Source of the DNA: Vulcanimicrobiota bacterium | GTDB taxonomy: Bacteria; Vulcanimicrobiota; Xenobia; Xenobiales; JADMJV01 | DNA: 64,000 bases | Reading direction: 5' to 3' | NCBI GenBank assembly: GCA_019637395.1 | Contig: JAHBVR010000011.1 | Coordinates: forward strand, 248,001 to 312,000 | In this document: positions 1 through 64,000 of the stretch, one piece after another | How the letters are laid out: the number at the start of each line of letters is the position of its first letter | How positions within the stretch are numbered: position 1 is the first letter of the stretch | The notes under the pieces: model-generated | Databases searched by the model: none | What the model was told of the DNA's origin: nothing | The model's input: the letters and a program-made list of their open reading frames with translations, nothing else | Translations under genes and position numbers: made by a program

Positions 1-189
1 CAGGTCTGCCTGGAAGGCGGCCACCGCTTCGGAGACTTGATGTCCTCCCATTCGCCCGCCCATTACTTCGCTCAGGCGGTCGAATCGTATCTGGCCGACA
101 ACGATTGTTTCGAGCCGCTCTGGACGCGCCAGGACCTGTACGACTTCGACCGCTCTATCTATGACTACATCGAGTATCTCCTGAAATGA
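1..189 (+). CDS. C-terminal end of a hypothetical protein (partial)
   Basis: An open frame runs from the first base of the window to a TGA at 187-189 and gives the last 62 residues of a protein whose start lies upstream. The fragment is rich in Asp, Tyr and Phe near its end (RSIYDYIEYLLK) and shows no motif I can assign. Its stop overlaps the ATG of the next gene (ATGA), so the two are probably cotranslated. Function unknown. Confidence 0.6.
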   Translation, partial: QVCLEGGHRFGDLMSSHSPAHYFAQAVESYLADNDCFEPLWTRQDLYDFDRSIYDYIEYLLK

Positions 190-473
190 TTCTCTACCGA
201 CTGCGCAATACGCGCGAAGGCCGCAAGCGCGACGAATTCGCCTCGGGGGAAATCCACTACCAGAACGGCAGCGTCCATCTCGACGTACCCGACCGCAGCC
301 TGGCCAAATCCGTTCAAAAGCATTTCCTGGAAAGCTTCCGCGTGCGCGCCGTGCGCGGCAGCCTGGAGACCTTTCTGGGCCACGCCTGGATCGATCTGCT
401 GCCGGGCAGCGAGCAGCATTTCGATGAAGGCCTGCGCCAACTGGTGCGCTTAAATCTGATCGCCGAAGAGTAG
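186..473 (+). CDS. Hypothetical protein, 95 aa
   Basis: This small soluble, charged protein starts with an ATG that overlaps the preceding stop by 4 bases, a sign of translational coupling with the partial upstream gene. There is no signal peptide or membrane segment. Alternating beta-type and helical stretches suggest a compact alpha/beta fold, but I do not recognise a family. The longer minus-strand frames over the same bases have no coding support and were not called. Confidence 0.6.
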   Translation: MILYRLRNTREGRKRDEFASGEIHYQNGSVHLDVPDRSLAKSVQKHFLESFRVRAVRGSLETFLGHAWIDLLPGSEQHFDEGLRQLVRLNLIAEE

Positions 474-628
474 TCCGGCCTCTCTCTGATGTCGGAAAGC
501 CAACACGAAGCGCTCACGCAGCTCGGGCCGAAGCCGGCCCGGCTCTTGGGGCGAATGAGAGCTGGCACACGAATACCAAAGTTCATAGAATAGACAAACT
601 GAGGACACCTTCTCTTCCCGGCCAGCGC

Positions 629-634
629 TAGGCT
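629..634 (+). promoter_or_regulatory. -10-like hexamer TAGGCT, predicted leaderless start
   Basis: TAGGCT fits the TANNNT pattern of a -10 element and is followed by exactly 6 nt and then the ATG at 641, which would put transcription start at or next to the start codon. I see no convincing -35 at 16-18 bp. The same spacing recurs before five other genes in this window. Confidence 0.45.
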
Positions 635-640
635 GGGGGT

Positions 641-1561
641 ATGAGCCACGACCGACTGTTCAAGAAACTCATCAGCCTCTACTTCTACGACTTCCTCGAG
701 CTCTTTGCTCCGACACTCTGGGAGCGCATCGTCCGTTCCCGCAGTCCCGTCTTTTTGGACAAGGAGAGCCTGGGGAAAATACCCGGACTCCGGCGCAGAG
801 AGAAAGACCTCGTAGTTCGGGTGCATCTTCTTGACGGCGACCAGGCGTCCATCATCGTCCATTTGGAGCACGAGGCCCAGAATCACCAGAATATGCCAGA
901 GAGAATGTTCATGTACTTCCGCCGTTTGCTCGAATTATATGACACGAACCAGATCTACCCGATCTGTGTTTTCTCTGCCCGAGCCAGGAAACCCCGGCCG
1001 ACCGAATACAATATCCGCTGCCACAACCTAAACACCGTAACCTTCCGCTACCACACCATTGAGCTGGCCCACCTGGACTGGCGGGCCTTCCTCAAAAAGC
1101 CCAACCCCGTGGCCAGTGCCCTGATGGCCCGAATGGCCATTCGAGCCGAAGACCGCCCTCGGGTCAAGGCCGAGTGCTTGCGTATGCTGGCCAATCTGAG
1201 GGTAGATTATGACAAGGCCGTAGTCATCGGCCATTTCGTGGAGAGCTACCTGAAGCTCAATGCTGAAGAAGTGAGGACATTTGAACGCATCCTGGAATTA
1301 CTACCTCAAGAAGAGAAGGAGACGGTTATGACCTACACCACCAGTTGGCACCGCGAGGGACGCAAAGAGGGGCGCAAAGAAGGTCGCCGCGAGGGCCGTA
1401 AAGAGGGGCATCTTGAGGGGCGCAAAGAGGCGAGCCGAGAGATCGCCCTCCGGATGCGCGCTTCGGGAGTAGACCTCCATACAATTGCAGACCTCACAGG
1501 CCTCACCATCTGCGAAATAGAGTCCCTCTCAGATGCTTGGAATGGAACTTGCCAGGGCTGA
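641..1561 (+). CDS. Rpn-family PD-(D/E)XK nuclease (transposase-like YhgA type)
   Basis: The 306-aa product resembles the Rpn/YhgA recombination-promoting nucleases, which nick DNA through a PD-(D/E)XK fold and are linked to RecA-independent recombination and phage defence. The likely active site is Asp56 (KDLVVRV) followed by LEHEAQ at 75-80, giving the D...ExQ pattern. Residues about 237-263 are a Gly-Arg-Lys-Glu tandem repeat, common in the tails of this family, followed by a short HTH-like segment (HTIADLTGLTICEIESL). It sits beside the convergent BrxD/helicase operon. The gene is preceded by a predicted leaderless -10. Family placement is by motif only; nuclease activity is inferred. Confidence 0.75.
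   Translation: MSHDRLFKKLISLYFYDFLELFAPTLWERIVRSRSPVFLDKESLGKIPGLRRREKDLVVRVHLLDGDQASIIVHLEHEAQNHQNMPERMFMYFRRLLELYDTNQIYPICVFSARARKPRPTEYNIRCHNLNTVTFRYHTIELAHLDWRAFLKKPNPVASALMARMAIRAEDRPRVKAECLRMLANLRVDYDKAVVIGHFVESYLKLNAEEVRTFERILELLPQEEKETVMTYTTSWHREGRKEGRKEGRREGRKEGHLEGRKEASREIALRMRASGVDLHTIADLTGLTICEIESLSDAWNGTCQG
1352..1430 (+). repeat. Imperfect 12-bp tandem repeat inside the Rpn gene
   Basis: The units read roughly GAGGGGCGCAAA and encode the repeated Glu-Gly-Arg-Lys tetrapeptide of the nuclease tail. Because the unit is a multiple of three, copy-number change keeps the frame, so the tail length can vary without breaking the gene. Confidence 0.7.
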
Positions 1562-1605
1562 TGGCTGTGTCGAGCCAACTGACGGATAATGTCTTATCTT
1601 AGCGC

Positions 1606-3153
1606 TTAAAGCTGGAAGAGGCTTTTCAGTTCAGCCTCGGAGAGGCTATGGCCCAGATCCATGCTGAGACCGTCGACCGTCTCTTCAAAGAGCTGGCGCT
1701 TGCCTTTCAGGATAGCCGAAATACGCTCTTCAATGGTGCCCAGGCAGACATAGCGAAAAGCCTCCACCGGGTAGGGCTGGCCCAGGCGGTGGGCGCGGCT
1801 GTCGGCTTGTTCCTCGATGGCCGGGTTCCACCAGCGGTCCAGGTGGAAAATGTAGGAAGCCGACTGGAGATTGAGTCCTACGCCGCCGGCCCGTAGCGAG
1901 AGCGCCAGCAGCTTGTGCCGGGGGTCTTGAAGAAAGCGTTGAGTGGCCTCGTTTCGCTGGGCGGCCGACATGGAACCCGTGTAGGCCAGCGGACGGTAAT
2001 CCTTGAGAAATCGGCAAACCAGCCCGACGCCAAATTGCTCATCGGTAAATTGGGAAAAGACCAGCGCCCGGTGTCCCTCGGCCACGAGAACCTCCATACG
2101 CCGGGCAATGTCTTGCAACTTGGCCGATTCGCCAGTGACGGGGTCATGATTGCAAAGTTGCTTGAGCCGGACGATCAGCTCCAGAATTTGCGTCACCCGC
2201 AAGGCCGGCCCCTGGGACTGCAACTGCACGATTCCCTGAGTTTCGGCTTCGTCGTAGGCTCGGCGTTGGCCCGGACCGAGTTCCACTTCGATCTCGCGCA
2301 CCCGACGGGGCGGCAATTGCGTCAAAACCTCCGACTTGCGCCGGCGCAATTGCACCTCCTGAAGCTTTTGCATGAGTTGCTGGCGGGAGCCAAAGCGCTG
2401 CGGAGCGCCGGCCAGGAACTCGAGCAACGAAACCACGTCCTCCAATCGATTCTCCAGCGGAGTTCCGGTCAGAGCCCAACGCCTCTGGCTGGTCACCCGC
2501 TTACAGGTCCGGGCCAGCGAAGTTTCCCGGTTCTTGATGCGCGAGGCCTCATCCAGCACTAAAACACCCCATCGCTCCCGGGCAATCAGCTGGAGGTCCG
2601 CGCGCAGGGTCTCATAACTGACCAGCTTCACGTGGGCCGGGCGGCGCCAGAGCGATTGCCGGGGAGCCGGACCGATCACCGGCACCACTCTTAGTTCGCT
2701 CCCCCAAATACGAAATTCCCGGGCCCATTGGCGCACCACCGCCGAAGGGCAAACGACCAGGGCGCTCTCGATTTGCCTGGTATGCAGTAGCAGGCGCAAA
2801 GCCCCTATGGTCTGCACGGTTTTGCCCAGTCCCATATCATCGGCCAGCAGCAACTGCTGGTTCTGGATCAGCGTGGAAATCCCCAACTGCTGGTAGGGCA
2901 GCAGGGGAAAGGGCCATTCCAGCACGCCGCTCTCCAAATCCAGATAGATGGGCGCCTGCAAGGCCGACATCAGGCGTTTGAGCAGGTCATCGTTCATCCC
3001 TGATAGGGGACTGGCCTCACTCGCTTCCTGGCTGGCTCCGTCACCGGAGCCCGGGCGCAGCAGGGTGACCGAGAGCGCTCTGCTCAGAGCCAGCCCCCGG
3101 GCTTCCAGGACGGCGGGCTCATCCGGTAGCAACTCCGGCACCGGCCATCTCAT
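1606..3153 (-). CDS. SNF2-family DEAD/DEAH helicase (BrxHI-like position)
   Basis: This 515-aa superfamily 2 ATPase carries all core SNF2 motifs: Walker A DDMGLGKT (about 105-112), the DEAS box (about 201-204), TGTPLENR (about 229-236), and in the second lobe GGVGLNLQ, the DRWWNP motif and AHRLGQ. Such proteins translocate on or remodel DNA-protein complexes using ATP. It is short for the family because the N-terminal region before motif I is only about 100 residues. It is the last gene of a five-gene overlapping operon; its ATG overlaps the upstream stop (ATGA). A BrxD-like ATPase two genes upstream mirrors the brxD-brxHI pair of some BREX loci, so a nucleic-acid role in defence is inferred. 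Confidence 0.88.
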   Translation of the reverse strand: MRWPVPELLPDEPAVLEARGLALSRALSVTLLRPGSGDGASQEASEASPLSGMNDDLLKRLMSALQAPIYLDLESGVLEWPFPLLPYQQLGISTLIQNQQLLLADDMGLGKTVQTIGALRLLLHTRQIESALVVCPSAVVRQWAREFRIWGSELRVVPVIGPAPRQSLWRRPAHVKLVSYETLRADLQLIARERWGVLVLDEASRIKNRETSLARTCKRVTSQRRWALTGTPLENRLEDVVSLLEFLAGAPQRFGSRQQLMQKLQEVQLRRRKSEVLTQLPPRRVREIEVELGPGQRRAYDEAETQGIVQLQSQGPALRVTQILELIVRLKQLCNHDPVTGESAKLQDIARRMEVLVAEGHRALVFSQFTDEQFGVGLVCRFLKDYRPLAYTGSMSAAQRNEATQRFLQDPRHKLLALSLRAGGVGLNLQSASYIFHLDRWWNPAIEEQADSRAHRLGQPYPVEAFRYVCLGTIEERISAILKGKRQLFEETVDGLSMDLGHSLSEAELKSLFQL

Positions 3154-3692
3154 GGCTCACCCCAGGCGGCGTAAGGAAAGACTTCGCGCAATCCGGCCCG
3201 GACCCGTTCCAAGGGTTCGCTGGCCAGTCCCCGACGTTGCAAGGTGTGCGCCAGCGAGTAGGCGCGCATAGGCGGAGTGGGCGGGGCGTTGAGCCAGGTC
3301 CACTGGGCGGGCGCCTGGTCGGTGGCCGGTTCGGCCAGCGCAAAGGGAATGGTTGGAGACATTTCACGGCGGCAAAATTCCGGGTCGCCCAGGTCGGGGG
3401 AAGCGATCAGCAGATCGGGGTCGCGGCGGCAGCCGGAAAAGAGCGTACGCACCAACGCCGGCACACCCTGGCGGCGGACCTGGGCTTCCGGCCAGAGAAA
3501 TCCGGCCGGAGCGGCCAGCGAATTGTAGACGAATTCGAGCGGACCGCCTTGCGAGTCCACCAGTAAAATGGCCCCGTAAAAGGTCCGAGCCGGCTCCAGC
3601 CAGACCACTTCTAAAAAAGCCGCGATTCCATCCTCTCCCGGCTTGCGATGGGGAATGGGCAGGCTAACCGTCCTGGGCCAATTCGCTGTCAT
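3150..3692 (-). CDS. Hypothetical protein of the BrxD-like operon, 180 aa
   Basis: I chose the ATG at 3692; a TTG three bases upstream is the alternative. The start lies within the last 29 bases of the BrxD-like gene and the stop overlaps the helicase start, so it is translated inside the operon. The protein is soluble, Pro-rich in its second half (LNAPPTPPMRAYS) and has no recognisable catalytic motif. Its fixed place between the ATPase and the helicase suggests an adaptor for one of them, but that is inference from context only. Confidence 0.7.
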   Translation of the reverse strand: MTANWPRTVSLPIPHRKPGEDGIAAFLEVVWLEPARTFYGAILLVDSQGGPLEFVYNSLAAPAGFLWPEAQVRRQGVPALVRTLFSGCRRDPDLLIASPDLGDPEFCRREMSPTIPFALAEPATDQAPAQWTWLNAPPTPPMRAYSLAHTLQRRGLASEPLERVRAGLREVFPYAAWGEP

Positions 3693-4863
3693 CAATCGGT
3701 GTCGAATCGAAGCTCAGCTCTTCTATCTTCACCTGGGGAGACTGGTCGGGATAAAAGCGGTGCAGATCCCACTGGGTGACCCAGCGCCGAATGCGTTGGC
3801 GGATGGGAGTGCTGCCTTCATAGTAATCATCCTGGTAATCCGGAGCGACCAGCTGGTAGGCTTCTTCATAGAGCGCTTTGATGCGGTAGCGAACCGATTC
3901 GATTTCGCTGCGGTCGGGATCGATCAGGCGCAGATTGCCTTTGAGCATGGAGACTCCGGCTTGGGCCAGCCGATCCCGATCATCTTGCGCCAGCAGAAAG
4001 CCACTGGCTTCATCGGGCAACACACAGGTGTTGACGAAGCTGGAGGTCATGGCAAAGACAGGTAAGACGCCGCTGCCGGGTTGGCTGGCCAGTTGGGACC
4101 ACCAGCCCAGTTGCTCGTAAGCAGCCAGGCGCTGCTTTTTGGAAAACTGGGCCATGCGCTCCAGTTCATCCACCAGCACCACCACCCCGCCCAGGCCGCC
4201 GGCGCGCAACAGCCTGGCAAAAAGCTGAATGCGTTGCTGGGCCAGCGGAGCCACTCGCGGGGTATTTCTCAAATCGTAGCTGGAAGCGGCGCCGATTTCC
4301 TTGAGTTTTTGTTGGATCAAAGTTTTGAGCAGAGGCTTGCCTTCGAAGTCGCCCAAAATTTGGAAGCGAAGCTCGGGATCGGACACGAACTCCGTGTAGA
4401 GATGAAGAAGGGCGCGGAATCGATCGTGGATATCGGGCGACTCCGCCAGCCATTCACGTACGGACAGAAAGTGATCGGCACGGGGCGGCAGATCGCTGTA
4501 GAGGGTGCGCAGGGCTTTGCCCAGGCGTCCGGGAGCGCGGGCGTTCTCACTCAAGGCTTTGAGCACCACCGGGGCATTGCCGAGCGGCATTTCCGGACTG
4601 ACCACCAGGTAACTGGAGGCAAAATTGCGTTCTTCCGCCAGTGCCTGCAAATATTCCAGCAAATGGGTCTTGCCCGAGCCGAAGTTGGCGCTGATGACCA
4701 GCGGCTTACAGGGCGCTCCGCGTTCTAGCTCCTCCAGAGCGGTTTCAAAGGAAGCTTTGATTTCCGTCTGGGTGGTTCCCAACTGGGCCACGGCGTGCCG
4801 GCTGGGAACGCCGGAGCGCAAGCCCTCGATGGCGGCCCGGGCGCGCATCTGATCGGCGGTCAC
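3664..4863 (-). CDS. BrxD-like ATPase (DUF2791 family)
   Basis: The 399-aa product matches the DUF2791/BrxD AAA-type ATPases found in BREX and related conflict systems. It shows the family's N-terminal region (RARAAIEGLRSGVPSRHAV), a Walker A ANFGSGKTH at about 59-67 and a Walker B VVVLVDELERM at about 227-237. It starts with GTG, overlapping the upstream stop as GTGA. In BREX types that carry it, BrxD sits next to a helicase, as here. No PglX methylase, PglZ phosphatase or BrxC lies in the window, so this is a BREX-related but distinct arrangement. ATPase activity is well supported by motifs; the biological role is inferred. Confidence 0.82.
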   Translation of the reverse strand: MTADQMRARAAIEGLRSGVPSRHAVAQLGTTQTEIKASFETALEELERGAPCKPLVISANFGSGKTHLLEYLQALAEERNFASSYLVVSPEMPLGNAPVVLKALSENARAPGRLGKALRTLYSDLPPRADHFLSVREWLAESPDIHDRFRALLHLYTEFVSDPELRFQILGDFEGKPLLKTLIQQKLKEIGAASSYDLRNTPRVAPLAQQRIQLFARLLRAGGLGGVVVLVDELERMAQFSKKQRLAAYEQLGWWSQLASQPGSGVLPVFAMTSSFVNTCVLPDEASGFLLAQDDRDRLAQAGVSMLKGNLRLIDPDRSEIESVRYRIKALYEEAYQLVAPDYQDDYYEGSTPIRQRIRRWVTQWDLHRFYPDQSPQVKIEELSFDSTPIDDSELAQDG

Positions 4864-5954
4864 AGCGCACCTGCCAGATGTACCAGAGCGGCGCTGGGAT
4901 TGGCCTGGTTCGCTCCCCGCACTTCCAGCCCGATACGGGTTTGCAGAGCATCGTAATTGTGGTAGTTGCGCGGGCTACCCAGATCATAAAAGGATCGGCT
5001 GGTCAGCACCACCAGCAAGAACCGCTCGAAGCTATCGATCTCATCGATAAAGCGACGGAGCAGAGCGAGCATATTTTGATAAGCCAGGTCGGTGTAGTAG
5101 AGGCCGGTCGGATCGGGAGCGTGCAGGACGGCATTTAACTCGTCCTTGCCCAGGCCGGCCTCGATCGCCTCATTGAGGCTCAGCATCTTCTGTTCGCGGA
5201 GTTGGGCGGCAGTCGGCTTCTTGCCTTCATAAGGCCGCAGATCCAAAGTAACCACCAGGCCCGGATGGCCCAATTGAGGGAGCCAATGACAGAAAGAGGC
5301 GAGCATGGCCCGGGCATTCGACTGCGAGATGCGCTCGTAAATCTGAATCTTCTTCAGGGCGGTGGCGCCTCCCGGCCTGGTCTGACCGGCAAACCAGGCC
5401 AGCAATACCTCCTCGATGTTCGGACTGTTGGCGTCGGGCATCAGTTGAGCCCGCCCCAAGGCCGTCACCGCCGTGCGGAATTCTCGCGCCATTCCGTGGT
5501 CTCGGAGTTGCGGAGTGGCCAGCTCGGCCTGGTATTGATGCATCAAGTCGGCCGGGTCTCTACTGTTGTCGCCGGCGATCGCTTCCAGATCGTTGAGGGC
5601 TCTGTCCGGACCGATGCGCACTCCCCGCGATTCCAGATGGCGCCGGACCTGGATGGCCGACCAGGCTTTGTAGTCCACTGCCCGCGTGCATTCGAAAAAG
5701 AAGCGATCCATGCGGTGGAGATCCTTCTTCTTGCCGCTTTCCTCCAACTCGGCCGGGTCGAGGTGGGCATGCCAGAATCCGCTTTGCTGAGCCTGCTCGG
5801 CGAGACGCTGGCGGACCCGTGCCAGCACCTCTTCGCTTCCGCTGACCACCTTGACGGCCGACCCTCCGGCGGCCACAAACTGATTCAGATAGTCGTCTAG
5901 AAGAATCTTCAGCCAGGCGTCCACCGGTATTTCCTGGTTGGAGACAGCAGCCAT
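4860..5954 (-). CDS. BrxD-like protein lacking a P-loop, 364 aa
   Basis: The start is the ATG at 5954, whose A is shared with the upstream stop (TGATG); the longer frame to 6242 lies inside the upstream gene and is discarded. The C-terminal part looks like the DUF2791 fold, with a hydrophobic strand LLVVLTSRSFYD and an ending rich in NPSAALVHL-type residues. The position expected for Walker A reads VVSGSEEVLARV (about 37-48), with no GxxGxGK[ST]. I infer a catalytically dead or regulatory paralogue of the next gene's ATPase, perhaps forming a heterocomplex. Remote homology is my judgement from pattern and needs profile comparison. Confidence 0.6.
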   Translation of the reverse strand: MAAVSNQEIPVDAWLKILLDDYLNQFVAAGGSAVKVVSGSEEVLARVRQRLAEQAQQSGFWHAHLDPAELEESGKKKDLHRMDRFFFECTRAVDYKAWSAIQVRRHLESRGVRIGPDRALNDLEAIAGDNSRDPADLMHQYQAELATPQLRDHGMAREFRTAVTALGRAQLMPDANSPNIEEVLLAWFAGQTRPGGATALKKIQIYERISQSNARAMLASFCHWLPQLGHPGLVVTLDLRPYEGKKPTAAQLREQKMLSLNEAIEAGLGKDELNAVLHAPDPTGLYYTDLAYQNMLALLRRFIDEIDSFERFLLVVLTSRSFYDLGSPRNYHNYDALQTRIGLEVRGANQANPSAALVHLAGAL

Positions 5955-6724
5955 CAGCGAAATTCGATGCCGTAGTAGCGCACGGGTTGGCCGTCTTCTC
6001 GATAAACCGTAAAGACATCCCGTTCTTTGACCTTGGCCGAGGGATGTTCCAGATGAAAGCGTTTCCCCGAGCGGGTCAGACGGACCTCGGAACGGGCCAG
6101 GGCATAGATATCCTGGCCGAACTGGGCCGGGCTGTTTTCCTTCTTCCAGCCGGGAGCGGCCGCGAAGCGCTCGTAGATCTCCTGGAAAGTGGCCACGGTG
6201 GCTCCATTTTTGGTCAGATCTTGCCAGGCCAGGTAAAGACATTCAAGAAATTCCTGAGGGCCGGAAACCGACTTCTTGTCCCGCAGGCGCTTCAGCTCCG
6301 CGGCCACCGCACGCGGGTGAAGCTTGGACCAGGCGTTCTTGCCGATCTTCAAACGGGAACCGCTCGGCTGGCTGCGCACCAGCACCGGCGACGAGACCAA
6401 CGTCTCACCATCGATGATCACCTTGACCCCGAGGCTGTCGGCGGCGGCCTGCACGTCCTCCCGCCAGCGACCGCTTTCCAGGTAAGCGCGCGAGTCAAAT
6501 TCCCATGAGCTGCTGGCCTCCTGAGCGCGCTCCAGCGAAAGGGGCAGCAATTCTTCCACTTTGGACTGGGCTCGCTGGCGCGCCCCCACGTCGCCCTCCA
6601 CGCAGGCCTTCTTCCAGGCACTTACGGCTTTGGTCAGACGCTGGCAAACAGCTTTCAAATCATCGACCCGGGATTCATGAACCTGCAGGGCCTCTTCCAG
6701 GGATTCAAGTTTCGTCTCTAACAT
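5954..6724 (-). CDS. Coiled-coil hypothetical protein, first gene of the BrxD-like operon
   Basis: I chose the ATG at 6724 (256 aa); a TTG at 6772 overlapping the hepT stop would add 16 residues. Residues 1-70 are a Leu/Glu/Lys heptad-like helix (LETKLESLEEALQVHESRV), followed by a charged globular region and a C-terminal domain with short strands (KRFHLEHPSAKVKERDVF). No catalytic motif is visible. It is coupled to the next gene by a one-base TGATG overlap. The role may be DNA or partner recognition for the ATPases; this is inference. Confidence 0.65.
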   Translation of the reverse strand: MLETKLESLEEALQVHESRVDDLKAVCQRLTKAVSAWKKACVEGDVGARQRAQSKVEELLPLSLERAQEASSSWEFDSRAYLESGRWREDVQAAADSLGVKVIIDGETLVSSPVLVRSQPSGSRLKIGKNAWSKLHPRAVAAELKRLRDKKSVSGPQEFLECLYLAWQDLTKNGATVATFQEIYERFAAAPGWKKENSPAQFGQDIYALARSEVRLTRSGKRFHLEHPSAKVKERDVFTVYREDGQPVRYYGIEFR

Positions 6725-6768
6725 CGGGCGCGATTTCGCACGGCCGTGCCAATCCCCCTTCCGCGCCC

Positions 6769-7215
6769 TCAATCAAGAAAGTTCTGAATCTCCCGGGCGA
6801 AGAGCCGAAAGTCGTCCAGATGGGTCTGAAGGATTTGGTGGACTACAGCATAGTCCACATTCCAGTAGCGATGCACCAACAGGTTGCGAAAACGGCTCAT
6901 CTGCCCGAGCCGTTCCACCAGACCTGAGGACTTGAGAATATCCTTTTGAAACAAGCACTCGAAACTGTCCGCCATGCCTTTGGGAACCGGATGATTCAGG
7001 GAAGCCAGCAGGTGGCTGGCGATGCCGGCGATGGCTTCGATGCTGATGGTCAAAGCGTAGGCGGCACTGTAGGTCGCTTCTTTGCTGCGCAAAAACTGGT
7101 CGGCGGGCCTTTGCGACAGTTGCTGAAGAAAAAGCAGGTTCTCTTCGAGAGAAGCCAGACTTTCGTCGATAAAATCTCGGTCAGGAGGCAAAGCGACCGC
7201 TCCGGATTCTGGCAT
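6769..7215 (-). CDS. hepT: HepT-like HEPN toxin (DUF86 family)
   Basis: The 148-aa all-helical protein has the HEPN RNase signature R-x4-H followed by the x-Y extension: Arg110-NLLV-His115-Arg-Tyr117. HepT toxins cleave RNA, and the tyrosine two residues after the histidine is the one modified by the partner MntA in characterised type VII systems. It overlaps the mntA end by 35 bp, the usual antitoxin-first order. Length and motif match the family. The toxin lies directly upstream of, and in the same direction as, the BrxD-like operon, with a TTGA overlap or 45-bp gap to it depending on the start used, so it may share a transcript. Confidence 0.88.
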   Translation of the reverse strand: MPESGAVALPPDRDFIDESLASLEENLLFLQQLSQRPADQFLRSKEATYSAAYALTISIEAIAGIASHLLASLNHPVPKGMADSFECLFQKDILKSSGLVERLGQMSRFRNLLVHRYWNVDYAVVHQILQTHLDDFRLFAREIQNFLD

Positions 7216-7609
7216 GCATGGCCTCGCGGATGGGTTTCAGGAAATACTCTCGGTCCCGCTCTTCGCTGATCGAAGCGGCATGAAATCGCGCCAACTGATT
7301 GGTGTCCAGGCACACCAGTAACCTCCCATTCTCGATGACTCGCCAGCGAAAGAGGGGGGGGGCGCCACGCAAATCTTGCAGATCGATCTGGAACTCTTCG
7401 GATTCGTAAAGTTCCGCCAGCAAAGGGAGAAGACGATTCACAGCCGGAGGGGCCAGGGCAGCGTGAGCCAGCAAGAATGCGAAGTCCAAATCGCTCTCCG
7501 AGTTGCGCCGGCCGTGAACCTGGGAGCCGTGGGCATAGAGCGCCACTACCCCAACCGAAGCACAAGCTTCGGTCAGGCGCGCCTGTTCTTCTCTTGCCAG
7601 ACTCTTCAT
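7181..7609 (-). CDS. mntA: MntA-like minimal nucleotidyltransferase antitoxin
   Basis: This 142-aa protein has the polymerase-beta nucleotidyltransferase signature GS-x10-DxD: Gly28-Ser29 and Asp40-Leu-Asp42. In MntA-HepT systems the enzyme neutralises the toxin by adding AMP units to the HEPN tyrosine, which is present in the neighbour. The antitoxin gene comes first and overlaps the toxin, favouring tight stoichiometry. A hairpin (7611-7631) abuts its start codon and there is no clear Shine-Dalgarno sequence. Confidence 0.87.
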   Translation of the reverse strand: MKSLAREEQARLTEACASVGVVALYAHGSQVHGRRNSESDLDFAFLLAHAALAPPAVNRLLPLLAELYESEEFQIDLQDLRGAPPLFRWRVIENGRLLVCLDTNQLARFHAASISEERDREYFLKPIREAMHARIRSGRFAS

Positions 7610-7610
7610 A

Positions 7611-7631
7611 AAGAAAAGACTTCGTCTTCTT
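7611..7631 (-). promoter_or_regulatory. Hairpin abutting the mntA start codon
   Basis: On the minus strand an AAGAAGAC arm, a 3-nt loop and a GTCTTTTCTT arm form an imperfect stem that ends one base before the ATG of mntA. Its T-rich descending arm could end transcripts from the upstream SDR gene or mask the translation start. Both roles are inferred. Confidence 0.4.
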
Positions 7632-7654
7632 GGCGAAGCACCCTACGGCAATTG

Positions 7655-8437
7655 CTAATCGCCGAAGACGGCGGCGGACTCCTTGACCACCCGGGGGTCG
7701 GTGTATTCGATCATCTCGCCGTTCCACTCGGGCGGGCAGTAGAGGGCCAGCCAGGCCATGGACTTGGCCGGCACCTCGGGGGGTTCGAGCCGATTGGTCT
7801 CCTTGAGCTGCTGGAAGTATTGCAGCATATCGGGCGGCATGTGGCCCGGCCCGTCTTTGCGGATCTGGTCCTGCATGGCCGTGTCGATCACCCCGGGACG
7901 TAACGAGACAGCGATGATGCGAGGCTGCTCGACGGCCATGCAGCGGGTCAGGTGGTGCAGTCCGGCTTTGCTGGCGCAGTAAGCCGACCACGCGGCCAGC
8001 GGATGCACGGCCGCGCCGGTGCTGACGTTGACCACTTTGCCCTTGCTCTGCAGCAGCCAGGGCGAAGCCAGTCGAGCCAGATAGAGAGGTGCGACCAGGT
8101 TGATCTGCATGGCCCGCGACCAGGCTTCCATGTCGACGTTGGTGTAAATACCGATAGGATCAATAACGGCCGCGTTGTTGACAACCGCGTCGATGCGTCC
8201 CCATTTATCGCTGGCGGCGCTGACGATTTTCTGGCAGACTTCCAGATCGCCCACGTCCCCCGCCACGGCCAGGACCTCGGACCCGAGCTGCTGGCACTCT
8301 TGGCGGGCCTTCTCCAGCAACTCTCCGTTGCGGGCATTGAGGACCAGTTTGACCGACTTTTTGGCCAGCCAGTGGGCCGTAGCCGCGCCCAGTCCGCGCG
8401 AGGCTCCGGTGATGATGACGACACGTTTTTCACTCAT
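7655..8437 (-). CDS. SDR-family NAD(P)-dependent oxidoreductase
   Basis: This is a classical short-chain dehydrogenase/reductase of 260 aa. It has the cofactor motif TGASRGLG at 10-17, the NNAA motif at 87-90 and the catalytic Ser139, Tyr153 and Lys157 (YCASK). The basic Arg14 in the glycine motif and Arg36 after the second strand favour NADP. The substrate cannot be told from sequence; the C-terminal region resembles sepiapterin-reductase-like SDRs only loosely. It lies 45 bp upstream of mntA on the same strand, with a hairpin between them, so a shared transcript is uncertain. Confidence 0.9.
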   Translation of the reverse strand: MSEKRVVIITGASRGLGAATAHWLAKKSVKLVLNARNGELLEKARQECQQLGSEVLAVAGDVGDLEVCQKIVSAASDKWGRIDAVVNNAAVIDPIGIYTNVDMEAWSRAMQINLVAPLYLARLASPWLLQSKGKVVNVSTGAAVHPLAAWSAYCASKAGLHHLTRCMAVEQPRIIAVSLRPGVIDTAMQDQIRKDGPGHMPPDMLQYFQQLKETNRLEPPEVPAKSMAWLALYCPPEWNGEMIEYTDPRVVKESAAVFGD

Positions 8438-8550
8438 GGGCGGCGGCTTCGGTCCGGGCCCAGGGGCTTCCTGGAAAAAACGCGGGATAAATGTCTTCGG
8501 TAAAAGTTAAACTTGGCGTACTTCGGGGGAACCGACAGGCCGGCGCGGAA

Positions 8551-8556
8551 TAAAAT
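8551..8556 (+). promoter_or_regulatory. -10-like hexamer TAAAAT, predicted leaderless start
   Basis: TAAAAT ends exactly 6 nt before the ATG at 8563. This predicts a transcript with almost no leader for the RUS-like gene. No clear -35 is visible. Confidence 0.5.
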
Positions 8557-8562
8557 CGAGGC

Positions 8563-9882
8563 ATGAAAATCACCCAGTCGAGTGGCTCCAGCACCCCGGC
8601 CAACCGAGCCCCCCAGGCCAGCCAGCCGGACGTTCTCGCCTACGAAACGTCCCAGGATCAGGTGATCCTTTACGGGGGGGACGGCCGGCCGATGCCCGGC
8701 TCTGACAAGCTAAAGTCCAAAGGTGACAGCTTCATGAGAAATCTACTGTTACCGTCTAAAATGCCGGATTCGGTCAGCGCTGATTACGTTCCCAGCCGCC
8801 GCTGGAATTTCACGATGGAGTTGGCCGGCTCGGTGCAAAGCTACCTGGGCACGGCCGCCGCCCTCAACGCCGTCGGCATCGGCAACGGTCCTCTGACGGT
8901 GGGCCTGGCCTGGATGGTGCGCGATGCCATCGACGGGATCGGCAAATTCGCCGGCTCCCAGTTCGGCCGTCAGGCCGACAAAGATCCCAAAGGCTGGGTG
9001 ACTACCGGCGAGTATGTACACGCGGTCGGCTCCATGATGGAATCTACCCTGGCCGTCGCTCCAGGCGCTTTCCTGGCCATCGCACCGGCCGCTAACGCCG
9101 TTAAAGCCTTCGGCACCACCGTTAAAAGCGCGGCTCAGGCCCCCATCGAACTGCATCAGGCCCGCGACAACAACCTGGGCGAGATGCGCTCCAAAAACAA
9201 CAACCAGAACATGTTGGCCAGCATCATCGGAGCAGGTTTGGGCTTTGGCCTGGAAAAGCTCGGTTCCCACTACATCGGCTCGGCAGCCACTCCAGTGCTG
9301 ATGGCCGCGGCCACGGCCGGCAAACTCTTCGCCACTCACGGTTACGTGAAATCGCTGGATCTCGATCCGGTCACGGAAAAACGTATCAGCAAGCACGTCC
9401 ACAAGTGGCTCGATGTCGGCAAAGCCGACAAGGCCGAACTCAAAAAGCTCAAGCTGGGAGCGCCGCTCTCGGATTTCGTCAAAGATCCGGCGCGCTTCCG
9501 CCAACTCACCGAGATGTACGGCCCGCGCAACTACATGTTGGACGTGCAACAAGATAAAATCGCGGTCGTCCTGCATCAGGACAGCACCCCGGAAGACCAA
9601 TTGCAGGCCGTCACCCAGGCCAGCCTGATTCGCATTCTGCAGGGCAGCCCGCTCTACCAGGTCAAAATCGGCCAGGAAGGGGCCGCCGCCAAAGACTGGC
9701 TACTGCGCACCAGCCTGGGCGCCGTGCCCGATGTGGTGGCCAGTTTCGCCCGTGACGAAGATGACCCGCTGCGCTTCACTTCCGACGCGCGCCGCGCTCA
9801 CTGGGACAAAAGCCCGGGCGAGAACATCGCCCACGTCAGCAAGGCCGATTTTCAGAAGCTGACTCAGACCGTCAAAGGCTAG
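8563..9882 (+). CDS. RUS/DUF647-family protein (root UV-B sensitive-like)
   Basis: The region from about residue 57 to 245 matches the DUF647/RUS family known mainly from plants, animals and fungi. It has the family's opening block (LLLPSKMPDSVSADYVP), the repeated small-residue helices, WMVRDAIDGIGKF, the DPKGW motif and the later RDNNLGEM segment. Plant RUS1/RUS2 act in UV-B and vitamin B6 responses; the molecular activity is not settled. The 439-aa length is typical. The first 30 residues are Ser/Pro/Gln-rich and lack a signal peptide. The gene stands alone between convergent and divergent neighbours, so context adds nothing. Family call is by pattern recognition and is fairly confident. 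Confidence 0.75.
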   Translation: MKITQSSGSSTPANRAPQASQPDVLAYETSQDQVILYGGDGRPMPGSDKLKSKGDSFMRNLLLPSKMPDSVSADYVPSRRWNFTMELAGSVQSYLGTAAALNAVGIGNGPLTVGLAWMVRDAIDGIGKFAGSQFGRQADKDPKGWVTTGEYVHAVGSMMESTLAVAPGAFLAIAPAANAVKAFGTTVKSAAQAPIELHQARDNNLGEMRSKNNNQNMLASIIGAGLGFGLEKLGSHYIGSAATPVLMAAATAGKLFATHGYVKSLDLDPVTEKRISKHVHKWLDVGKADKAELKKLKLGAPLSDFVKDPARFRQLTEMYGPRNYMLDVQQDKIAVVLHQDSTPEDQLQAVTQASLIRILQGSPLYQVKIGQEGAAAKDWLLRTSLGAVPDVVASFARDEDDPLRFTSDARRAHWDKSPGENIAHVSKADFQKLTQTVKG

Positions 9883-9885
9883 CGC

Positions 9886-9972
9886 TTGAGCCCCTCCCGG
9901 CGACTCACCCGCGGGCAAGGCGGGGGTGAGTCCCCCACGGCGGCAACCTGAGCCCCTCCTGGCGACTCACCA
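9886..9972 (+). repeat. Direct repeat pair with hairpin between convergent genes
   Basis: A 24-bp segment (GAGCCCCTCC, C or T, then GGCGACTCACC) occurs at 9886-9909 and again at 9949-9972. Between them GACTCACCC and GGGTGAGTC can pair into a stem. The second copy overlaps the end of the MFS gene. There is no T-tract, so this is not a standard terminator; a small repetitive element is possible. Confidence 0.5.
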
Positions 9973-11139
9973 GGCCTTTCTAGCGCGCGGCCCGGTCTCG
10001 GGTAAGAGCCAGCCGCCCAGGGCCAGCAAACTGGATGTCAGGCAAAAGAAGGCCATGCCGGCGCTGTAAGAGCCCGACTTATCGAATAGATAGCCCACGA
10101 TCATCGGGGACAGGCTCGAGAGCAGGTAGGCGCCGCTGAAGACAATGCCGTTCAGCCGGGCCACGAAGGCCGCGTTAGAGCCGGGCAGCTCCATCGGGAT
10201 GGTGAAGAGCGGGGCCACGTAGAGGAAGAGCGAGAAGCCCAGGCCGATGGCGCAGGCCAGGCGCAAGGCCTGGAAGGGCGCAAAGCACAGGCCCAGCGAG
10301 CAGAGCGGCATCAGCAGGCCGGCGGTGAGGATGAGCGGGCGGCGCAGGCCCAGTTTACCGGTGATCCAGCCGCTGAAGATGGCGGTGGGAATCCCCACCA
10401 GGTTGAACAGGCTGGTCAGGGCCGAAGCGGCTTTGGCTTCCAGGCCGAAGTAGACGACGAAGTGCTGCGGCAGCGTGCTGTTGAGCAACAGATAGAGGGC
10501 CAGCGGGCCGGTGAAGGCGAGGGTGATAAACCAGGTTTCCTTGCGCAGGGCCACCTCGGTGAAGGAGGCTGTTTCCTTTTTGGCACCGGCCGGGGCGTCC
10601 GCTCCCAAGAAGAACCAGAGCACCGCCAGCGCCAGCGAGAGAAGTCCGCAACCCACCAGGATGGTGCGCCAGGCATAGCCTTCCTGAAGAGCGGGCACAA
10701 TTTGAAAAGCCGTGACGATGCCGGTGTTGACGGCCACGTTGTTGAGGCCGTTGATCATCGGTAGTTTTTCACGCGGAAAGAGCTGCATCACGATGGGTCC
10801 CATCAGAGTGACCACCAGCGCGCCGCCCACGCCGAACCAGAAGCGCAGCATCAGCATGGTTTTATAGTCCGGGCTGAAGGGCACCACCACGGCCACCGCG
10901 CACAGCAGGGCGCCGATCTGCACACTGCGCTTCAATCCCAGTCCGGCCACCAGAAAACCGGCCAGCACCGGCACAAACGATTTGGCCATCGAGACCGAGG
11001 AGAAGAGAGCGCCGCCTTCCAGCTTGCTGATGTGGTAGAAGCTCTCGATATCGCCGCGCAGAGGCGAAAAGGCGAACCAGGAGATGCCAAAGGCAAAGTA
11101 GATGAGAAACAGTAGGGCTTCGACGGTCCAGGCTCGCAC
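9967..11139 (-). CDS. MFS transporter, 390 aa
   Basis: This is a hydrophobic protein with about 12 predicted membrane helices and a central cytoplasmic loop (ADAPAGAKKETASF), the usual major facilitator layout. Its first helix contains FGISWFAFSPL, and Gly-rich helices alternate with short Arg/Lys loops such as GLKRS and GKLGLRR. It starts with GTG at 11139. The substrate cannot be read from sequence. The small exported-protein gene 70 bp upstream points the same way and may be cotranscribed. Confidence 0.88.
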   Translation of the reverse strand: MRAWTVEALLFLIYFAFGISWFAFSPLRGDIESFYHISKLEGGALFSSVSMAKSFVPVLAGFLVAGLGLKRSVQIGALLCAVAVVVPFSPDYKTMLMLRFWFGVGGALVVTLMGPIVMQLFPREKLPMINGLNNVAVNTGIVTAFQIVPALQEGYAWRTILVGCGLLSLALAVLWFFLGADAPAGAKKETASFTEVALRKETWFITLAFTGPLALYLLLNSTLPQHFVVYFGLEAKAASALTSLFNLVGIPTAIFSGWITGKLGLRRPLILTAGLLMPLCSLGLCFAPFQALRLACAIGLGFSLFLYVAPLFTIPMELPGSNAAFVARLNGIVFSGAYLLSSLSPMIVGYLFDKSGSYSAGMAFFCLTSSLLALGGWLLPETGPRARKAW

Positions 11140-11209
11140 GGATGGGGTACTCCTCTATTTAGCGATGGAGGCATTCTGGAGGAACCGGGTTGCGCAACCG
11201 TTGCAAAAA

Positions 11210-11560
11210 TCAGAAGCGGCCGGGGACACCTGCCGGGTTCATCAGTCCGCCGGCTGGAGCACCGGGAGTTCCCGGAGCCGTGGCGCTGGGCCAGGCCCTG
11301 CCGGGACCGGCCGGCATGCCGTAAGGCCCGCCCCAGTAAGTGCGCCCGGCGCCCGACATCTTCTCGGCCTTCTGGCCTTCGATAGGAGGAAGCTCGTAGG
11401 TGCTGTTAGCCGCCGCCGGCCTGCCCGGGCTGGCCGTGGGAGTTTCGCTGTGGATCTCGATGACCGGCAAATTCACCGGCACGGACTCCTTTTTAGCCGG
11501 CTCGGCTCCGGCCAGAGTGGTGAGCAGGACGCCAATGCAGAACAAGAGAGCGAACTTCAT
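11210..11560 (-). CDS. Small exported Pro/Gly-rich protein, 116 aa
   Basis: An N-terminal Sec signal peptide is clear (MKFALLFCIGVLLTTLAGA, cut likely after AGA). The mature part is low complexity, rich in Pro, Gly and Ala, with an aromatic patch (RTYWGGPYGMP) and no cysteines. No family is recognised. It is divergent from the Tat-like small gene at 11619 with 58 bp between them. Confidence 0.65.
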   Translation of the reverse strand: MKFALLFCIGVLLTTLAGAEPAKKESVPVNLPVIEIHSETPTASPGRPAAANSTYELPPIEGQKAEKMSGAGRTYWGGPYGMPAGPGRAWPSATAPGTPGAPAGGLMNPAGVPGRF

Positions 11561-11618
11561 TCCAAGAATCTACCACATCCTCCCGGAACAAAACAGAGCC
11601 GATGGCTACAGAGAGGTC

Positions 11619-11828
11619 ATGTCCGACTATCGTCGCCGCAGATTTCTCACCGACTTGCTCTTCGTGGGCGGCGCCCTGGCGGCCGCGGCCGGACTGGCCA
11701 GCACCGGGGAAGCTCAAAGTCATACCACCTGCAGCCAAAATCCCGAGCAACGACCCATGCCGGGCGAAGCAATGGCCGCTCCCCCTCAGAATTACCCTCC
11801 GGCCGGCGCTCCCAGACCTTCGCACTGA
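11619..11828 (+). CDS. Small protein with Tat-like signal, 69 aa
   Basis: The start is the ATG at 11619; upstream codons in the same frame have no support. The N-terminus MSDYRRRRFLTDLLFVGG followed by an Ala-rich stretch is a good twin-arginine signal (RRRFLT). The exported remainder would be only about 37 residues, Pro-rich with one Cys. Such tiny Tat substrates usually ride with a partner or carry a bound group, but nothing here proves that. Confidence 0.55.
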   Translation: MSDYRRRRFLTDLLFVGGALAAAAGLASTGEAQSHTTCSQNPEQRPMPGEAMAAPPQNYPPAGAPRPSH

Positions 11829-11834
11829 AGCCTC

Positions 11835-12455
11835 TCAGTGGCCGGTCACTCCGCTGTCGAGCAGTAGAGAATGGGGGGCCGCCAGCGGCAGCAGTTCGGC
11901 GTAAGGCACGACCGATTCGATGCCAAAGGAGACGTGAGGTGCGTCCGGATCGTAAAACGCCACTCCGTCTTTACGCAGGTAAAAGCCGTAGCGAGCCTGA
12001 GCGCTGAAAGCTTCCCGAGCTTCGGCGTGGTCGCCGATCAAACGCGCCAACTTGGAAAATTGGGCTCGCTCAATCAGTTGCTCCAGGGTCACTTCTTTAT
12101 TTTTGCGCAAGTCCCAGGTCAAAGTCTCCATGATCTTACCCGGATGAGCTCCGATGACCTCGCCCTTGGAGTTCTTGTATAAAGTCAGTCCACGACTGAC
12201 GGCGCTGTAGTAGTGGGGTGTGGAGCGGCCCACTACCACAGTGGTTTCCCAGTCGACCAAAAAATCTGGATCGTGGAGGCGCTCCGGATTGGGGAAAAAC
12301 CTCGCCTTGAAAGCCTTGGCCAGGGCCGGATTTTTGGGCACGCCCGGATGAGTGACGCTGGCTTTATCTCCCCGCCGGTCGCTCCAACGATAGGTTTCCG
12401 CCACCGCTGCCCAGGAGAGGCAGAGCAGCAGCGTCAAGCCGAGCAGTCTTTTCAT
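11835..12455 (-). CDS. Exported DUF3298-like protein, 206 aa
   Basis: A Sec signal peptide (MKRLLGLTLLLCLSWAAVA) leads a mature domain whose end (SFGIESVVPYAELLPLAAP) looks like the DUF3298/RsiV-type extracytoplasmic domain, in which a strand ending in PY is followed by helices. In that family the domain often binds ligands such as lysozyme in anti-sigma factors; here there is no cytoplasmic part. The match is weak and function is open. It is convergent with the Tat-like gene. Confidence 0.6.
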   Translation of the reverse strand: MKRLLGLTLLLCLSWAAVAETYRWSDRRGDKASVTHPGVPKNPALAKAFKARFFPNPERLHDPDFLVDWETTVVVGRSTPHYYSAVSRGLTLYKNSKGEVIGAHPGKIMETLTWDLRKNKEVTLEQLIERAQFSKLARLIGDHAEAREAFSAQARYGFYLRKDGVAFYDPDAPHVSFGIESVVPYAELLPLAAPHSLLLDSGVTGH

Positions 12456-12547
12456 AAGCTCACCTTTTGCAGGCCGTCCAGGTACCCTTTGTAAACGGTT
12501 CCGGCCTTTACCCGAAAGTTTGTTACAACAACGTTACAATCCGGTCA

Positions 12548-12576
12548 TCGACTTTTCACCAAAGTACGTGTAAATT
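12548..12576 (+). promoter_or_regulatory. Candidate sigma70 promoter for the His-rich gene
   Basis: TCGACT (12548-12553) and TAAATT (12571-12576) are separated by 17 bp, each matching the consensus -35 and -10 at four positions. The predicted start leaves a leader of about 30 nt containing an AGGAAGG Shine-Dalgarno sequence before the ATG at 12612. Confidence 0.45.
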
Positions 12577-12611
12577 GGCCTTAACTTATCAGCAGGAAGG
12601 ACCAAACCAAC

Positions 12612-12869
12612 ATGGCCATCGGAAATACAAACATCGCCATCGCAATCAACCAGGGAGGTGGACAAGCCGGCGGCCCCGGTCATATCCATCATCACCATCA
12701 TTGCAAGGACAAGGAAGGCCCCGAGAAGCCCGACCGCAACCCTTTCCTGGACTTCCTCACCGCCCCGCTGCAGGCGATAGGTAAGATGAAGGGCAACAAC
12801 AACGACAAAGAATACGCCAAATATGCCCACGCTCACGAAGCGGGCAATGCTCTCAAAGGTTTCGCCTAA
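12612..12869 (+). CDS. Small His-cluster protein, 85 aa
   Basis: A strong AGGAAGG ribosome site lies about 11 nt upstream of the ATG. The protein has no signal peptide. A Gly-rich segment leads into HIHHHHHC (about residues 24-31), a likely metal-binding cluster, followed by a charged linker and a short helix (NPFLDFLTAPLQAIGKM). I know no family with this layout. It is followed by a strong intrinsic terminator, so it is expressed as its own short transcript. Confidence 0.65.
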   Translation: MAIGNTNIAIAINQGGGQAGGPGHIHHHHHCKDKEGPEKPDRNPFLDFLTAPLQAIGKMKGNNNDKEYAKYAHAHEAGNALKGFA

Positions 12870-12891
12870 ACAGCTTTTCACTCGACGCAGG

Positions 12892-12936
12892 GAACCCTGG
12901 CCCGTTTTCAGAAACGGCCGGGGTTCTTTGTTTTTT
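12892..12936 (+). terminator. Intrinsic terminator after the His-rich gene
   Basis: A GAACCC...GGGTTC hairpin with arms extending through GGCC and GTTT/AAAC is followed by a T-rich run (TTTGTTTTTT). The following gene begins at once downstream with its own GGAGG site. Confidence 0.85.
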
Positions 12937-12947
12937 GGAGGTTTTAA

Positions 12948-13538
12948 GTGGAAGACGAAGACTCTCTGGGATACTTTCAAGCTCTGGGCCAGATGTCGAT
13001 GGTGGAATGTCCCGCCTGCGGCGAGAGTACCAGCGGATATTCGGAGTTTTGCGAAAACTGCGGCGAATCGCTGGGACTGGATCCTGACGTGGCCCCACTC
13101 GATCTACTGGTGGCGGCGGAAGGCCAAAAGCAGGTCCTGTTCCGCAAAGTGGCGATGGGAGAGGCGAAGAACCTGCTCAAGCTCAAAGCAGCTCGCGACG
13201 GCCTGCTGGCCGGCACCCTCACCTCCGAAGATTTTCTGGCCAGCGTGGACGAGGTGCTGCAGTTCGTCAACTCCGCGCTGGAGCTCTACGAGAGCGCCTA
13301 TATGAAGCACCAGCTGACCCAGATGCCGCCGGATGCCGTCAAAATTTATCAGGAGATGTCGCTGGCCGCCAAAGAGATGCAGGGCGGTCTGTTGCGCATG
13401 GCCAGTTACGGCCAGAAACACGATATGGCCGAAGTGGAAGCCGGATTGCGCGATGTCGAAGGCGGCCTCTGGCGTGTGGACGCGGCCCAGGATGTAGCCG
13501 CCCAGAAGGGCGAGGAAGCCGCGGCCGCCGGAGAGTGA
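12948..13538 (+). CDS. Zinc-ribbon protein with helical C-terminal domain
   Basis: The start is a GTG at 12948 with GGAGG 7 nt upstream. Residues about 21-39 form a zinc ribbon with two CxxC pairs (CPACGE and CENCGE). The rest is predicted helical and acidic (LLKLKAARDGLLAGTLTSEDFL), a form often seen in regulatory or adaptor proteins. No enzyme motif is visible. The stop overlaps the GTG of the GNAT gene, so the two are coupled. Confidence 0.7.
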   Translation: MEDEDSLGYFQALGQMSMVECPACGESTSGYSEFCENCGESLGLDPDVAPLDLLVAAEGQKQVLFRKVAMGEAKNLLKLKAARDGLLAGTLTSEDFLASVDEVLQFVNSALELYESAYMKHQLTQMPPDAVKIYQEMSLAAKEMQGGLLRMASYGQKHDMAEVEAGLRDVEGGLWRVDAAQDVAAQKGEEAAAAGE

Positions 13539-14461
13539 TCCTGCGTCGCGCCCGCCCCGAGGACCGCGACTGGTTCTGTCGGATGGCCGCGGCCAGGCCC
13601 TTTCCTCCTCATCCTCACACCGGGGTTCTTCCCGCGGAGCGCAGCCGGCAGTTGGCTCAGCGCTACATGGATGGCTGGGAGACCATGCTGGCCCAGCCCA
13701 ATCTGCTCGTGCTGGTCAGTCAGAACCCGGACGACTACGCCGTTCTACTGCGCGGCGAGGTGGAAACGGTCACAGGCGAGCGCCAGTCCAGGATTTGGGA
13801 TTGGGGCCGCGATCTCAAGCCGTTCTTGCCGACTCTTCTACGCCAGGCCGCTCAGGCCGGCAATGGCTACCTGGTGGCCCGCGCCCAACCGGGTGAGGAG
13901 GAGCTTTTCCTTACCTGGGGATTTTTGCCGGAACTCCGGCGCCTGCTGGCCCCGGTGGTGGGGAAGCCTAACCGCAGCCAGTTTATCGTACGTCCGGCCA
14001 CTGCTTTGGACACCTTTTTTATCGCCAATCTGCACAGCCAGGGCAGCCACTTTTACGTGCCCGCCAACCGGGTGGTCGATCGCGACGAAATCATCCTGCG
14101 CTCCGGTGCTCATTATCTGAGTTTGAATTTCGCTCCTGACTGTCCGGTCTGGGGACGCATCATTTGCTGGCAAGACAAACCCTCGGGCTACGTGCTCTAT
14201 AAACTGGGGATGCGCATTGAGGAAAATGGAGCCAGTGCCGCCTACCTCTATGATCTCAACCTGCTGCCGGAATTCTGGGGGCGTCTGGGGGCGCGGATTC
14301 TGGTCCGCCAGGCCATGCTGGAGCTGGCCGAGATGGGCGTGGAATATGTCGTGGCGGACATTAGCCTGGACAATGAGCTGGCCTTCCAAATGGCTACCCG
14401 CAGCGTGGAGTTTGAACTGGAGTGGACCCGCTTTGGAATGAGAATCCCCGGCCGCAAATAA
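13535..14461 (+). CDS. GNAT-family acetyltransferase-like protein
   Basis: This 308-aa protein starts at a GTG that overlaps the preceding stop (GTGA). The C-terminal half fits a GNAT fold: YLYDLNLLPEFWGRLGARIL covers the acyl-CoA-binding strand and helix, and LDNELAFQMATR matches the terminal motif. The N-terminal half may be a second, degenerate GNAT domain (ILRRARPEDRDWFCRMA). The substrate is unknown. Coupling to a zinc-ribbon protein suggests a joint function. Confidence 0.7.
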   Translation: MILRRARPEDRDWFCRMAAARPFPPHPHTGVLPAERSRQLAQRYMDGWETMLAQPNLLVLVSQNPDDYAVLLRGEVETVTGERQSRIWDWGRDLKPFLPTLLRQAAQAGNGYLVARAQPGEEELFLTWGFLPELRRLLAPVVGKPNRSQFIVRPATALDTFFIANLHSQGSHFYVPANRVVDRDEIILRSGAHYLSLNFAPDCPVWGRIICWQDKPSGYVLYKLGMRIEENGASAAYLYDLNLLPEFWGRLGARILVRQAMLELAEMGVEYVVADISLDNELAFQMATRSVEFELEWTRFGMRIPGRK

Positions 14462-14514
14462 TAAAAGACATCCTTTGGACATGCTGAGGCAACCTGCCGG
14501 TCCCGGCTATCAGC

Positions 14515-14520
14515 TAGGCT
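14515..14520 (+). promoter_or_regulatory. -10-like hexamer TAGGCT, predicted leaderless start
   Basis: The same TAGGCT as at 629 ends 6 nt before the radC ATG at 14527. No Shine-Dalgarno sequence fits in the gap. Confidence 0.45.
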
Positions 14521-14526
14521 GGTCCC

Positions 14527-15174
14527 ATGGACAACAGCACTTTACCCAGAGAAACCCTTGCCCGAAAGGGCATCAGAGCACTCCGTGACGACCAGTTGAT
14601 CGCCCTGATTTTACGCAGCGGCGGTCCAGGCGCCTCGGTCTACCAACTGGCCCAGCAACTGGCTGACCTGGGCCTGAACCGCCTCTATCAACTCACCTTC
14701 CCGGAATGCTGCGCCCTGGACGGGCTCGGCGAGGCCAAAGCCGCTTCCCTGATGGCCGCTTTGGAGCTGGGCCGGCGCAGCCTGGGCAGCGCCGGCCCGC
14801 CCGTGACCACCCCGGAGGAAGCCTATTGTCAATTACAAGACTTGAGCAGCTGTCGCAAGGAAACGTTTAAAGCTCTCTACCTGGACGGCCGGCGCCGTTT
14901 GCTGCGTTCCGAAATCGTCTCGGTCGGCACTCTCACCGCCACCCTGGTCCACCCGCGCGAAGTCTTCGGCCCCGCTCTGGAATGCGGCGCGGCCTCGCTG
15001 GTGGTGGCCCACAACCACCCCTCCGGCGACCCCACCCCCAGCCACGACGACCGCCTGCTCACCGAACGCCTCTCCCAGGCCGGCCGCCTCCTCGGCCTCA
15101 ACCTCGATGACCACCTGGTCATCGGCAAAGGCTGCTTCGTCAGCCTGCGACAACTCGGCTTGCTGGTGGTCTGA
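14527..15174 (+). CDS. radC: RadC-family JAB-domain protein
   Basis: RadC proteins combine a helix-hairpin-helix-like N-terminal region with a JAB/MPN metalloprotease-like domain. Here residues 10-70 contain RALRDDQLIALILRSG and the GLGEAKAASLMAALELGRR helix-hairpin-helix, and the JAMM motif HNHPSGDPTPSHDD covers residues 162-175 with its His162, His164 and Asp ligands. The 215-aa length is normal. The old role in DNA repair is doubtful for the family; the metal centre is intact. It lies 45 bp upstream of plsX on the same strand. Confidence 0.93.
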   Translation: MDNSTLPRETLARKGIRALRDDQLIALILRSGGPGASVYQLAQQLADLGLNRLYQLTFPECCALDGLGEAKAASLMAALELGRRSLGSAGPPVTTPEEAYCQLQDLSSCRKETFKALYLDGRRRLLRSEIVSVGTLTATLVHPREVFGPALECGAASLVVAHNHPSGDPTPSHDDRLLTERLSQAGRLLGLNLDDHLVIGKGCFVSLRQLGLLVV

Positions 15175-15218
15175 GCGGAGGCAGGAGAAACCCGCGCGAA
15201 GCGGATAAATACGGGACG

Positions 15219-16220
15219 ATGAGGATCGTGGTGGATGCGATGGGAGGGGACAAGGCCCCGGACGAGATCGTCCTGGGCGCCGCCAATGCAGCCAAAGCCA
15301 CCAAAGACGTGCAAATTTGTCTGGTGGGCGACGAACGGCGCATCAAAGCGTTGCTTCCAGCCAAGTCCAAAGTCGAGATCCGTCACTGCGAAGATTATTT
15401 CCGCATGGATGAGCCGACCGGCCCGGGATTGCGCGGCCGCAAGCAGGCCTCCATGATGGTGGCCGCGCGCATGATCAAAGAGGGCGAGGCTCAAGCTTTC
15501 GTGTGCGCCGGCAACACCGGCGCGCTTCATCAAGTGGCCGCCCTGGAAATCGGGCGCATCAAAGGCATTCGCCGCTCGGCCCTGGCGGCCGTCTTCCCCA
15601 CTCGCCCGGCCGAGAGCCTGGCTCTGGACCTGGGCGCCAACGCCGACTGCAAGCCGGAATACCTGGTGCAGTTCGCCACCATGGGATCGATTTATGCCGA
15701 GAAGGTAATGGGCAAGAAAAAACCCCGGGTGGCCCTGCTCAACATCGGCAACGAGGAAGGCAAAGGCAACGCCCTGGTGTTGGCTTCGCGCGAACTATTG
15801 CAGAAACACGAAGGCCTGAACTTCGTGGGCAACGTCGAGCCCAACGGATTCTTCAACGGTGAGGTGGACGTAGCCGTGTGTGACGGCTTCGTCGGCAACA
15901 TGATGCTCAAGACCAGCGAAGCGGTGGCCGAGTGGCTCATGGGGCGGGTGCGCGAAGCGGCCCTGCGCACCCCGGTGGCCAAACTGGGTGGACACCTGCT
16001 CAAGCCTTCGCTCAAGACCTTGCGCCAGGAGATCAACCACTCGGAGCACGGCGGAGCCGTGCTGCTGGGCCTCAAGGGCGTGGTCATCAAATGCCACGGC
16101 CGGGCTACCGCCGACACCATCGAAAACGGTATCAAGGTGGCCGCTCGCGCCTTGCGCAACCGGGTGGTGCAGCAAATCGAAGAAAGCCACCAGGAAAGTG
16201 GCCAAGAGCTGAGCGTTTGA
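15219..16220 (+). CDS. plsX: Phosphate acyltransferase PlsX
   Basis: PlsX converts acyl-ACP to acyl-phosphate for the PlsY step of membrane phospholipid synthesis and acts at the inner face of the membrane. The 333-aa protein opens with the signature MRIVVDAMGGDKAPDEIVLG and keeps the conserved CAGNTGA block and NIGNEEGKG. In many bacteria plsX precedes fab genes; here it is coupled to recG instead, with the recG TTG overlapping the plsX stop. Confidence 0.96.
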   Translation: MRIVVDAMGGDKAPDEIVLGAANAAKATKDVQICLVGDERRIKALLPAKSKVEIRHCEDYFRMDEPTGPGLRGRKQASMMVAARMIKEGEAQAFVCAGNTGALHQVAALEIGRIKGIRRSALAAVFPTRPAESLALDLGANADCKPEYLVQFATMGSIYAEKVMGKKKPRVALLNIGNEEGKGNALVLASRELLQKHEGLNFVGNVEPNGFFNGEVDVAVCDGFVGNMMLKTSEAVAEWLMGRVREAALRTPVAKLGGHLLKPSLKTLRQEINHSEHGGAVLLGLKGVVIKCHGRATADTIENGIKVAARALRNRVVQQIEESHQESGQELSV

Positions 16221-18601
16221 CACTGTCCCCGCGGGGTCGCGAACTGGCCGAAGCGCTGGTCGTCCAGCTGCGTAAGGAGTATCAAGACGGTTGCCGCGAT
16301 CGCTACCAGGTGGATCGGCTGGTGCAGCGCTGGCAAACGGCCGTCGATGAGCTCGAGCCTGCCGAAGGGCGCCGCCTGACTCAATCGATTCGCCCCCTGC
16401 TGCGCGGCTACCACGGCCTGGGCATGGGTGAGCGCCAGCACACGCTGGTGGAAACCGGCCAGGATCTGGCCCGGTTGGCCGGCATCGAGCGCAAGCCAGC
16501 TTCCCCGAAACCCACCGCCGTGGCTCCTCCGCCCGCGGCCAAAGGCAATCTGGAACTGGACTCCGAGGTTATGTATCTGAAAAACGTCGGTCCCCAGGCC
16601 GGCGCCCGCCTGCACAAATTGGGCCTGCACACCGTGCGCGACCTGATCTTGCACCTGCCGCGCCGCTGGGAAGATCGCACCACCATCCGGCCCATCGCCA
16701 GCCTGCGCCCGGGGGCGGTGGAAACCGTGCAGGGCAAGCTGGGAACGCTGAAAACCAAAAGCCCCCGGCGCGGCATGACCATCTCGGAGTTCCCCCTCAA
16801 CGACGGCACCGGCACGGTCATACTCACCTGGTTCAACCAGCCCCATATCCTGAAACAGCTCCAGCCCGGCACCACCGTGACGGCCGTGGGCAAAGTGGAA
16901 GAAAGCTTCGGCCAGTTGCAAATCAACACGCCTGAACTGGAGACGGGCGAAGATAACATTCAGGCCGGACGCATCGTGCCGGTCTACCCTCTGACCGGCC
17001 AGATGAGCCAGAAATGGCTGCGCAAAGTGCTCTTCCAGGCCGTGCCCACCTACGCTCCCAAGTTGCCCGACCCGATTCCCGAGCACATCCTAAACCGCCA
17101 TAACTTTCCCCGCAAAGGACCGGCCGTGGTCGAGTTTCACTGGCCCGGAGATTTCGCCCGCCGCGACTGGGCGCGCCGCCGGCTGGCCTTTGAAGAACTC
17201 TTCATGGTCCAACTGGAGCTGGCCGAACAGCGCCGGGACCGTGAAATCGAGCCCCGCCTGCTCCACTACCGGCTGGACAAACCGCTGCTGGAGAGCTTTC
17301 TGGAACGCTTGCCCTTTGCTCCCACCGGCGCGCAAGCGCGGGTCATGAATCAAATTCTCGGCGACTTGGCCCGCGAAGTGCCCATGAACCGGCTGCTGCA
17401 AGGCGATGTAGGGGCCGGCAAGACGGTGGTGGCGGCCTTCGCCGCCTGGTGCGGCTTTCAGAGCGGCTATCAGTCGGCCATCATGGCTCCCACCGAGATC
17501 CTCTCCGAGCAACATTACCAGAAGCTTCAAGAGATGCTGGAGCCGGCCGGCATGCGCTGCGCCCGCCTCTCGGGCAGCCAGAAAAAGTCCGAGAAGCGCA
17601 AGGTCTATGAAGGCCTGGCCGATCATAGCATCGATCTGGTGGTGGGCACTCACGCCGTCATCCAGCAAGGGGTGGAGTTTTCCAGGCTGGGCGTGGTGGT
17701 GGTCGACGAGCAGCACAAGTTCGGGGTCATGCAGCGCACCGCCCTGCGTCAAAAAGGTCATAACCCGGACCTGCTGGTCATGACGGCCACCCCCATCCCG
17801 CGCACCCTGGCGCTGACCCTTTATGGCGACCTGGAAGTCTCGCGCCTGGATGAACTGCCACCCGGCCGCCAGCCGATCCATTCCGAATCGGTGCCCTTCT
17901 CGGAACGGCGCCGGGTCTACGACGAAATTCGCCAGCAGATCAAAGAAGGCCGCCAGGCCTACATCATCTGCCCGCTGGTCGAGGAAACCGAGAAAGTGGA
18001 AGCGACCGCGGCCGTTGAGGAAGCCGAGGTACTGCGTACCCGGGTCTTTCCCGAGTTTTCTGTGGGATTGCTGCACGGTCGCATGAAGGCCGCCGACAAA
18101 GAACGAGTCATGCAAGATTTCCGCGACGGCGTCCATCAAATCCTCATCTCCACCACCGTCATCGAAGTCGGCGTGGACGTGCCCAACGCCACCGTCATGC
18201 TGGTGCAGGACGCCAACCGCTTCGGACTGGCTCAATTGCATCAACTGCGCGGGCGGGTCGGGCGCGGCCGCCACCAGTCGCGCTGCATTTTTATGGGCGA
18301 TGCCAAAAGCGAAGATTCGGCCCGGCGCCTGAAGGCCATTGCCCGTCTCTCGGACGGCTTTGATGTGGCCGAAGAAGATCTGCAAATCCGCGGTCCCGGC
18401 GACTTTTACGGATTGCGCCAGAGTGGCTTTCCTGAGTTCAAGGTGGCTGATCTGCTCCGAGATCAAGATCTTCTCGAGTTAGCGCGCGCTGAGGCTCAAC
18501 AGATCATGCGTGACGACCCCGGGCTGCAGCACTCGGAACATCGCCTGCTGCGCCAGGCCCTGGAAAGCCGCCAAATGCGCAGCGCCGAACTGGTTCACTG
18601 A
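16217..18601 (+). CDS. recG: ATP-dependent DNA helicase RecG
   Basis: RecG regresses stalled replication forks and processes branched DNA. I set the start at the TTG at 16217, which overlaps the plsX stop (TTGA); the open frame continues upstream only through plsX. The 794-aa product has an N-terminal extension, the wedge OB-fold region (about 120-330), Walker A GDVGAGKT near 396-404, the DEQH box near 496, and RGRVGRGRHQSR in the second helicase lobe. The extension resembles the longer RecG forms of some phyla. Its TGA shares a base with the rsmD ATG. Confidence 0.94.
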   Translation: MTLSPRGRELAEALVVQLRKEYQDGCRDRYQVDRLVQRWQTAVDELEPAEGRRLTQSIRPLLRGYHGLGMGERQHTLVETGQDLARLAGIERKPASPKPTAVAPPPAAKGNLELDSEVMYLKNVGPQAGARLHKLGLHTVRDLILHLPRRWEDRTTIRPIASLRPGAVETVQGKLGTLKTKSPRRGMTISEFPLNDGTGTVILTWFNQPHILKQLQPGTTVTAVGKVEESFGQLQINTPELETGEDNIQAGRIVPVYPLTGQMSQKWLRKVLFQAVPTYAPKLPDPIPEHILNRHNFPRKGPAVVEFHWPGDFARRDWARRRLAFEELFMVQLELAEQRRDREIEPRLLHYRLDKPLLESFLERLPFAPTGAQARVMNQILGDLAREVPMNRLLQGDVGAGKTVVAAFAAWCGFQSGYQSAIMAPTEILSEQHYQKLQEMLEPAGMRCARLSGSQKKSEKRKVYEGLADHSIDLVVGTHAVIQQGVEFSRLGVVVVDEQHKFGVMQRTALRQKGHNPDLLVMTATPIPRTLALTLYGDLEVSRLDELPPGRQPIHSESVPFSERRRVYDEIRQQIKEGRQAYIICPLVEETEKVEATAAVEEAEVLRTRVFPEFSVGLLHGRMKAADKERVMQDFRDGVHQILISTTVIEVGVDVPNATVMLVQDANRFGLAQLHQLRGRVGRGRHQSRCIFMGDAKSEDSARRLKAIARLSDGFDVAEEDLQIRGPGDFYGLRQSGFPEFKVADLLRDQDLLELARAEAQQIMRDDPGLQHSEHRLLRQALESRQMRSAELVH

Positions 18602-19077
18602 TGCTGGGGAAAGTTCGCCCTACCACCGGCAAAGTGCTCGAGTCCATTCTGGCCACCCTGGGCGATTATTGGGAGGGAGCGCGAGTTCTTGATCTCTTCG
18701 CCGGCTCCGGCACACTGGCCGAAGCTGCCTTAAGGCAGGGAGCCGGCGAGGTGGTGGCTATCGAAGGGCACGCCCGGGTGGCCGCCGCCTTGCGCAAAAA
18801 GATGCCTGTCATCGTGGGAATTCTTCCCGGCGCACTGAACAGGCTCAGCGGCCATTTTGACATCATCCTGGGCGACCCGCCTTATGGAGCGGCCGAAGGC
18901 CCGGCCACACTGGCTTTGCTCAGCCCCCTGTTAAAACCGGAAGGCTGGATTGTCTGGGAGCATCATCACAAAGACCCTTATCCCGATCCGGTGCCCGGCC
19001 TGAGCCTGTGGCGCTGCCGGCGCTTCGGCGAAACGGCCGTGTCGTATTACCGCCAGGGCGGAATGGTGCCGGACTGA
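18601..19077 (+). CDS. rsmD: 16S rRNA m2G966 methyltransferase RsmD
   Basis: RsmD methylates G966 of 16S rRNA. This 158-aa form has VRPTTGKVLESIL at the N-terminus, the SAM-binding VLDLFAGSGTL (about 30-40) and the catalytic DPPYG. It is shorter than usual because the typical opening strand (MRIIGG) is missing, so the protein may be slightly truncated at the start. It overlaps recG by one base (TGATG) and overlaps the convergent GGCT-like gene by 31 bp. Confidence 0.88.
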   Translation: MLGKVRPTTGKVLESILATLGDYWEGARVLDLFAGSGTLAEAALRQGAGEVVAIEGHARVAAALRKKMPVIVGILPGALNRLSGHFDIILGDPPYGAAEGPATLALLSPLLKPEGWIVWEHHHKDPYPDPVPGLSLWRCRRFGETAVSYYRQGGMVPD

Positions 19078-19502
19078 TGAGGCCAGCGCTCGATCACCGG
19101 CCACTCGGGCCGCTCCTCGGGGGCCACGTAAGTCCAGATCCATTCGCCCTCCCAGGCACAGGCCACGCGCAGGTAATCGCGCAACTGCGGAGTGAACCCC
19201 TCGAAATCATCCAGATGGTGGCGCAAACGCTCACTCTCGCGCAGAGTCAGGATTTCCCCCACCACCGAGCAAGGGAAATCCGGCGGAGCCGGAACGGCCG
19301 GCTCGGGCACCGTCCACACGTAGGGCCGGGCCGGCAGAATGGGCCAGGACACCGGCAAAGTCAGGGCCGGATAGCCTTCCGGCCGCAAGCGCAAATGCCC
19401 GGGCCAGCTCACGGTTCGACTCCCCACCACCGCCTCGCTCAACTGATCGTAGTTATTCTGGCCCGGCCGCAGCGAGCCGTAGACAAAAAGGGATAAGGTC
19501 AT
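19047..19502 (-). CDS. Gamma-glutamylcyclotransferase-fold (AIG2-like) protein
   Basis: The start is the ATG at 19502; a further start at 19511 adds three residues. The GGCT fold is shown by the FVYGSLRPGQNN motif at the N-terminus and the acidic LDDFEGF later, which holds the usual catalytic Glu. Members release 5-oxoproline from gamma-glutamyl substrates or act on related amides. The insert between strands is Pro-rich. It diverges from thiN with only 21 bp between start codons. Confidence 0.78.
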   Translation of the reverse strand: MTLSLFVYGSLRPGQNNYDQLSEAVVGSRTVSWPGHLRLRPEGYPALTLPVSWPILPARPYVWTVPEPAVPAPPDFPCSVVGEILTLRESERLRHHLDDFEGFTPQLRDYLRVACAWEGEWIWTYVAPEERPEWPVIERWPHQSGTIPPWR

Positions 19503-19510
19503 GCACGCCA

Positions 19511-19516
19511 TAGCTA
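19511..19516. promoter_or_regulatory. Palindromic TAGCTA between divergent starts
   Basis: TAGCTA is its own reverse complement. It lies 7 nt before the thiN ATG on the plus strand and 8 nt before the GGCT-like ATG on the minus strand. It could serve as a shared -10 for two leaderless transcripts. The last base departs from TANNNT, so this is tentative. Confidence 0.35.
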
Positions 19517-19523
19517 CCCGAGC

Positions 19524-20189
19524 ATGAGCGAAAACCCTGCGGCCATCATCGTGGCCGGTGGCCCCTCTCCCCCGGTCGCCTGGGCGCGCCCCCTGCTGGA
19601 GAAAGCCAGTCTGCTATTTTGCGCCGACTCCGGGCTGCATCTATGCCTGGCCTGCGGATTGCAGCCCGATATGCTGGTGGGCGATCTCGATTCCGTCGGT
19701 CCCGAACAGTTGGGCCGGCTGCCCGATTTGCGCTACGGAGTGGAGCAACACAACAGCGACAAGGACGAATCCGACCTGGACCTGACTCTGCGGGCCCTGG
19801 CCCGCTATTGGCAAGGGCCGGTGGACATCCTGGCGGCTCTGGGAGGACGTCTTGACCACGCCCTCTTCAATCTCTGCGCGGTGCTCTTTCAGGGGCGTCA
19901 GCTCGGCCTGAGAGTGCGCCTGCTGGACCCGGAGACGATAGTCTATCCCCTGGAAAACGAGTTTTTGGAACTGCATGACCTGGTGGGCGCCACCTGCTCT
20001 ATCCTGCCCCTGGGAGGTCCGCTGGGCGGCGTCACTTTGCAAGGTTTCCGCTACCCCTTACGGACAGAATCTCTGGGCCACCGGCAGACCAGAGGTCTGT
20101 CCAACCGGATCGACGTCTCTCCGGCCAGCATTCAGGCACAATCCGGACAGGCACTGGTGGTGATCAGCCAGAAATCCCACCTATGCTGA
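19524..20189 (+). CDS. thiN: Thiamine diphosphokinase
   Basis: This enzyme transfers pyrophosphate from ATP to thiamine to make thiamine diphosphate. The 221-aa protein has the family's GDLDSV (about 53-58), SDKDESDLDLTL (about 78-89) and GGRLDHALFNL, which bind metal, ATP and thiamine. The C-terminal beta-domain (PLGGVTLQGFRYPL) is complete. It overlaps the PilZ gene by 7 bp and they are probably cotranslated. Confidence 0.94.
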   Translation: MSENPAAIIVAGGPSPPVAWARPLLEKASLLFCADSGLHLCLACGLQPDMLVGDLDSVGPEQLGRLPDLRYGVEQHNSDKDESDLDLTLRALARYWQGPVDILAALGGRLDHALFNLCAVLFQGRQLGLRVRLLDPETIVYPLENEFLELHDLVGATCSILPLGGPLGGVTLQGFRYPLRTESLGHRQTRGLSNRIDVSPASIQAQSGQALVVISQKSHLC

Positions 20190-20773
20190 AAGAACTGCTG
20201 GGCTCGCTGCGAGCCGTGCCCATCGACCTGGTTTTCTGCGCTGGCGACATGCTGCACTTCAAGTGCAGTTCTTCGCTCACTCAAGGGAAGGTGCGTAAAG
20301 TGCGCGCGCGCCTGCCCGAAGGGCAAATGTTCGGCGCCCGCATTGAAGTTCTCGCCCAGGATGAGAAGTCTCGTCTCTACAAAGGTCGCCTGCTCGAGCC
20401 GCTGGCTGCCATAGCCCACCTGCGAGGTCTGCTGCCGTTACCTTTTGAGGACCGCCGCGTGTCCCCGCGCATCGAACGTACGGTCCGCGTTCTTTCCCCA
20501 CAACTGGAGGGTTTCAGTGCCCTGACTCGAGACATTTCTCTGCAAGGGCTGTGCCTGGTGGTCAGCCAGGTTCTGTCCGTCGGCGCCAGGATGCAGGTGG
20601 AGATGGATCTGGACGCCTCCAGCCCCCATCCAGTCCGCTTTGATTTGGAAACCCGCTGGTCCGCTCCCGACCTGCTGACCGGAAAGAATCTGGTGGGAGG
20701 TTGCTTCCTGACCATGAACCAGCGGCAACGCACGGTGCTCAAGAACTATCTGGCCAGCACTTTGACCCAGTAA
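20183..20773 (+). CDS. PilZ-domain protein
   Basis: PilZ domains bind cyclic di-GMP. Here the second half contains DRRVSPRIERTV, matching the RxxxR arm, and DISLQG, matching the (D/N)xSxxG loop. The first half resembles the YcgR-type N-terminal beta domain (KGRLLEPLAAIAHLR), giving a two-domain layout common in regulators of motility or surface behaviour. The neighbouring thiN is metabolic and gives no clue to the target. The 196-aa length is typical. Confidence 0.82.
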   Translation: MLKELLGSLRAVPIDLVFCAGDMLHFKCSSSLTQGKVRKVRARLPEGQMFGARIEVLAQDEKSRLYKGRLLEPLAAIAHLRGLLPLPFEDRRVSPRIERTVRVLSPQLEGFSALTRDISLQGLCLVVSQVLSVGARMQVEMDLDASSPHPVRFDLETRWSAPDLLTGKNLVGGCFLTMNQRQRTVLKNYLASTLTQ

Positions 20774-20803
20774 TAAAAAGAAGGCCCGCCGAGGAGGCGG
20801 GCC
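20771..20803 (-). terminator. Intrinsic terminator reading the minus strand
   Basis: GGCCCGCC (20783-20790) and GGCGGGCC (20796-20803) form a strong stem. The T-rich tail (CTTCTTTTTATTA) follows it only on the minus strand, so it should end the kinase-Hpt transcript about 200 nt beyond the Hpt stop. On the plus strand the tail is absent. Confidence 0.75.
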
Positions 20804-20971
20804 AACAGTGACTTGGTGAGTGAGGTGGGTTTGGGCTTACAAGATCAACGAAGTCCACTTCCCAGTCGCGGTCCTCGATGACAATCATTGAAAACTACTT
20901 GCCGCGGAAACCTTTCGTTCCCGTGCCGTTAGACTACCAAAAGACCAGCGGCAGGCCGTAGGTCGGTTGAT

Positions 20972-20981
20972 CCTCTAGAGG
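20972..20981. repeat. CCTCTAGAGG palindrome, left copy
   Basis: The same perfect 10-bp palindrome occurs again at 23555-23564, so the two copies flank the hybrid kinase and Hpt genes. The upstream copy lies just before the kinase start and could be an operator. Chance cannot be ruled out. Confidence 0.3.
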
Positions 20982-21001
20982 CGGTATTGCAGTACCGAGT
21001 A

Positions 21002-21337
21002 CTATCCTTGTACATGTTCCTGCAGACGCCGCATCACCGACTCCAGGGAGTCTAGCGTGGCCGTCAGGTCAGGCAGCGGGTCGGCCTGAGTCAAGTCGTC
21101 GAGTTCCAGACAGGCGCGTTCAGCCGCCGGAGAAAAAAGATAGGAAAGCCCACCCCGAAACCAGTGGACCGCTTTGCGAACTTCTTCGCGGTCGTTGGCC
21201 GTGCCCGCCCGGCGTAGACGAGCCAGCATAGGATCGACTTCCGACAGGAATTGCTTGAGAACCTCCTTCAGGATGGCCTCGTTGCCAAAGCACTTGAGGG
21301 CTTTCTCTCGATCGAACAGATCCGCGTCCTGAGTCAT
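21002..21337 (-). CDS. Hpt-domain phosphotransfer protein
   Basis: This 111-aa helical protein has the Hpt phosphoacceptor motif AVHWFRGGLSYLF, with His near residue 58 followed by the usual basic-Gly pair. Hpt proteins relay phosphate between a hybrid kinase's receiver and a final regulator. It overlaps the upstream hybrid kinase gene by 4 bp (ATGA), so the pair is a phosphorelay unit. No output regulator is adjacent. Confidence 0.85.
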   Translation of the reverse strand: MTQDADLFDREKALKCFGNEAILKEVLKQFLSEVDPMLARLRRAGTANDREEVRKAVHWFRGGLSYLFSPAAERACLELDDLTQADPLPDLTATLDSLESVMRRLQEHVQG

Positions 21338-23523
21338 TGCGCTTGTATCCTTAACAAAATTCTCTCCAATTCGGGAGCCACAATGGGCTTGGCCAAAAAT
21401 TCATTCATGCCGGCATCCAGGCAGAGCTTACGGTCCTGCTCAAAGGCCTGCGCCGTCAGAGCCACAATGATCGTTTGGCTCCTTCCCAGATCCTCCTCCA
21501 TCTGGCGGATCAAGCGAGTCGCTTCCAGCCCATCCATCCGAGGCATCTGCACATCCATGAAAATAACGTCGAAATTTTCTTCGCGCGCCTTCTCCACGGC
21601 ATCCTGACCATCTTCCACACAGCTCACTTTAAAGTGCCTTTCCTCCAAGAGTAATCTCATCACCGTCTGTCCGATGGGATTGTCCTCCGCCAGCAGGGCG
21701 GTCATTCCGTGACGAACCATGACTCCCGGATCCTCCTGAACCAACGGAGCAGGCTCCACCGGCTGCAAAGCCGACCACAGACTCAGGGTCGTGAGCGGCG
21801 CCGCCACCCGCACTACCCGAGGGTCTTCCAAGTCCAGTCCGGGCAACAAAGCCACCCTGGTCGTTGAAGGCAAATCCTTCAACCAGAGGTGCAACTTCTC
21901 CGCATTTCCCAGGCACAGTGGATCGACCAACCAAAAATCAGCCTGGCCCTGCAAATCCCCCTCGTATACCTGCACGTCCATCCGCCGCAAAGCATCCAAC
22001 ACCGCCTCGCGGTAACTGGCTTGCGGGGCCAGCACGACACAGCAATGAGAAACGACAGGTCTAGGAGCGCGCAGGCTTCCACGCGCTTCGTTCAGGGGCA
22101 ACTTGAGAGTGCAGACAGTCCCCTGGCCCGGCTGACTGGCCATCTCCAGGCTACCTCCCATTTTGGCCACCAGACGCTGGCAAATAGCCAACCCCAGGCC
22201 GGTTCCGCCAAAGCGCCGGTGTATCGAGGTATTGGCCTGTGTGAAGGGCTCGAACACCTCGCTCAAGCTCTCGGGCGCGATACCGCAGCCGGTATCGCTG
22301 ACCCGGAAAGTCAGCCAATCCTGATCGCTTTCCGCTTCCAACCGGACCGAGCCGGCCTCGGTAAACTTGACGGCATTGCTGATCAAATTGAGCAGCACCT
22401 GGAGCACCCGGGCGGAGTCTCCCACCATCTGCTCGGGGATCTCCCCCACCTTTCCCCAAAGAGCTACCTGGCGTTCAGCGCAACGCGTAACGAAAGGAGC
22501 CAGCGCCTGAGGAACCAGCTCGGCCGGAGAATAAGGCAACTCCTCGATGGTCAGCGCGTCTGCCTCGATCTTGGAGAAATCCAGCACGTCATTGAGAATC
22601 ACCAGCAGATTATTAGCGCTCTGGTGAACCAGATCAGCGTATTCCTTCTGCTGACTCGTCAAGCCGGAAGTTTTACGCAAGTGACCGACCATCCCCAAGA
22701 TACCGTTCATAGGGGTACGGATTTCGTGGCTCATACGCGCCAAAAAATCGCTTTTGGCCTGACTGGCATGAGTGGCGGATTGGTAAGCCGCTTCATACTC
22801 ACGTGCCCGCAGGGCCAGCTGATGCTCCAGAGACACAAAACGACCCGCCACTTTGACCGCCAGTACGCGAATCACGGTAACGCCGGTCAGGAGCACCAGC
22901 ACCAGGCCGAGCATCAAGGACCATTCCAGTTGCACAATGGCGCGCTGCTGCTTATCCTGTCGGTCCGCCAGAACATCCTGCTCGGTCTTGGTCATGCGGC
23001 TGAGAATACTGCGGATGGATTCGCGCAGCAGGGGCCCCTCTCCCGAGACCAGCAATTTCTGGGCTTCGCCGGCCGAACCGGTATTGAGCAGCGCGTTCTG
23101 ACGGTTCATTTGCAAACGCTTGGCGCCAAGTAAGCCGTGGAGCTGGTCGCAACGCTCCACTTCCACCCGATCCTGCAACAAGGCTCGCAACTCTTTCAGG
23201 GGAACGGTAAAATCGGAACTCGCCTCATAAGCGTCCAGCAGGGCGGGGCTGCCTGTAAACAGGTAACCCCGCTGATTGCTCTCCGCCTCGTAGAGATCGC
23301 TCTCCAGGCGCCGCAGGATGGTTTGCACCTGCAAGCTGCGCCGAGTCCATTCTCGCTGCACATTGACCTCGTGAAAAAGATACAAGGTCCAGAGAGCCGT
23401 CGCGAATTGAATGACCAAGATCAACAGCACGCCGAACTGAACCAAGCCCGTGAGCGCGGCCCCCTGGCCCCGCGTCAACTCCTCCGCGGAGGAAGACGGC
23501 GGTTCTTCGCTGTGGTTGGTCAT
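21334..23523 (-). CDS. CHASE3-like hybrid sensor histidine kinase
   Basis: The start is the ATG at 23523 (a TTG lies one codon upstream). A membrane helix near residues 26-48 is followed by a periplasmic helical CHASE3-type domain (DLYEAESNQRGYLFTGSP), a second helix near 205-225, HisKA with the phospho-His in [12 protein letters not shown] (about 263), HATPase with GCGIAP and [10 protein letters not shown], a degenerate receiver (about 490-595, no phospho-Asp motif), and an intact receiver with FMDVQMPRMDG (Asp near 657) and conserved KP. The Hpt gene follows at once. Stimulus unknown. Confidence 0.92.
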   Translation of the reverse strand: MTNHSEEPPSSSAEELTRGQGAALTGLVQFGVLLILVIQFATALWTLYLFHEVNVQREWTRRSLQVQTILRRLESDLYEAESNQRGYLFTGSPALLDAYEASSDFTVPLKELRALLQDRVEVERCDQLHGLLGAKRLQMNRQNALLNTGSAGEAQKLLVSGEGPLLRESIRSILSRMTKTEQDVLADRQDKQQRAIVQLEWSLMLGLVLVLLTGVTVIRVLAVKVAGRFVSLEHQLALRAREYEAAYQSATHASQAKSDFLARMSHEIRTPMNGILGMVGHLRKTSGLTSQQKEYADLVHQSANNLLVILNDVLDFSKIEADALTIEELPYSPAELVPQALAPFVTRCAERQVALWGKVGEIPEQMVGDSARVLQVLLNLISNAVKFTEAGSVRLEAESDQDWLTFRVSDTGCGIAPESLSEVFEPFTQANTSIHRRFGGTGLGLAICQRLVAKMGGSLEMASQPGQGTVCTLKLPLNEARGSLRAPRPVVSHCCVVLAPQASYREAVLDALRRMDVQVYEGDLQGQADFWLVDPLCLGNAEKLHLWLKDLPSTTRVALLPGLDLEDPRVVRVAAPLTTLSLWSALQPVEPAPLVQEDPGVMVRHGMTALLAEDNPIGQTVMRLLLEERHFKVSCVEDGQDAVEKAREENFDVIFMDVQMPRMDGLEATRLIRQMEEDLGRSQTIIVALTAQAFEQDRKLCLDAGMNEFLAKPIVAPELERILLRIQAQ

Positions 23524-23554
23524 CAAAAGGTATCCTAGGCGAGCCCCGCGGTCT

Positions 23555-23564
23555 CCTCTAGAGG
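23555..23564. repeat. CCTCTAGAGG palindrome, right copy
   Basis: This identical copy of the 20972 palindrome lies about 30 bp upstream of the hybrid kinase start. It is suited by position to bind a regulator of that operon, but no evidence beyond position supports this. Confidence 0.3.
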
Positions 23565-23715
23565 ATAGGACAAATGTGATAATTGTCTGAGGGGAGTCTG
23601 TACCGACCGGACCCGGTACTCGAATAACAGACGGGAGGTACCTGTCACTCTGTGCGAGTACTGCCGTAGTGCTTACAGTTGGTATCAGAAGCTTTCCGTT
23701 CGGAGGTCAAATCTA

Positions 23716-23865
23716 ATGGCAACCTTTCTCGCATTCAAAGTTCCCAAAAGACTTCATCATCAGGCGCTCCCGAACGAAGCTTGGGTCTCACGCGCAAGTT
23801 CGTTCCAGCAACTTTTCAATCGTCTGGTCGACTCCCGGCCCGTTGGGGGAGAGGGAGAGGACTAG
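23716..23865 (+). CDS. Small hypothetical protein, 49 aa
   Basis: The 420-bp gap upstream of the kinase holds one credible small gene: an ATG at 23716 preceded 9 nt upstream by GGAGG, encoding MATFLAFKVPKRLHHQALPN and continuing to an acidic end. An intrinsic terminator follows 35 bp after the stop. No family is known. The remaining bases (23566-23700) hold short inverted repeats around GTAC and GGTACTCG but no gene I can support. Confidence 0.45.
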   Translation: MATFLAFKVPKRLHHQALPNEAWVSRASSFQQLFNRLVDSRPVGGEGED

Positions 23866-23895
23866 GGAGAAAGAGAGCGTTTCCCCTTAAACGCA

Positions 23896-23926
23896 AAAAG
23901 GCACCGAGCTTCATCGGTGCCTTTTT
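23896..23926. terminator. Bidirectional intrinsic terminator
   Basis: GGCACCGA and TCGGTGCC form a perfect 8-bp stem with a 6-nt loop, flanked by AAAAA on the left and TTTTT on the right. It can end both the small plus-strand gene and the minus-strand Gly-rich repeat gene. Confidence 0.92.
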
Positions 23927-23945
23927 CCTTCTTCCCCGGAAGGGG

Positions 23946-24422
23946 CTAAACGAGACCGCCGAGGGGGGAGGCGGCTCCGAGGCCGCCACCCGGGGCCAGG
24001 CCGGCTGAGCCCAGCATCTGTGCCATCTGAAGGTTGCGCTGCTGCTCGGCGGCCGCTTGCAGAGGATCGGCCGAACCGAAATTGCTGCCGAGCCCACCCA
24101 GCAAGGAGCTTCCTCCGCCGAGTCCACCCAGGCCGCCGCCCAGGCTACCGCCGCCGAGTTGCTGATCGACCCAATTCTTGGCGCTGCCGCTGTCGAGGCC
24201 GGGCACCTGGTTGATGCTGCCGGCCATATTGGCAACCCCACCGGCCCCTCCCATCGAACCCATCTGCTGGTCGACCCAGTTCTTGGCGCTGCCGCTATCG
24301 AGACCGGGCACCTGGTTGAGGCTCTGGGCAAGACCGCCGCCGAGGCCGCCTCCACGCATCTGATTCATCTGCTGGTCCACCCACGAGGTATCCCCCAGAC
24401 CTCCACCCATTCCGATAGCCAT
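23946..24422 (-). CDS. Gly/Met-rich protein with WVDQQ repeats, 158 aa
   Basis: The protein has no signal peptide and is dominated by Gly, Ser, Leu and Met. It contains three WVDQQ(M/L) segments, the last two within an 18-residue repeat NQVPGLDSGSAKNWVDQQ separated by 34 residues. The Gly-Leu-rich linkers look disordered. Such layouts occur in scaffold, adhesive or secreted structural proteins, but I recognise no family. The DNA shows a matching direct repeat of about 57 bp at a 105-bp offset. Its own upstream region is AT-rich (24460-24480), giving a likely promoter. Confidence 0.7.
   Translation of the reverse strand: MAIGMGGGLGDTSWVDQQMNQMRGGGLGGGLAQSLNQVPGLDSGSAKNWVDQQMGSMGGAGGVANMAGSINQVPGLDSGSAKNWVDQQLGGGSLGGGLGGLGGGSSLLGGLGSNFGSADPLQAAAEQQRNLQMAQMLGSAGLAPGGGLGAASPLGGLV
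24161..24322 (-). repeat. 57-bp direct repeat pair within the Gly-rich gene
   Basis: The segments at about 24161-24217 and 24266-24322 differ at only a few bases, mainly silent, and encode the duplicated 18-residue block. The high DNA identity points to a recent internal duplication or gene conversion. Confidence 0.65.
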
Positions 24423-24551
24423 TGACGTCGCCCTCGTTCCGTAATCTTCTCTGTCCTTAAAATATACTTAAAAGGATTGGCGGATTTGTGACCGCGTTGT
24501 CATGAAATTGCTAACGGTGTTAAAAATTCTCGGTTTTTTGTTGCCAGTCGG

Positions 24552-26273
24552 TTACTTCTGCTTCAAAAAAGAGCCCTCCAGGCGCCCGGCTCGATCATGC
24601 AGCACCCTCCAGACCACCGGTCTCGAGCCCGCCCGCACCACCCAACTCACCTTGACCCGGTAGTCACTGGCATCGCCCTTGTGCCAGAGCGGCGAGGGGG
24701 GACGACTACAAATACCCTCCAACTGGCCCAACTGCAGTTCGCGCTTACCCTCCACCAACTCGGAGTAGCCGCTCAGCTCCACCCGCACTCCCCGCACCAG
24801 CTTGCCTTCCAGGGCTTTTTGGGATCCGTGGGTGGGTAACCAACCGGCGTTGTCCACCACCAGTTCGAGACGATACAAATCGTTTCCCAGAGAAATTTCA
24901 CGCTGTTCGGCCAGCACCAGCCTGGGATTCGCCTGAGCCAGCCAGACCACCCAGCGAGTAAGCGGCTCCAACTCGGCCTGCAGAAATTTGGCCGGAGGAT
25001 TTCTAAATAAATAAAACATGTCCCAACCGCCGATTTCCACCGGTCCCAGATCCGGGTGCTGGAAAGGCTGCCAGTTCACGAATCCCCGCCCCTCCAAATG
25101 GTCATCGCAAAATTGCAGCAACTGCATTTCTTCAGCTATCGGATGTTCTTCAAACCAGCGGATGAAGCGGTGCTCGCCACGTTTGGCCTGGCGGTCCAAA
25201 CCAGTGGTGATGCCGGCCTTGCGCAGCACCGACCAGATTTCCACCGTCCAGGAGTAGGCGCCCAGCGCCTCGTAGACCCAGTCGTCAAAAGTCCCGGTGA
25301 TATTGTCTTTGGGCGAATAGCGAAAATCGTGGTAAACGCACAACAACGGATAACCGGTCCAATGGCTGCCGCGCTCCCCGAAATACTTGAAGTTGTCCAG
25401 GTCCCCCTTGGGTAGCGCCTCATCCGGCTCGGTGCTGTACGGGCGCAGAATGACGCCGGAAAAAGTATGGAAAGTTATAGCCTGACAGACATTGCGGTGA
25501 TTCATGAGGAATTCCACGCAGTGGCGCACCTCCGGCTCACTGGCCGGATAGGGACCGGCTCCCGCCTGTTGATGCTCACCTCGCCAGCGATGCGGAAAGT
25601 TGCGGTTCAAGTCCAGGGCCTGGAGCGCGGGGGCCGACTGATGAAGATGAGGATCGTAGTCGCCGCGCCAGCGCCCCTCCGGCAACAACCGATAAAACTC
25701 ACCATCCCGGTCTTCGACCTCGCGGCGAACCAGCAGACGGGCATCTTCGGCGCAGGCCTTCCAGGCTCCGCGCGGGTCGGGAACTCGCATCCACAGGAGC
25801 TTGCCATTGCCGTCGACGTCCTGGGGCTCGATGCCGCTACCCACCGGATCGGCAAAGGGGTAAGGCCGGACGGAACTGCGCAAGAAGCGAGGGTCGCCGG
25901 CCAGGGCCAGTTCGGCACCGTCAGGGCAGACCCGAGGGACCAGATAAAAGGCGACTTCAGCCAGCAGTTCGGTCTGGTTCTCCACCAACTCCTGGAGCAG
26001 ATGCAGGCAGGCATTGGTCCCCGAAAGCTCGGAGGCGTGGAGATTGCCGTCCACCCACACGGCCGAGCGATCCAGGTCACTGCCCGTTTCGAAGTCGGTC
26101 ACCGTCAGGCACCAGAGCGGTCGTCCTTCGTGGCTATCGCCCAGGCTGCTCAGCCGCACCCAGCGCGGCCAGCGACGTTGCGCCTCATGCACCCACTGGC
26201 TGAGCTGCTCGAAATTCAGATAATGCCGGGTGATATCGAGCAACTCTAGATTCTCCGAGTGACGGGGATCCAC
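24552..26273 (-). CDS. M14-family zinc carboxypeptidase
   Basis: This 573-aa metallocarboxypeptidase has the zinc site HASE (His79, Glu82), the substrate-binding RNFPHRW, a later His in FHTFSG and the catalytic Glu in WTVEIW. M14 enzymes trim C-terminal residues from peptides. No signal peptide is present, so it is predicted cytosolic. The C-terminal 130 residues form a beta-rich domain. It starts with a GTG inside the last 28 bp of the HerA-like gene, so both are coupled. Confidence 0.88.
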   Translation of the reverse strand: MDPRHSENLELLDITRHYLNFEQLSQWVHEAQRRWPRWVRLSSLGDSHEGRPLWCLTVTDFETGSDLDRSAVWVDGNLHASELSGTNACLHLLQELVENQTELLAEVAFYLVPRVCPDGAELALAGDPRFLRSSVRPYPFADPVGSGIEPQDVDGNGKLLWMRVPDPRGAWKACAEDARLLVRREVEDRDGEFYRLLPEGRWRGDYDPHLHQSAPALQALDLNRNFPHRWRGEHQQAGAGPYPASEPEVRHCVEFLMNHRNVCQAITFHTFSGVILRPYSTEPDEALPKGDLDNFKYFGERGSHWTGYPLLCVYHDFRYSPKDNITGTFDDWVYEALGAYSWTVEIWSVLRKAGITTGLDRQAKRGEHRFIRWFEEHPIAEEMQLLQFCDDHLEGRGFVNWQPFQHPDLGPVEIGGWDMFYLFRNPPAKFLQAELEPLTRWVVWLAQANPRLVLAEQREISLGNDLYRLELVVDNAGWLPTHGSQKALEGKLVRGVRVELSGYSELVEGKRELQLGQLEGICSRPPSPLWHKGDASDYRVKVSWVVRAGSRPVVWRVLHDRAGRLEGSFLKQK

Positions 26274-28564
26274 AAAATCCCGAAGCGATTGAGCTTGATG
26301 TCAGCGCGGTCGAGGCGCACCGGCCGGGCCTCGATCCTGGAGCGCGCTTCTCCTTCGCGCGCCTCGATGGCCTCGACTTGCTCCTGCAGTCGCGTCTGCA
26401 CTTCCTCGAGCTTCTGTTGTAGCACCGCCAGTTCGTTCTCGCTCTGATTCACCCGATCTTTGGCGCTACTGCTGCGATGATGGGAAGTGATAGCGGTGTT
26501 GAGCGACGGTCGTTTGCCGGTAAAGAAGCCCAGCACGGCGGCGCCCGCTTTCCATATGGACTCGGTTTGGCGGCGCTGCGATTCGTTGCGCAAATTTTCC
26601 AGTTTGCCCTCGTAGCGGGCCAACCGTTCCTGCAGGCCGGCCACCTCGCGGTCCACCTTGGCGTGCAGTTTACTCACCTGGGCATCGATGCGTTCCTGGA
26701 TGGCCTGCTCGACGCGGGCCCGGAAGTCGCCTTCGCTTTCACCGCCCGCTCCGTACAGTTTGAGATCGGCCTGAATCCATTGACTGCTGGTGACGCGCCG
26801 GAACACGTCGTCCAACATGGCCTGTTGGGCGGCCTTGAACTCCCCGGCCTCGTCAAAGCTGGCGGGGAGTGCCTGGTAGACCCCGGGACGCTCCCAGCCG
26901 GATAACAGGTCGGCTGGCTCCAGCTCCAGACGCAGCCAGCTTTCCGGCAAGCGTTCCCCCAACGGGAAGAACAAATAGTGATGGAGTTCATCCAGCAAAA
27001 ATCCCCCCTTGTCTTCGTCGAAGCGTAGGGCCACCTCGCCCCACAAAGCCGGTTTCCAACCGATCGCGCCATCGCTGCGACGTGGTTCCGCAAAGGGCTC
27101 CAGCTTGCCACCCAGGCGGGCGCTGAAAACCACCTCCGGATCGAGGAAGGCCTGGGCGAAGCCAGCCGGCAGAGGAGGCGCGTGGCTATGCCCGCTGGTC
27201 TCCACGGGGGCCGCCGTCGCGGCCGGGGGAGGCGCCGCGGAGGGAGGCTGCAAGCGGGGGATCTCTGCCTTGGTCAGCGGTCCGCGCAGCCAGGCCAGGG
27301 TGGTGCGGGTCACCAGCGTCCGGGGTTTGGCCCCACCTGATTTAAAAAGAAAATGGCGCGGCTGGAGCTTCTCAAACTCTTGTTTAAGGCTTTGGCCATC
27401 CAGCCCGGCCTGAGCTTGCAACAACCCCTCGGCCACTCGCTCTCGATCCTGGCTGGTCTGGAGGCGCCCGATCCACCAGTTGGAGGTATTAGAAAGACCC
27501 TTGTAATCGACATCCACCGGATTCTGAGTGGCCAGTACCAGTCCCAGCCCCACCGCTCGAGCCTGTTTGAGCATCGTCAACAGGGGCGGCTTCGAAGCTG
27601 GATTGGCGGGATGAGGCGGCATGTAGCCGGCCACCTCGTCAAAATAAAGCAGAGCCCGTAATTGAGAACTGCCGGACAAGGTGCGCGTCCAGGACTGCAT
27701 TCGATAGAGCAGCAACGACACAAAAAACATGCGCTCCGAATCGCTGAGGTGGGCTATATAAAAGAGGTTGACGGGAACTTTGCCGTTCTCGGGTGGATAC
27801 AACATGGAGGCGGGGTCGAGAGGCTCGCCTTGACTCCAGGCGGCGAAACCCGTGGAAGCCAGCAGTGCGTTGAACTGCATGGCCAGTTGGAGCCGCTGAT
27901 CGGCCGGGTAAAAGGTGTCCAGCGGAAAAACTCCCACCTTCTTGAACGGGGGATCCACCAGACGCAGGACCAGATCCTCCAACCTCAGATCCTGTCCGGC
28001 ATCCCAGGCCTGATCGACGATCTGCGAGAGCACCAGCGCCGGCGGGCTGCGCAGTGGGTCGGCGGTCACTCCGACCAGGGCCAGCAAACCTTGAATCAAT
28101 CCCGACACCATTTGGGAACGGACTTCGGAGTCGTCGAGTACCTCCGCCTCGGGGCGGCGGAAACTACCGAGTAAATCGATGGAACGGCCGGCCCGCGAAC
28201 CCGGAGTGAAAATTCGCAATTCGAGCTTATCGCGCAAGGCCGCTACCTGAGAGGGTCCAATGCCCGCCTGCAGTCGCTCGCGTTGCAGGTGCTGGGACAA
28301 CTCCTCCGGACTTTGTCCGGGCTCCAGCCACGCAGCCAGTTGGTCGGACCGGCATTCTGGGAAAAGCAAACCCAGATTAGCCAGATCGCCCTTGGGGTCG
28401 ATCAGTATGAGCGGAACGCCGGCCTGCACCAACTCTTCGAGCAATCCTATAGCCAGTCCCGTCTTGCCCGAGCCGGTCATGCCGAAAATCACGCCGTGGG
28501 TGGTCAACTGACTGGTCTCCAGGCTCACCGGTTCCCCCGAATCTTTTCCCAACTTTAACTGCAT
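26246..28564 (-). CDS. HerA/DUF853-like ATPase with coiled-coil tail
   Basis: The start is the ATG at 28564, which has GGGAGG 8 nt upstream; the 47-codon extension above it overlaps the divergent kinase gene. The 772-aa protein has Walker A GMTGSGKT (28-35), IDPKGD (55-60), Walker [14 protein letters not shown] and the later VLATQNPVD sensor, all typical of HerA-FtsK-type DNA or protein translocases. The C-terminal 170 residues are coiled-coil ([18 protein letters not shown]). Members of this group are often single-gene ATPases of unknown role; the coupling to an M14 peptidase is unusual. Confidence 0.88.
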
Positions 28565-30512
28565 GGCCTTACCTCCCAAGGGGGGACCCCTTCGCCTTGG
28601 GCCGAACCTTCCTTTTGTGGACAGCAACGAGCGTGAGCTCCGCAGCCTGGTCACTCGCGAAGCCAGCCGGGAGATGGCCAACGCTTCTCCCTGGGGGGCC
28701 GCCATGGCCTACCCCTTAATGGCCGTGCTCTGCGGCATGGCGGGCGATCTGGCCATCGAGAAACCTCGCGTGCTGGTCGCCGTCACCCTGGTCTTGCTGA
28801 GCGGGGGCGTATTTCGCGGCCTGGCCGGCCGTCTCTATTTGCGCTCCGCCGACGGACCTCAGGAAGATACCTATCGCTGGCTGTTTCGGGCCAGCGTCTG
28901 GTTGGTCGCTCTGCTCTGGGGACTCTTTGCGGCCTGGGCCTTATGGCTTCATCCCCATGATTTCACGGGCTTGAGCTTCTTACTCTGCACGGTCGGCATC
29001 GTGGCCGGCGCGACCTACACCCTGACCGCCGACCGCCTCACCCTGGCCGGATATTTGTTGGCCATGATCGGTCCCTGCAGCCTGATCCTGTGCAGTCGCG
29101 GGGATGCCCAGCAGGTTTTTTCCGGCGGAGTCGTCTTTACATTCCTGATCTTTTCCTGGGTAACCGGCCGCCATCACAATCGCCGCTTAATCGACTTTCT
29201 GGTCAGTCGTTCCATCCAGGAGGCCCAGACGGCGCGCTTGGAAGGCGCCGAGAAAGAGCTGCGCCGGCTCCTTGACCAGGAACTGGAGCAAAAGAGATTA
29301 CTTGAGGAACGAAATCAGTCGCTTCTTCAGGCCCGCCGCGCGGCCGAAACCGCCAACCGGGCCAAGAGCGATTTTCTGGCCTCCATGAGTCACGAAATTC
29401 GTACTCCCATGAATGCGATTGTGGGCCTGTCCGAATTGCTCCTGGACACCCGGCTCGACGAACAGCAGAGGAACTGGCTGACCAGCGTGAACTCCTCCTG
29501 CAATTCTCTGCTCACGCTGATCAGCGATATTTTAGACCTTTCCAAAATTGAAGCCGGTCGCATGGAGCGCCAGCGCAAGAAGTTCTCCCCCGCCGCCCTG
29601 ATCAAAGAAGTCCTGGATTTAATGCTGCCGATAGCCGGACAAAAGGGGATCACCGTAGAAGGCGAGCTACGACCGGGAATTCCTGAAATGGTGCTGGGGG
29701 ATTCTCAAAAGCTGCGGCAGATTCTGCTCAATCTGCTGGGCAATGCGGTCAAGTTTACCCGCCAGGGTGGCATCCAACTGCGCGCCGAATGGCTGCCTTC
29801 CAGCCGCCTGCGTATCCGTGTGCAAGATAGCGGCATCGGCATTCCCCCCAAGAAGCTGGCCAGCATTTTTGAACCCTTTACTCAAGTGGATGCCTCGACC
29901 ACCCGGAGTTACGCGGGAACGGGTCTGGGGCTGGCCATTTCACGGCAGTTAATCGACCTGCTGGGAGGCAGCCTCTGGGTAGAAAGCCAGCACAGCCTGG
30001 CCGGCGCCGCCCCGCCCGACTGGCGACCCGAAGGCCAGCCGGAGGGTTGCGTCTTTTGGGTTGAACTCCCTCTAGAACTGGTGGTTACGGACCTCGACTC
30101 GGCGGCCCGCACCCTCGAGGATCCGGTGCTGATGGAGAACACCCGCATCCTGGTGGCCGAAGACAATCCCATGAACCAACGGGTGATCCTGGCTCTGCTG
30201 GAGCGTTTTCACCAGCAGGCGGACGTGGTGGAGACGGGCCTGGCCGCCGTCGAGGCGTGCCGCCGCACGCACTACGACCTGGTCTTCATGGACCTGCAAA
30301 TGCCCGAATTAGACGGGCTGCAGGCGACCGGTCAAATTCGCTCCCTGGATTCAGTTCGCCAACCCTACATCGTAGCTCTGACCGCCAACGCCTTCGAGGA
30401 TGATCGCCAGCGCTGTCTGGCGGCCGGCATGAACGATTATCTGAGCAAGCCCATCCGTCGTCAACAACTCTCCCTGGCGCTACATCACTACCTCCAGCGC
30501 ACCAGGACCTGA
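28563..30512 (+). CDS. Membrane hybrid histidine kinase with receiver
   Basis: About five or six N-terminal membrane helices (residues 45-210) form an unnamed sensor module, followed by a short coiled-coil, HisKA with [12 protein letters not shown] (phospho-His near 276), HATPase with DSGIGIP and GTGLGLAI, and a receiver with [11 protein letters not shown] (Asp near 576) and a KP loop. The ATG at 28563 overlaps the divergent HerA-like start (CATG); a GTG at 28617 is a possible later start. No Hpt or output regulator is adjacent. A terminator follows the stop. Confidence 0.88.
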
Positions 30513-30520
30513 AAATGAAA

Positions 30521-30549
30521 GAGGCCTGCTCTTCAGCAGGCCTCCTCTT
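30521..30549. terminator. Terminator between convergent genes
   Basis: GAGGCCTGCT and AGCAGGCCTC form a perfect 10-bp stem with a 4-nt loop. CTCTTT follows on the plus strand, and the A-rich left side gives CTTTCATTTT on the minus strand. Confidence 0.85.
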
Positions 30550-30567
30550 TCGACAAGTTCAGTTCGG

Positions 30568-30939
30568 TCAGGCGAAGGGTAACGAGCGAGCCCAGTTGGC
30601 CAGACGCTCGGCTTCCGCCCCCGTCAGGTCAGCGGGGAGAACCAGTTCGATATGATAGCCGGGACGAATCCAGAGTTGGTGCTCGAGGACACCACGCGGC
30701 CGTTCGGCACGGGGCGCTCGGGGCGGGAAGGCGGCCTGCGCGCGTGGGGGGGGCTCGTAAGCCCTGGGCTTGCGCCCCCGGGTGGAATTCTTTTTGCCGG
30801 CGTTCAGGATACCTTCGATGACATCCTCCCGGCGCTCTACTTCCTTGGCGATCTGGGCGGCCGACAGACCGCGCTCCGAGAGTGCGTGGATTCTTTCGCG
30901 GTCGGCCGAGCTAAGCCGGCCTCTTTTACTCATTACCAT
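30568..30939 (-). CDS. HTH-domain protein with basic Pro-rich linker, 123 aa
   Basis: Residues 5-45 form a helix-turn-helix of the resolvase/homeodomain-like type (ADRERIHALSERGLSAAQIA). A Lys/Arg/Pro-rich linker (RGRKPRAYEPPPRAQ) leads to a small C-terminal beta domain (GYHIELVLPADLTGAEAE). A GGGAG site lies upstream of the ATG at 30939; an ATG two codons later is equally possible. It is likely a DNA-binding protein. The AT-rich 190 bp upstream (30940-31128) differs from the region's base composition. Confidence 0.65.
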   Translation of the reverse strand: MVMSKRGRLSSADRERIHALSERGLSAAQIAKEVERREDVIEGILNAGKKNSTRGRKPRAYEPPPRAQAAFPPRAPRAERPRGVLEHQLWIRPGYHIELVLPADLTGAEAERLANWARSLPFA

Positions 30940-31128
30940 TTAAAACGGAACTCCCTAAAATGCGATAATCTATTTAGACACTATTTGACCGATAATTGCA
31001 TTAATACGATTCTACTAAAGTGATTCTCCTAAAAGCAACCAGAGAAACTTTCATCCCGCCCAGCTTCGAACCGAAGCCCTTAATATCAAGGAAAAGCGTG
31101 CGGACTATAGGAAAACCACCAGCAAACT
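30940..31128 (-). promoter_or_regulatory. AT-rich upstream region of the HTH gene
   Basis: This stretch is clearly richer in A and T than its surroundings, with several TATT/TAAT-type hexamers (for example around 30965-31020). It is the likely promoter zone of the HTH gene and possibly its own operator. I see no gene in it. Confidence 0.4.
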
Positions 31129-32385
31129 TCAGGCTTGATTAAAGCGTTCGACCGCCTGCTTCCAGTCGGTCGCGGACACGAAAGCCAACTTATCATACGG
31201 CTCTTTCGCCCGCTTAAGTTCGACACTTAAGCCCGTGGCACCGGGATTCTCCGAAGTGTGATGTTCAGCTACGATTACCTGGGATAAATGCGCCAGGCAT
31301 TCATCAGCGGCCTTCTTCAAATTGGCCTGGTTGTCCGCCTCCGCACTCTGGCCGACCCGTTTTAGAAAATCCCCCAGGTCATACACAAAGCCGAAAGCCT
31401 GTGTCTTGGAGCGCAACTCGCGCAGTTGGGCCGCCGAAGCACCGGCGGCGACCAGTTCGGCGGAAAAAGTCTTGAGGCTCTTTTCCAGGCCGGCCATTTT
31501 GGAAAGGTCGAAAGCCGCCATGGTGGGCAAGACTTCTTTGTTCTCGGCGGCGCTTTGGACCACCATATCCACCACTTGTCTGGCTTCGACATCACTTTTG
31601 AATAGGTGAGCCTGATGAATGTCGGCTAACTGGCCGTGACCTAAAATGTGCGAATAAGGCCAACCCTCGCGCCCTTCCAGGGCCTGAGACGCAACCATAA
31701 ATTTTGCGTTATCTTTGATTTCGCTGGCCACTTCGACAGCGGCCATCTGACATGCGTCAAATCCCAGCACGTCCAGCTTCTGGCCGGTGGCCCGCTGGGC
31801 GGTGTCCAGGGCTTGCTTCAGTTGGGGCACGGTCATCCAGCCCCGGTGAGACTCATCTTCAATCATGCCTTCCCAGCCTTTGCCGTGATCGGCAATGACC
31901 AGCATGTAATGCTCGGCGGGAAATGATTTGATTCCCCAGGTGATAAAGTCCGCCAGAGTCTTGGGGTCCGACATGTTGACCGGTCCCAGACTCTGGAGAA
32001 CCGGAGAATCGATCCGCCGCTCCGCCTCAGGACCGCTCTGCCGATCCTGCTCGACACGAAACCTGTAGGCGCCGGCGCCCCGGTGATCCAGTTGGGTCAC
32101 CAATTGCACGGAATTGTTGGAACCGGTTTTCTCCATGCTGGCCGCGTCGTCGTATATATAGGCATAAAGGTTGTTGTCGGCGGCGCAGTAGTTCAACACA
32201 GTCCACTTGGCCTTGGGATAGCTGGCGGGGGCCTCGGAGGACGAGGTTGGTTCCGGTGCCGCGGTTACTTCCACCCGATCTTCGCGGGGCACGGAAGTGA
32301 AAATGGAGGGCGCGGGCTCGGAAAGGCGGCGCGCTGGAGCGGCCGGCTGCGGCATGACGATACGGGACGGCGCCTTGACTTGCAT
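31129..32385 (-). CDS. Clostripain-family (C11) cysteine peptidase
   Basis: The start is the ATG at 32385, with a GGAGAGG-type site just upstream; a GTG-type start 10 codons above is less likely. The first 65 residues are Pro/Ala/Ser-rich and lack a signal peptide. The peptidase core shows the His region VIADHGKGW (about 163) and the Cys region GFDACQMAAVE (about 211), the C11 dyad. Clostripain-like enzymes cut after Arg or Lys. It is divergent from an HExxH peptidase across a 198-bp region. Confidence 0.82.
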   Translation of the reverse strand: MQVKAPSRIVMPQPAAPARRLSEPAPSIFTSVPREDRVEVTAAPEPTSSSEAPASYPKAKWTVLNYCAADNNLYAYIYDDAASMEKTGSNNSVQLVTQLDHRGAGAYRFRVEQDRQSGPEAERRIDSPVLQSLGPVNMSDPKTLADFITWGIKSFPAEHYMLVIADHGKGWEGMIEDESHRGWMTVPQLKQALDTAQRATGQKLDVLGFDACQMAAVEVASEIKDNAKFMVASQALEGREGWPYSHILGHGQLADIHQAHLFKSDVEARQVVDMVVQSAAENKEVLPTMAAFDLSKMAGLEKSLKTFSAELVAAGASAAQLRELRSKTQAFGFVYDLGDFLKRVGQSAEADNQANLKKAADECLAHLSQVIVAEHHTSENPGATGLSVELKRAKEPYDKLAFVSATDWKQAVERFNQA

Positions 32386-32485
32386 GACCTCTCCTCTCCA
32401 GGTTCCCCCACACAAAAGCTTACTGGTCCGAACCCGGTCTCAGGTTACAAAATTGTGAATGCATGCTCGGGTGGGCAAACTACGC

Positions 32486-32508
32486 TTTGTTCATAAAAAT
32501 GAAACAAA
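32486..32508. promoter_or_regulatory. Imperfect palindrome between divergent peptidase genes
   Basis: TTTGTTCAT (32486-32494) and ATGAAACAAA (32499-32508) are inverted copies with one extra base. The site lies between the two divergent starts and is AT-rich relative to its surroundings, as expected for a shared operator. TAGGCT at 32528-32533 is a candidate -10 for the plus-strand gene. Confidence 0.4.
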
Positions 32509-32583
32509 CCATGCCCGGCCCAGCCGCTAGGCTGTTTATGGGGAAATACGATGGCCCACGGGTCTGTTCAACGGAGGTTCTAC

Positions 32584-34131
32584 ATGACGGTAGGAAGCGC
32601 GCCGCTCGGAAAATACAGGGGTTGCTCTTGCCATCACGCGCCCCTGCGCCTGCAGGCCGACGCTCCTCCGGCCGGTCCCGTCGACACCCTGTTCAGCTTC
32701 AATACCCAGGACCGCCGCGTCATGGAACCGGGCACCAAGCTTATCCCGGGCGTAGTTCAGGGCTCCAAAAAGAATCCCGAGACCGACAAGGCCATGCTCA
32801 ACGTCGGTCTTGATCCGGTCGACGGCAAGTACGTCTACCCGGCCGAGGATCCGCGCCAGAATACGGCCGTGACTTTCTCCACCGTGGCCAATACCATCAA
32901 CGCCTTCCGTGAAGCCTTCGGCGACTTTAAATGGTCGTTCAAGTATGATAAGCTGGCCGTCAACCCGAACGGCGGCAAAGACTTCAACGCCTTCTACGCG
33001 CGCAACCAGGGCACCGTCAACTTTTTCTCCGAAGAAGATCCCATTTTCGGACGCCAGGTCTTCTCGGGAGCCTCCGGCGAAATCGTGGCTCACGAAACCG
33101 GCCACGCCATCCTGGACGCCATCCGGCCCGAGTACTTCGGCGCTTTCCGCAGCGACGTGGGCGCCTTCCACGAGTCTTTCGGAGACATGCTGGCCATTCA
33201 CATGTCCCTGCTGGACGAACGCGTCATCAAGCGTGTGCTGGTGCAGACCGGGGGAGACCTGAAAAAACCCAATATCGCCGCCTATATGGCCGAAGAACTG
33301 GCCCAGGGCCTGAACAACAAGAAGGGCACCAACGCCACCGGCGGTGACTTCCTACGCAACGCCAACAATAACTTTACCTGGGCCGAGCCCAAGACACTGC
33401 CGGAAAAAGGCGGACCTGACAAACTCGGCTGGGAGATCCATGATTTCTCGCGCCTTTGGACCGCCTCCCACTTCGACATTCTCAACGGCATGGTGCAGCA
33501 GCGCATTCAGGACGGCGCCGCCCCCGACGTGGCCATCCGCGAGAGCAACAAAGAGCTGCTCAAAATGCTGGCCAACCTTCTCAAAGAAGCTCCCCGCGGC
33601 GACTTCACCTTCAAAGACATGGCCATCGCCTTCATTAAATCCGACAAAATCCACGCCGACGGCAAGCATGTCGAATTGCTCCAGAAGGTCTTCACCGAGC
33701 GCAAAATCCTACCGGCCGACCTCCCCGCCGAAACCTTCGAAACCGCACCGGCCCGCGAACGAGCCCGCCTTTTCCAGAGCGACGACGAACTCACACCCGA
33801 GGCTCAAGGGGGGGCAGCCTCCCCCTTGGCCCCCCCCGCTTACGGTCAGATGGCCGTCACCCTGGGCCAGGATTTCGGGATGTATTCGGGCGCCAGGGTG
33901 GAGATCCCGGTCGCTTCCGACAGGTTGCTTTTCAAAAGCGATGAGCTTCAGGAGCAGACGCAAGATGACATTCGCCGGCTCATTCAAGCCGGGCGCATTC
34001 GCTATAACGATCCCAACTACCAGATGAAATTCCCCAACGATTACTTCAATCCGCAGGGTGAAGCCTATATCGGAGCGGTCGTCTGGGAAGGGGACCAGAT
34101 GAAGATCGAACGTCTGGCCATCGCCCACTAA
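32584..34131 (+). CDS. HExxH zinc metallopeptidase (thermolysin-like)
   Basis: The start is the ATG at 32584, preceded 7 nt upstream by GGAGG; an in-frame ATG at 32551 has no such site. The zinc site is HETGH (His170, His174), with a likely third ligand Glu197 in HESFGD, the spacing seen in thermolysin/fungalysin-type gluzincins. The catalytic Glu171 is present. There is no signal peptide or obvious propeptide; residues 1-40 are Cys/Pro-containing and disordered. A Gly/Ala/Pro linker (about residues 403-420) separates a C-terminal domain. The secretion route, if any, is unclear. Confidence 0.78.
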   Translation: MTVGSAPLGKYRGCSCHHAPLRLQADAPPAGPVDTLFSFNTQDRRVMEPGTKLIPGVVQGSKKNPETDKAMLNVGLDPVDGKYVYPAEDPRQNTAVTFSTVANTINAFREAFGDFKWSFKYDKLAVNPNGGKDFNAFYARNQGTVNFFSEEDPIFGRQVFSGASGEIVAHETGHAILDAIRPEYFGAFRSDVGAFHESFGDMLAIHMSLLDERVIKRVLVQTGGDLKKPNIAAYMAEELAQGLNNKKGTNATGGDFLRNANNNFTWAEPKTLPEKGGPDKLGWEIHDFSRLWTASHFDILNGMVQQRIQDGAAPDVAIRESNKELLKMLANLLKEAPRGDFTFKDMAIAFIKSDKIHADGKHVELLQKVFTERKILPADLPAETFETAPARERARLFQSDDELTPEAQGGAASPLAPPAYGQMAVTLGQDFGMYSGARVEIPVASDRLLFKSDELQEQTQDDIRRLIQAGRIRYNDPNYQMKFPNDYFNPQGEAYIGAVVWEGDQMKIERLAIAH

Positions 34132-34151
34132 TTCGACTATAATCCAGCCTT

Positions 34152-34763
34152 GTGAGCGAACCTGTTGCGCGCCATCCCGCGCTGGACTTTCTGGCCCTGT
34201 TCCTATCGGCTGTGCTCAGCCCATTTCTGTGCGTTCCCTATTTCTGCATGGTCTTCGCGCGCGCCACCGCCCGCTCGGATTCCGAATACTATTTGCTGAC
34301 CGGCCTGTGCGTTCTTCTCTCCATCGGTGTGCCGGCCGCTTACATCAGTTGGCAGGTCTATCGGGGTAACATCACCGACATCCACGTGCGCTTACGCGAG
34401 CAACGCAAAGGGCCCTTTCGGGCCGGAATGGCCGGGTTGGGCACCCTGGTGCTGGTGCTCTGGCTGCTCGACGGACCACTCCGGCTGACCCAATTGTCCG
34501 GCCTGCTCTTTGTTCAAAGCTTCCTCTTCGAGATGATTTCACGCAGTTGGAAAATCAGCATGCACACCTCAGTCCTGGCCGCCTGCCTGGCCGGCTGCAT
34601 CGAACTGGCGGGCTGGTCCACCGCCAGCCTGCTCACCATCGTTCCTCTGTGCTGGGCCCGCCACTACCGCGGCCGCCACACCTGGGGCCAGGCCTTCGGC
34701 GGCGCCGCCCTCGGCTATGGCCTTACCATCTACCCCCTGCGCTGGCTGGCCAGTCTCTTATAG
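34152..34763 (+). CDS. PAP2-like membrane protein, 203 aa
   Basis: This protein starts at GTG 34152, 8 nt after a TATAAT hexamer (34138-34143). About five membrane helices are predicted. The segment SWKISMHTSV resembles the PAP2 phosphatase motif around K...SxHT, and HYRGRHTWGQAFGGAALGY matches the last motif with its Arg and His. PAP2 enzymes remove phosphate from lipid phosphates. The first signature motif is weak, so activity is not assured. Confidence 0.65.
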   Translation: MSEPVARHPALDFLALFLSAVLSPFLCVPYFCMVFARATARSDSEYYLLTGLCVLLSIGVPAAYISWQVYRGNITDIHVRLREQRKGPFRAGMAGLGTLVLVLWLLDGPLRLTQLSGLLFVQSFLFEMISRSWKISMHTSVLAACLAGCIELAGWSTASLLTIVPLCWARHYRGRHTWGQAFGGAALGYGLTIYPLRWLASLL

Positions 34764-34789
34764 CCGAGGATGTAAACAGCGGTCAGCGA

Positions 34790-35117
34790 ATGCAATCGGA
34801 AAGGAGTTTCGGCCTGGACAAATTTGACCGATTGCACCAGGAAGTCCAGGAGTTGAAGCAACGGCAGGCTCGTGACCATCAGAATCTTCCGGCAGGTCTG
34901 GCGACTCAGCGCGACAATACCCGCGAGGTGGCCGAGAAAGTAGATGTCGTGGTCGAGGAGCAGTCCAAAGCGGAGTCGCTGAGGCTCGGTGGAGCAAGCT
35001 CTCGGAACTCTTGAGCAGATGCTGCTCGAACTCCGCCGGGAGGTTGCCACCAAGGAGGAGCTTGCAGCGGTGATCCGCCGTCTGGAAGCTCTGGAGCACC
35101 GACCCCCGGCCGCGTAG
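34790..35117 (+). pseudogene. Frameshifted coiled-coil gene
   Basis: The frame from ATG 34790 reads a clear coiled coil (LDKFDRLHQEVQELKQRQA, later EKVDVVVEEQSKAESL) but ends at 35014 in a non-coiled tail. From 34983 the +1 frame takes over with heptad-rich sequence (GSVEQALGTLEQMLLELRRE then EELAAVIRRLEALEH) and stops at 35117. Joining the frames near 34980 gives one continuous coiled coil of about 108 residues. There is no classical slippery codon run, so a mutation or sequencing error is more likely than programmed shifting. Confidence 0.6.
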
Positions 35118-35125
35118 TAGTGAGG

Positions 35126-35617
35126 CTAGCCTGGTTGCTCCTCGGCTAAGGCGAGGGCCTGGCTGTCATAGAGGGCGAAGGGGTGTTTGGGGTTTGACTC
35201 CAGAGCTTTGGCAAAGGCGGCCCGGGCCAGGTTGCGCTCGCCCAGTTGGGCGTGGCAATTGCCCTTCAGATAGTAAAGATTGGCGTTGTTGGGGTCCAGG
35301 CCGAGGCCCATTTCGATCTGCTCCAGGGCCAGCACCAGGTAGACACCGCCCAGTTGGCAGTAAATGTTGGCCAGCATCGTCCAGGCGCGCACATTCTGAT
35401 AGTCCTCACGCACCCCTCGGGAGGCGAAACTGAGCGCTGGCTCCAGGTGCCCGCCCATAGCCTGCAGTTCGGCCATCAGCAAACAGGCCCCGGCATGCCG
35501 GGCATCGTGGCGTAAAGCCGAGATGCACTCGTCCACCGCGTCGCTAAAACGGCCTTCCTGCACGAGTCTTTGCGCGCGATCGGCGTGAATAAGAGCTTGT
35601 TCTTCATTGGGGAGCAT
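35126..35617 (-). CDS. TPR-repeat protein, 163 aa
   Basis: Three to four tetratricopeptide repeats are visible, for example GRFSDAVDECISALRHDARH, NVRAWTMLANIYCQLGG and NANLYYLKGNCHAQLGE with the alternating large/small pattern. It has no signal peptide, so it is a cytosolic protein-protein adaptor. The partner is unknown. It lies 36 bp downstream of the beta-propeller gene on the same strand and may share its transcript. Confidence 0.8.
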   Translation of the reverse strand: MLPNEEQALIHADRAQRLVQEGRFSDAVDECISALRHDARHAGACLLMAELQAMGGHLEPALSFASRGVREDYQNVRAWTMLANIYCQLGGVYLVLALEQIEMGLGLDPNNANLYYLKGNCHAQLGERNLARAAFAKALESNPKHPFALYDSQALALAEEQPG

Positions 35618-35653
35618 TTGGCCATGTTACCTCGCCCCCACCTCGTTTCCCTG

Positions 35654-37420
35654 CTACGGTAGCACCACCCGCTGCAGGCAGCGCCCGCCGATGTCGATCA
35701 GGTAGAGCAATTTGCCGCCTTGCCAGGCCCCTCCGAACTCTCCGAAGACAGGATTGCGGCCTTCCTTGAAGGTCAGGCCGTACTCGCGCTGGGCCTGCAG
35801 TTCTTTATTGAAAAGCACAATCGAGCCGTTGCTGGGGACGAGCAGCTTGCCTTGCCAGGGAATCAGGTCTTCTTGCGGCTTGAGCACGATGCGCCGTGAG
35901 TTGGCCCCGGGGGGAGAGAGTCCGGGGCCGTCCCCGCCTGCTTCGGCCGCCTTCTGACCGCGGGCCAGATAGCGCAGCAAGGTGGGCGCATCCTCCCAAC
36001 CGCGCACCGTCTTGGCCCGCGACTGATAGATGTAGAGATCCCCGCTGGCGTCACAGGCGATTTTGACGACCGGATCGCCCCAACTGGGGCACAGGCTGCG
36101 CTGAGCCAGCAATTTACCGTCCAGGTTGCGCGTCTGCAGCACCACGTCGCCCTTCTGGTCGCGCGGATAGACGACGCAGTAGAGCAGCTTGTAGGGATTG
36201 AAAGCGATACTGCGCGGAATACCGCGCGGATCTCCATTCTGAATTCCTATGGTAATGGGCTTTTGCCAACCGCTGCCGAATTTGAAGCGCTGCAGACGGC
36301 AGTTGCCGGCGTCGGCTACCCACACCTGGCCGTCCGGGCCGTAACTCAGATCGGCGGGATTGACCAGTTGCCCTTTCGGTTCCGCCGAGGGCACCCAGGA
36401 CATGTTGCGCTCCAGCTTGCCGCCGGGATGGATCTTCAAAAGCTGGCTTTTGGAATTCCACTGGTGAATACGCCCCTGATAATCCAGCCGGAAACCGGGG
36501 TCGGGACTGACCGCCACCCGCTCGGGTTGAGGGAACTCGCTGAGGACCTTGCCACCGGCCGTCATCTTCAAAACCATACCGTCGCGCCGATCGGGGTTGC
36601 GCAGATAGACGAAAAAGTCCCCGTCCTCGTTCATGCTCAGAGCGATCGGCTCGCCCTCGCGGAAGGCGTCGCTCTCCCTTACTTGCGATTCCATATTGCC
36701 GTCAGGAGCATAGCGGCGAAGCCAGTCACGCCCGGCCAACCCGAGCACGTCCGTGCCGGTCAGGTACATGGCCTGAGCGCCATCCACTTCGTAACGCGTG
36801 CCGCCCTCGGAATTGATGACGTGCAGTCCCCAGGTATCCAGACAATAAAAATTGCCCTGGCTGTCCACCGCCAACTGCACCGGCCGGCGCAGCGAGGGGG
36901 TACGCCTGGCCCCAAAGTATTGGCCGGAGGGATTGAAGCCATAGACCTTGCGATTCTGCTCGCTCCAAACCCAATAATTCCCCTCTAAATCCCGGGCCAG
37001 GGCCACGCCGCCACGGATCGGCTCGGGGGCACCGCTGAAAGGGGTCCATTCCAGACTGTGCGGCCCGGGCACCAGTGCCCCTTTGACCAGTTGCTGCCCC
37101 GGTTCCGCCACCAGCAGAGCCGACTTGGCCAGGCGCCCTACCCACTGCGACAAGACCGTCACCCCCGTGAGTTGCTGGCGCACCTCGGCCTGGCCGCCGC
37201 GATGCTCGATCAGTTCGCCATCGCGCGTGTAGACGTCCATATAGCCGTCGCCCTCGTAAAGCACGTAGAGCCGTCCGGCCGCGTCCTGAGTGACGTCGGT
37301 GGGAGCGGCGCTGCCCAGCGGCTGCAGGCGAATCTCCTGTTTGCACATCAATCGGCTCTGCTGGGCCCAGACCAGGCCGGTCAGCAAAGTCACGGACAAC
37401 AGACGCTTCAGACTAACCAT
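35654..37420 (-). CDS. Exported NHL-type beta-propeller protein
   Basis: A signal peptide ([20 protein letters not shown]) is followed by repeats with the NHL/strictosidine-synthase look: [46 protein letters not shown]. Six or so blades account for most of the 588 residues. Such proteins bind ligands or partners in the periplasm or outside; no catalytic residues stand out. It overlaps the end of hemB by 13 bp. Confidence 0.78.
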
Positions 37421-38394
37421 CGAGCAGCTTCCCGGGCGTGATAGGTGAGGATCAGATCGGCGCCGGCGCGCTTCATGGAAAGCAGAGTTTCCAGCGTGGC
37501 CAGCTTTTCATCCAGCCAGCCATTGGCGGCCGCCGCCTTGATCATCGAATACTCCCCGCTGACATTGTAGCAGGCCAGCGGCAGCGCAAAATGCTCGCGT
37601 AAATCCCGGAGGATGTCGAGATAAGCCAGGGCCGGCTTGACCATTAGCCAATCGGCCCCTTCCTGCAGGTCCAGCGCGGCTTCCCGCAGAGCTTCCCGCC
37701 GATTGGCCGAGTCCATCTGATAGCTGCGACGATCCCCGAAGGAAGGCTTGGAATCGGCCGCCTCGCGAAACGGCCCGTAGTAAGCCGAGGCAAACTTGAC
37801 CGCATAGCTGAGGATACCGGTAGGCTGAAAGCCGGCTGCGTCCAGGGCCGCTCGGATGGCCCCCACGCGCCCATCCATCATATCCGAAGGAGCCACCAGG
37901 TCAGCGCCAGCGCGGGCATGAGAAACGGCCGTCTGAGCCAGAATCTGGAGGGCCGCGTCGTTGTCGACGGTGTCACCACGAAGGGGACCGCAATGGCCGT
38001 GGTCGGTGTACTGGCACAGGCACACGTCGGTCATCACCACTAACTGGGGGAAAGCTCGCTTCAGTTCGCGCACGGCCCGCTGCACCGGCGCATTGTCGGC
38101 GTAGGCCTGCGAACCTTCGGCGTCTTTGCCGGCGGGCAGCCCAAATAGAATCACCGAGCGGATACCTTCGGCCAGGGCCGCCTCCACCTCGCCAACCACC
38201 TTGTCCACGCTCCAGCGGTGCTGGCCGGGCAGAGCCTGGATCGGCTGAACCACGTTCTCCCCCTCGACCACAAAGAGGGGATAGCAGAAATCGTTGGGAG
38301 TCAGTTGCGTTTCGCGCACCAGCGCGCGCAACTCGGCGCTGCCGCGCAGCCGCCGCATTCGCGTTACAGGGAAATTTGGGCCGGAGAAGTTCAT
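37408..38394 (-). CDS. hemB: Porphobilinogen synthase
   Basis: HemB condenses two 5-aminolevulinate molecules to porphobilinogen in haem and cobalamin synthesis. The 328-aa protein has the zinc-binding cysteine site [14 protein letters not shown] (about 119-132), [14 protein letters not shown], the first active lysine in [13 protein letters not shown] and the Schiff-base lysine in [10 protein letters not shown]. The Cys-rich site marks the zinc-dependent class. Length is normal. The other haem genes are not in the window. Confidence 0.96.
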
Positions 38395-38452
38395 ACCGGG
38401 CGCCGTTCCACCCGGGGCGGATTTTTCCCTTATACGGTCGAATTCTCAGGGG

Positions 38453-39130
38453 ATGACACTCGACTTTAGTCAGGCAGCCGTCCGCCGCCGTTTCTATCTA
38501 GAGCGTGGTCTGAGAAAACGTCCGGTAGGAAGCGGCAGCGATCTGGAGGGTCTCATGGAGGCGCCCAGAAAGCCCCTGCCTGTGAATCCTAAAGATGTAC
38601 TTGTGGGAATTTCCGCCGTAGTGGTAGGCGGAGTAGCCACTCGGATGTACTCGCCTGAGCGCGTGACCGAGGACCTCGATGTATTGGTCGAACACAAACA
38701 CTTTCACGAAGCCTCGGAGAAGCTGCGTTTGGCAAGCTATACCAAGGTGCGTGACCTGTTTTTTCCCAATGCATCGCTGGGGCTCTATGGAGAAGCCTGG
38801 TCCAAGGATGGCTTAAAAATTGATTTGCTGGCCACGCCCCAAAAGTGGGGGCGCCAGGCCGTAAAGAAGCACGTTCAGGACCCGACGGGTTTACCCATCG
38901 TTACGCTGCCTTACCTGGTGCTTATGAAAATTGATTCGGCTCGAGGTATTGACCAGGGCGATCTTTCCCGCATGCTGGGCCGCCTCAGCGAAGCAGAATG
39001 CGAAGACCTGATCCGGGAGGTGGCCTGCCACTCGACAGACCCCAGCTTTGCCGACGATGTGCGCCAGTATGCCCAACTGGGGCGCTGGGAATGGGAAAAA
39101 CCTACACCCTCTCGACCAGATCCGGGCTGA
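38453..39130 (+). CDS. AbiEii-like nucleotidyltransferase-fold protein
   Basis: The start is the ATG at 38453 (225 aa); the upstream frame overlaps hemB and is rejected. The fold is indicated by VVGGVATRMYS followed by TEDLDVLV (about 55-80), a later Asp in GLKIDLLATP, and LPYLVLMKIDSARGIDQGDL. These match the minimal nucleotidyltransferase group that includes AbiEii-type toxins and DUF6036-like proteins. No AbiEi-type antitoxin is adjacent. Role unknown. It overlaps the convergent FMN oxidase by 29 bp. Confidence 0.7.
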   Translation: MTLDFSQAAVRRRFYLERGLRKRPVGSGSDLEGLMEAPRKPLPVNPKDVLVGISAVVVGGVATRMYSPERVTEDLDVLVEHKHFHEASEKLRLASYTKVRDLFFPNASLGLYGEAWSKDGLKIDLLATPQKWGRQAVKKHVQDPTGLPIVTLPYLVLMKIDSARGIDQGDLSRMLGRLSEAECEDLIREVACHSTDPSFADDVRQYAQLGRWEWEKPTPSRPDPG

Positions 39131-40163
39131 GCTGGTCCAGCCGGCTGCAGCCGGTCAGCAGCATGGCCTCGATCAGCTCGGCCCGCAGGGTCTGGAAAAC
39201 CTGGCGCACGCCCGCTTCACCGGCGGCGGCCAGGCCCCAGAGCAGGGGTCGGCCCACCAGCACCACCCGGGCTCCCAGACAGCAGGCCAGCATGGCGTCG
39301 GCGCCGCGGCGCACACCCCCGTCCATCCACACCTCCACCGACGCATCCAAAGCCTGGCGCACTCGGGCCACGCAGTGCAGGGTGGCCGGCGAATGATCGA
39401 GCTGGCGCCCGCCGTGATTGGAGACCACCACCGCCCGAGCACCGATTTTGGCGGCCTGGGCCGCATCCTCCGGCCGCACCACGCCTTTGACCACCACCGG
39501 CAGATCGGTCTGTTGCACCAGCCATTCCAGGTCTTGAAAGGAAAGCCCCGGATCGAGATGGCGCTGCACATAAGTGTCCAATCCCCCACCATCCAGTGTC
39601 TCCTTACCGGTGCCGTTCAAGTTGGCCAACACCAACCCGGGCGGCAGGGTAAAGCGGTTGCGGGTGTCTTTTTCGCGCACCGCCAGCACCGGCGCGTCCA
39701 CCGTGACCACCAGAGCCCGGGCCCCGGCGGCCCGGGCCCGCTGTACCAGCTCACGCGTAATGCCTCGGTCTTTATAGACATAGAGCTGAAAGAGCACCGG
39801 CCCGCTGGCCTGCCGGACCACTTCTTCGATGGGCGTATTCGAGAGCGTGCTCAGAATGAAAAGGCTGCCCTCGGCGGTGACGGCGCGCGCGCTGGCCGCC
39901 TCGGCTCCGCCATCGGCCATGCCGTGGAAAGCGGTGGGGGCGGCTAAAATCGGCATGCTTACCGGCATTCCCAGCACCTCGGTGGCAAGCTCCACCTCGC
40001 GCACTCCGGCCAGCACCCTGTAGTGAACGGCATATTCGGCGAAGGCCTGGCGATTGCGCCGCAAGGAAATCTCGTCGCGGGCTCCGCCCCGGTAATAATC
40101 GTAAGCCGACTGACTCAACCGGGCGGCCGCCAGCGCCTCAAAGTCGTGCACATTAATAAGCAT
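39102..40163 (-). CDS. FMN-dependent alpha-hydroxy acid dehydrogenase/oxidase
   Basis: This 353-aa TIM-barrel flavoprotein belongs to the lactate/glycolate oxidase family. It has the active-site SNHGGRQLDHSPAT (catalytic His and Arg), DGGVRRGADAMLA and the FMN phosphate-binding GARVVLVGRPLLWG. It oxidises a 2-hydroxy acid; which one cannot be decided. Glycolate or lactate are usual. The N-terminal segment (AYDYYRGGARDEISLRRN) is typical. Confidence 0.92.
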   Translation of the reverse strand: MLINVHDFEALAAARLSQSAYDYYRGGARDEISLRRNRQAFAEYAVHYRVLAGVREVELATEVLGMPVSMPILAAPTAFHGMADGGAEAASARAVTAEGSLFILSTLSNTPIEEVVRQASGPVLFQLYVYKDRGITRELVQRARAAGARALVVTVDAPVLAVREKDTRNRFTLPPGLVLANLNGTGKETLDGGGLDTYVQRHLDPGLSFQDLEWLVQQTDLPVVVKGVVRPEDAAQAAKIGARAVVVSNHGGRQLDHSPATLHCVARVRQALDASVEVWMDGGVRRGADAMLACCLGARVVLVGRPLLWGLAAAGEAGVRQVFQTLRAELIEAMLLTGCSRLDQLSPDLVERV

Positions 40164-40946
40164 TTAGCCTCCCGCGCGCTGCCGGCGCAATTCTTCCAGT
40201 TGGTCGCGCAGCAAACCGGCGGATTCCACCAGCTGCGCCAGCTCCGGCTCCAGGCCGGATTTTTCCAAAGTTCTCCAGATGGGCCCGCCCCTGAAGAGAG
40301 CCAGCTGGATGCGCGCCTGTTGGGTCACCAGTTGCGTTCGGGCCAACTCTTCCAATTGGCGGCCGCGCTGCTCCCACTCCAGGCGAGCCGGCGGCGGGGC
40401 GCTCTTGAGGCTGTCCAACCGCCCGTTCAGCGTCTCATAGGAGTCGATGGCGGTCTCGTAGTCCCGTAGCAGAGCCGCGAAGTTCTTCTTGCCGGTGCGC
40501 CGGCACAGCTCCTCGGCAGCCCGCCGGTCCGCATAGAAAGAGAGTCGCCAGAAGGGAGTGGCATAGCGGCCGGTGCCGTAGCCGAGGCGCAACAGCAAGG
40601 CAAAGCGAGGGTGGCCGTGGCACTGGCGAATCAGCGGCACCAGGGCGGCTTGATGGTCGCGGATACGCTTGATTTCGGCTTGAGCCAGGCGCTGGCTCTC
40701 GCTGACCGAGAGGGCGAACTCTGGGAGACTCTCGAGATGCTGGCGGCGCTCCACAATCTGCTGTCGTTCCGCCTCCAGGATATCAAAGAGAACGGGCAGC
40801 AAGAAAGAGAGTCCGGTGCGCCGCTGCGCCAGCGCCACCACCTCCCGATCCAGGCTGGGCAGCAAATGCACAGAGAGCTTCCGGGTCTCCTGGCGCAACG
40901 AATCCTCGACGCGAACAATCTGTTCGCGCAGCCAGTGGTCAGCCAT
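40164..40946 (-). CDS. Hypothetical helical protein, 260 aa
   Basis: The start is set at the ATG at 40946 (MADHWLREQ), which overlaps the previous gene by 8 bp; 24 extra upstream codons are not supported. The protein is almost entirely helical and charged (EAERQQIVERRQHLESLPEF), with long coiled-coil stretches and no motif. It is translated with the small upstream gene and ends directly before the FMN oxidase start, so a three-gene unit is possible. Confidence 0.65.
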   Translation of the reverse strand: MADHWLREQIVRVEDSLRQETRKLSVHLLPSLDREVVALAQRRTGLSFLLPVLFDILEAERQQIVERRQHLESLPEFALSVSESQRLAQAEIKRIRDHQAALVPLIRQCHGHPRFALLLRLGYGTGRYATPFWRLSFYADRRAAEELCRRTGKKNFAALLRDYETAIDSYETLNGRLDSLKSAPPPARLEWEQRGRQLEELARTQLVTQQARIQLALFRGGPIWRTLEKSGLEPELAQLVESAGLLRDQLEELRRQRAGG

Positions 40947-41238
40947 CTTGCTCGATTTGCCGGAAGAACTCGAAAACCGCGGCCAGCATGGCGTTGGCGT
41001 CGGGCACCTGGGCTTCATCGATCAGAAAAATGCGGCAGGCACTGTGGGCCATCAGGAGATCTAGGGGCCCGGGCTCGATGCCGTCTTCCTCGGTCAAATA
41101 CTCGTAGCCTACCTGGGCTTCCGGATCGAAGCCGTCCAGCTCGATGCAGACGCCGCCTTCCAAAAACAACTGGAAGTTTTCCACGATTTCGTAGCCCTGA
41201 GCCTCGAAAGCTTCCTTCAAAACCACCCGACCCGCCAT
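40939..41238 (-). CDS. Hypothetical protein, 99 aa
   Basis: The ATG at 41238 has a GGAG site about 10 nt upstream; a GTG 12 bp further up is the alternative. The small acidic alpha/beta protein (GVCIELDGFDPEAQVGYEYL) looks like a single domain with a central strand and an ending helix. It might be nuclease-like by its EL-D and E-Y pattern, but that is too weak to claim. It starts a minus-strand unit divergent from pepT. Confidence 0.6.
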   Translation of the reverse strand: MAGRVVLKEAFEAQGYEIVENFQLFLEGGVCIELDGFDPEAQVGYEYLTEEDGIEPGPLDLLMAHSACRIFLIDEAQVPDANAMLAAVFEFFRQIEQDG

Positions 41239-41301
41239 CTCGCTGAGCACTCCGACGACTTACACCAGGGATCTGCTCATCCCTTCGCAAAATCTCAGCG
41301 C

Positions 41302-42549
41302 ATGTGGAACCAGCAACTTGAAGAGCGCATCCTGCGCTACACCGCCATCGCCACCCCCAGCGACTCGGCCAGCCCGACCGCTCCGAGCACCGAGTGCCAA
41401 TGGGACCTGCTCCGCGTCCTGGAGCAAGAGTTGCGCGCCATGGGCGCGGCCGAAGTGGAACTGGGCGAGTTCGGCCATTTGATGGCCACCGTACCCGGCA
41501 ACAGCGCAGGACCGGTGGTTGCCTGGATGGCCCACGTGGACACCAGCCAGCAGTTCAATGGACTCAACGTCAAGCCCATCGTGCACCGCGCCTACGCCGG
41601 CGGCGATATTGTGCTGCCCGACGATCCCACCCAGGTCATTTCCCCAGAAGAATTCCCCTACTTGAAGGGCAAAGTCGGCCACGACATCGTGACCGCCAGC
41701 GGCACCAGCCTGCTCGGCGCCGACGACAAAGCCGGCGCGGCCATCGTCATGACTCTGGCCGAGCACCTGCTCAAGCATCCCGAGATTCCGCGCCCGCGCA
41801 CGCGCCTCTGTTTCACCCCCGACGAAGAGATCGGGCGCGGCGTCAAGCACCTGGATTTTGCCAGGCTGGGTGCGGACTACGCCTATACCCTGGACGGTGG
41901 CGACGTGGGCGAGTTGTGCAACGAAACCTTCTCGGCCGATAAAGCCGTCATCACCGTCACCGGTGTCTCCATTCATCCCGGCTGGGCCAAGGACAAACTG
42001 GTCAACGCCCTGCATCTGGCCTGCCAGATCGTGGAGATGTTGCCCAAGGTCACGCGCACTCCCGAAACCACTGAGGGAAAGCAGGGATTCATCCACGTTA
42101 CCACGCTGGAAGGCGGGTCCTCCGAAGCCAAGATTCAAATCATTATCCGCGATTTTGAGCTGGAAGGCCTGCGCTCCCACCGCGAACTGATCTCCTCCGT
42201 ATGCACGGCCGTCGGCCTGGCTGAGCCGCGCGCTCAGGTGAAAGTCGAATTCGTCGAGCAATACCGCAACATGCGCTACTGGCTGGACAAGGACCAGCGC
42301 CCTGTGGAACTGGCTCTGGAAGCCTATCGCAAGGCCGGTATCACTCCCCATCTAACCGGCATCCGGGGCGGCACCGACGGCTCCTGGCTGACCGAGAAGG
42401 GTCTGCTCACCCCCAACCTGTTTGCCGGCATGCAAAACGTGCACGGCCCCCTGGAATGGGTCAGTATTCAGGATATGAACCAATCGGTAGGCATGTGCCT
42501 GGAACTGGTCCAGCTTTACGCCCGCCAACCGGCGGCAGCTAAAAGCTAA
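41302..42549 (+). CDS. pepT: Peptidase T (tripeptide aminopeptidase)
   Basis: PepT removes N-terminal residues from tripeptides in the cytosol. The 415-aa M20-family protein has the first zinc site AHVDTS (about 77), LLGADDKAGAA, the catalytic and metal DEEIGRG (about 174) and the dimerisation-domain HPGWAKDKLVNAL. The late His ligand region RGGTDGSWLTEKG is also present. All expected ligands are visible, so it should be active. Confidence 0.94.
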   Translation: MWNQQLEERILRYTAIATPSDSASPTAPSTECQWDLLRVLEQELRAMGAAEVELGEFGHLMATVPGNSAGPVVAWMAHVDTSQQFNGLNVKPIVHRAYAGGDIVLPDDPTQVISPEEFPYLKGKVGHDIVTASGTSLLGADDKAGAAIVMTLAEHLLKHPEIPRPRTRLCFTPDEEIGRGVKHLDFARLGADYAYTLDGGDVGELCNETFSADKAVITVTGVSIHPGWAKDKLVNALHLACQIVEMLPKVTRTPETTEGKQGFIHVTTLEGGSSEAKIQIIIRDFELEGLRSHRELISSVCTAVGLAEPRAQVKVEFVEQYRNMRYWLDKDQRPVELALEAYRKAGITPHLTGIRGGTDGSWLTEKGLLTPNLFAGMQNVHGPLEWVSIQDMNQSVGMCLELVQLYARQPAAAKS

Positions 42550-42583
42550 CTTTTCCGCAACGTTTTCGATCCGCGGTTCGGGT

Positions 42584-42589
42584 AATAAT
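42584..42589 (+). promoter_or_regulatory. -10-like AATAAT, predicted leaderless start
   Basis: AATAAT differs from the -10 consensus at one base and ends 6 nt before the ATG at 42596. No Shine-Dalgarno sequence fits between them. Confidence 0.5.
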
Positions 42590-42595
42590 AACTCT

Positions 42596-42934
42596 ATGAA
42601 GAAGTTGTTCTTGCTGGTCCTGCTGAGCACCGCGGCCGCCGCCGAACCCGTCGGCTTCTCCCCCACCATGCCCTTTGGCATCCCCGCCTCGGCCTATCGT
42701 TCGCAAGACCCGGTGAACAACGCCGGTCCCGCTCACGTGCCCTACGACTACAACCAGGGCTACGGTTATTATTACTACTATTACGGGGGCGGCAGCGGAA
42801 TGGCTACTCCCGGTACCAACCGCAGCACCGGTTACGGCGCCACGCTACCCACTTACACTCAGGAGCCGCCTAAGGGTCTGGATTCCTACAACCAGAGCAG
42901 CCGGCGCAAGAGCGACACCCTGCCCGGCTACTGA
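42596..42934 (+). CDS. Small exported Tyr/Gly-rich protein, 112 aa
   Basis: A Sec signal peptide (MKKLFLLVLLSTAAAA) is followed by a short mature region with a striking run of tyrosines (GYGYYYYYYGGG) and further Gly/Ser/Thr-rich sequence. Tyr-Gly-rich segments favour aggregation or surface layers, but no family fits. The stop is followed directly by the MBL hydrolase ATG. Confidence 0.68.
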   Translation: MKKLFLLVLLSTAAAAEPVGFSPTMPFGIPASAYRSQDPVNNAGPAHVPYDYNQGYGYYYYYYGGGSGMATPGTNRSTGYGATLPTYTQEPPKGLDSYNQSSRRKSDTLPGY

Positions 42935-43762
42935 ATGCTCGTCGAACAAGACCTGACCCTGGAACTGCTGCCCAACGGCGGCTGGGATGCGCGCATTGAA
43001 GTCATTCAGGTCGGCGATCTGGTGCGCAGCCACCTGATCTACACCGAGAACTTTACGGTCGTCTACGACACCTTGCTCGGCCCTCTGAGCGGCGGCTACC
43101 TGGCCCGGCGCGCGGCCGAGCGCGGCAAACCCGTGCTGGTGGTGGATTCCCATTCCGACTGGGATCACTACTGGGGCAACCAGTGTTTTACGGCGCCCAT
43201 CCTGGGCCTGCAGTTGACGGCCGAACGTATTCTGGGTGAATTCGGCCGGGCCGAACTGGAGAAGAAGTCCAAAGAGCACGCCAGTTATGCCGCCGTGAAG
43301 TTGGTCGCTCCCAGCGTACGTCTGCAGGGTGAAACCACCCTGCACGGCGGCGACCTCACGCTGCAACTGCTGCATACCCCGGGCCACCGTCCGGACCATC
43401 TGGCCCTTTACATTCCCGAAATCAAGACGCTTTTGCCAGGTGACGCGGTGGAAACTCCCTTCGCTCTGCTCGATGAAGTCGATCCAGGGCATGATCTAGA
43501 ACAGATGGAAGCAACTTTGGAGCGATTCCTTACGCTGGATGTCGACTGGTTGCTGTGCAATCACGCGCCCCCTCAAGCCGGTAAAGAGCTGGTTCGCTCC
43601 AATCTTCATTTTTATCGGGAACTTCGCCAGCAGGCTCGCCTATCTGACAGTGTCGAAAGCCTCATCCGACAGTTTCCTTACAATGGGCCGACCGATGCCG
43701 ATTTCTATCGCCAGGACCATGCCCGCATCTGCCAGGCGGCCTGGTCGGCCGCCCATCCTTGA
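42935..43762 (+). CDS. MBL-fold metallo-hydrolase
   Basis: This 275-aa protein begins directly after the upstream stop. The binuclear metal site is HSDWDHYW (about 72-79, the HxxxDH motif, Ser variant), HTPGHRPDH and PGDAV. MBL enzymes hydrolyse thioesters, lactones, phosphodiesters and other bonds; the substrate is unknown. The first His position of the usual HxHxDH reads H-S-D, which is accepted in the family. Confidence 0.85.
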   Translation: MLVEQDLTLELLPNGGWDARIEVIQVGDLVRSHLIYTENFTVVYDTLLGPLSGGYLARRAAERGKPVLVVDSHSDWDHYWGNQCFTAPILGLQLTAERILGEFGRAELEKKSKEHASYAAVKLVAPSVRLQGETTLHGGDLTLQLLHTPGHRPDHLALYIPEIKTLLPGDAVETPFALLDEVDPGHDLEQMEATLERFLTLDVDWLLCNHAPPQAGKELVRSNLHFYRELRQQARLSDSVESLIRQFPYNGPTDADFYRQDHARICQAAWSAAHP

Positions 43763-44100
43763 ACCTTCCCTGGCTTGACGGACAACGAGTGCTGCTGGCC
43801 AACTACGAGGTGCGCCACGCCGACGCGCTACAGAGCATGGCCGAACTCATCGGCGCTGGTTGAAAGAATGCCGGGAGTTCGTGCACGGTAAGCTGGGGGA
43901 ACAGTGGCACAGCCACATGGCGGGCTCGATCATGGGCTTCTCCCCTGACGCTGCTCTACTGGTTCTTCGATCTGCCCGGTCTGGCCGAGCAACGTTCCTA
44001 TCTGCAAGAAGCCCTGCCACGGAATCGCTCGGACAATTCCACAAAACCATCCAGAACTATCGTCGTCAAACGTTGTTTTATACCCAGCCAAGATATTCCT
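43759..44100 (+). pseudogene. Decayed gene remnant
   Basis: A TTG overlapping the previous stop opens a 34-codon frame (NLPWLDGQRVLLANYEVRHA) that ends at 43863. Protein-like sequence then continues in another frame (KECREFVHGKLGEQWHSHMA) and returns to the first near 43948 (LLYWFFDLPGLAEQRSYLQE). This looks like one former protein broken by two indels. The original family is not recognised, and the pattern could be coincidental. Confidence 0.35.
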
Positions 44101-44110
44101 GCTCAAACTA

Positions 44111-44139
44111 TTGACACTGTCATATAACAGTGTTAGATT
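44111..44139 (+). promoter_or_regulatory. sigma70 promoter with embedded palindromic operator
   Basis: TTGACA (44111-44116) and TAGATT (44134-44139) are spaced by 17 bp. Between them ACACTGT (44114-44120) and ACAGTGT (44127-44133) form a perfect inverted repeat with a 6-bp spacer. Transcription would start near 44146, the GTG start codon, so the mRNA is likely leaderless. A site lying across the spacer suits autoregulation by the MerR-like protein. Confidence 0.75.
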
Positions 44140-44145
44140 GAGCAA

Positions 44146-44724
44146 GTGACGATGGTCCGCCTGGAAGAACTGGCTCAATGGGGACAGCAGCTCATGGATC
44201 GGCTGGGTTGGCACGAAGGAGACTCCAAACGAGTCACCTGGACGCCCACCCCACGCCTCCTCCGCTACTACACCACCCTGGGCATCCTGGACAGAGCCGC
44301 TCATTTTCAAGGGCGAACGGCTTTCTACACAGGAAAACACTTGCTCCAGGTACTGGCCATCAAACACCTCCAACTGGCCGGCCATCGGCTGGAAGACATC
44401 CAGCAGTTGTTGCTCGGAAAAAGCGAAGAGAATCTGGCTCAAATGCTGGGCCTGACCCTTCCGCTGCCACACCCGGAGGTTCCCTCACAAGCGTCCGCGC
44501 CACTGGCGCGCCGCGCCGACTTCTGGGAGGAGCTGCCCGAACGCGCTCTCCCCGCACCCAACCTGCCCAAGGCGCCCCGGCGCCAATTACTAAGCCTCGA
44601 ACCGCTGGCCGGAATGCAACTCTTGATCGATAGCGACCGCCTGCCCGAAGGCTTTCCGTTGGAAGAGTTTCTGCAGAAAATGTCCATCCTGATCGAAGAA
44701 CATGAAGGGGGCTCACAGCCGTGA
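44146..44724 (+). CDS. MerR-like transcriptional regulator
   Basis: The start is taken as the GTG at 44146 (an ATG lies two codons later). The N-terminal 80 residues match a MerR winged helix: TPRLLRYYTTLGILDRAA and AFYTGKHLLQVLAIKHLQLAGHRLEDIQQLL. The rest is a linker and a helical C-terminal part without the usual metal-binding Cys, so the signal is not a simple metal. The stop overlaps the VIT/VWA gene, so the pair forms one operon under the palindrome promoter. Confidence 0.82.
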   Translation: MTMVRLEELAQWGQQLMDRLGWHEGDSKRVTWTPTPRLLRYYTTLGILDRAAHFQGRTAFYTGKHLLQVLAIKHLQLAGHRLEDIQQLLLGKSEENLAQMLGLTLPLPHPEVPSQASAPLARRADFWEELPERALPAPNLPKAPRRQLLSLEPLAGMQLLIDSDRLPEGFPLEEFLQKMSILIEEHEGGSQP

Positions 44725-47246
44725 CCGCAAGTCCTACCCAACTGCACATCCTCAACGAAGCAGATTATCAGAAGTACCGCGTACCCACCGACCTGGGCAG
44801 CTTCGGTAGCCTCAATACCGCTTCGGGCGTCCTGCCTCTGCAAAGCATGGACCTGCAAGGCCACATCTCCGGCCTGCTTTACCGATTGAAACTCGTCCAG
44901 CGCTTCTACAACCCCTACCATCAGCCGCTGGAAGCCACCTACATCTTTCCCCTCCCCGGCCGGGCCGCCGTCAGCTCCTTCGTGATGCAGACCGAGCAAC
45001 GCCGCGTGCTGGGCCGGCTGGAGGAGCGCGGTGAAGCCCGCCGCCAGTATCAGCAGGCCGTCGCTCAGGGCAAGCAGGCCGCTCTGGCCGAGGAGGAGCG
45101 CTCCGAGGTCTTCACCATGACGGTGGGCAACATTCCCCCGCACCAGTTCGTGGAAGTCGAGCTGGAGCTGCACGGGCCCCTCACTTTCGCTGACGGCCGT
45201 GCTATGTTCCGCTTCCCGCTGGTGGTGGCCCCCCGATACATCCCGGGAGTTGCCTACGCCGGCGAAGGCGTGGGCCGCGGCGTGGCCCACGACACCAACG
45301 CCGTGCCCGACGCCAGCCGCATCTCGCCGCCGGTTTTGCTGCCCGGCTATCCCAATCCGGTCCAGCTCAGCGTCAATATCCAGGTGGACACGGGTGGTTT
45401 GATCTTCGGTCTGCCCGAAGTGAGCATGCCGGACCTTTTATGCTGGAACGAGCCCGCCGGCTTCCGCATGTCGCTACGCCCCACCGCCGATCGCCTGGAC
45501 CGCGATCTGATCGTGCGCATTCCCCTGCCCTCGCCGCAAATGCAGAGCAGTTTTCAGATCGCCAACGGCTACTACGTCCTCAATCTGATCCCCGACGATT
45601 TGCACCAGCTGGGACCTCAGACGCCTCGCCAGGTGGTGACCCTGTTAGATCGCTCCGGCTCCATGGCCGGCTGGAAAATGGTCTGCGCGCGCCGGGCCGT
45701 GGGCCGTCTGATCGACTCGTTGACCGACCGCGACGCCTTCCAGGTGCTCAACTTCGACGACCGCATCGAATACCTGGATCCACGCAAGACCAGCCTGCGC
45801 TGGGGCAGCGACCGCGAGCGCTACCTGGCCCTGGAATCGCTGGGCAAGGTCAACGACCGGGGCGGCACCGAGATACTGCCGGCCATCCAGGCCGGCGTGC
45901 AGATGCTCCAAGGCCAACCCGACCCCTACCTGATTCTGATCACCGACGGGCAGGTGGGCAACGAGTCGGAAGTGCTGCGCTGGATTCAGCAAAACGCCCG
46001 GGGAATCCGCATCTTCACGGTGGGCATCGACACGGCCGTCAACGTGAGCTTGCTAGAGCGCATCGCCCAGGTCAGCGGTGGCCATTTCACGTTGGTCAAC
46101 AGTGAAGAGCAGCTCGACCAGGAAATGATCAGCCTGCGGCGCCGCATCAATCCGCCCCTTTTACACCAGGTCAGCATCCAACTGACCGGTTCCGAATCCA
46201 GTCCGGCCTTCGTCGACCTCTTCCAGGGACTGGCCGCTCGTCAAATGGGCGTGGTTCATGGCCAGGTGGGCCACGAGGTGGAAGTGGTGGGCTACGCCCG
46301 CGACGGGCGCGCTTTCCGCAACCGTATCCCGGTCACTCATTGCGGCGGGGATACCATTCATAAGATGTGGGCCCGCGAGCGGGTGCTGGAACTCGAACAC
46401 GGCTTCCTGGCTGGTTGGCGCCAGCCGGCCTACCAACCCGCCGCCATCGCTCAATTCGCCCTACAGCACGGCGTGCTCTGCCGCTTCACCGCTTTCGTGG
46501 CCGTGGATGAGCAAAGCTTCGTGCCGGGAACGCTGCATCAGGTGACCCAGGCCGTCTCGCAGCCAGCTGGCCAGGAAATGCAGAAGAAAAGAGCTTTAAT
46601 CAACAGGCCGTCCCTGGGTGGAGCTCCCAAGCCGCAGTTCTCGGCCCCGATGATGCGACAAGCGTTTGCGCCGTCCTCACCGGCTCGCGGCGGATTTGCT
46701 AGCTTCGGAGCGGCTCCCCCTGCAATGGACGCCTTCGCGGCTCCAAGCGGAGACCCGTTCGCCTCGGCCTCCGATCCTTTCGCGGCACCCGCTCCCTGCC
46801 TCGATCTCGACGATGCGGAAGTCGGCTACGAACCGGCTCCCTTGATGGCTCCCGAACCCGAGCCCTGCTGGGAAGAAGCACCCGCTCCGGCTCCTCCTCC
46901 ACCGCCGCCGCTGGCCCAGCCAGCTCCCACGCCGTCCAAGTCGGTGCTGGCCGGCCCCACCAGCGGTTGGAAAGCCGAGGTGGGACCCGATGAAGTGCAA
47001 ACCGCGCTACTGAAGCTCCGCCAGGCCGTCCACGCGGGCGACTGGGAACTGGCTGTGCAGTCCCTGATTGAAGCCCTGGTGCGGCGCGGCTACTCATTGC
47101 AGCAACTGAGCCCGTTGCAAGACCTGCTGCGGCGCCTAAAGGCGGGGGGCACCCCGGTGGCGGGCTGGCTACAGCAAACCGAGCAATGGCTCCAAACCCT
47201 GCTCAACAACCCAGGCTCCGCGCGGGCCGACAACTTCTGGATGTAA
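44721..47246 (+). CDS. VIT and VWA domain protein, 841 aa
   Basis: The N-terminal VIT domain (about 20-160) has LQGHISGLLYRLKLVQRFYN and the EATYIFPLPGRAAVSSF block. The VWA domain (about 300-470) keeps the MIDAS motif LLDRSGSMAGW and later Thr/Asp positions (RGGTEILPAI, TDGQVGN). After about residue 620 comes a Pro/Ala-rich low-complexity linker and then a small helical end. There is no signal peptide. The inter-alpha-trypsin-inhibitor-like VIT-VWA pair mediates metal-dependent protein binding. It is coupled to the MerR-like gene (4-bp overlap), which probably controls it. Function unknown. Confidence 0.88.
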   Translation: MTASPTQLHILNEADYQKYRVPTDLGSFGSLNTASGVLPLQSMDLQGHISGLLYRLKLVQRFYNPYHQPLEATYIFPLPGRAAVSSFVMQTEQRRVLGRLEERGEARRQYQQAVAQGKQAALAEEERSEVFTMTVGNIPPHQFVEVELELHGPLTFADGRAMFRFPLVVAPRYIPGVAYAGEGVGRGVAHDTNAVPDASRISPPVLLPGYPNPVQLSVNIQVDTGGLIFGLPEVSMPDLLCWNEPAGFRMSLRPTADRLDRDLIVRIPLPSPQMQSSFQIANGYYVLNLIPDDLHQLGPQTPRQVVTLLDRSGSMAGWKMVCARRAVGRLIDSLTDRDAFQVLNFDDRIEYLDPRKTSLRWGSDRERYLALESLGKVNDRGGTEILPAIQAGVQMLQGQPDPYLILITDGQVGNESEVLRWIQQNARGIRIFTVGIDTAVNVSLLERIAQVSGGHFTLVNSEEQLDQEMISLRRRINPPLLHQVSIQLTGSESSPAFVDLFQGLAARQMGVVHGQVGHEVEVVGYARDGRAFRNRIPVTHCGGDTIHKMWARERVLELEHGFLAGWRQPAYQPAAIAQFALQHGVLCRFTAFVAVDEQSFVPGTLHQVTQAVSQPAGQEMQKKRALINRPSLGGAPKPQFSAPMMRQAFAPSSPARGGFASFGAAPPAMDAFAAPSGDPFASASDPFAAPAPCLDLDDAEVGYEPAPLMAPEPEPCWEEAPAPAPPPPPPLAQPAPTPSKSVLAGPTSGWKAEVGPDEVQTALLKLRQAVHAGDWELAVQSLIEALVRRGYSLQQLSPLQDLLRRLKAGGTPVAGWLQQTEQWLQTLLNNPGSARADNFWM

Positions 47247-47255
47247 ATCATCGGT

Positions 47256-47288
47256 GGGGCCGCTCCCGCAAGGGGGCGGCCCTTTTTT
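47256..47288 (+). terminator. Intrinsic terminator of the MerR-VIT/VWA operon
   Basis: GGGCCGCTCCC and GGGGGCGGCCC form a GC-rich stem followed by TTTTTT at 47283-47288. Confidence 0.88.
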
Positions 47289-47295
47289 GGGTCGG

Positions 47296-47335
47296 GACTT
47301 ACCAGGCTGCGGTAATTTTCCGCCGGGCCGGCAAA
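47296..47335 (-). repeat. Solo inverted copy of the 61-62 bp repeat element
   Basis: The segment from CTTACCAGG through CGGTAATTTTCCGCC to GGGCCGGCAA matches, in reverse complement, the core of the tandem units at 49371-49625. It lies just after a terminator in non-coding DNA, as expected of a dispersed intergenic element. Confidence 0.65.
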
Positions 47336-47410
47336 TCGGAGCCCGGAGTATTTTTCACCGGCTAGCTCGAGGTTCAAAAGCTGGTAACGCCAGGGCACCG
47401 GCCTTTGCGC

Positions 47411-47416
47411 TAAGCT
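47411..47416 (+). promoter_or_regulatory. -10-like hexamer TAAGCT, predicted leaderless start
   Basis: TAAGCT ends 6 nt before the GTG at 47423. The layout equals that at 629 and 14515. Confidence 0.4.
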
Positions 47417-47422
47417 GGCAGA

Positions 47423-48775
47423 GTGATTATCGGCACCCGCATGACCTCCGCCGCTTCTATTCCAGCCCGGGCTTTCAAGCCCTCCGCTACGGATGCATTC
47501 GTGCCCTCGGAGGCACCTCCGCAGCTCATTCCACAGTTGTTCTTGCCGAGCCGAAGTATTCCTGATGCCGAGGCTGTGGCTAAAAACCCTGATCTGCACG
47601 GCGTCGAGCTTAATCGGGCTATCAACAAGACTTATGTAGCGCTGGCCGGTCAGTTGCAGCAAGTGCTGGATCCTGAATACGCCGATGCTTCGCAGGTCAG
47701 CCCCAGTTGGTATGCCATGGCCATTTACGCTTCGCGCGGTGCCGGCAAGGGCATGCTGGCGGCCGAGAAAGCGCTGGCGGTGGTAGAAGGTCAGCGCTCG
47801 TTGCGCGAGATGTTTCCGACCGTGCCCGAAGAGGATTGGCAGCGGGTGGCTCCGTTGCTCGAGGAGAGCTCTCCCCTCACAGGGCTACCTCTGGACGTTC
47901 GCGATGGGGCAGTGGAAGAATTCTTGACACAGCCCGCTGAAGGTCCGCCAGCTATGCGGGGTCGGACCAAAGACTGCGCCAAATTCCTGGTGGCCTTCTT
48001 CCTGGCCCAGCAAGACGGTCCCACCCGGCTGACTCTGGACCCGCGTGTGCTGGCCATTTCGGCCGGGCGCATGGCCGGTATCATTACCCGGCCCAACACT
48101 GGCGTGGTCACCTTCACGCACACCCTCAAGAACATGCTGGAGGACGGCAACCGCCGTATTTTTCAGGATATCGGCGTGGCCTGCCAGCACTACCTGGAGT
48201 TGCGCCGCGATCAGCCGGGAGTCACGCCTGAGGGAGTGGCCCGGCACTTCAGCCAGGACCCACTGGCCCTGTCCGCCTATCAGGACGGAGTTCGCTTCGC
48301 GGCCTCGGGGGATGAGTTGCCGAGCGACTTTGGGCCTCTCTATGGTCTGAACACAGCCCCTTTGCTGGCCGCGGGCTTCGCGCTTTACGAGCGGGCCGGC
48401 GCGGAGAAGAACCCCGAAGTGCGCGACCGGCTGATTCAGCATGCCAGCAATCTGCTGGCCTATCACGAGCAAGCGGCGGTGGCTGTGCCGGCTTTTTTGC
48501 CCGGCCAGATTCTGCCTGGCGAAACCGAACGCGCCGAGGTGATGCAAGTGCTGACTCCTCAGGTCGATGTGAAGACGCGCCAGTGGACCTGGAGCATGCA
48601 CAAATGCGAATTGCCCGATCTGGATGGCTCTTTTTGGACTCCTCCCTCGACCGAGCGCAACTGGGCCGTTTTTGCAGACCGCTGGGTCCCGATTCTCGAT
48701 TACTTTGGGCGCTGCGCCGCCGATCCCGAGTCGCTCTGGCCCATGCCCAACCCGGATCCCGCTCAGGCGGTCTAG
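47423..48775 (+). CDS. Hypothetical protein, 450 aa
   Basis: The GTG at 47423 fits the leaderless promoter; an ATG six codons later is an alternative. The first 45 residues are Pro/Ala/Ser-rich and not a signal peptide. The body is mostly helical with conserved-looking patches (MRGRTKDCAKFLVAFFLAQ and HTLKNMLEDGNRRIFQDIG) but no catalytic motif I can name. It resembles several other proteins in the window only in its disordered N-terminus. Codon use matches neighbours. Confidence 0.7.
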   Translation: MIIGTRMTSAASIPARAFKPSATDAFVPSEAPPQLIPQLFLPSRSIPDAEAVAKNPDLHGVELNRAINKTYVALAGQLQQVLDPEYADASQVSPSWYAMAIYASRGAGKGMLAAEKALAVVEGQRSLREMFPTVPEEDWQRVAPLLEESSPLTGLPLDVRDGAVEEFLTQPAEGPPAMRGRTKDCAKFLVAFFLAQQDGPTRLTLDPRVLAISAGRMAGIITRPNTGVVTFTHTLKNMLEDGNRRIFQDIGVACQHYLELRRDQPGVTPEGVARHFSQDPLALSAYQDGVRFAASGDELPSDFGPLYGLNTAPLLAAGFALYERAGAEKNPEVRDRLIQHASNLLAYHEQAAVAVPAFLPGQILPGETERAEVMQVLTPQVDVKTRQWTWSMHKCELPDLDGSFWTPPSTERNWAVFADRWVPILDYFGRCAADPESLWPMPNPDPAQAV

Positions 48776-48810
48776 CGGAACCTTTCCTGAAGTTGCCGAA
48801 TTGTAGGCGG

Positions 48811-49092
48811 ATGCTTGTCCTTCTGGCTCTGGTTGGATGCTGGCTCGGCCGGGTGCTGGGCCCGCGACTGAAGACCTGTCCTTATCGACTTTCCGCTCAA
48901 TTGGCGGCGGCTTTGCCGATTCTGGCGAGCCTCGCCAGCCGATCGAGTTTGTTCGGGTTGAAGGGCGTTTTGGTAGGCCTCGGTGCTTTGCTGGGGGTTT
49001 TTCTTTCCGGCCATGGCAATCGCTGGCGGGCCTTGGGGTTTTGCACACTGGGGTCAGCCCTGGGCGGGCTGACCGGAGGTCAGCTTGGCTAA
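48811..49092 (+). CDS. Small membrane protein, 93 aa
   Basis: The ATG at 48811 follows a TAGGCGG sequence. Three or so hydrophobic helices (LVLLALVGCWLGRVLG, LAAALPILASLA, LVGLGALLGVFLSG) and a Gly-rich end suggest an integral membrane protein. No family is known. It overlaps the next small membrane gene by 8 bp. Confidence 0.5.
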   Translation: MLVLLALVGCWLGRVLGPRLKTCPYRLSAQLAAALPILASLASRSSLFGLKGVLVGLGALLGVFLSGHGNRWRALGFCTLGSALGGLTGGQLG

Positions 49093-49345
49093 TCCCTATG
49101 TGCGCGGGTTGCGATGCTGGATCTGGATTGATCTGCTCTGCCTGGCTGGCTTTGTGGGCATCTTCTCTCTGGGTGACCCTCTTGGGCTGTCCGGCGTGAA
49201 TCACCCGGCCCTTCCGCTGCTCTTCTTCTTGACTTGCGTTACCGGGCTGGGAGGCTTACTGATCAGCCTGGTGGTGTTGGGCTATGGTCTGCTCGCCTCC
49301 CTCTGGCGTCCCCCCAGCGAGTCCGGAACGGGCCTGACCCCGTAA
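49085..49345 (+). CDS. Small membrane protein, 86 aa
   Basis: A TTG start at 49085 overlaps the previous gene. Two strong membrane helices are predicted (WIDLLCLAGFVGIFSLG and LFFLTCVTGLGGLLISLVVL). With its partner it may form a small membrane complex. No family is recognised, and the non-ATG start makes the call moderate. Confidence 0.45.
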   Translation: MANPYVRGLRCWIWIDLLCLAGFVGIFSLGDPLGLSGVNHPALPLLFFLTCVTGLGGLLISLVVLGYGLLASLWRPPSESGTGLTP

Positions 49346-49370
49346 CTTTATCCGCGAGTTACCGACCTCG

Positions 49371-49625
49371 GCGGCAGTTAGCCCCACTTGCCACCCCGGC
49401 GGCAAGAATTACCGCCGCCTGGTAAGTCCCCGGTGGCAGTAGCCCGACTTGCCAGCCAGGTGGCAAGAATTACCGCCGCCTGGTAAGCCCCCGGTGGCAG
49501 TAGCCCGGACTTGCCAGCCAGGTGGCAAGAATTACCGCGGTCTGGTAAGTCCCCTGGCGGCAGTAGCCCCACTTGCCGGCCCGGCGGCAAGAATTACCGC
49601 CGCCTGGTAAGCCCCCTGGCGGCAA
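49371..49625. repeat. Four tandem 61-62 bp units with internal dyads
   Basis: Cores begin with ACTTGCC at 49386, 49447, 49509 and 49571, so periods are 61, 62 and 62 bp. Each unit holds two short hairpins, CTTGCC...GGCAAG and TTACC...GGTAA, joined by AATT. Units are contiguous with no unique spacers, so this is not CRISPR. A further solo copy lies at 47296-47335. Apart from the array, the non-coding gap 49346-49632 has nothing else I can support. Confidence 0.85.
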
Positions 49626-49632
49626 GAGTTGC

Positions 49633-49959
49633 TTAAGCGTTGCTCAACACCAGATACTCAGCCGCCTGTTCGGGCGTAAGCTGCGCGAGCAGTCGATTTT
49701 TCAAGTCGACCACGGCCCCGCCGGGCCGGGCCACGCCCAGCACCAGCAGGGGATCGGTGGGCGAGCCGGTCAGTGGAAAATCCGGAAAATCAGATAAATG
49801 AGCACGCACGGCCGTGATCGGGTCGGGGGCGTCGCCGGTGACGCAGAGCAGCGCGTAAAACCCACGCAGCAAATCCAGGTGGGCGGCCTCTACTTCGTAG
49901 AGAGGGTCTCCTCTATCAGGCAGGCGATAGCCGGATAGCCACTGCTCAAGCCGTTGCAT
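49633..49959 (-). CDS. Hypothetical protein, 108 aa
   Basis: The start is the ATG at 49959, overlapping the upstream HD-domain gene by 14 bp; ten further codons upstream lie inside that gene. The protein is small, acidic and helical (LDLLRGFYALLCVTGDAPDP), with no motif. Its overlap with the HD gene suggests a cotranslated partner. Its stop lies just outside the tandem repeat. Confidence 0.6.
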   Translation of the reverse strand: MQRLEQWLSGYRLPDRGDPLYEVEAAHLDLLRGFYALLCVTGDAPDPITAVRAHLSDFPDFPLTGSPTDPLLVLGVARPGGAVVDLKNRLLAQLTPEQAAEYLVLSNA

Positions 49960-51838
49960 AGAGGGCCTGGCGGCGCTGCTCCTTAACATCCGAGAGCTGG
50001 GCCTGCAAGGCCGAGAGAATCTGTTCTCGGGGAGCTTCGACGCTATCGAGATAGACGGCCGCGTGGCGGCGCAACTGCTGATCGGTCAGCGAAGCCGCCG
50101 CCTCCAGCACATTGCTCAAGCCTTTCTGAGTCTTGCCCATGTCGGCGTCGCGCACGGCCCAGCCACGGAACGAGTCATCGGCCAACATCACGCTGGCCAC
50201 GGCCTTCTGGTAATCGTCCAGATCCTGGGCCGGCTCCAAGTTAAAGCGCAGATTTCCCGCTTCCACCCGCCTGGTGTTGCGATCCACCTGGGGACGCACA
50301 CCGCTCAAATCCTGCATGTAGCCGGCCAACAGCTTGAGCGGCTCCTGCCCGCTGACCTGGGCAATCTGCTTGTGAATGGGCGACTCGCGCAGAGTAATGG
50401 TAATGTTGCCTTGCGCATCCACCTGGTAGTCGGGCTTGCCTCCGACCAGACGGCGAGCGGAAAACTCGTATTCGCCGGCACTCATCTGGTTGACCGCCTG
50501 TTTCAGACCGGCTTTATCGTCGGCGGAAAGGTCGCTCCGCGCGTCCAGCTCGCGCTTTAATCCATCCTGCAACGACTTGACCTTGGCTTCATCGCCCACT
50601 TCGCCGGCCGTCTTGATCAAGCGCATGGTCTTGAGAGCAGCCGGGTGACGGTAAAGGACATCGGAAACCTTATCGTCCAGAGCGTGCGAATTATCGGCCA
50701 GGCGGGTGATGCTTTCCAAATTTTGCTGGCGCTCCAAAGCGCTCGGTTGAGCGCTCATATGAAGTTTCACGCCTGACTTCCCCTCAGCATCCATATCATG
50801 GTAGAGCACACAGCGCTGCATCAGATTCATTTCTTCGGGGGAGAAAATAGCATTGATCGGGTCGGTGTCGTTTTGCAAGCGCTCGCGCACATAGCGGCCG
50901 GCCAACAGCGGGTGGCCCGAATCTTGCGTCTTGATACCGTTCTTGGCGAAGTCGCCGCGCACGTTGTCCACCGCGTAACCCATATCATGAACCAACATGG
51001 CCTGATGCAGAATCAGGCGATCCTTGGCGCTGACCTGGACACCCTGGGCCTGCATCTGGTCGCACAACTTCTCGCAGACCATGATGTTATGCCCCACCAG
51101 GTGGCGCACGCCGTGCTCCCCAAAGGTGATCTCGGCGGCGGCCCGGTCTTGCAGGGCTAAAAGATTCAGATTGCTGGAGGCTAGCCGGTAGACGTCGCCG
51201 GCCGAGACCTTGCCCAGAGAGCCCTCGGCCTGACACTGGCCGATCAAGTCGACGAAGCGATCGCATTCCTGCTGGCTGAGCTTTTCTTTGAGAGGATTGG
51301 TGCTGCCCTGGCTGCTGGCGAAGTAGGCCTTGACCTGGCCGGCCAACTCCTTTTTTATGAGCGCGGCCGACTCCAAATCAAAAGCCTTTCCCTGGAGTCC
51401 ATCCGGCAGTTTTTGCGGATCCACTGCGCGGGATTTGGCGAACTCAAGAGCTTCCTGGTGGAAATGTTGAGCCCCGGCCACTGAATCCTGATAGCGCCGG
51501 GTGAGCTCGCCCCGAATCTGCTCGCCGCCTTCTTTGTAGGGATAAGCGCTCAGATAGTTGACCTCGCGCCCCATCATGTCGGCCATCACGCCGACCTTAT
51601 CCTGAACCGGTAGTTCCTCCACCATCGAAAGCACGGCAGGCACGGGCACGGCCGCCTTGTGAAACACGGGCTCGTTGGCGGCCGCCTGGAAGACGGGTTC
51701 ATTAGCGGCGGGGGCGGGAAAGCCCTGGAAAGTAAACGACTCCTGAGGATCCAACGGCAGCGGCTTCTCGGCCCTTACGACGGGCGTCTTGGGAGCGGTC
51801 CAGGGAGTGTTGTTGATTCGCTGCAGAGGATCGATCAC
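49946..51838 (-). CDS. HD-domain protein, 630 aa
   Basis: The protein starts at a GTG overlapping the xanthine dehydrogenase stop (GTGA). The first 75 residues are Pro/Ala-rich and disordered, with a duplicated NEPVF. The HD phosphohydrolase signature appears as GEHGVRHLVGH and HQAMLVHDMGYAVDN (about 270-290). HD proteins cleave nucleotides, cyclic dinucleotides or related phosphates. Coupling to purine degradation suggests a nucleotide-derived substrate, but it could equally be an unrelated gene placed downstream. Confidence 0.75.
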   Translation of the reverse strand: MIDPLQRINNTPWTAPKTPVVRAEKPLPLDPQESFTFQGFPAPAANEPVFQAAANEPVFHKAAVPVPAVLSMVEELPVQDKVGVMADMMGREVNYLSAYPYKEGGEQIRGELTRRYQDSVAGAQHFHQEALEFAKSRAVDPQKLPDGLQGKAFDLESAALIKKELAGQVKAYFASSQGSTNPLKEKLSQQECDRFVDLIGQCQAEGSLGKVSAGDVYRLASSNLNLLALQDRAAAEITFGEHGVRHLVGHNIMVCEKLCDQMQAQGVQVSAKDRLILHQAMLVHDMGYAVDNVRGDFAKNGIKTQDSGHPLLAGRYVRERLQNDTDPINAIFSPEEMNLMQRCVLYHDMDAEGKSGVKLHMSAQPSALERQQNLESITRLADNSHALDDKVSDVLYRHPAALKTMRLIKTAGEVGDEAKVKSLQDGLKRELDARSDLSADDKAGLKQAVNQMSAGEYEFSARRLVGGKPDYQVDAQGNITITLRESPIHKQIAQVSGQEPLKLLAGYMQDLSGVRPQVDRNTRRVEAGNLRFNLEPAQDLDDYQKAVASVMLADDSFRGWAVRDADMGKTQKGLSNVLEAAASLTDQQLRRHAAVYLDSVEAPREQILSALQAQLSDVKEQRRQALYATA

Positions 51839-54800
51839 GTCGGCGAATTATATGCGATCCGGCTCTGAGACTCAATAGAGCCAGCCTTGACCGCCTGGAT
51901 GGCGGCAAAGATGGCCTCGTGGGTGGCCGGGGAAGCCAGCGCCACTTCTTTGGGTTTTTCCGGAGCAAAGGCGGCGATGGCCTCGCGGATCGCCTCACGG
52001 ACCGAAAGCGCCAGCATGAAGGGCGGTTCCCCTACCGCCTTGCTGCCGTGAATGACCCCGGGCTGGGTCGCTTTCGGCAGCAAAGTCACGTTGAATTCGG
52101 CGGGGGCATCCCCGATCGAGGGGATCTGGTAGGTGCTGGCGGAGTGGGAAAGCAGCCGGCCGTCCTGGCTCCACTTAAGTTCCTCGCCGGTCAGCCAGCC
52201 CATGCCCTGGACGAAGGCGCCTTCGATCTGGCCGCGATCGACGTTGGGATTAAGCGAGTCGCCCACGTCCTGCAGGATGTCCACGCGCAGCACGCGCTTC
52301 ATTCCCGTCAAACCGTCCACTTCGACTTCGCTGATGGCGGCGCCGTAGGCGTAGTAGTAAAACGGAATGCCGTGACCCTTCTTTTTATCGTAGGCCAGTC
52401 CGGGCGTCCGGTAATATCCGGTGGTCGAGAGCGATACCTGGCTGAGGTAAGCGCGGTCGACCACCTCGGCGAAAGGCAGCTCGCCGATGCGGTCGCCGGC
52501 GAACTGCAGGCTTTCGGCGGCGCTCGGCTTGCCCTGCTCGGCCAGCATGCGGGCGGCCACTTCGGCCAGGCGCGCGCGTAGAATCTCACAGGCGGCGCGC
52601 ACGGCCGCCCCATTCAGATCGGCTCCGCTGGAGGCGGCCGTGGGCGAGGTATTGGGCACCTTATCGGTGCGCGTCTTCATCACTCGCACCTGGTCGGCGG
52701 AAAGGCCCAGCTCGCGCATGGCTACGCCGCGCATCTTGGTGTACAGGCCCTGGCCCATCTCGGTGCCGCCGTGATTGACCTGCACCGTTCCGTCCCGATA
52801 GATATGCACCAGGGCACCGGCCTGATTCAAGAACGAGGCGGTGAAAGAAATACCGAATTTGACCGGCGTCATGGCCAGCCCGCGCTTCTTGTGCGGGTGG
52901 CGGCTGTTCCATTCGGCTATGGCGGCGCGGCGCTCGGCCAGCTTGCCCTGTTCGCGCAACCATTCCCAGATCAGGGGAATGCGATTGTCTCCCAGCGGCT
53001 GCCCGTAGTGGGTGGTGTTGGTGGGGCCGCTGCCATGGTAAAGATTGCGCTCGCGCACCAGCTCGGGCTCCAGGCCCAGATGGCGGGCCACGCGATCCAT
53101 CATTTCCTCGATGTAGACCATCCCCTGGGGGCCGCCGAAGCCGCGATAGGCCGTGTGGGAGCAATTGTTGGTCTTGCCCACCTGGCCGGTGAACTCGACC
53201 GCCGGGATATAGTAAGCGTTATCCAGGTGGAAAAGAGCGCGATCCAGGATCGATTCGGAAAGATCCAGCGCCCAACCCCCATCGGAGACGAGCCGGGCCC
53301 GGGCCGCCGTCAGGCGCCCTTCGCCATCAAAACCGACCTCATACTGGCCAAAGAAAGGATGGCGTTTGCCGGTGGCCGTCATGTCGATGTCGCGATCGAG
53401 CTGCAGGCGCACCGGCTGACCCGTTTTCCAGGCGGCCAGCGCCACCAGCGAGGCCCAACCGTTGCCCTGGGTCTCTTTGCCGCCAAAGCCGCCGCCCATG
53501 CGCGGCGCCTCGACCACCACTTTGTTGCGCGGCAAATGCAGCACGTGGGAGACCACCGCCTGAATCTCCGAAGGATGCTGGGTCGAGGAACAGACGAAGA
53601 TGTCGCCATCGTCGCCCCGTTCGGCCCAGGCCGCCTGAGCCTCCAGGTAAAAATGCTCCTGCCCCCCCAGGTCAAACTCACCCCGCAGGACATGGGGACT
53701 GCCTTTCAGGGCAGCCTCCACATCGCCGCGTCGAATCACGTGGGGGTCGGTATGAAAAGAATCCTGGGCCAGGGCCTGGCGGGCGTTGCGAATCTGGGGC
53801 AGCGGCTCGTATTCCACCACCACGGCGCGAGCCGCCTGTTTGCACTCTTCAAGAGTGCGCCCTACCACGGCGGCCACCATCTGCCCGTGATAGCAGACCA
53901 GCCCGTCCCCAAACAGGGCCTCGTCCTGGCGCAGGGCGCCGATGTCATTGATACCCGGCACGTCTTGGGCGGTCAACACCTTGACCACGCCCGGCATCCC
54001 TTCAGCGGCCGCGATATCCAACCGGGTTACCCGGGCATGGGCCTGGGTGGAAAGAACGGGCCAGACCTCGAGCATGGTGCGGCGGCAGGCCTGATCGTCC
54101 ACGTATTGAGCGGTACCGGTCACGTGGCCGATGGCGCTCTCGTGCTTCAAAACGGCCTCGGCATAGGAACTTCCGACGCAAAAATCGGGGGGCGCTTCTT
54201 CCTCTCCCAGCCAGAATTTTTCCAGCAGGCTGGGAACCAGTTCGCGGCGGAACCAGGCGCCGGCGCGCACGTCGTCGATGGGGGCAAACTCACCGGCCAG
54301 CACCTTTTTGGCCTCCTCGACGGTGGCCGCGTCCCAGGGCTTGCCGACCAGGAAGTCCTCGGTCTGGCGGGCCCGCGAGGGAATGGCGGCCACTCCGCCA
54401 TAGGCCAGCCGAGCCCGGGTGACGACCCCCTGGGGGTCCAATTCGACGGCAAATCCCGCCGATACGATAGCAATATCCAACTCGCGGCGTTTGGACACCT
54501 TGTAGGCAGCCACCCGGCTGGCGGTCCGGCGCGGAATGGACACCGACACCATCACCTCGTCGGCGGCCAGCACGGTCTTGCGGTAGGCCACGAAAAAATC
54601 GGCCAGCGCCACGCTGCGCGTGCCGTTGGGGCCGGCCAACTGCACGGAGGCGTCGAGCGAGAGCAGCACCGGCGCCATATCCCCGATGGGCGAAGCGGTG
54701 ACCAGGTTGCCGCCCAGGCTGGCGCGATTACGGATCGGTCGCGAGGCGAAGACGAGCAGCATCTTTTGCAGCTGCGGAAATTCCCCCTCGAGCGACTCTT

Positions 54801-55581
54801 CCAGCGCCGTCAGCGAGGCCGCCGCGCCCACTACCAGGGCGTCTTCCCGGCGTTCGATGCGGGTCAACTCCGGCACCGCCTCGGTGGAAATGAGTAAAGG
54901 ATAGCGCCGGTTGGCTTTATTGATGTAGACGCCCAGTTCGGTGGCGCCGCAGACCAGTTCCGCCGCGGGATGCTGAGCGCGCAATTGCAGCAAATCTTTC
55001 AGCGAGGTGGGCCGCAGAAAACCGTTGTAATCCAGGGCCTGCAAAACCGGCGCGTCCTGGCCCAGGCGCTGCTGGAAACGGTCGCCGGCGTCACGGTTCT
55101 GCCGGGCTTCCAGAAAAGCATCGCGGATGGGCCGGTAGCCGGTGCAGCGGCACAGGTTGCCGTTCAACTGGTCGTTGACCTGCCAGGGTTCGCTCAAATT
55201 CTCGCGATAGTAGCCTTCGAACATGGAGGCGATGAAACCGGGGGTGCAAAAGCCGCACTGCGAACCGTAGTTGCGCACCATGGCGGCCTGCACGGGGTGC
55301 AACGCCTCCGGGGTGCCGATGCCTTCGACGGTGACCACTTCCCGGCCGGCCAGGCTGGGCAGCAGCGCGATGCAACTGTTGATAGCGCGATAGGTGGTCT
55401 TGCCGGCCGCGTTGCGGTCGACCACGGCCACGGTGCAGGCTCCGCAGTCCCCTTCGGCACAGCCTTCTTTGGTGCCGGTGTGTCCCTGAGCGCGCAGGTA
55501 GCAGAGCAGCGATTGGTTGGTGGATTCCCCGGAGACACGCACGGTGCGTCCGTTCAAAACAAATTCAAAAGACGATTCCAT
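51835..55581 (-). CDS. Single-chain xanthine dehydrogenase (2Fe-2S, FAD, Mo domains)
   Basis: This enzyme oxidises hypoxanthine and xanthine to urate. Its 1248 residues carry the whole electron chain in one polypeptide: plant-type 2Fe-2S (EGCAEGDCGACTV), second 2Fe-2S (QCGFCTPGF and CRCTGYRP), the FAD domain (GNLVTASPIGDMAP, about 190-450) and the molybdopterin domain with RMGGGFGGKE and the catalytic Glu in VGEPPFML. Most bacteria split this into two or three genes; the single chain resembles eukaryotic XDH. It follows puuD by 37 bp in the purine operon. Maturation factors such as XdhC are absent here. Confidence 0.94.
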   Translation of the reverse strand: MESSFEFVLNGRTVRVSGESTNQSLLCYLRAQGHTGTKEGCAEGDCGACTVAVVDRNAAGKTTYRAINSCIALLPSLAGREVVTVEGIGTPEALHPVQAAMVRNYGSQCGFCTPGFIASMFEGYYRENLSEPWQVNDQLNGNLCRCTGYRPIRDAFLEARQNRDAGDRFQQRLGQDAPVLQALDYNGFLRPTSLKDLLQLRAQHPAAELVCGATELGVYINKANRRYPLLISTEAVPELTRIERREDALVVGAAASLTALEESLEGEFPQLQKMLLVFASRPIRNRASLGGNLVTASPIGDMAPVLLSLDASVQLAGPNGTRSVALADFFVAYRKTVLAADEVMVSVSIPRRTASRVAAYKVSKRRELDIAIVSAGFAVELDPQGVVTRARLAYGGVAAIPSRARQTEDFLVGKPWDAATVEEAKKVLAGEFAPIDDVRAGAWFRRELVPSLLEKFWLGEEEAPPDFCVGSSYAEAVLKHESAIGHVTGTAQYVDDQACRRTMLEVWPVLSTQAHARVTRLDIAAAEGMPGVVKVLTAQDVPGINDIGALRQDEALFGDGLVCYHGQMVAAVVGRTLEECKQAARAVVVEYEPLPQIRNARQALAQDSFHTDPHVIRRGDVEAALKGSPHVLRGEFDLGGQEHFYLEAQAAWAERGDDGDIFVCSSTQHPSEIQAVVSHVLHLPRNKVVVEAPRMGGGFGGKETQGNGWASLVALAAWKTGQPVRLQLDRDIDMTATGKRHPFFGQYEVGFDGEGRLTAARARLVSDGGWALDLSESILDRALFHLDNAYYIPAVEFTGQVGKTNNCSHTAYRGFGGPQGMVYIEEMMDRVARHLGLEPELVRERNLYHGSGPTNTTHYGQPLGDNRIPLIWEWLREQGKLAERRAAIAEWNSRHPHKKRGLAMTPVKFGISFTASFLNQAGALVHIYRDGTVQVNHGGTEMGQGLYTKMRGVAMRELGLSADQVRVMKTRTDKVPNTSPTAASSGADLNGAAVRAACEILRARLAEVAARMLAEQGKPSAAESLQFAGDRIGELPFAEVVDRAYLSQVSLSTTGYYRTPGLAYDKKKGHGIPFYYYAYGAAISEVEVDGLTGMKRVLRVDILQDVGDSLNPNVDRGQIEGAFVQGMGWLTGEELKWSQDGRLLSHSASTYQIPSIGDAPAEFNVTLLPKATQPGVIHGSKAVGEPPFMLALSVREAIREAIAAFAPEKPKEVALASPATHEAIFAAIQAVKAGSIESQSRIAYNSPT

Positions 55582-55618
55582 ACGCTTCCGTGATTAGCTT
55601 GCGGCCGGGCCGGCTCCT

Positions 55619-56803
55619 TTATTTCAGAGGGCAGCCGGCGGCGATCCAGCGCCCCAACTGCTCGCGCTCTTCCGGGGTCATCTTGGTGGCGTTACCCAGT
55701 GGCATGACCTGGCGATCGACGGCCTGCATCTTGATACGCTCGGCCGCCTCCACGATCTCGCGGGGAGTGTCCAGGCGGAGCCCCTTGGGAGCTTCCACAA
55801 AGCCCATGCCAGGCGATTCCGAATGGCACACGGCGCAGCGCTGGGCGACGATGACGCGCACTTCGGCGAACGGAGGAGCATCGCCGGCGGCCGGAGCTGG
55901 AGGCTTGGGAGCCGGCCAGGTCACCCAGAAGATGGCCGCGGTGGACAGGGCCGCGAAAGCCCCCGCGATCTTACCGGCGGTGGTAAAACCCACCAGAAAA
56001 AGGTGGCGCATGCCGGCTCCGAAGACGATGAACAGGGCCATCAACAACCAGTTGAGCGGGTGGCCGAAGATGCCGGCGAAGTGGTTGCTCAGCATCAGGA
56101 AAATGACCGGGAAAGTGAAGTAGGTGTTGTGAGTGGAGCGGAACTTGGCGTGCTTGCCCAGGCCATAGTCCACTTCGCCGCCCTCAGCCGCGGTGGAATA
56201 CATCTTGCGTTGCGGCGGAATGATGTGAATCCATACGTTGAAGGCCATCAACGAGGCCATGACGGCGCCCATCTGTAAGAAGGCGGCGCGGCCCGAGAGA
56301 GTGTGGGTCAGCCACCAGTCCAGGCCGAACAGGTAGGCCAGCGTGATGGAGCCGCACAAGAGGGTGCGGTGGCGCAGCGGAGTGCGCCACAGTCCGTCAT
56401 ACAAAATCCAGGAACCTACGATCGAACCCAGGCTGACTCCGACGGCCTGCAAACCGCTGAGCGGGCGCACATCCGGATCCACCATATAAGAACTGGCGCT
56501 CAGCCAGTAGACCACGATCAGCAGCAGAAAGCCGCTGATCCAGGTGCCGGTAGCCTCCATCCAGAACCAGCGCAGCCGCGGAGGCAGCTTGCCGGCTTTG
56601 AGCGGCCGCTTTTCCACCGTGTAGTAGCTGCCGCCATGGATCAGCCAGGTGATGCCGGTGACGTAGGGGCGTTTCTCCGGATCCTCGTACATGTGCTTGT
56701 CCAGCCACATGAACAGCAGCGAATCGCCGATCCACATAATCGCGGTGATTACGTGGATCCAGCGGAGCAAGATACCGAGCCATTCCTCGAAGGGGCCTAA
56801 CAT
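55619..56803 (-). CDS. puuD: PuuD-type membrane urate hydroxylase with cytochrome c domain
   Basis: PuuD oxidises urate to 5-hydroxyisourate and passes electrons to its own cytochrome c rather than to oxygen as uricase does. The 394-aa protein has about eight membrane helices beginning with WIHVITAIMWIGDS, conserved His residues in the HNTYFTFPVIFLMLSNH region, and a C-terminal haem c motif CAVCH (about 329-333) with a later Met in MPLGN. All expected parts are present. It lies between uraH and the dehydrogenase, as the pathway requires. Confidence 0.94.
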   Translation of the reverse strand: MLGPFEEWLGILLRWIHVITAIMWIGDSLLFMWLDKHMYEDPEKRPYVTGITWLIHGGSYYTVEKRPLKAGKLPPRLRWFWMEATGTWISGFLLLIVVYWLSASSYMVDPDVRPLSGLQAVGVSLGSIVGSWILYDGLWRTPLRHRTLLCGSITLAYLFGLDWWLTHTLSGRAAFLQMGAVMASLMAFNVWIHIIPPQRKMYSTAAEGGEVDYGLGKHAKFRSTHNTYFTFPVIFLMLSNHFAGIFGHPLNWLLMALFIVFGAGMRHLFLVGFTTAGKIAGAFAALSTAAIFWVTWPAPKPPAPAAGDAPPFAEVRVIVAQRCAVCHSESPGMGFVEAPKGLRLDTPREIVEAAERIKMQAVDRQVMPLGNATKMTPEEREQLGRWIAAGCPLK

Positions 56804-56890
56804 GGAGAGCCCCTGATTCGCAGCCTACGCGGCGCTACCCTTGCTGGAAGATGATTTCGAGAGAATTTCTAGAACGGGCCGGCGGTGCAA

Positions 56891-57235
56891 TCAACTTCCG
56901 CGATAGGTGCTGTAGGCGTAGGGCGAAACGAGCAAAGGCACGTGATAGTGCGCCCCGGCCTCGCCGATGCCGAAGCCGATCGGAATCACGTCCAAAAAGG
57001 GGACTTCCGCCAGGCTCACCCCCCGTTTTCGGAAATAGCTTCCGGCCTCGAACTCGAGCGTGTAGGTGCCCGCTTTGAGAGCCTCACCCTCCAGCAAGGG
57101 CCGGTCCACCCGGCCGTCAGAATTGGTGGTGGTTTCCACCAGCAGCTTCTTAGAACTGTCAAAGAGGCGAAGGGTCAGGCCGGCTGCCGGGCAGCCGTGC
57201 GCGGTATCCAGAACGTGCGTCGTCAGTTTTCCCAT
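56891..57235 (-). CDS. uraH: 5-hydroxyisourate hydrolase
   Basis: This transthyretin-like enzyme hydrolyses 5-hydroxyisourate to OHCU. I take the ATG at 57235 (114 aa), since the signature [15 protein letters not shown] follows directly; the longer frame adds 14 unsupported residues. The C-terminal YRGS tetrapeptide typical of the active enzyme is present, as is [16 protein letters not shown]. It is the first minus-strand gene of the purine block and is divergent from puuE with 40 bp between starts. Confidence 0.95.
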
Positions 57236-57275
57236 AGAGCGGATATTATGATCAATCGACAGGAAAGGGCAAATC

Positions 57276-58175
57276 ATGAGTTCAGATCCCCGTGACTACG
57301 TGGGCTACGGCCAACATCCACCGCATCCGAAATGGCCCGGCAACGCGCGCGTGGCCGTGCAGGTGGTGCTTAACTACGAAGAGGGCGGCGAGAACTGCGT
57401 GCTCAACGGTGACCCCGCCGCCGAGACCTTCCTTTCCGAAATCATCAACGCGCCCCGGGTAGAGGGGCGCCACATGAGTATGGAGCAGATTTATGAATAT
57501 GGCAGCCGCGCCGGCGTCTGGCGTCTGTTGCGTTTGTTCCGCAAATACAAGATTCCGGTGACCATCTTCGCGGTGGCCCTGGCCTTGGAAAAATACCCCG
57601 AAATGGCGCGGGTCTTCGTGGACGAAGGCCATGAGATTTGCTCCCACGGCTACCGCTGGATCAATTATCAGGATGTGGATGAAGCCACCGAGCGCGAGCA
57701 CATGAACAAGGCCATCGAGATCATCCAGAGGCTGACCGGCGCGCCGCCGCTGGGCTGGTACACGGGCCGCACCAGCCCCAACACGCGCCGCCTGGTGGCC
57801 GAAAACGGCTCCTTCCTCTATGATGCCGACGACTACAGCGACGACCTGCCCTTCTGGACCCATACCGCCGGCAAACCGCAGTTGATCGTGCCCTACACCC
57901 TGGACACCAACGACATGCGCTTCGCTTCCCCCCAGGGATTCAACACCGGCGACCATTTTTTCACCTATCTCAAGGATGCTTTTGACACTCTCTATGAAGA
58001 AGGAGCCAGCGCGCCCAAAATGCTGTCGGTGGGCCTGCACTGCCGCCTCATAGGCCGGCCCGGCCGCATCGCGGGATTGGAGAAATTCTTCCAGCACATC
58101 ACGGCCCATAAAGATGTCTGGATCTGCCGCCGGATCGACATCGCCCGCCACTGGCACGAGCACCATCCCGCATGA
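57276..58175 (+). CDS. puuE: Allantoinase PuuE (polysaccharide deacetylase fold)
   Basis: PuuE opens the allantoin ring to give allantoate without the metal-dependent amidohydrolase used by AllB. The 299-aa protein has the family's start ([16 protein letters not shown]), [19 protein letters not shown] and [10 protein letters not shown]. An AGGAAAGGG site lies just upstream of the ATG. It heads a five-gene plus-strand operon with 4-bp overlaps. The match to characterised PuuE is strong by motif. Confidence 0.94.
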
Positions 58176-58618
58176 ACAAGCAAGACTTCGTTAAAAAATA
58201 CGGCAGCATCTACGAACACTCGCCATGGGTGGCCGAAGCGGCCTATGGTTCCGAAGACCTGCCCGCTGCCATGCGCTCCGCCGTGGAAGCGGCCGGACGC
58301 GAGCAGCAGCTGGCCTTGCTGCGAGCCCATCCCGACCTGGGCGAAAAACTGGACACGCTCACGCCTGATTCCGTCTCCGAGCAGCAGGGAGCCGGGCTCA
58401 ATCTGTGCAGCCCCGAGGAGTTCCGCGAGTTCCACGAGCTCAACCGGACCTACAAAGAGAAATTCGGCTTCCCCTTTATCGTGGCCGTCAAGGGACTGAA
58501 CCGCCAGGACATCCTGCAGCGCTTTCGCGAGCGCATTCACAACTCGGCCGAGGCCGAGTTCCGCACCGCCCTCGATCAGGTCCACCGCATCGCGGCCTTC
58601 CGCCTGGCCGATCTCTCA
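58172..58618 (+). CDS. uraD: OHCU decarboxylase
   Basis: UraD decarboxylates OHCU to S-allantoin. The 149-aa helical protein has LLRAHPDLGEK with the catalytic His, the Ser-Glu-Gln segment SEQQGAGL and FPFIVAVKG, all family hallmarks. The stop is at 58619-58621 and overlaps the allA ATG at 58618; the coding end given here excludes the stop overlap. Length is slightly below the usual 160-170. It is coupled at both ends in the operon. Confidence 0.93.
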
Positions 58619-59103
58619 TGAAAACGCTCAAACCAGAACCCCTGACCCAAGAGGCCTTCGCGCCTTACGGTGAGGTCATCGAGGCGGCCAACGCCCGTGA
58701 AGTGCGCACCATAAACCATGGAAATACCCGTCGCTTTCATGATCTGGCCGGGGTGGAAGTGGGCGAAGGCAGGGCGCTGGTCAGTATCTTTCGCTCGACG
58801 CCCCTGCCCCGGCCCATTCCCCTCAAAGTAATGGAGGTGCACCCGCTGGGTTCGCAGGCCTTTATACCGTTGAGCGGCCGGCCTTATCTGGTGGTGGTGG
58901 CCGGACCGGGTGAGTTTCAAGTCAAAAACTTGCGGGTTTTCTTAGCCGGTCCTCAACAAGGAGTGAATTACCACCAGGGCTGCTGGCATCACTACAGCCT
59001 GGCCCTCGACGAAGTGTCCGACTTTCTGGTGATCGACCGGGACGGACCTGGAGACAACTGCCTGGAAGTGTTCCTGGATGAGGAGATCGTCATTGACTAC
59101 TGA
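58618..59103 (+). CDS. allA: Ureidoglycolate lyase AllA
   Basis: AllA splits ureidoglycolate into glyoxylate and urea. The start is the ATG at 58618 (161 aa); the frame continues upstream only through uraD. The metal and substrate region VNYHQGCWHHYSLAL and the RPYLVVVAGP strand fit the cupin fold of the family. It overlaps the allantoicase gene by 11 bp, so product hand-off genes are translated together. Confidence 0.93.
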   Translation: MKTLKPEPLTQEAFAPYGEVIEAANAREVRTINHGNTRRFHDLAGVEVGEGRALVSIFRSTPLPRPIPLKVMEVHPLGSQAFIPLSGRPYLVVVAGPGEFQVKNLRVFLAGPQQGVNYHQGCWHHYSLALDEVSDFLVIDRDGPGDNCLEVFLDEEIVIDY

Positions 59104-60148
59104 TTTTTTGCCGGCCTTTTTAATCGGCTATTCCAATTCGGACTTCACCCTGCCCCACGAGGTCGTGCTCCCCGACGAGGCTCCGGACTGCCGCCAGCAG
59201 TTCACTCACATGGGGGCCCGCTACTCTGGCTACGAAACCCCCCGCCACCGGGCCACCACCCCCCGGGCGGACGGCTTTCTTTATGATCACGACGCTCACC
59301 ACTGGCTGCACATCGGTCTCAAGCAGCGCTCCGCAGTGCGGCGCCTGCGCATCAGCACCAAATGGTTCACGGGCAATCAGGTGCGGGCCGTCTCCGTCTA
59401 TCTGATCGACGAACTGACCGGCTCCAGACAGCTGGTGCTGGATAGAGTGCCGCTCCAGCCCGACGCCGATCACGAATTTGCGGTGAGCGGCCTGGCCAGC
59501 GAGTGTCTGGTCGAGTGCTACTACGAGGGGGGCATCGCGCGCATTCAGCTCTTCGGCTCCCCCGCCGAAGAACTCTTGCCGGTCCGTCCCAACCTGCTGG
59601 AAGGTGCCAAAATATCCCACGTTTCCAACGACCACTACGGCAACCCGGCCATGGCCGTGGCCGGCCAGCGCAAGGAAAACCATATGGTGGGCTGGGAATC
59701 GGCGCGCACCGGTTTTGGCGAGCGCGCTCTTTTTCATCTGGAAAAACCGGCCATCATCCGGGAGATCGTGGTGGATACCTATCTGCACCGGCTCAACCCG
59801 CCCCTATCCTGTCACGTTTTCGGTCTGAACGAGGGGGACGCAAGCGCCATTGAAGCCCACATGCAGCAGGCGCCGCGCTGGAAACTGGTGCTACCGAACG
59901 GTCAGGAAATCATTCCGGAGGACTTTCAAGCCTATATGCTGACTCAAAAGTACCTCGAGCATGGAGCCAGGCAGTTCACTATTCAACTGCATCAAACCTC
60001 AACAAAATGGCTACCGCTGCTTCCCCGGGGAGAGTTGGCGCCCGATCGCTATCATCGCTTTCGTGACCTGGCTTGCCCCGGCCCCATCACCCACCTGCTC
60101 TACATGCACTATCCCAATGGCGGCATCCACGGTCTCCAGGCGTTATGA
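59093..60148 (+). CDS. alc: Allantoicase
   Basis: Allantoicase hydrolyses allantoate to ureidoglycolate and urea. I favour the TTG at 59093, which has GAGGAG 8 nt upstream; an ATG at 59078 is possible and adds five residues. The protein has two related beta-sandwich lobes, with RISTKWFTGNQ in the first and EIVVDTYLHRLNPP in the second, plus HMVGWESARTGFGE. The 351-aa length is normal. The next gene overlaps its stop by 4 bp. Confidence 0.93.
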   Translation: MTTDFLPAFLIGYSNSDFTLPHEVVLPDEAPDCRQQFTHMGARYSGYETPRHRATTPRADGFLYDHDAHHWLHIGLKQRSAVRRLRISTKWFTGNQVRAVSVYLIDELTGSRQLVLDRVPLQPDADHEFAVSGLASECLVECYYEGGIARIQLFGSPAEELLPVRPNLLEGAKISHVSNDHYGNPAMAVAGQRKENHMVGWESARTGFGERALFHLEKPAIIREIVVDTYLHRLNPPLSCHVFGLNEGDASAIEAHMQQAPRWKLVLPNGQEIIPEDFQAYMLTQKYLEHGARQFTIQLHQTSTKWLPLLPRGELAPDRYHRFRDLACPGPITHLLYMHYPNGGIHGLQAL

Positions 60149-61260
60149 TCACTGCGGAGCAACTTCCCGACGAGGAAAGCAGTTCTCAGGGCTGGCAGCC
60201 CGCCTATGTGCTTTACGGCGGAGCGCAACTCTTCTCAGCCGAGACGCACGACAAAATGCTGGGCCTGGCGCGCCGCTGGCTCAAAGAATACGCCTGGCTC
60301 AACGACACCACCAAAAAGCGCGTGGAAAAGCGCCTGGCCCAGCCGCTGGACGACCTGCGCATCGATTTTGAGGATGGCTACGGCCGCCGCCCCGATGAGG
60401 AAGAAGACGCCCACGCCCTCAAAGTGGCCCAGGCTTTACCGCAGGTACACGAGCCCCGGCGTTGCGGCATCCGTATTAAGCCGGTCACCCGCCGCTTCGC
60501 CGCGCGCGGCCTGCGCACACTGGAGATCGCTCTGCAAAACCTGACCGTCTGGCCCCGCGGTTTCTGCGTCACCCTGCCCAAACTGGAAGAGCCCGCCCAG
60601 GTTCGCTTTGTGATTCAGGAATTGGAGCGCATCGAAAAGGGACGCCCACCCCTGCCCCTGGAGCTGATGATCGAGTCGCCGGCCGGGCTGCGGCGGGTCC
60701 ACGAGCTGGTCCAGGCCGCCGGGGAGCGGGGCCGCGGCGTGCATTTCGGCCCCTTCGACTTCCTGGCCAGTTGCGGCATCGGCCACGGCGATCTGCTGCA
60801 CCCCGTCAACCGCCAGGCTCGGGCCCAACTGCTGCTGGCGGTGAGCGGCACGGGCCTGGAGTTGGCCGATGGTCCGACCACTCTGCTGCCGCTTCCCCCG
60901 CACAAGCAACCCGCCGGGCCGCAGATCGCCGAAAACCAGAAATCGGTGCGCCTGGCCTGGGAATTCCACCGCGACCAGGTGCTGGCTACTCGCGAGCAAG
61001 GCTATTTTCAGAGCTGGCTGCTGCACCCGGCCCAACTGGTGAGCCACACGGCCGCGCTGCTCCAAGAAAACGAGAAGGCTCTGCCGGGCGCGCTGGAGCG
61101 CTTGACCGCTTACTGGCGTGGCCGGGGACAGGCCCGCGCCAGCGGCGGCGATTTCGATGACCGGGCCACAGCCCGGCAGTGGACGCGCATCGTGGCCCAG
61201 GCAGTGGAGCTAGGCCTGATGGACGAATCCGGCCTTCCCCCCGAGTGGCGGCAAGTTTAA
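60145..61260 (+). CDS. CitE/HpcH-fold aldolase-like protein (DUF6986-like)
   Basis: The ATG at 60145 overlaps the alc stop (ATGA), so the gene is the last of the ureide operon. The 371-aa TIM barrel shows the CitE-type metal and phosphate region LRIDFEDGYGRRPDEEED (about 70-87) and ELMIESPAG (about 174), with the acidic ligands of citrate-lyase and malyl-CoA lyase-like enzymes. Members of this uncharacterised group are found beside purine degradation genes in other bacteria. I infer a reaction that uses or removes glyoxylate, perhaps a C-C bond formation. The exact reaction is unknown. Confidence 0.78.
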   Translation: MITAEQLPDEESSSQGWQPAYVLYGGAQLFSAETHDKMLGLARRWLKEYAWLNDTTKKRVEKRLAQPLDDLRIDFEDGYGRRPDEEEDAHALKVAQALPQVHEPRRCGIRIKPVTRRFAARGLRTLEIALQNLTVWPRGFCVTLPKLEEPAQVRFVIQELERIEKGRPPLPLELMIESPAGLRRVHELVQAAGERGRGVHFGPFDFLASCGIGHGDLLHPVNRQARAQLLLAVSGTGLELADGPTTLLPLPPHKQPAGPQIAENQKSVRLAWEFHRDQVLATREQGYFQSWLLHPAQLVSHTAALLQENEKALPGALERLTAYWRGRGQARASGGDFDDRATARQWTRIVAQAVELGLMDESGLPPEWRQV

Positions 61261-61408
61261 AAAAAACAGGTTTAAGCCAGCGGGTTTCGGTACATTCTAA
61301 CTCGATAACCCAGGGGCCATGTCCCTCGGGCTGCCAGCGCGTCTGGCACGATGCCGGTGGGTGGCAGCTTTTCAGCTGAATCGCCGGGAAAGACGAAGGA
61401 AACATAGG

Positions 61409-63373
61409 GTGAAAATATTTCGCAGGATTCTCGCGCTGGCCGTGCTTCTGGCTATCAGCCTGATCGCCATCGCGCAAGGAAAATCTGAGCTGCTCATTGA
61501 TTCGGCTCGCAACGCGGCCCTCAAGTTCAAGGGCAGTGACAACGCCGATGGCGTCAGCGGAACCTTCAACGTGGCGGGCGACGTGGCCAAGGGCCTGGTA
61601 ACCGGCGCGGCCGATCTAAAGTTTGATCCGAAAACCGCCCAGCAGGTGGGGGATATCTCGGGTGCGCTCTACCTGAGCATGACCGAAGTCATGGAAATCG
61701 TGGGCAACCTGGATATGCCGGTTCCCCCCGACATGCAGAAAGACGTCAGCAAGCTCGACGTCAACCTCGAATCCGTTCTGAAAGACGGCAAAGGTTACGG
61801 TAAGGGCAACCTGGACGTGGCCGGCAAAGGCAATGACGTCATCCCCACCGTCAACGTGGACGGCAGCCTGAAGGTCGACAACAAGAATTTTGACGGCAAA
61901 ATGACTTTCGATGTCGAGAGCAGCGATATGGGCAAAGTGCCCTTCAAGCAGATCGATTTCGGCATCTCCGAAAAAGAAGCTTCCACCACTTTCAGCTTCG
62001 GCGCGGCTGTCGACGCCACCGCCAGGGAAGCTCAGAACCTCAAGCAGATCGGTCAGAATCCCGATAAACTGAAGGAACAGATCACTCAGGGTCTGGGCCA
62101 GTCCGGCATCACCGTGGAAAAAGTGGAAGTCGGTGAGTACAAGGAAGAGGGCGGCGTGGCTTCGGCCAAGATCGACATCACCCTCAAAGGCTGGCGCGAC
62201 GTGGTCAAGACCAACGTCGGCATGCTGGCGGGCGGCGGCCGTTTCGACGGCGCCAAACTGACCGGCTCGGTTTCCAAGATGCTGGAAGCCAAATTCGACA
62301 GCATCACCTACACCATGAAGTACGATGGCAAAAAGCTCACTGGCGAACTGAACGGCAAGGTGACCAATACCCAGCAGTTCCTGCTCGGCTACTATGAACT
62401 CGCCTCGATGATCACCGAAGCCCAGCTCAAGGAGCAGGGTGACGGAGACGACCAGAAACAGCGCTTCTTGTTGGCTTACCAGAGCGTAGCCATGGAAGAA
62501 GCCCAGCGCGCCATGCAGGCAATGATCGAAGCCAATGTCGGCATCGACGGCAAGGGCAGCTTCAAGATGAACCCCGAAGGCGAAGACAAGAAAGGCTTCA
62601 AAGTCAAGGCCGAAGGCAACCTGGACTTCAGCAACTTCGACGCCTACGCCCAGAAGGCCACCGCCGCCGGACTTCCTTCGGCCAAGAAGGCCGCCTTCAA
62701 GTTCGCGCTGGGCATCAACGACAAGCAGCGCCTCACCGGCACCCTGTTCGGCTCCAGTGACGTGAATCTGATCAATTACTACAAGAAGATGTTCCTGGCC
62801 ACCGCCAAGAAGGCGGGCGCTCCTGAGGAAGCCCTCAAGACCGCCGAAGGCGTGGAATTCAAATCGGGCGTGGGCGCCTTCAGCATTTCCAAGGACGGCG
62901 TGAAGGGTAGCAACTATCTCGAGAGCAACGACCTGAGCCCGCTCACCAAGGCCGGCCTGGCCGCCGCTTCAGGTGGTAAATTCGAAGGAGACCTGACCGG
63001 TTTTGTCATCAACGGCAAGACCGAGGGGGAGAAGATGAACATCGACGGCACCGTCAACTTCGCCAAGTTCATGCCCGGCAAATCGGTCAACCAGGTCAAG
63101 GAAGAAATGGGTGGGGTGGAAACCGTCAAGGATGACGCCAAACCGGAGGACGTCAAGCTGGTGGCCGTGACCAAGCCCGAAGTCAGCATGCCCGACTCCC
63201 TTAAGCCCGTCGCCGCTGACGGCGAGAAGCTGCTCGCCTCCAATCCCGTGGCCGCCGTTACCGGCGCCCTGGGCGGCAAAGGTGGCGGTGGAAGCCTGAT
63301 CTACATCCTCGGTGGCCTGGCCGCCGTGGGCGTGGTCGGCGTCGGTGTGGCCGCCGGTCGCAAAAAAGGCTAA
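61409..63373 (+). CDS. Large exported protein with C-terminal Gly-rich/TM/basic tail
   Basis: The GTG at 61409 is preceded by AAGGAAA; 30 upstream codons are unsupported. A signal peptide (VKIFRRILALAVLLAISLIAIA) leads a 580-residue Lys/Gly/Asp-rich beta-type region with no cysteines, no catalytic motif and recurring GK-G-L-type strands. The end is KGGGGS followed by a hydrophobic helix (LIYILGGLAAVGVVGVGVAA) and GRKKG. That tripartite end resembles the GlyGly-CTERM type of sorting signal handled by rhombosortase. Function unknown; a surface or envelope protein is likely. A strong terminator follows. Confidence 0.75.
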   Translation: MKIFRRILALAVLLAISLIAIAQGKSELLIDSARNAALKFKGSDNADGVSGTFNVAGDVAKGLVTGAADLKFDPKTAQQVGDISGALYLSMTEVMEIVGNLDMPVPPDMQKDVSKLDVNLESVLKDGKGYGKGNLDVAGKGNDVIPTVNVDGSLKVDNKNFDGKMTFDVESSDMGKVPFKQIDFGISEKEASTTFSFGAAVDATAREAQNLKQIGQNPDKLKEQITQGLGQSGITVEKVEVGEYKEEGGVASAKIDITLKGWRDVVKTNVGMLAGGGRFDGAKLTGSVSKMLEAKFDSITYTMKYDGKKLTGELNGKVTNTQQFLLGYYELASMITEAQLKEQGDGDDQKQRFLLAYQSVAMEEAQRAMQAMIEANVGIDGKGSFKMNPEGEDKKGFKVKAEGNLDFSNFDAYAQKATAAGLPSAKKAAFKFALGINDKQRLTGTLFGSSDVNLINYYKKMFLATAKKAGAPEEALKTAEGVEFKSGVGAFSISKDGVKGSNYLESNDLSPLTKAGLAAASGGKFEGDLTGFVINGKTEGEKMNIDGTVNFAKFMPGKSVNQVKEEMGGVETVKDDAKPEDVKLVAVTKPEVSMPDSLKPVAADGEKLLASNPVAAVTGALGGKGGGGSLIYILGGLAAVGVVGVGVAAGRKKG

Positions 63374-63394
63374 ATTCGCGCACCAGGTTGTGCC

Positions 63395-63426
63395 AAAGAG
63401 GGCCCTGCGGGGCCCTCTTTTTTTTC
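63395..63426. terminator. Strong terminator between convergent genes
   Basis: AAAGAGGGCCC and GGGCCCTCTTT pair into a long stem, followed by a run of T residues on the plus strand. The A-rich left side also gives a short T-tract for the minus-strand glycosyltransferase. Confidence 0.92.
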
Positions 63427-64000
63427 TTAGGAATGAGCCTGACGGTAGATCGCCTCCACCTGCTCGGCCAGGACCCTCCAGTCATAGCGTTTCCACTCCT
63501 GCAGGCCCCAGCTCTGCAGCGAACGCCACTCCTCCTCTCCCGCGCACAAACTGCGAATGCGCTCGGCCAGGCGTTCCTCATCCTGAACGGGAAAAATCAA
63601 TTGAGCAAACCGATCACGTAAGACTTCCCGGTAGCCCGGGTTGTCGGCCGCCAGCGGCGGAGTGCCGCAAGCCATGGCTTCCGTGAGCACGATGCCGAAG
63701 CTTTCGCCGCCCAGCGAGGGGGCTACCAGCAGGCGGGCCCGGCGTAACAAAGCCCACTTCTGCTCTTCGCTGACCTCGCCCAGAAACTCCACTCCCGGCA
63801 AGCGCGCGGCCCGCGCCTCCAACTCCGCTCGTAAATGGCCCTCGCCAGCCACCCACAGGGGCGGGGCCTGATCGCCCAGCCGCTCCAGGGCGCCGAGCAA
63901 GGTGGGCAGTCCCTTGCGCGGCTCCAGACGGCCGACGTAGAGCAGTTGGTGCCGCTCGCCTTCGGGCGCCAGGGGAGGCACCCACAGTCCGTTAGGAATG
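63427..64000 (-). CDS. Glycosyltransferase family 4 (partial, N-terminus beyond the window)
   Basis: The open frame runs off the right edge, so a GTG at 63981 is not the true start; the residues before it read IPNGLWVPPL, the usual GT4 link region. The GT-B C-terminal lobe is clear: LLYVGRLEPRKGLPTLL, the donor-binding Glu in GGESFGIVLTEAMACGTPP and PGYREVL. GT4 enzymes add sugars from nucleotide-sugar or dolichol-like donors to lipids or polysaccharides. The sugar is unknown. Confidence 0.9.
   Translation of the reverse strand, partial: IPNGLWVPPLAPEGERHQLLYVGRLEPRKGLPTLLGALERLGDQAPPLWVAGEGHLRAELEARAARLPGVEFLGEVSEEQKWALLRRARLLVAPSLGGESFGIVLTEAMACGTPPLAADNPGYREVLRDRFAQLIFPVQDEERLAERIRSLCAGEEEWRSLQSWGLQEWKRYDWRVLAEQVEAIYRQAHS

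Follow-up and report, generated by a model that had tools for sequence, protein, structure and literature searches.

The window, that is, the whole stretch of 64,000 nucleotides of Vulcanimicrobiota DNA that was analyzed, carries a compact operon of five genes on its minus strand (positions 1606–6724; Table 1). In transcriptional order, these genes encode a coiled-coil protein, a BrxD-like protein that lacks a P-loop, a BrxD-like ATPase with intact motifs, a protein of 180 amino acids, and an SNF2 motor. Gene calls and profile searches agreed with a preliminary description of this DNA on the positions and identities of all five genes. The end-to-start overlaps given in that description were also reproduced: neighboring genes share one base (TGATG), GTGA, 29 bp, and ATGA, in the order of the operon. 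The 29-bp overlap holds if the 180-aa protein starts at the ATG at position 3692; judged by its homologues, this protein may instead begin some 30 bp farther in, at a place where only a CTG is available in the window. Pfam assigned the motor to SNF2 (E = 2e-51) and both ATPase-like proteins to BrxC_BrxD (E = 4e-16 and 3e-7). The coiled-coil protein gave no significant match in Pfam, PADLOC, NCBIfam, or PHROG, and the 180-aa protein was matched by no family in any of the four, in keeping with the orphan status ascribed to it earlier. A promoter scan gave no signal above chance.

Table 1. Features of the five-gene operon and of the inserted island that carries it.
Feature	Position	Strand	Basis or remark
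Coiled-coil protein, 256 aa	5954–6724	-	First gene of the operon; family alignment (n = 31)
BrxD-like pseudo-ATPase, dead, P-loop-less	4860–5954	-	BrxC_BrxD (Pfam); motif alignment
Live BrxD-like (ORC/Cdc6-type) ATPase	3664–4863	-	BrxC_BrxD (Pfam); motifs intact
180-aa protein, predicted RNase H fold	3150–3692	-	Homologue alignment; predicted structure
SNF2 double-stranded DNA motor, 515 aa	1606–3153	-	Pfam; complete helicase motif set
Inserted island, 7.2 kb (rpn, operon, mntA-hepT)	470–7654		Comparison with four congeners
Rpn-family (PD-(D/E)XK) nuclease gene, island passenger	641–1561	+	TIGR01784, E = 2e-11, slightly below the curated cut-off
HepT toxin of type VII toxin-antitoxin pair, island passenger	6769–7215	-	NF047751, above cut-off
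MntA antitoxin, island passenger	7181–7609	-	NF047752, above cut-off
ATCGCCGAAGA, 11 bases, left island edge	459–469	+	Edge repeat
ATCGCCGAAGA, identical 11 bases, right island edge	7658–7668	+	Edge repeat

In the first of the two BrxD-like proteins, Walker A is replaced by VKVVSGSEEVLARV and Walker B reads VVTLDLRP, with its glutamate gone; the second has both NFGSGKTH and VVLVDELE intact. Alignment of the sequences from all loci showed that the first ATPase has neither GK[ST] nor the Walker B glutamate in 29 of 29 members of the clade to which the window belongs, and that its P-loop is kept in 54 of 54 sequences outside this clade. The second ATPase has both motifs in every sequence covering them. 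In the ATPase tree, which came from a quick search and includes some rows of unusual composition, all dead copies group in a single clade (support 100), their live partners form a mirroring clade (support 99), and BrxD and SngB branch apart from the operon ATPases. The simplest reading is that the P-loop was probably lost once and that both copies have since been inherited together. A search of solved structures with the ATPase sequence gave no match.

The other three proteins were characterized by structure prediction and alignment. An AlphaFold2 model of the coiled-coil protein (mean pLDDT 92) consists of a long helical hairpin followed by a mixed C-terminal domain, and a fold search of solved structures with this model found no match; the aligned family of 31 proteins spans UBP9 to Clostridia. 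The model of the 180-aa protein (mean pLDDT 88, pTM 0.85) has a predicted topology of three strands, a helix, a strand, a helix, and a strand. Its top matches among solved structures were UvrC, in its C-terminal half (E = 9e-6), and, next, endonuclease V (E = 4e-5); the TM-scores were modest (0.39–0.44). Its sequence gave no match to solved structures. The prediction of an RNase H fold has good support, and a placement near UvrC or endonuclease V is tentative. Since E53 is the only invariant acidic residue among 14 aligned homologues, a DDE-type active site or catalytic triad is not conserved, and the protein is apparently non-catalytic. The nearest solved structure to the SNF2 motor is Sulfolobus Rad54-like 1z63 (E = 2e-57), and its best matches in PADLOC are ZorD and DpdE. 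Its helicase motifs are intact in all full-length members of the family.

The operon lies within an island. The genes at 186–473 and 7655–8437 adjoin in all four congeners examined by protein and nucleotide alignment, and the 7.2 kb between them is therefore an insert in the genome of the window. The 11-base repeat at the two edges of the island is not a proven target duplication, because the congeners have similar gene ends; it may instead be a recombination site. Congener G137 carries the operon at a different site, between two genes that we take, by reading their sequences and not from a profile match, to be birA and a clpS-like gene. This site is empty in a third species; the distance between the two genes is 23 bp in G135 and about 1 kb in G136. 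Since a single genus shows an empty site and insertions at two places, the operon is an accessory mobile locus and not a set of housekeeping genes conserved at one locus, an alternative raised in the preliminary description. No relative was found in the viral contigs searched, and none in the phage or plasmid records searched with an ATPase.

The island also carries an Rpn gene and an mntA-hepT pair, and these flanking genes had been taken as part of the case for a conflict module. Profile matches supported their presence, but a general link did not hold, as all 12 other five-gene loci described below lack Rpn and MntA-HepT in the flanking DNA examined. Because hepT has the same orientation as the coiled-coil gene and lies 44 bp ahead of it, a seven-gene transcript is possible in this strain only, and mntA-hepT may be co-transcribed with the operon there.

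Loci related to the operon were fetched by the conserved motifs of the live ATPase and then subjected to six-frame profile searches. The complete five-gene order, whose recurrence the preliminary description had marked for a search, was found in 12 genomes besides that of the window. Four each of these are from UBP9 and Armatimonadota, two from Chloroflexota, and one from Myxococcota; the remaining one is an unclassified bacterium. With the same order in this many genomes, the arrangement is not due to chance. ATPase identity to the four UBP9 relatives runs from 75 down to 59 percent. Five of the 18 genomes of the class have the complete set; in addition, G132 has a partial relative, located at the edge of a contig, and G140 has a distant relative. 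Two Alphaproteobacteria have the first three genes and SNF2, with no recognized 180-aa protein. At one of these loci (L069:11431–11694), the SNF2 gene has shrunk to an 87-aa fragment behind three intact genes, an apparent case of module decay.

The first three genes, for a coiled-coil protein and then two BrxD-like ATPases, constitute the core of a wider family. This trio was present at nearly all scanned loci on long-enough contigs, and at a few loci the coiled-coil gene was missed by the profiles. The window belongs to the family, with the three genes adjacent and in order and the live ATPase intact. In Clostridia and Spirochaetes (L075–L124), the core occurs with a PbeA-related ResIII-type helicase, usually divergent, and any other neighbor is common to at most 7 of the 50 loci. 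In Actinobacteria, the core is usually without a linked helicase, and some UBP9 paralogues have an Lhr/BrxHI-like helicase as a partner. The compact BrxD plus SNF2 operon proposed earlier is real but represents one branch of a larger family, whose other members have other helicases or none linked. Furthermore, a paralogous trio with both P-loops intact, scored by its first ATPase, is found in 15 of the 18 genomes of the class, including that of the window (L026:7814–11245 on contig C35; also L035, L036, L037, L041, L042, and L043). This trio looks resident, and as it is near-universal in the class, the three-gene core need not serve defense only. Two genomes of the same order (G141, contig C100; G144, contig C117) each have two BrxD1-like matches close together on one contig, perhaps representing a duplicated trio.

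Some members of the family lie beside known defense genes. At L049, 222 bp separate the end of the operon from cas3, which belongs to a type I-C CRISPR-Cas system with cas8c, cas4, and cas1. At L050, it is directly downstream of DruE3 (Druantia III), with an OLD/AriA-like ATPase farther along. In two Actinobacteria (L065:2226–11206 and L072:3–4869), a related trio stands back to back with SngA of Shango, and SngB is next in L065. Several other relatives have ordinary neighbors (L053, L062, and L069). Read locus by locus, these neighborhoods are suggestive of a possible enrichment in defense genes around the family.

The island contains no PglZ, BrxC/PglY, or other BREX core gene, and no methyltransferase or PglX was detected among the eight proteins scanned. 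The genome gave a single PglZ match, which lies on contig C33 and neighbors a gene for a BrxC-like DUF6079 protein; the window is part of contig C3. This whole-genome search ruled out an ordinary BREX locus running past the window, with PglX or PglZ just outside it, and bore out the absence of BREX core enzymes on which the preliminary description had relied. The idea of a self-contained module that may work without methylation stands as to gene content, the island being free of BREX core genes and modification genes; its role in defense is one that we infer. Contig C33 (loci L027:5532–9949 and L146:9265–15419) also has a BrxD-BrxHI pair and an adjacent Rpn gene, about 75 kb from PglZ, which raises the question of whether these genes and the PglZ-DUF6079 pair represent a split or reduced BREX.

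AAA+ proteins of the ORC/Cdc6 type load helicases and act in mixed assemblies that include catalytically dead subunits. With due reserve, we read the operon as an accessory, horizontally moving anti-invader module built around an asymmetric AAA+ loader, and we put the chance of this reading at somewhat below even. The live ATPase and its dead paralogue would form a mixed assembly of the ORC/Cdc6 type, in which the coiled-coil protein holds the subunits together, and the RNase H-fold protein would aid in the recognition of a DNA structure. The assembly would then load or activate the SNF2 motor on invading DNA, and translocation by this motor without cleavage would block replication or transcription. 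Such a non-cleaving block on foreign DNA would be the likely outcome, since the operon has neither a nuclease site nor a modification gene. Self and non-self are proposed to be told apart by the structure or state of the DNA, because no modification enzyme is linked.

Several lines of evidence favor the anti-invader loader. First, 13 genomes, including that of the window, share the same order across four named phyla. Second, one genus has an empty site and two insertion sites. Third, the two ATPase copies appear to be co-inherited, with the P-loop lost in all 29 members of the clade and kept in all 54 sequences outside it. Fourth, CRISPR-Cas, DruE3, and Shango are found as neighbors, and the SNF2 motifs are intact. 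Fifth, BrxD was proposed in a recent survey as the loader of the BrxHI helicase (PMC12839542), which offers, by analogy, a mechanistic precedent. Against the loader are the three loci with ordinary neighbors, the presence of a paralogous trio in most genomes of the class, which allows the core a resident role, the lack in the operon of a nuclease or other obvious killing activity, and the lack of relatives in the viral contigs and the plasmid and phage records searched. A broader proposal is that the dead/live BrxD-like pair and the coiled-coil protein define an undescribed, multi-phylum anti-invader family, which would load interchangeable SNF2, ResIII-type, or Lhr-like motors on foreign DNA and distinguish self from non-self without DNA modification. 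We consider this possible and on the doubtful side.

The main rival is a mobile module for DNA repair or genome maintenance, a cousin of the resident trio that loads its motor where the host chromosome is damaged or stalled. Such a function would agree with the paralogous trio of the class, which in some genomes has an Lhr-like helicase, with the resemblance of the 180-aa protein to two repair nucleases, UvrC and endonuclease V, and with the ordinary neighbors of several relatives. However, the operon is patchily present, with empty sites and differing insertion sites within a genus, its SNF2 gene has decayed at L069, and CRISPR-Cas, Druantia, and Shango are among its neighbors. Repair is an unlikely role, though a serious one to consider.

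A reduced relative of BREX, acting jointly with the PglZ and BrxC-like proteins that the genome encodes on another contig, is much less probable. Contig C33 could supply such partners, with PglZ and the DUF6079 gene and a true BrxD-BrxHI pair on the same contig, but these genes are not linked to the operon. Moreover, the genome has its own BrxD nearer to the BREX family (465 bits versus 42), and the operon ATPases branch apart from BrxD and SngB. Both BrxD-like proteins of the operon failed the cut-off of the BrxD model NF033438, scoring 45 and 38 bits against 350. Less probable still is that the operon is an atypical Shango, with the coiled-coil protein in the place of the TerB protein and SNF2 in that of the helicase. 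The two have in common a BrxD/SngB-type ATPase beside a superfamily 2 helicase, and the trio stands back to back with Shango in two Actinobacteria; yet trio and Shango are separate gene sets where both occur, and the operon has a pair of ATPases where Shango has one and lacks both a TerB domain and an SngC-type helicase. We give hardly any credence to the operon being a passenger of an island selected for, and stabilized by, its MntA-HepT pair, as this pair, although complete and close upstream on the same strand, is missing from the other five-gene loci in the DNA examined, and the five genes stay together there with motifs intact.

As far as the literature searched shows, all BrxD-helicase pairs described to date belong to BREX or Shango, and the open-access literature gave no description of BrxD-like or BrxC/D-type stand-alone systems. 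A free-standing version in which one partner is dead, the helicases are exchangeable, and modification genes are lacking would set the ATPase-motor step apart and open it to direct tests. The family is within reach at the bench, as its Clostridial branch is found in many gut bacteria, including at least one named strain, Schaedlerella arabinosiphila DSM 106076.

Compared to known systems, the operon exhibits both shared and distinct features. The SNF2-family motors of defense systems, namely ZorD of Zorya I, DrmD of DISARM, and DpdE, resemble that of the operon but are much longer (750–1300 aa), and their partner proteins are absent here. The helicase of the Clostridial branch, related to PbeA, suggested PbeABCD. 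However, PbeC is not BrxD-like; it is an ATPase of the ABC type that carries a coiled coil (PMC10853773). Searches of the trio for PbeB, PbeC, and PbeD gave no match save one at chance level, and neither the CxC-type ABC ATPase (PbeC) nor the DndE-like PbeD had a significant match in the operon. PbeABCD was rejected on these grounds.

Shango (SngA, SngB, and SngC) is, like the operon, compact, with a SngB/BrxD-type ATPase and a helicase and without linked modification genes. In contrast, the operon has no TerB protein, as no match to TerB (SngA) was found in the coiled-coil protein; its ATPases are paired; and its motor is SNF2 in place of the SngC helicase. The match of its ATPase to SngB reached only 22.5 bits, in the P-loop region, and its position in the tree is outside the BrxD/SngB branch. 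In the BrxD-BrxHI pair of type 2 BREX, as in the operon, an ORC/Cdc6 ATPase of the BrxD type adjoins a superfamily 2 helicase. However, the operon has two ATPases, one of them dead, and its motor is SNF2 and not a Ski2/Lhr-like helicase. Furthermore, it adds the coiled-coil and RNase H-fold proteins and is without PglZ, PglX, PglW, and BrxC. The best reading is that the operon is related to both BrxD-BrxHI and Shango and belongs to neither.

Follow-up and report, generated by a model that had tools for sequence, protein, structure and literature searches.

An open reading frame at positions 8563-9882 of the stretch of DNA analysed here (the window, 64,000 nucleotides) raises two questions: whether the RUS/DUF647 family has a genuine bacterial branch, and what a bacterial RUS protein might do. 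DUF647 proteins are present in most animals, and to our knowledge they have no agreed molecular function. Excerpts from the literature describe the Arabidopsis DUF647 protein RUS6 as embryo-essential (PMC8146622), ascribe to CrRUS1 a transporter-like character and four transmembrane helices (PMC13115044), and propose for cotton RUS4 a likeness to half of melibiose permease, two such halves forming the transporter as a dimer (PMC10943365). A first-pass annotation of this DNA had called the family one described almost only from eukaryotes. This agrees with the available portions of five open-licence papers (PMC13115044, PMC8146622, PMC5059228, PMC10943365, PMC9966272), which describe eukaryotic members and name no bacterial one; Pfam and UniProt may contain some.

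Results

A bacterial RUS/DUF647 gene

The gene starts with ATG and consists of a single uninterrupted frame, the translation of which includes the strings MPDSVSADYVP, WMVRDAIDGIGKF and DPKGW (Table 1). The first-pass assignment to RUS/DUF647 was borne out by a Pfam profile search, in which two domains exceeded their cut-offs: PF04884 (UVB_sens_prot; E 9.3e-39, 133.9 bits against a cut-off of 28.3) and PF24160 (Root UVB sensitive C-terminal; E 8.5e-11, 42.9 bits against 20.7), the second match covering 71 of 156 profile positions. NCBIfam returned no significant family for the protein (best E 3.1). By sequence, its sole solved relative is human RUSF1 (9sdh_A), which aligns over aa 56-362 with an E value of 2e-26. 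Both the Pfam and the RUSF1 matches lie far beyond what chance would give. Measured against three orthologues, dN/dS is 0.085, 0.092 and 0.129, low values which indicate that the protein is kept by purifying selection. Judged by its sequence, the locus almost certainly encodes a genuine bacterial RUS/DUF647 protein.

Table 1. The RUS gene of the window, its conserved elements and its upstream neighbour.
Feature	Position	Strand	Basis
Short-chain dehydrogenase (SDR), divergent from RUS gene	7655..8437	-	Neighbour comparison, 4/4 genus orthologues
125-bp intergenic region between divergent SDR and RUS genes	8438..8562		Alignment of 4 genus loci
RUS/DUF647 family gene, 439 aa	8563..9882	+	ORF, both Pfam domains, human RUSF1 alignment; purifying selection
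PF04884 (DUF647) domain, aa 56-284; modelled as a bundle of six helices resembling an MFS half	8728..9414	+	Pfam, model, fold match
Conserved loop between helices 2 and 3, aa 133-145 (QFGRQADKDPKGW), presumed place of MFS motif A; contains K143 (8989-8991)	8959..8997	+	Alignment, model
E160, counterpart of AtRUS1 E298 by spacing	9040..9042	+	Spacing, alignment
Conserved loop between helices 4 and 5, aa 191-213; contains N204 (9172-9174) and K211 (9193-9195)	9133..9201	+	Alignment, model
PF24160 (RUS C-terminal) domain, aa 295-364, inside predicted helix/strand region	9445..9654	+	Pfam, model

Distribution and origin of the family

The window covers positions 248001-312000 of a 328,075-base contig, one of 36 in a 7.66-Mb genome (G000) with three RUS paralogues; its phylum, Ca. 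Eremiobacterota, is now named Vulcanimicrobiota according to our taxonomy check. The class is probably Xenobia, a name present in the taxonomy, to which SZAS-1-like genomes belong. PF04884 exceeded its cut-off in 10 of 149 genomes of the phylum, and in 5 of the 85 better-quality ones. A search of 388 relatives, which should include those 149, returned the same 10 matches and no further ones; by subtraction, and assuming that all 149 were drawn, roughly 239 out-of-phylum genomes are without a PF04884 match. Among further samples, which may overlap in a few genomes, none of 291 genomes exceeded the PF04884 cut-off (one match, L039, fell below it), nor did any in a set of 40, and profile A1 matched none of 398 genomes and one of another 395 (L124, an MFS protein, E 3.9e-4). 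All 14 control genomes were empty for RUS in Pfam searches. We rejected mobile or viral carriage of RUS, since tblastn searches of 72,556 plasmid and 50,697 phage records came back empty and three scans of viral contigs gave no confirmed relative.

Carriers often hold several copies. Across 18 chosen genomes (10 carriers and 8 non-carriers), profile A5 counted six copies in G136, five each in G137 and G138 (one of the G138 matches being a fragment at a contig edge), four in G135, three each in G000, G140 and G133, two each in G009 and G134 (the G134 pair looks like one split gene), one in G139 and none in any of the 8 non-carriers. G009, a small-genome member of the phylum, encodes a 1129-aa protein (L058:6427-9816, minus strand) whose C-terminal aa 697-1122 are a divergent RUS domain.

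We built a tree from 29 bacterial rows and the human stretch, leaving out L018, L058, the G136:C77 copy and the fragments of G134:C310 and G138:C451. The window copy and its three genus orthologues join L007, from another family of the same order, and L011, from another family of the same class, with support 95/91. The window's RUS subfamily is thus, on this tree, old within its class, because it spans one class. Other deep subfamilies (L012, L016 and L024 of G133) also reach class level, which suggests that the class ancestor probably had several RUS copies, some of which were lost in family f3 and in other places. The human row, the single eukaryotic sequence in the tree, is a long tip on a weakly supported branch (68/20). 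Human RUSF1 is 28% identical to the window protein over the aligned part and is thereby nearer to it than are the window genome's own paralogues L002 and L003, at 26% and 18%. Bacterial paralogues are therefore as distant from each other as from the human protein, which argues that the bacterial family is deep.

These results bear on where the gene came from. That the literature excerpts describe the family in eukaryotes only could be read as a sign of eukaryotic contamination or of a recent transfer from a eukaryote, and a tree showing such contamination had been named as grounds for discarding the bacterial reading. Instead, the uninterrupted gene lies in a 328-kb bacterial contig among bacterial neighbours, its GC content (0.614) equals that of the window (0.614), and it has orthologues in three other genomes of the genus and groups with relatives from its class. 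We rejected this explanation, which contig, neighbours, GC and tree together make extremely improbable; the annotated bacterial copy stands. An ancient transfer from a eukaryote to the class ancestor, followed by expansion of paralogues, is a different matter, compatible with any mechanism, and we regard it as a real possibility on the lower side of even. The family's narrow range in bacteria, confined over cut-off to 10 of the 149 phylum genomes and to none in the outside samples, and its wide range in eukaryotes as the available text describes it (PMC13115044, PMC8146622, PMC5059228) speak for such a transfer, and the depth of divergence among bacterial paralogues speaks against it. A bolder proposal gives RUS a bacterial beginning as an MFS transporter of half size, with an ancient set of diverged halves that this lineage keeps and uses in mixed pairs, and derives eukaryotic RUS from one of its subfamilies; it seems unlikely to us. 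Of the first-pass choice between an old family member and an acquired gene, the former holds within the class.

A predicted fold resembling half an MFS transporter

AlphaFold2 models of the window protein (pLDDT 79.6, pTM 0.67) and of paralogue L003 (pLDDT 84.7, pTM 0.74) both predict a long-helix bundle followed by a helix/strand C-terminal region, the bundle of the window protein having about six membrane-length helices (aa 75-264). VIA-align, run on Foldseek's candidates, placed NorC first for the window model (Z 17.5, 192 residues, 3.4 A) and SLC19A2 first for L003 (Z 15.8, 179 residues, 3.2 A), on a scale on which a Z of 14 can arise for helical models. The best 50 matches of each model are MFS-fold transporters, judged by their titles, and the matches listed align about 175-210 residues, about half an MFS chain. 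A full MFS transporter has 12 helices in a single chain. The modelled window protein has one helix bundle rather than two halves in one chain, and the predicted RUS models match one six-helix half of MFS transporters such as NorC, LacY, SLC19 and MelB. Foldseek itself gave no match for the window model at E<=0.001 (best 6.4e-3, TM about 0.3); 9sdh was not among the fold matches listed for either model, drawn from a library to April 2026 that may omit it. In the window protein, lysine and arginine occur in loops 2-3 and 4-5 as well as behind helix 6, with none in loops 1-2, 3-4 and 5-6. This charge distribution would put the two positively charged loops, together with the C-terminal domain, on the cytosolic side. 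Hydropathy of the helices is low (mean 0.34-0.80).

In sequence, the window protein differs from MFS transporters in having no match to MFS_1 or any other Pfam MFS family up to E 10. Its loop ADKDPKGW (aa 138-145) falls at what we take to be the motif-A position of MFS proteins. When hhalign compared RUS with 24 MFS proteins from the window's own genome, it chose the motif-A register, weakly (E 0.0096, probability 4%); controls (RUS against reversed MFS, reversed RUS against MFS, and ABC permease and EamA comparisons) scored lower. We take this as only suggestive of homology. When RUS profiles were run by hmmsearch against 26 MFS, 26 reversed and 22 control proteins, the preselected L124 alone was set apart, and own-genome MFS proteins were not separated from controls. 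Both marginal out-of-phylum matches, L039 and L124, are MFS proteins by Pfam. L039 matches PF04884 itself (E 9e-4, under cut-off), and the E value of L124 becomes about 0.15 after correction because this protein was picked from 395 genomes. L124, from a genome outside the phylum, is an MFS transporter fused to a NUDIX domain (766-2454, plus strand). Models and sequences together make descent of RUS from an MFS half likely but not proven.

A candidate pairing face

Eleven columns are invariant in 12 bacterial rows and human RUSF1: P64, D74, Y75, W81, W145, Q199, A200, N204, K211, Q215 and G223. In Arabidopsis, AtRUS1 reportedly no longer binds RUS2 when it carries K281G or K349G, and binds it more weakly with E298G or N342G (PMC10943365, citing Leasure et al. 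2009). We placed the counterparts in the window protein by spacing and by the human alignment, and the offsets of K143/E160/N204/K211 (0, 17, 61, 68) equal those of AtRUS1 K281/E298/N342/K349 exactly. This spacing pattern of K/E/N/K occurs at one site in the window protein, at none of 77,105 control positions and in 30 of 20,000 protein shuffles. Human RUSF1 (C16orf58) also has KENK at the corresponding positions and differs from the window protein in being eukaryotic and in having Q at R79, A at P142 and S at N214 (window numbering). The Arabidopsis RUS1-RUS6 and cotton RUS4 proteins share DUF647 and the C-terminal region, as well as the spacing of the four residues reported for RUS1-RUS2 binding, and differ in their plastid location and plant phenotypes.

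The four residues are not kept throughout the bacterial family. The pattern [KR][ED]NK is present in 15 of 29 bacterial rows, seven of these being exactly KENK; the other 14 have KQAI (four, among them L003), RGNA (two) or one or more changes (eight). Such loss argues against a uniform pairing rule, and the paralogues may differ in their partners.

Gene neighbourhood

The first-pass annotation had also predicted a leaderless promoter, which we could not uphold. The TAAAAT that lies 6 nt ahead of the RUS ATG in the window is absent from its orthologues in the four aligned loci, and a promoter scan of the window reported nothing ahead of the RUS gene. At positions 8526-8562, upstream of the RUS start, GGGGGAA-like and GGAAT blocks are common to the four genus loci.

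A divergent SDR gene adjoins the RUS gene, at a spacing of about 75-125 bp, in the window and in L035, L036 and L037, and is absent next to the RUS relative in L038. An MFS gene on the other side is common to the window and L035 only. The best solved relatives of the SDR are the ketoreductase 6yc8 and yeast YIR035C (3kzv); one of the 224 models that it matches is pyridoxal 4-dehydrogenase, at 101.9 bits against a cut-off of 325. No B6 gene was found among the searched RUS neighbours. We compared 20 stretches from carrier genomes with the window and L035-L038, using a crude longest-ORF gene call, and found no gene recurring beside all RUS paralogues, only scattered pairs and neighbours common within subfamilies of close relatives. 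An operon clue from these neighbourhoods was therefore ruled out, and the RUS neighbourhood gives no clear pathway. Elsewhere in the window, positions 6769-7609 (minus strand) encode a HepT toxin/MntA antitoxin pair (type VII), both above NCBIfam cut-offs, and positions 4860-6242 (minus strand) a protein that matches BrxC/BrxD (BREX ATPase) in part (PF10923 at 29.2 bits, far under the BrxD equivalog cut-off).

Discussion

We propose that RUS proteins have as their core a membrane bundle of six helices, equivalent to half an MFS transporter, and that such halves come together in pairs, of one protein or of two different paralogues, along the conserved polar face of K143, E160, N204 and K211. 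The paired halves would rebuild a whole MFS-like carrier, probably a transporter. We put the probability of this reading at roughly one half. It draws on the predicted models, two of which match an MFS half at 18% mutual identity; on the Arabidopsis RUS1-RUS2 data and the spacing of the four residues, shared with AtRUS1 and the human protein and kept as [KR][ED]NK in about half of the bacterial rows; on the restriction of positive charge to one set of loops; and on the two marginal out-of-phylum matches, both to MFS proteins. The PDB sequence file gives two chains for 9sdh, which is compatible with a dimer and is not proof of one. Against it stand the modest Foldseek score, the Z values that helical models can reach, the weak profile comparison with no Pfam MFS_1 match, the corrected value for L124 and the failure of RUS profiles to separate own-genome MFS proteins, the low helix hydropathy, and the loss of the four residues in the remaining rows.

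Some of the same observations would suit a protein of MFS-derived fold that has lost transport and acts through protein contacts as a membrane scaffold or regulator. The helices are of low hydropathy, only half an MFS protein is present, and DUF647 is treated as a protein-interaction domain in plant work, as excerpted (PMC8146622). We consider this tentative and somewhat unlikely, since polar residues so strongly conserved on a face within the membrane bundle fit a pathway, and the available part of the cotton RUS4 paper argues for transport (PMC10943365). A function linked to vitamin B6 (PLP) or an aminotransferase, as proposed for plant RUS1/RUS2, is suggested by the Pfam name of the domain and by the rescue of rus1/rus2 seedlings by B6 and by mutations in ASP2, described in the excerpted text (PMC8146622). 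With no B6 gene among the searched neighbours and the SDR far below the pyridoxal 4-dehydrogenase cut-off, we think it improbable.

The idea of a half-transporter fold that dimerises is already published for plants; the addition made here is the bacterial branch. The first-pass annotation saw in the gene a tractable model for function. This holds for the protein, which is small, has no introns and would be open to study in E. coli, and is doubtful on the host side, the four named genomes among the ten carriers being three MAGs and one 'isolate' record; we know of no cultured carrier of bacterial RUS. At about 440 aa, and with up to six paralogues per genome, bacterial RUS proteins offer simple proteins for expression, pairing and transport assays, and their paralogues provide naturally occurring versions with and without the supposed pairing residues.
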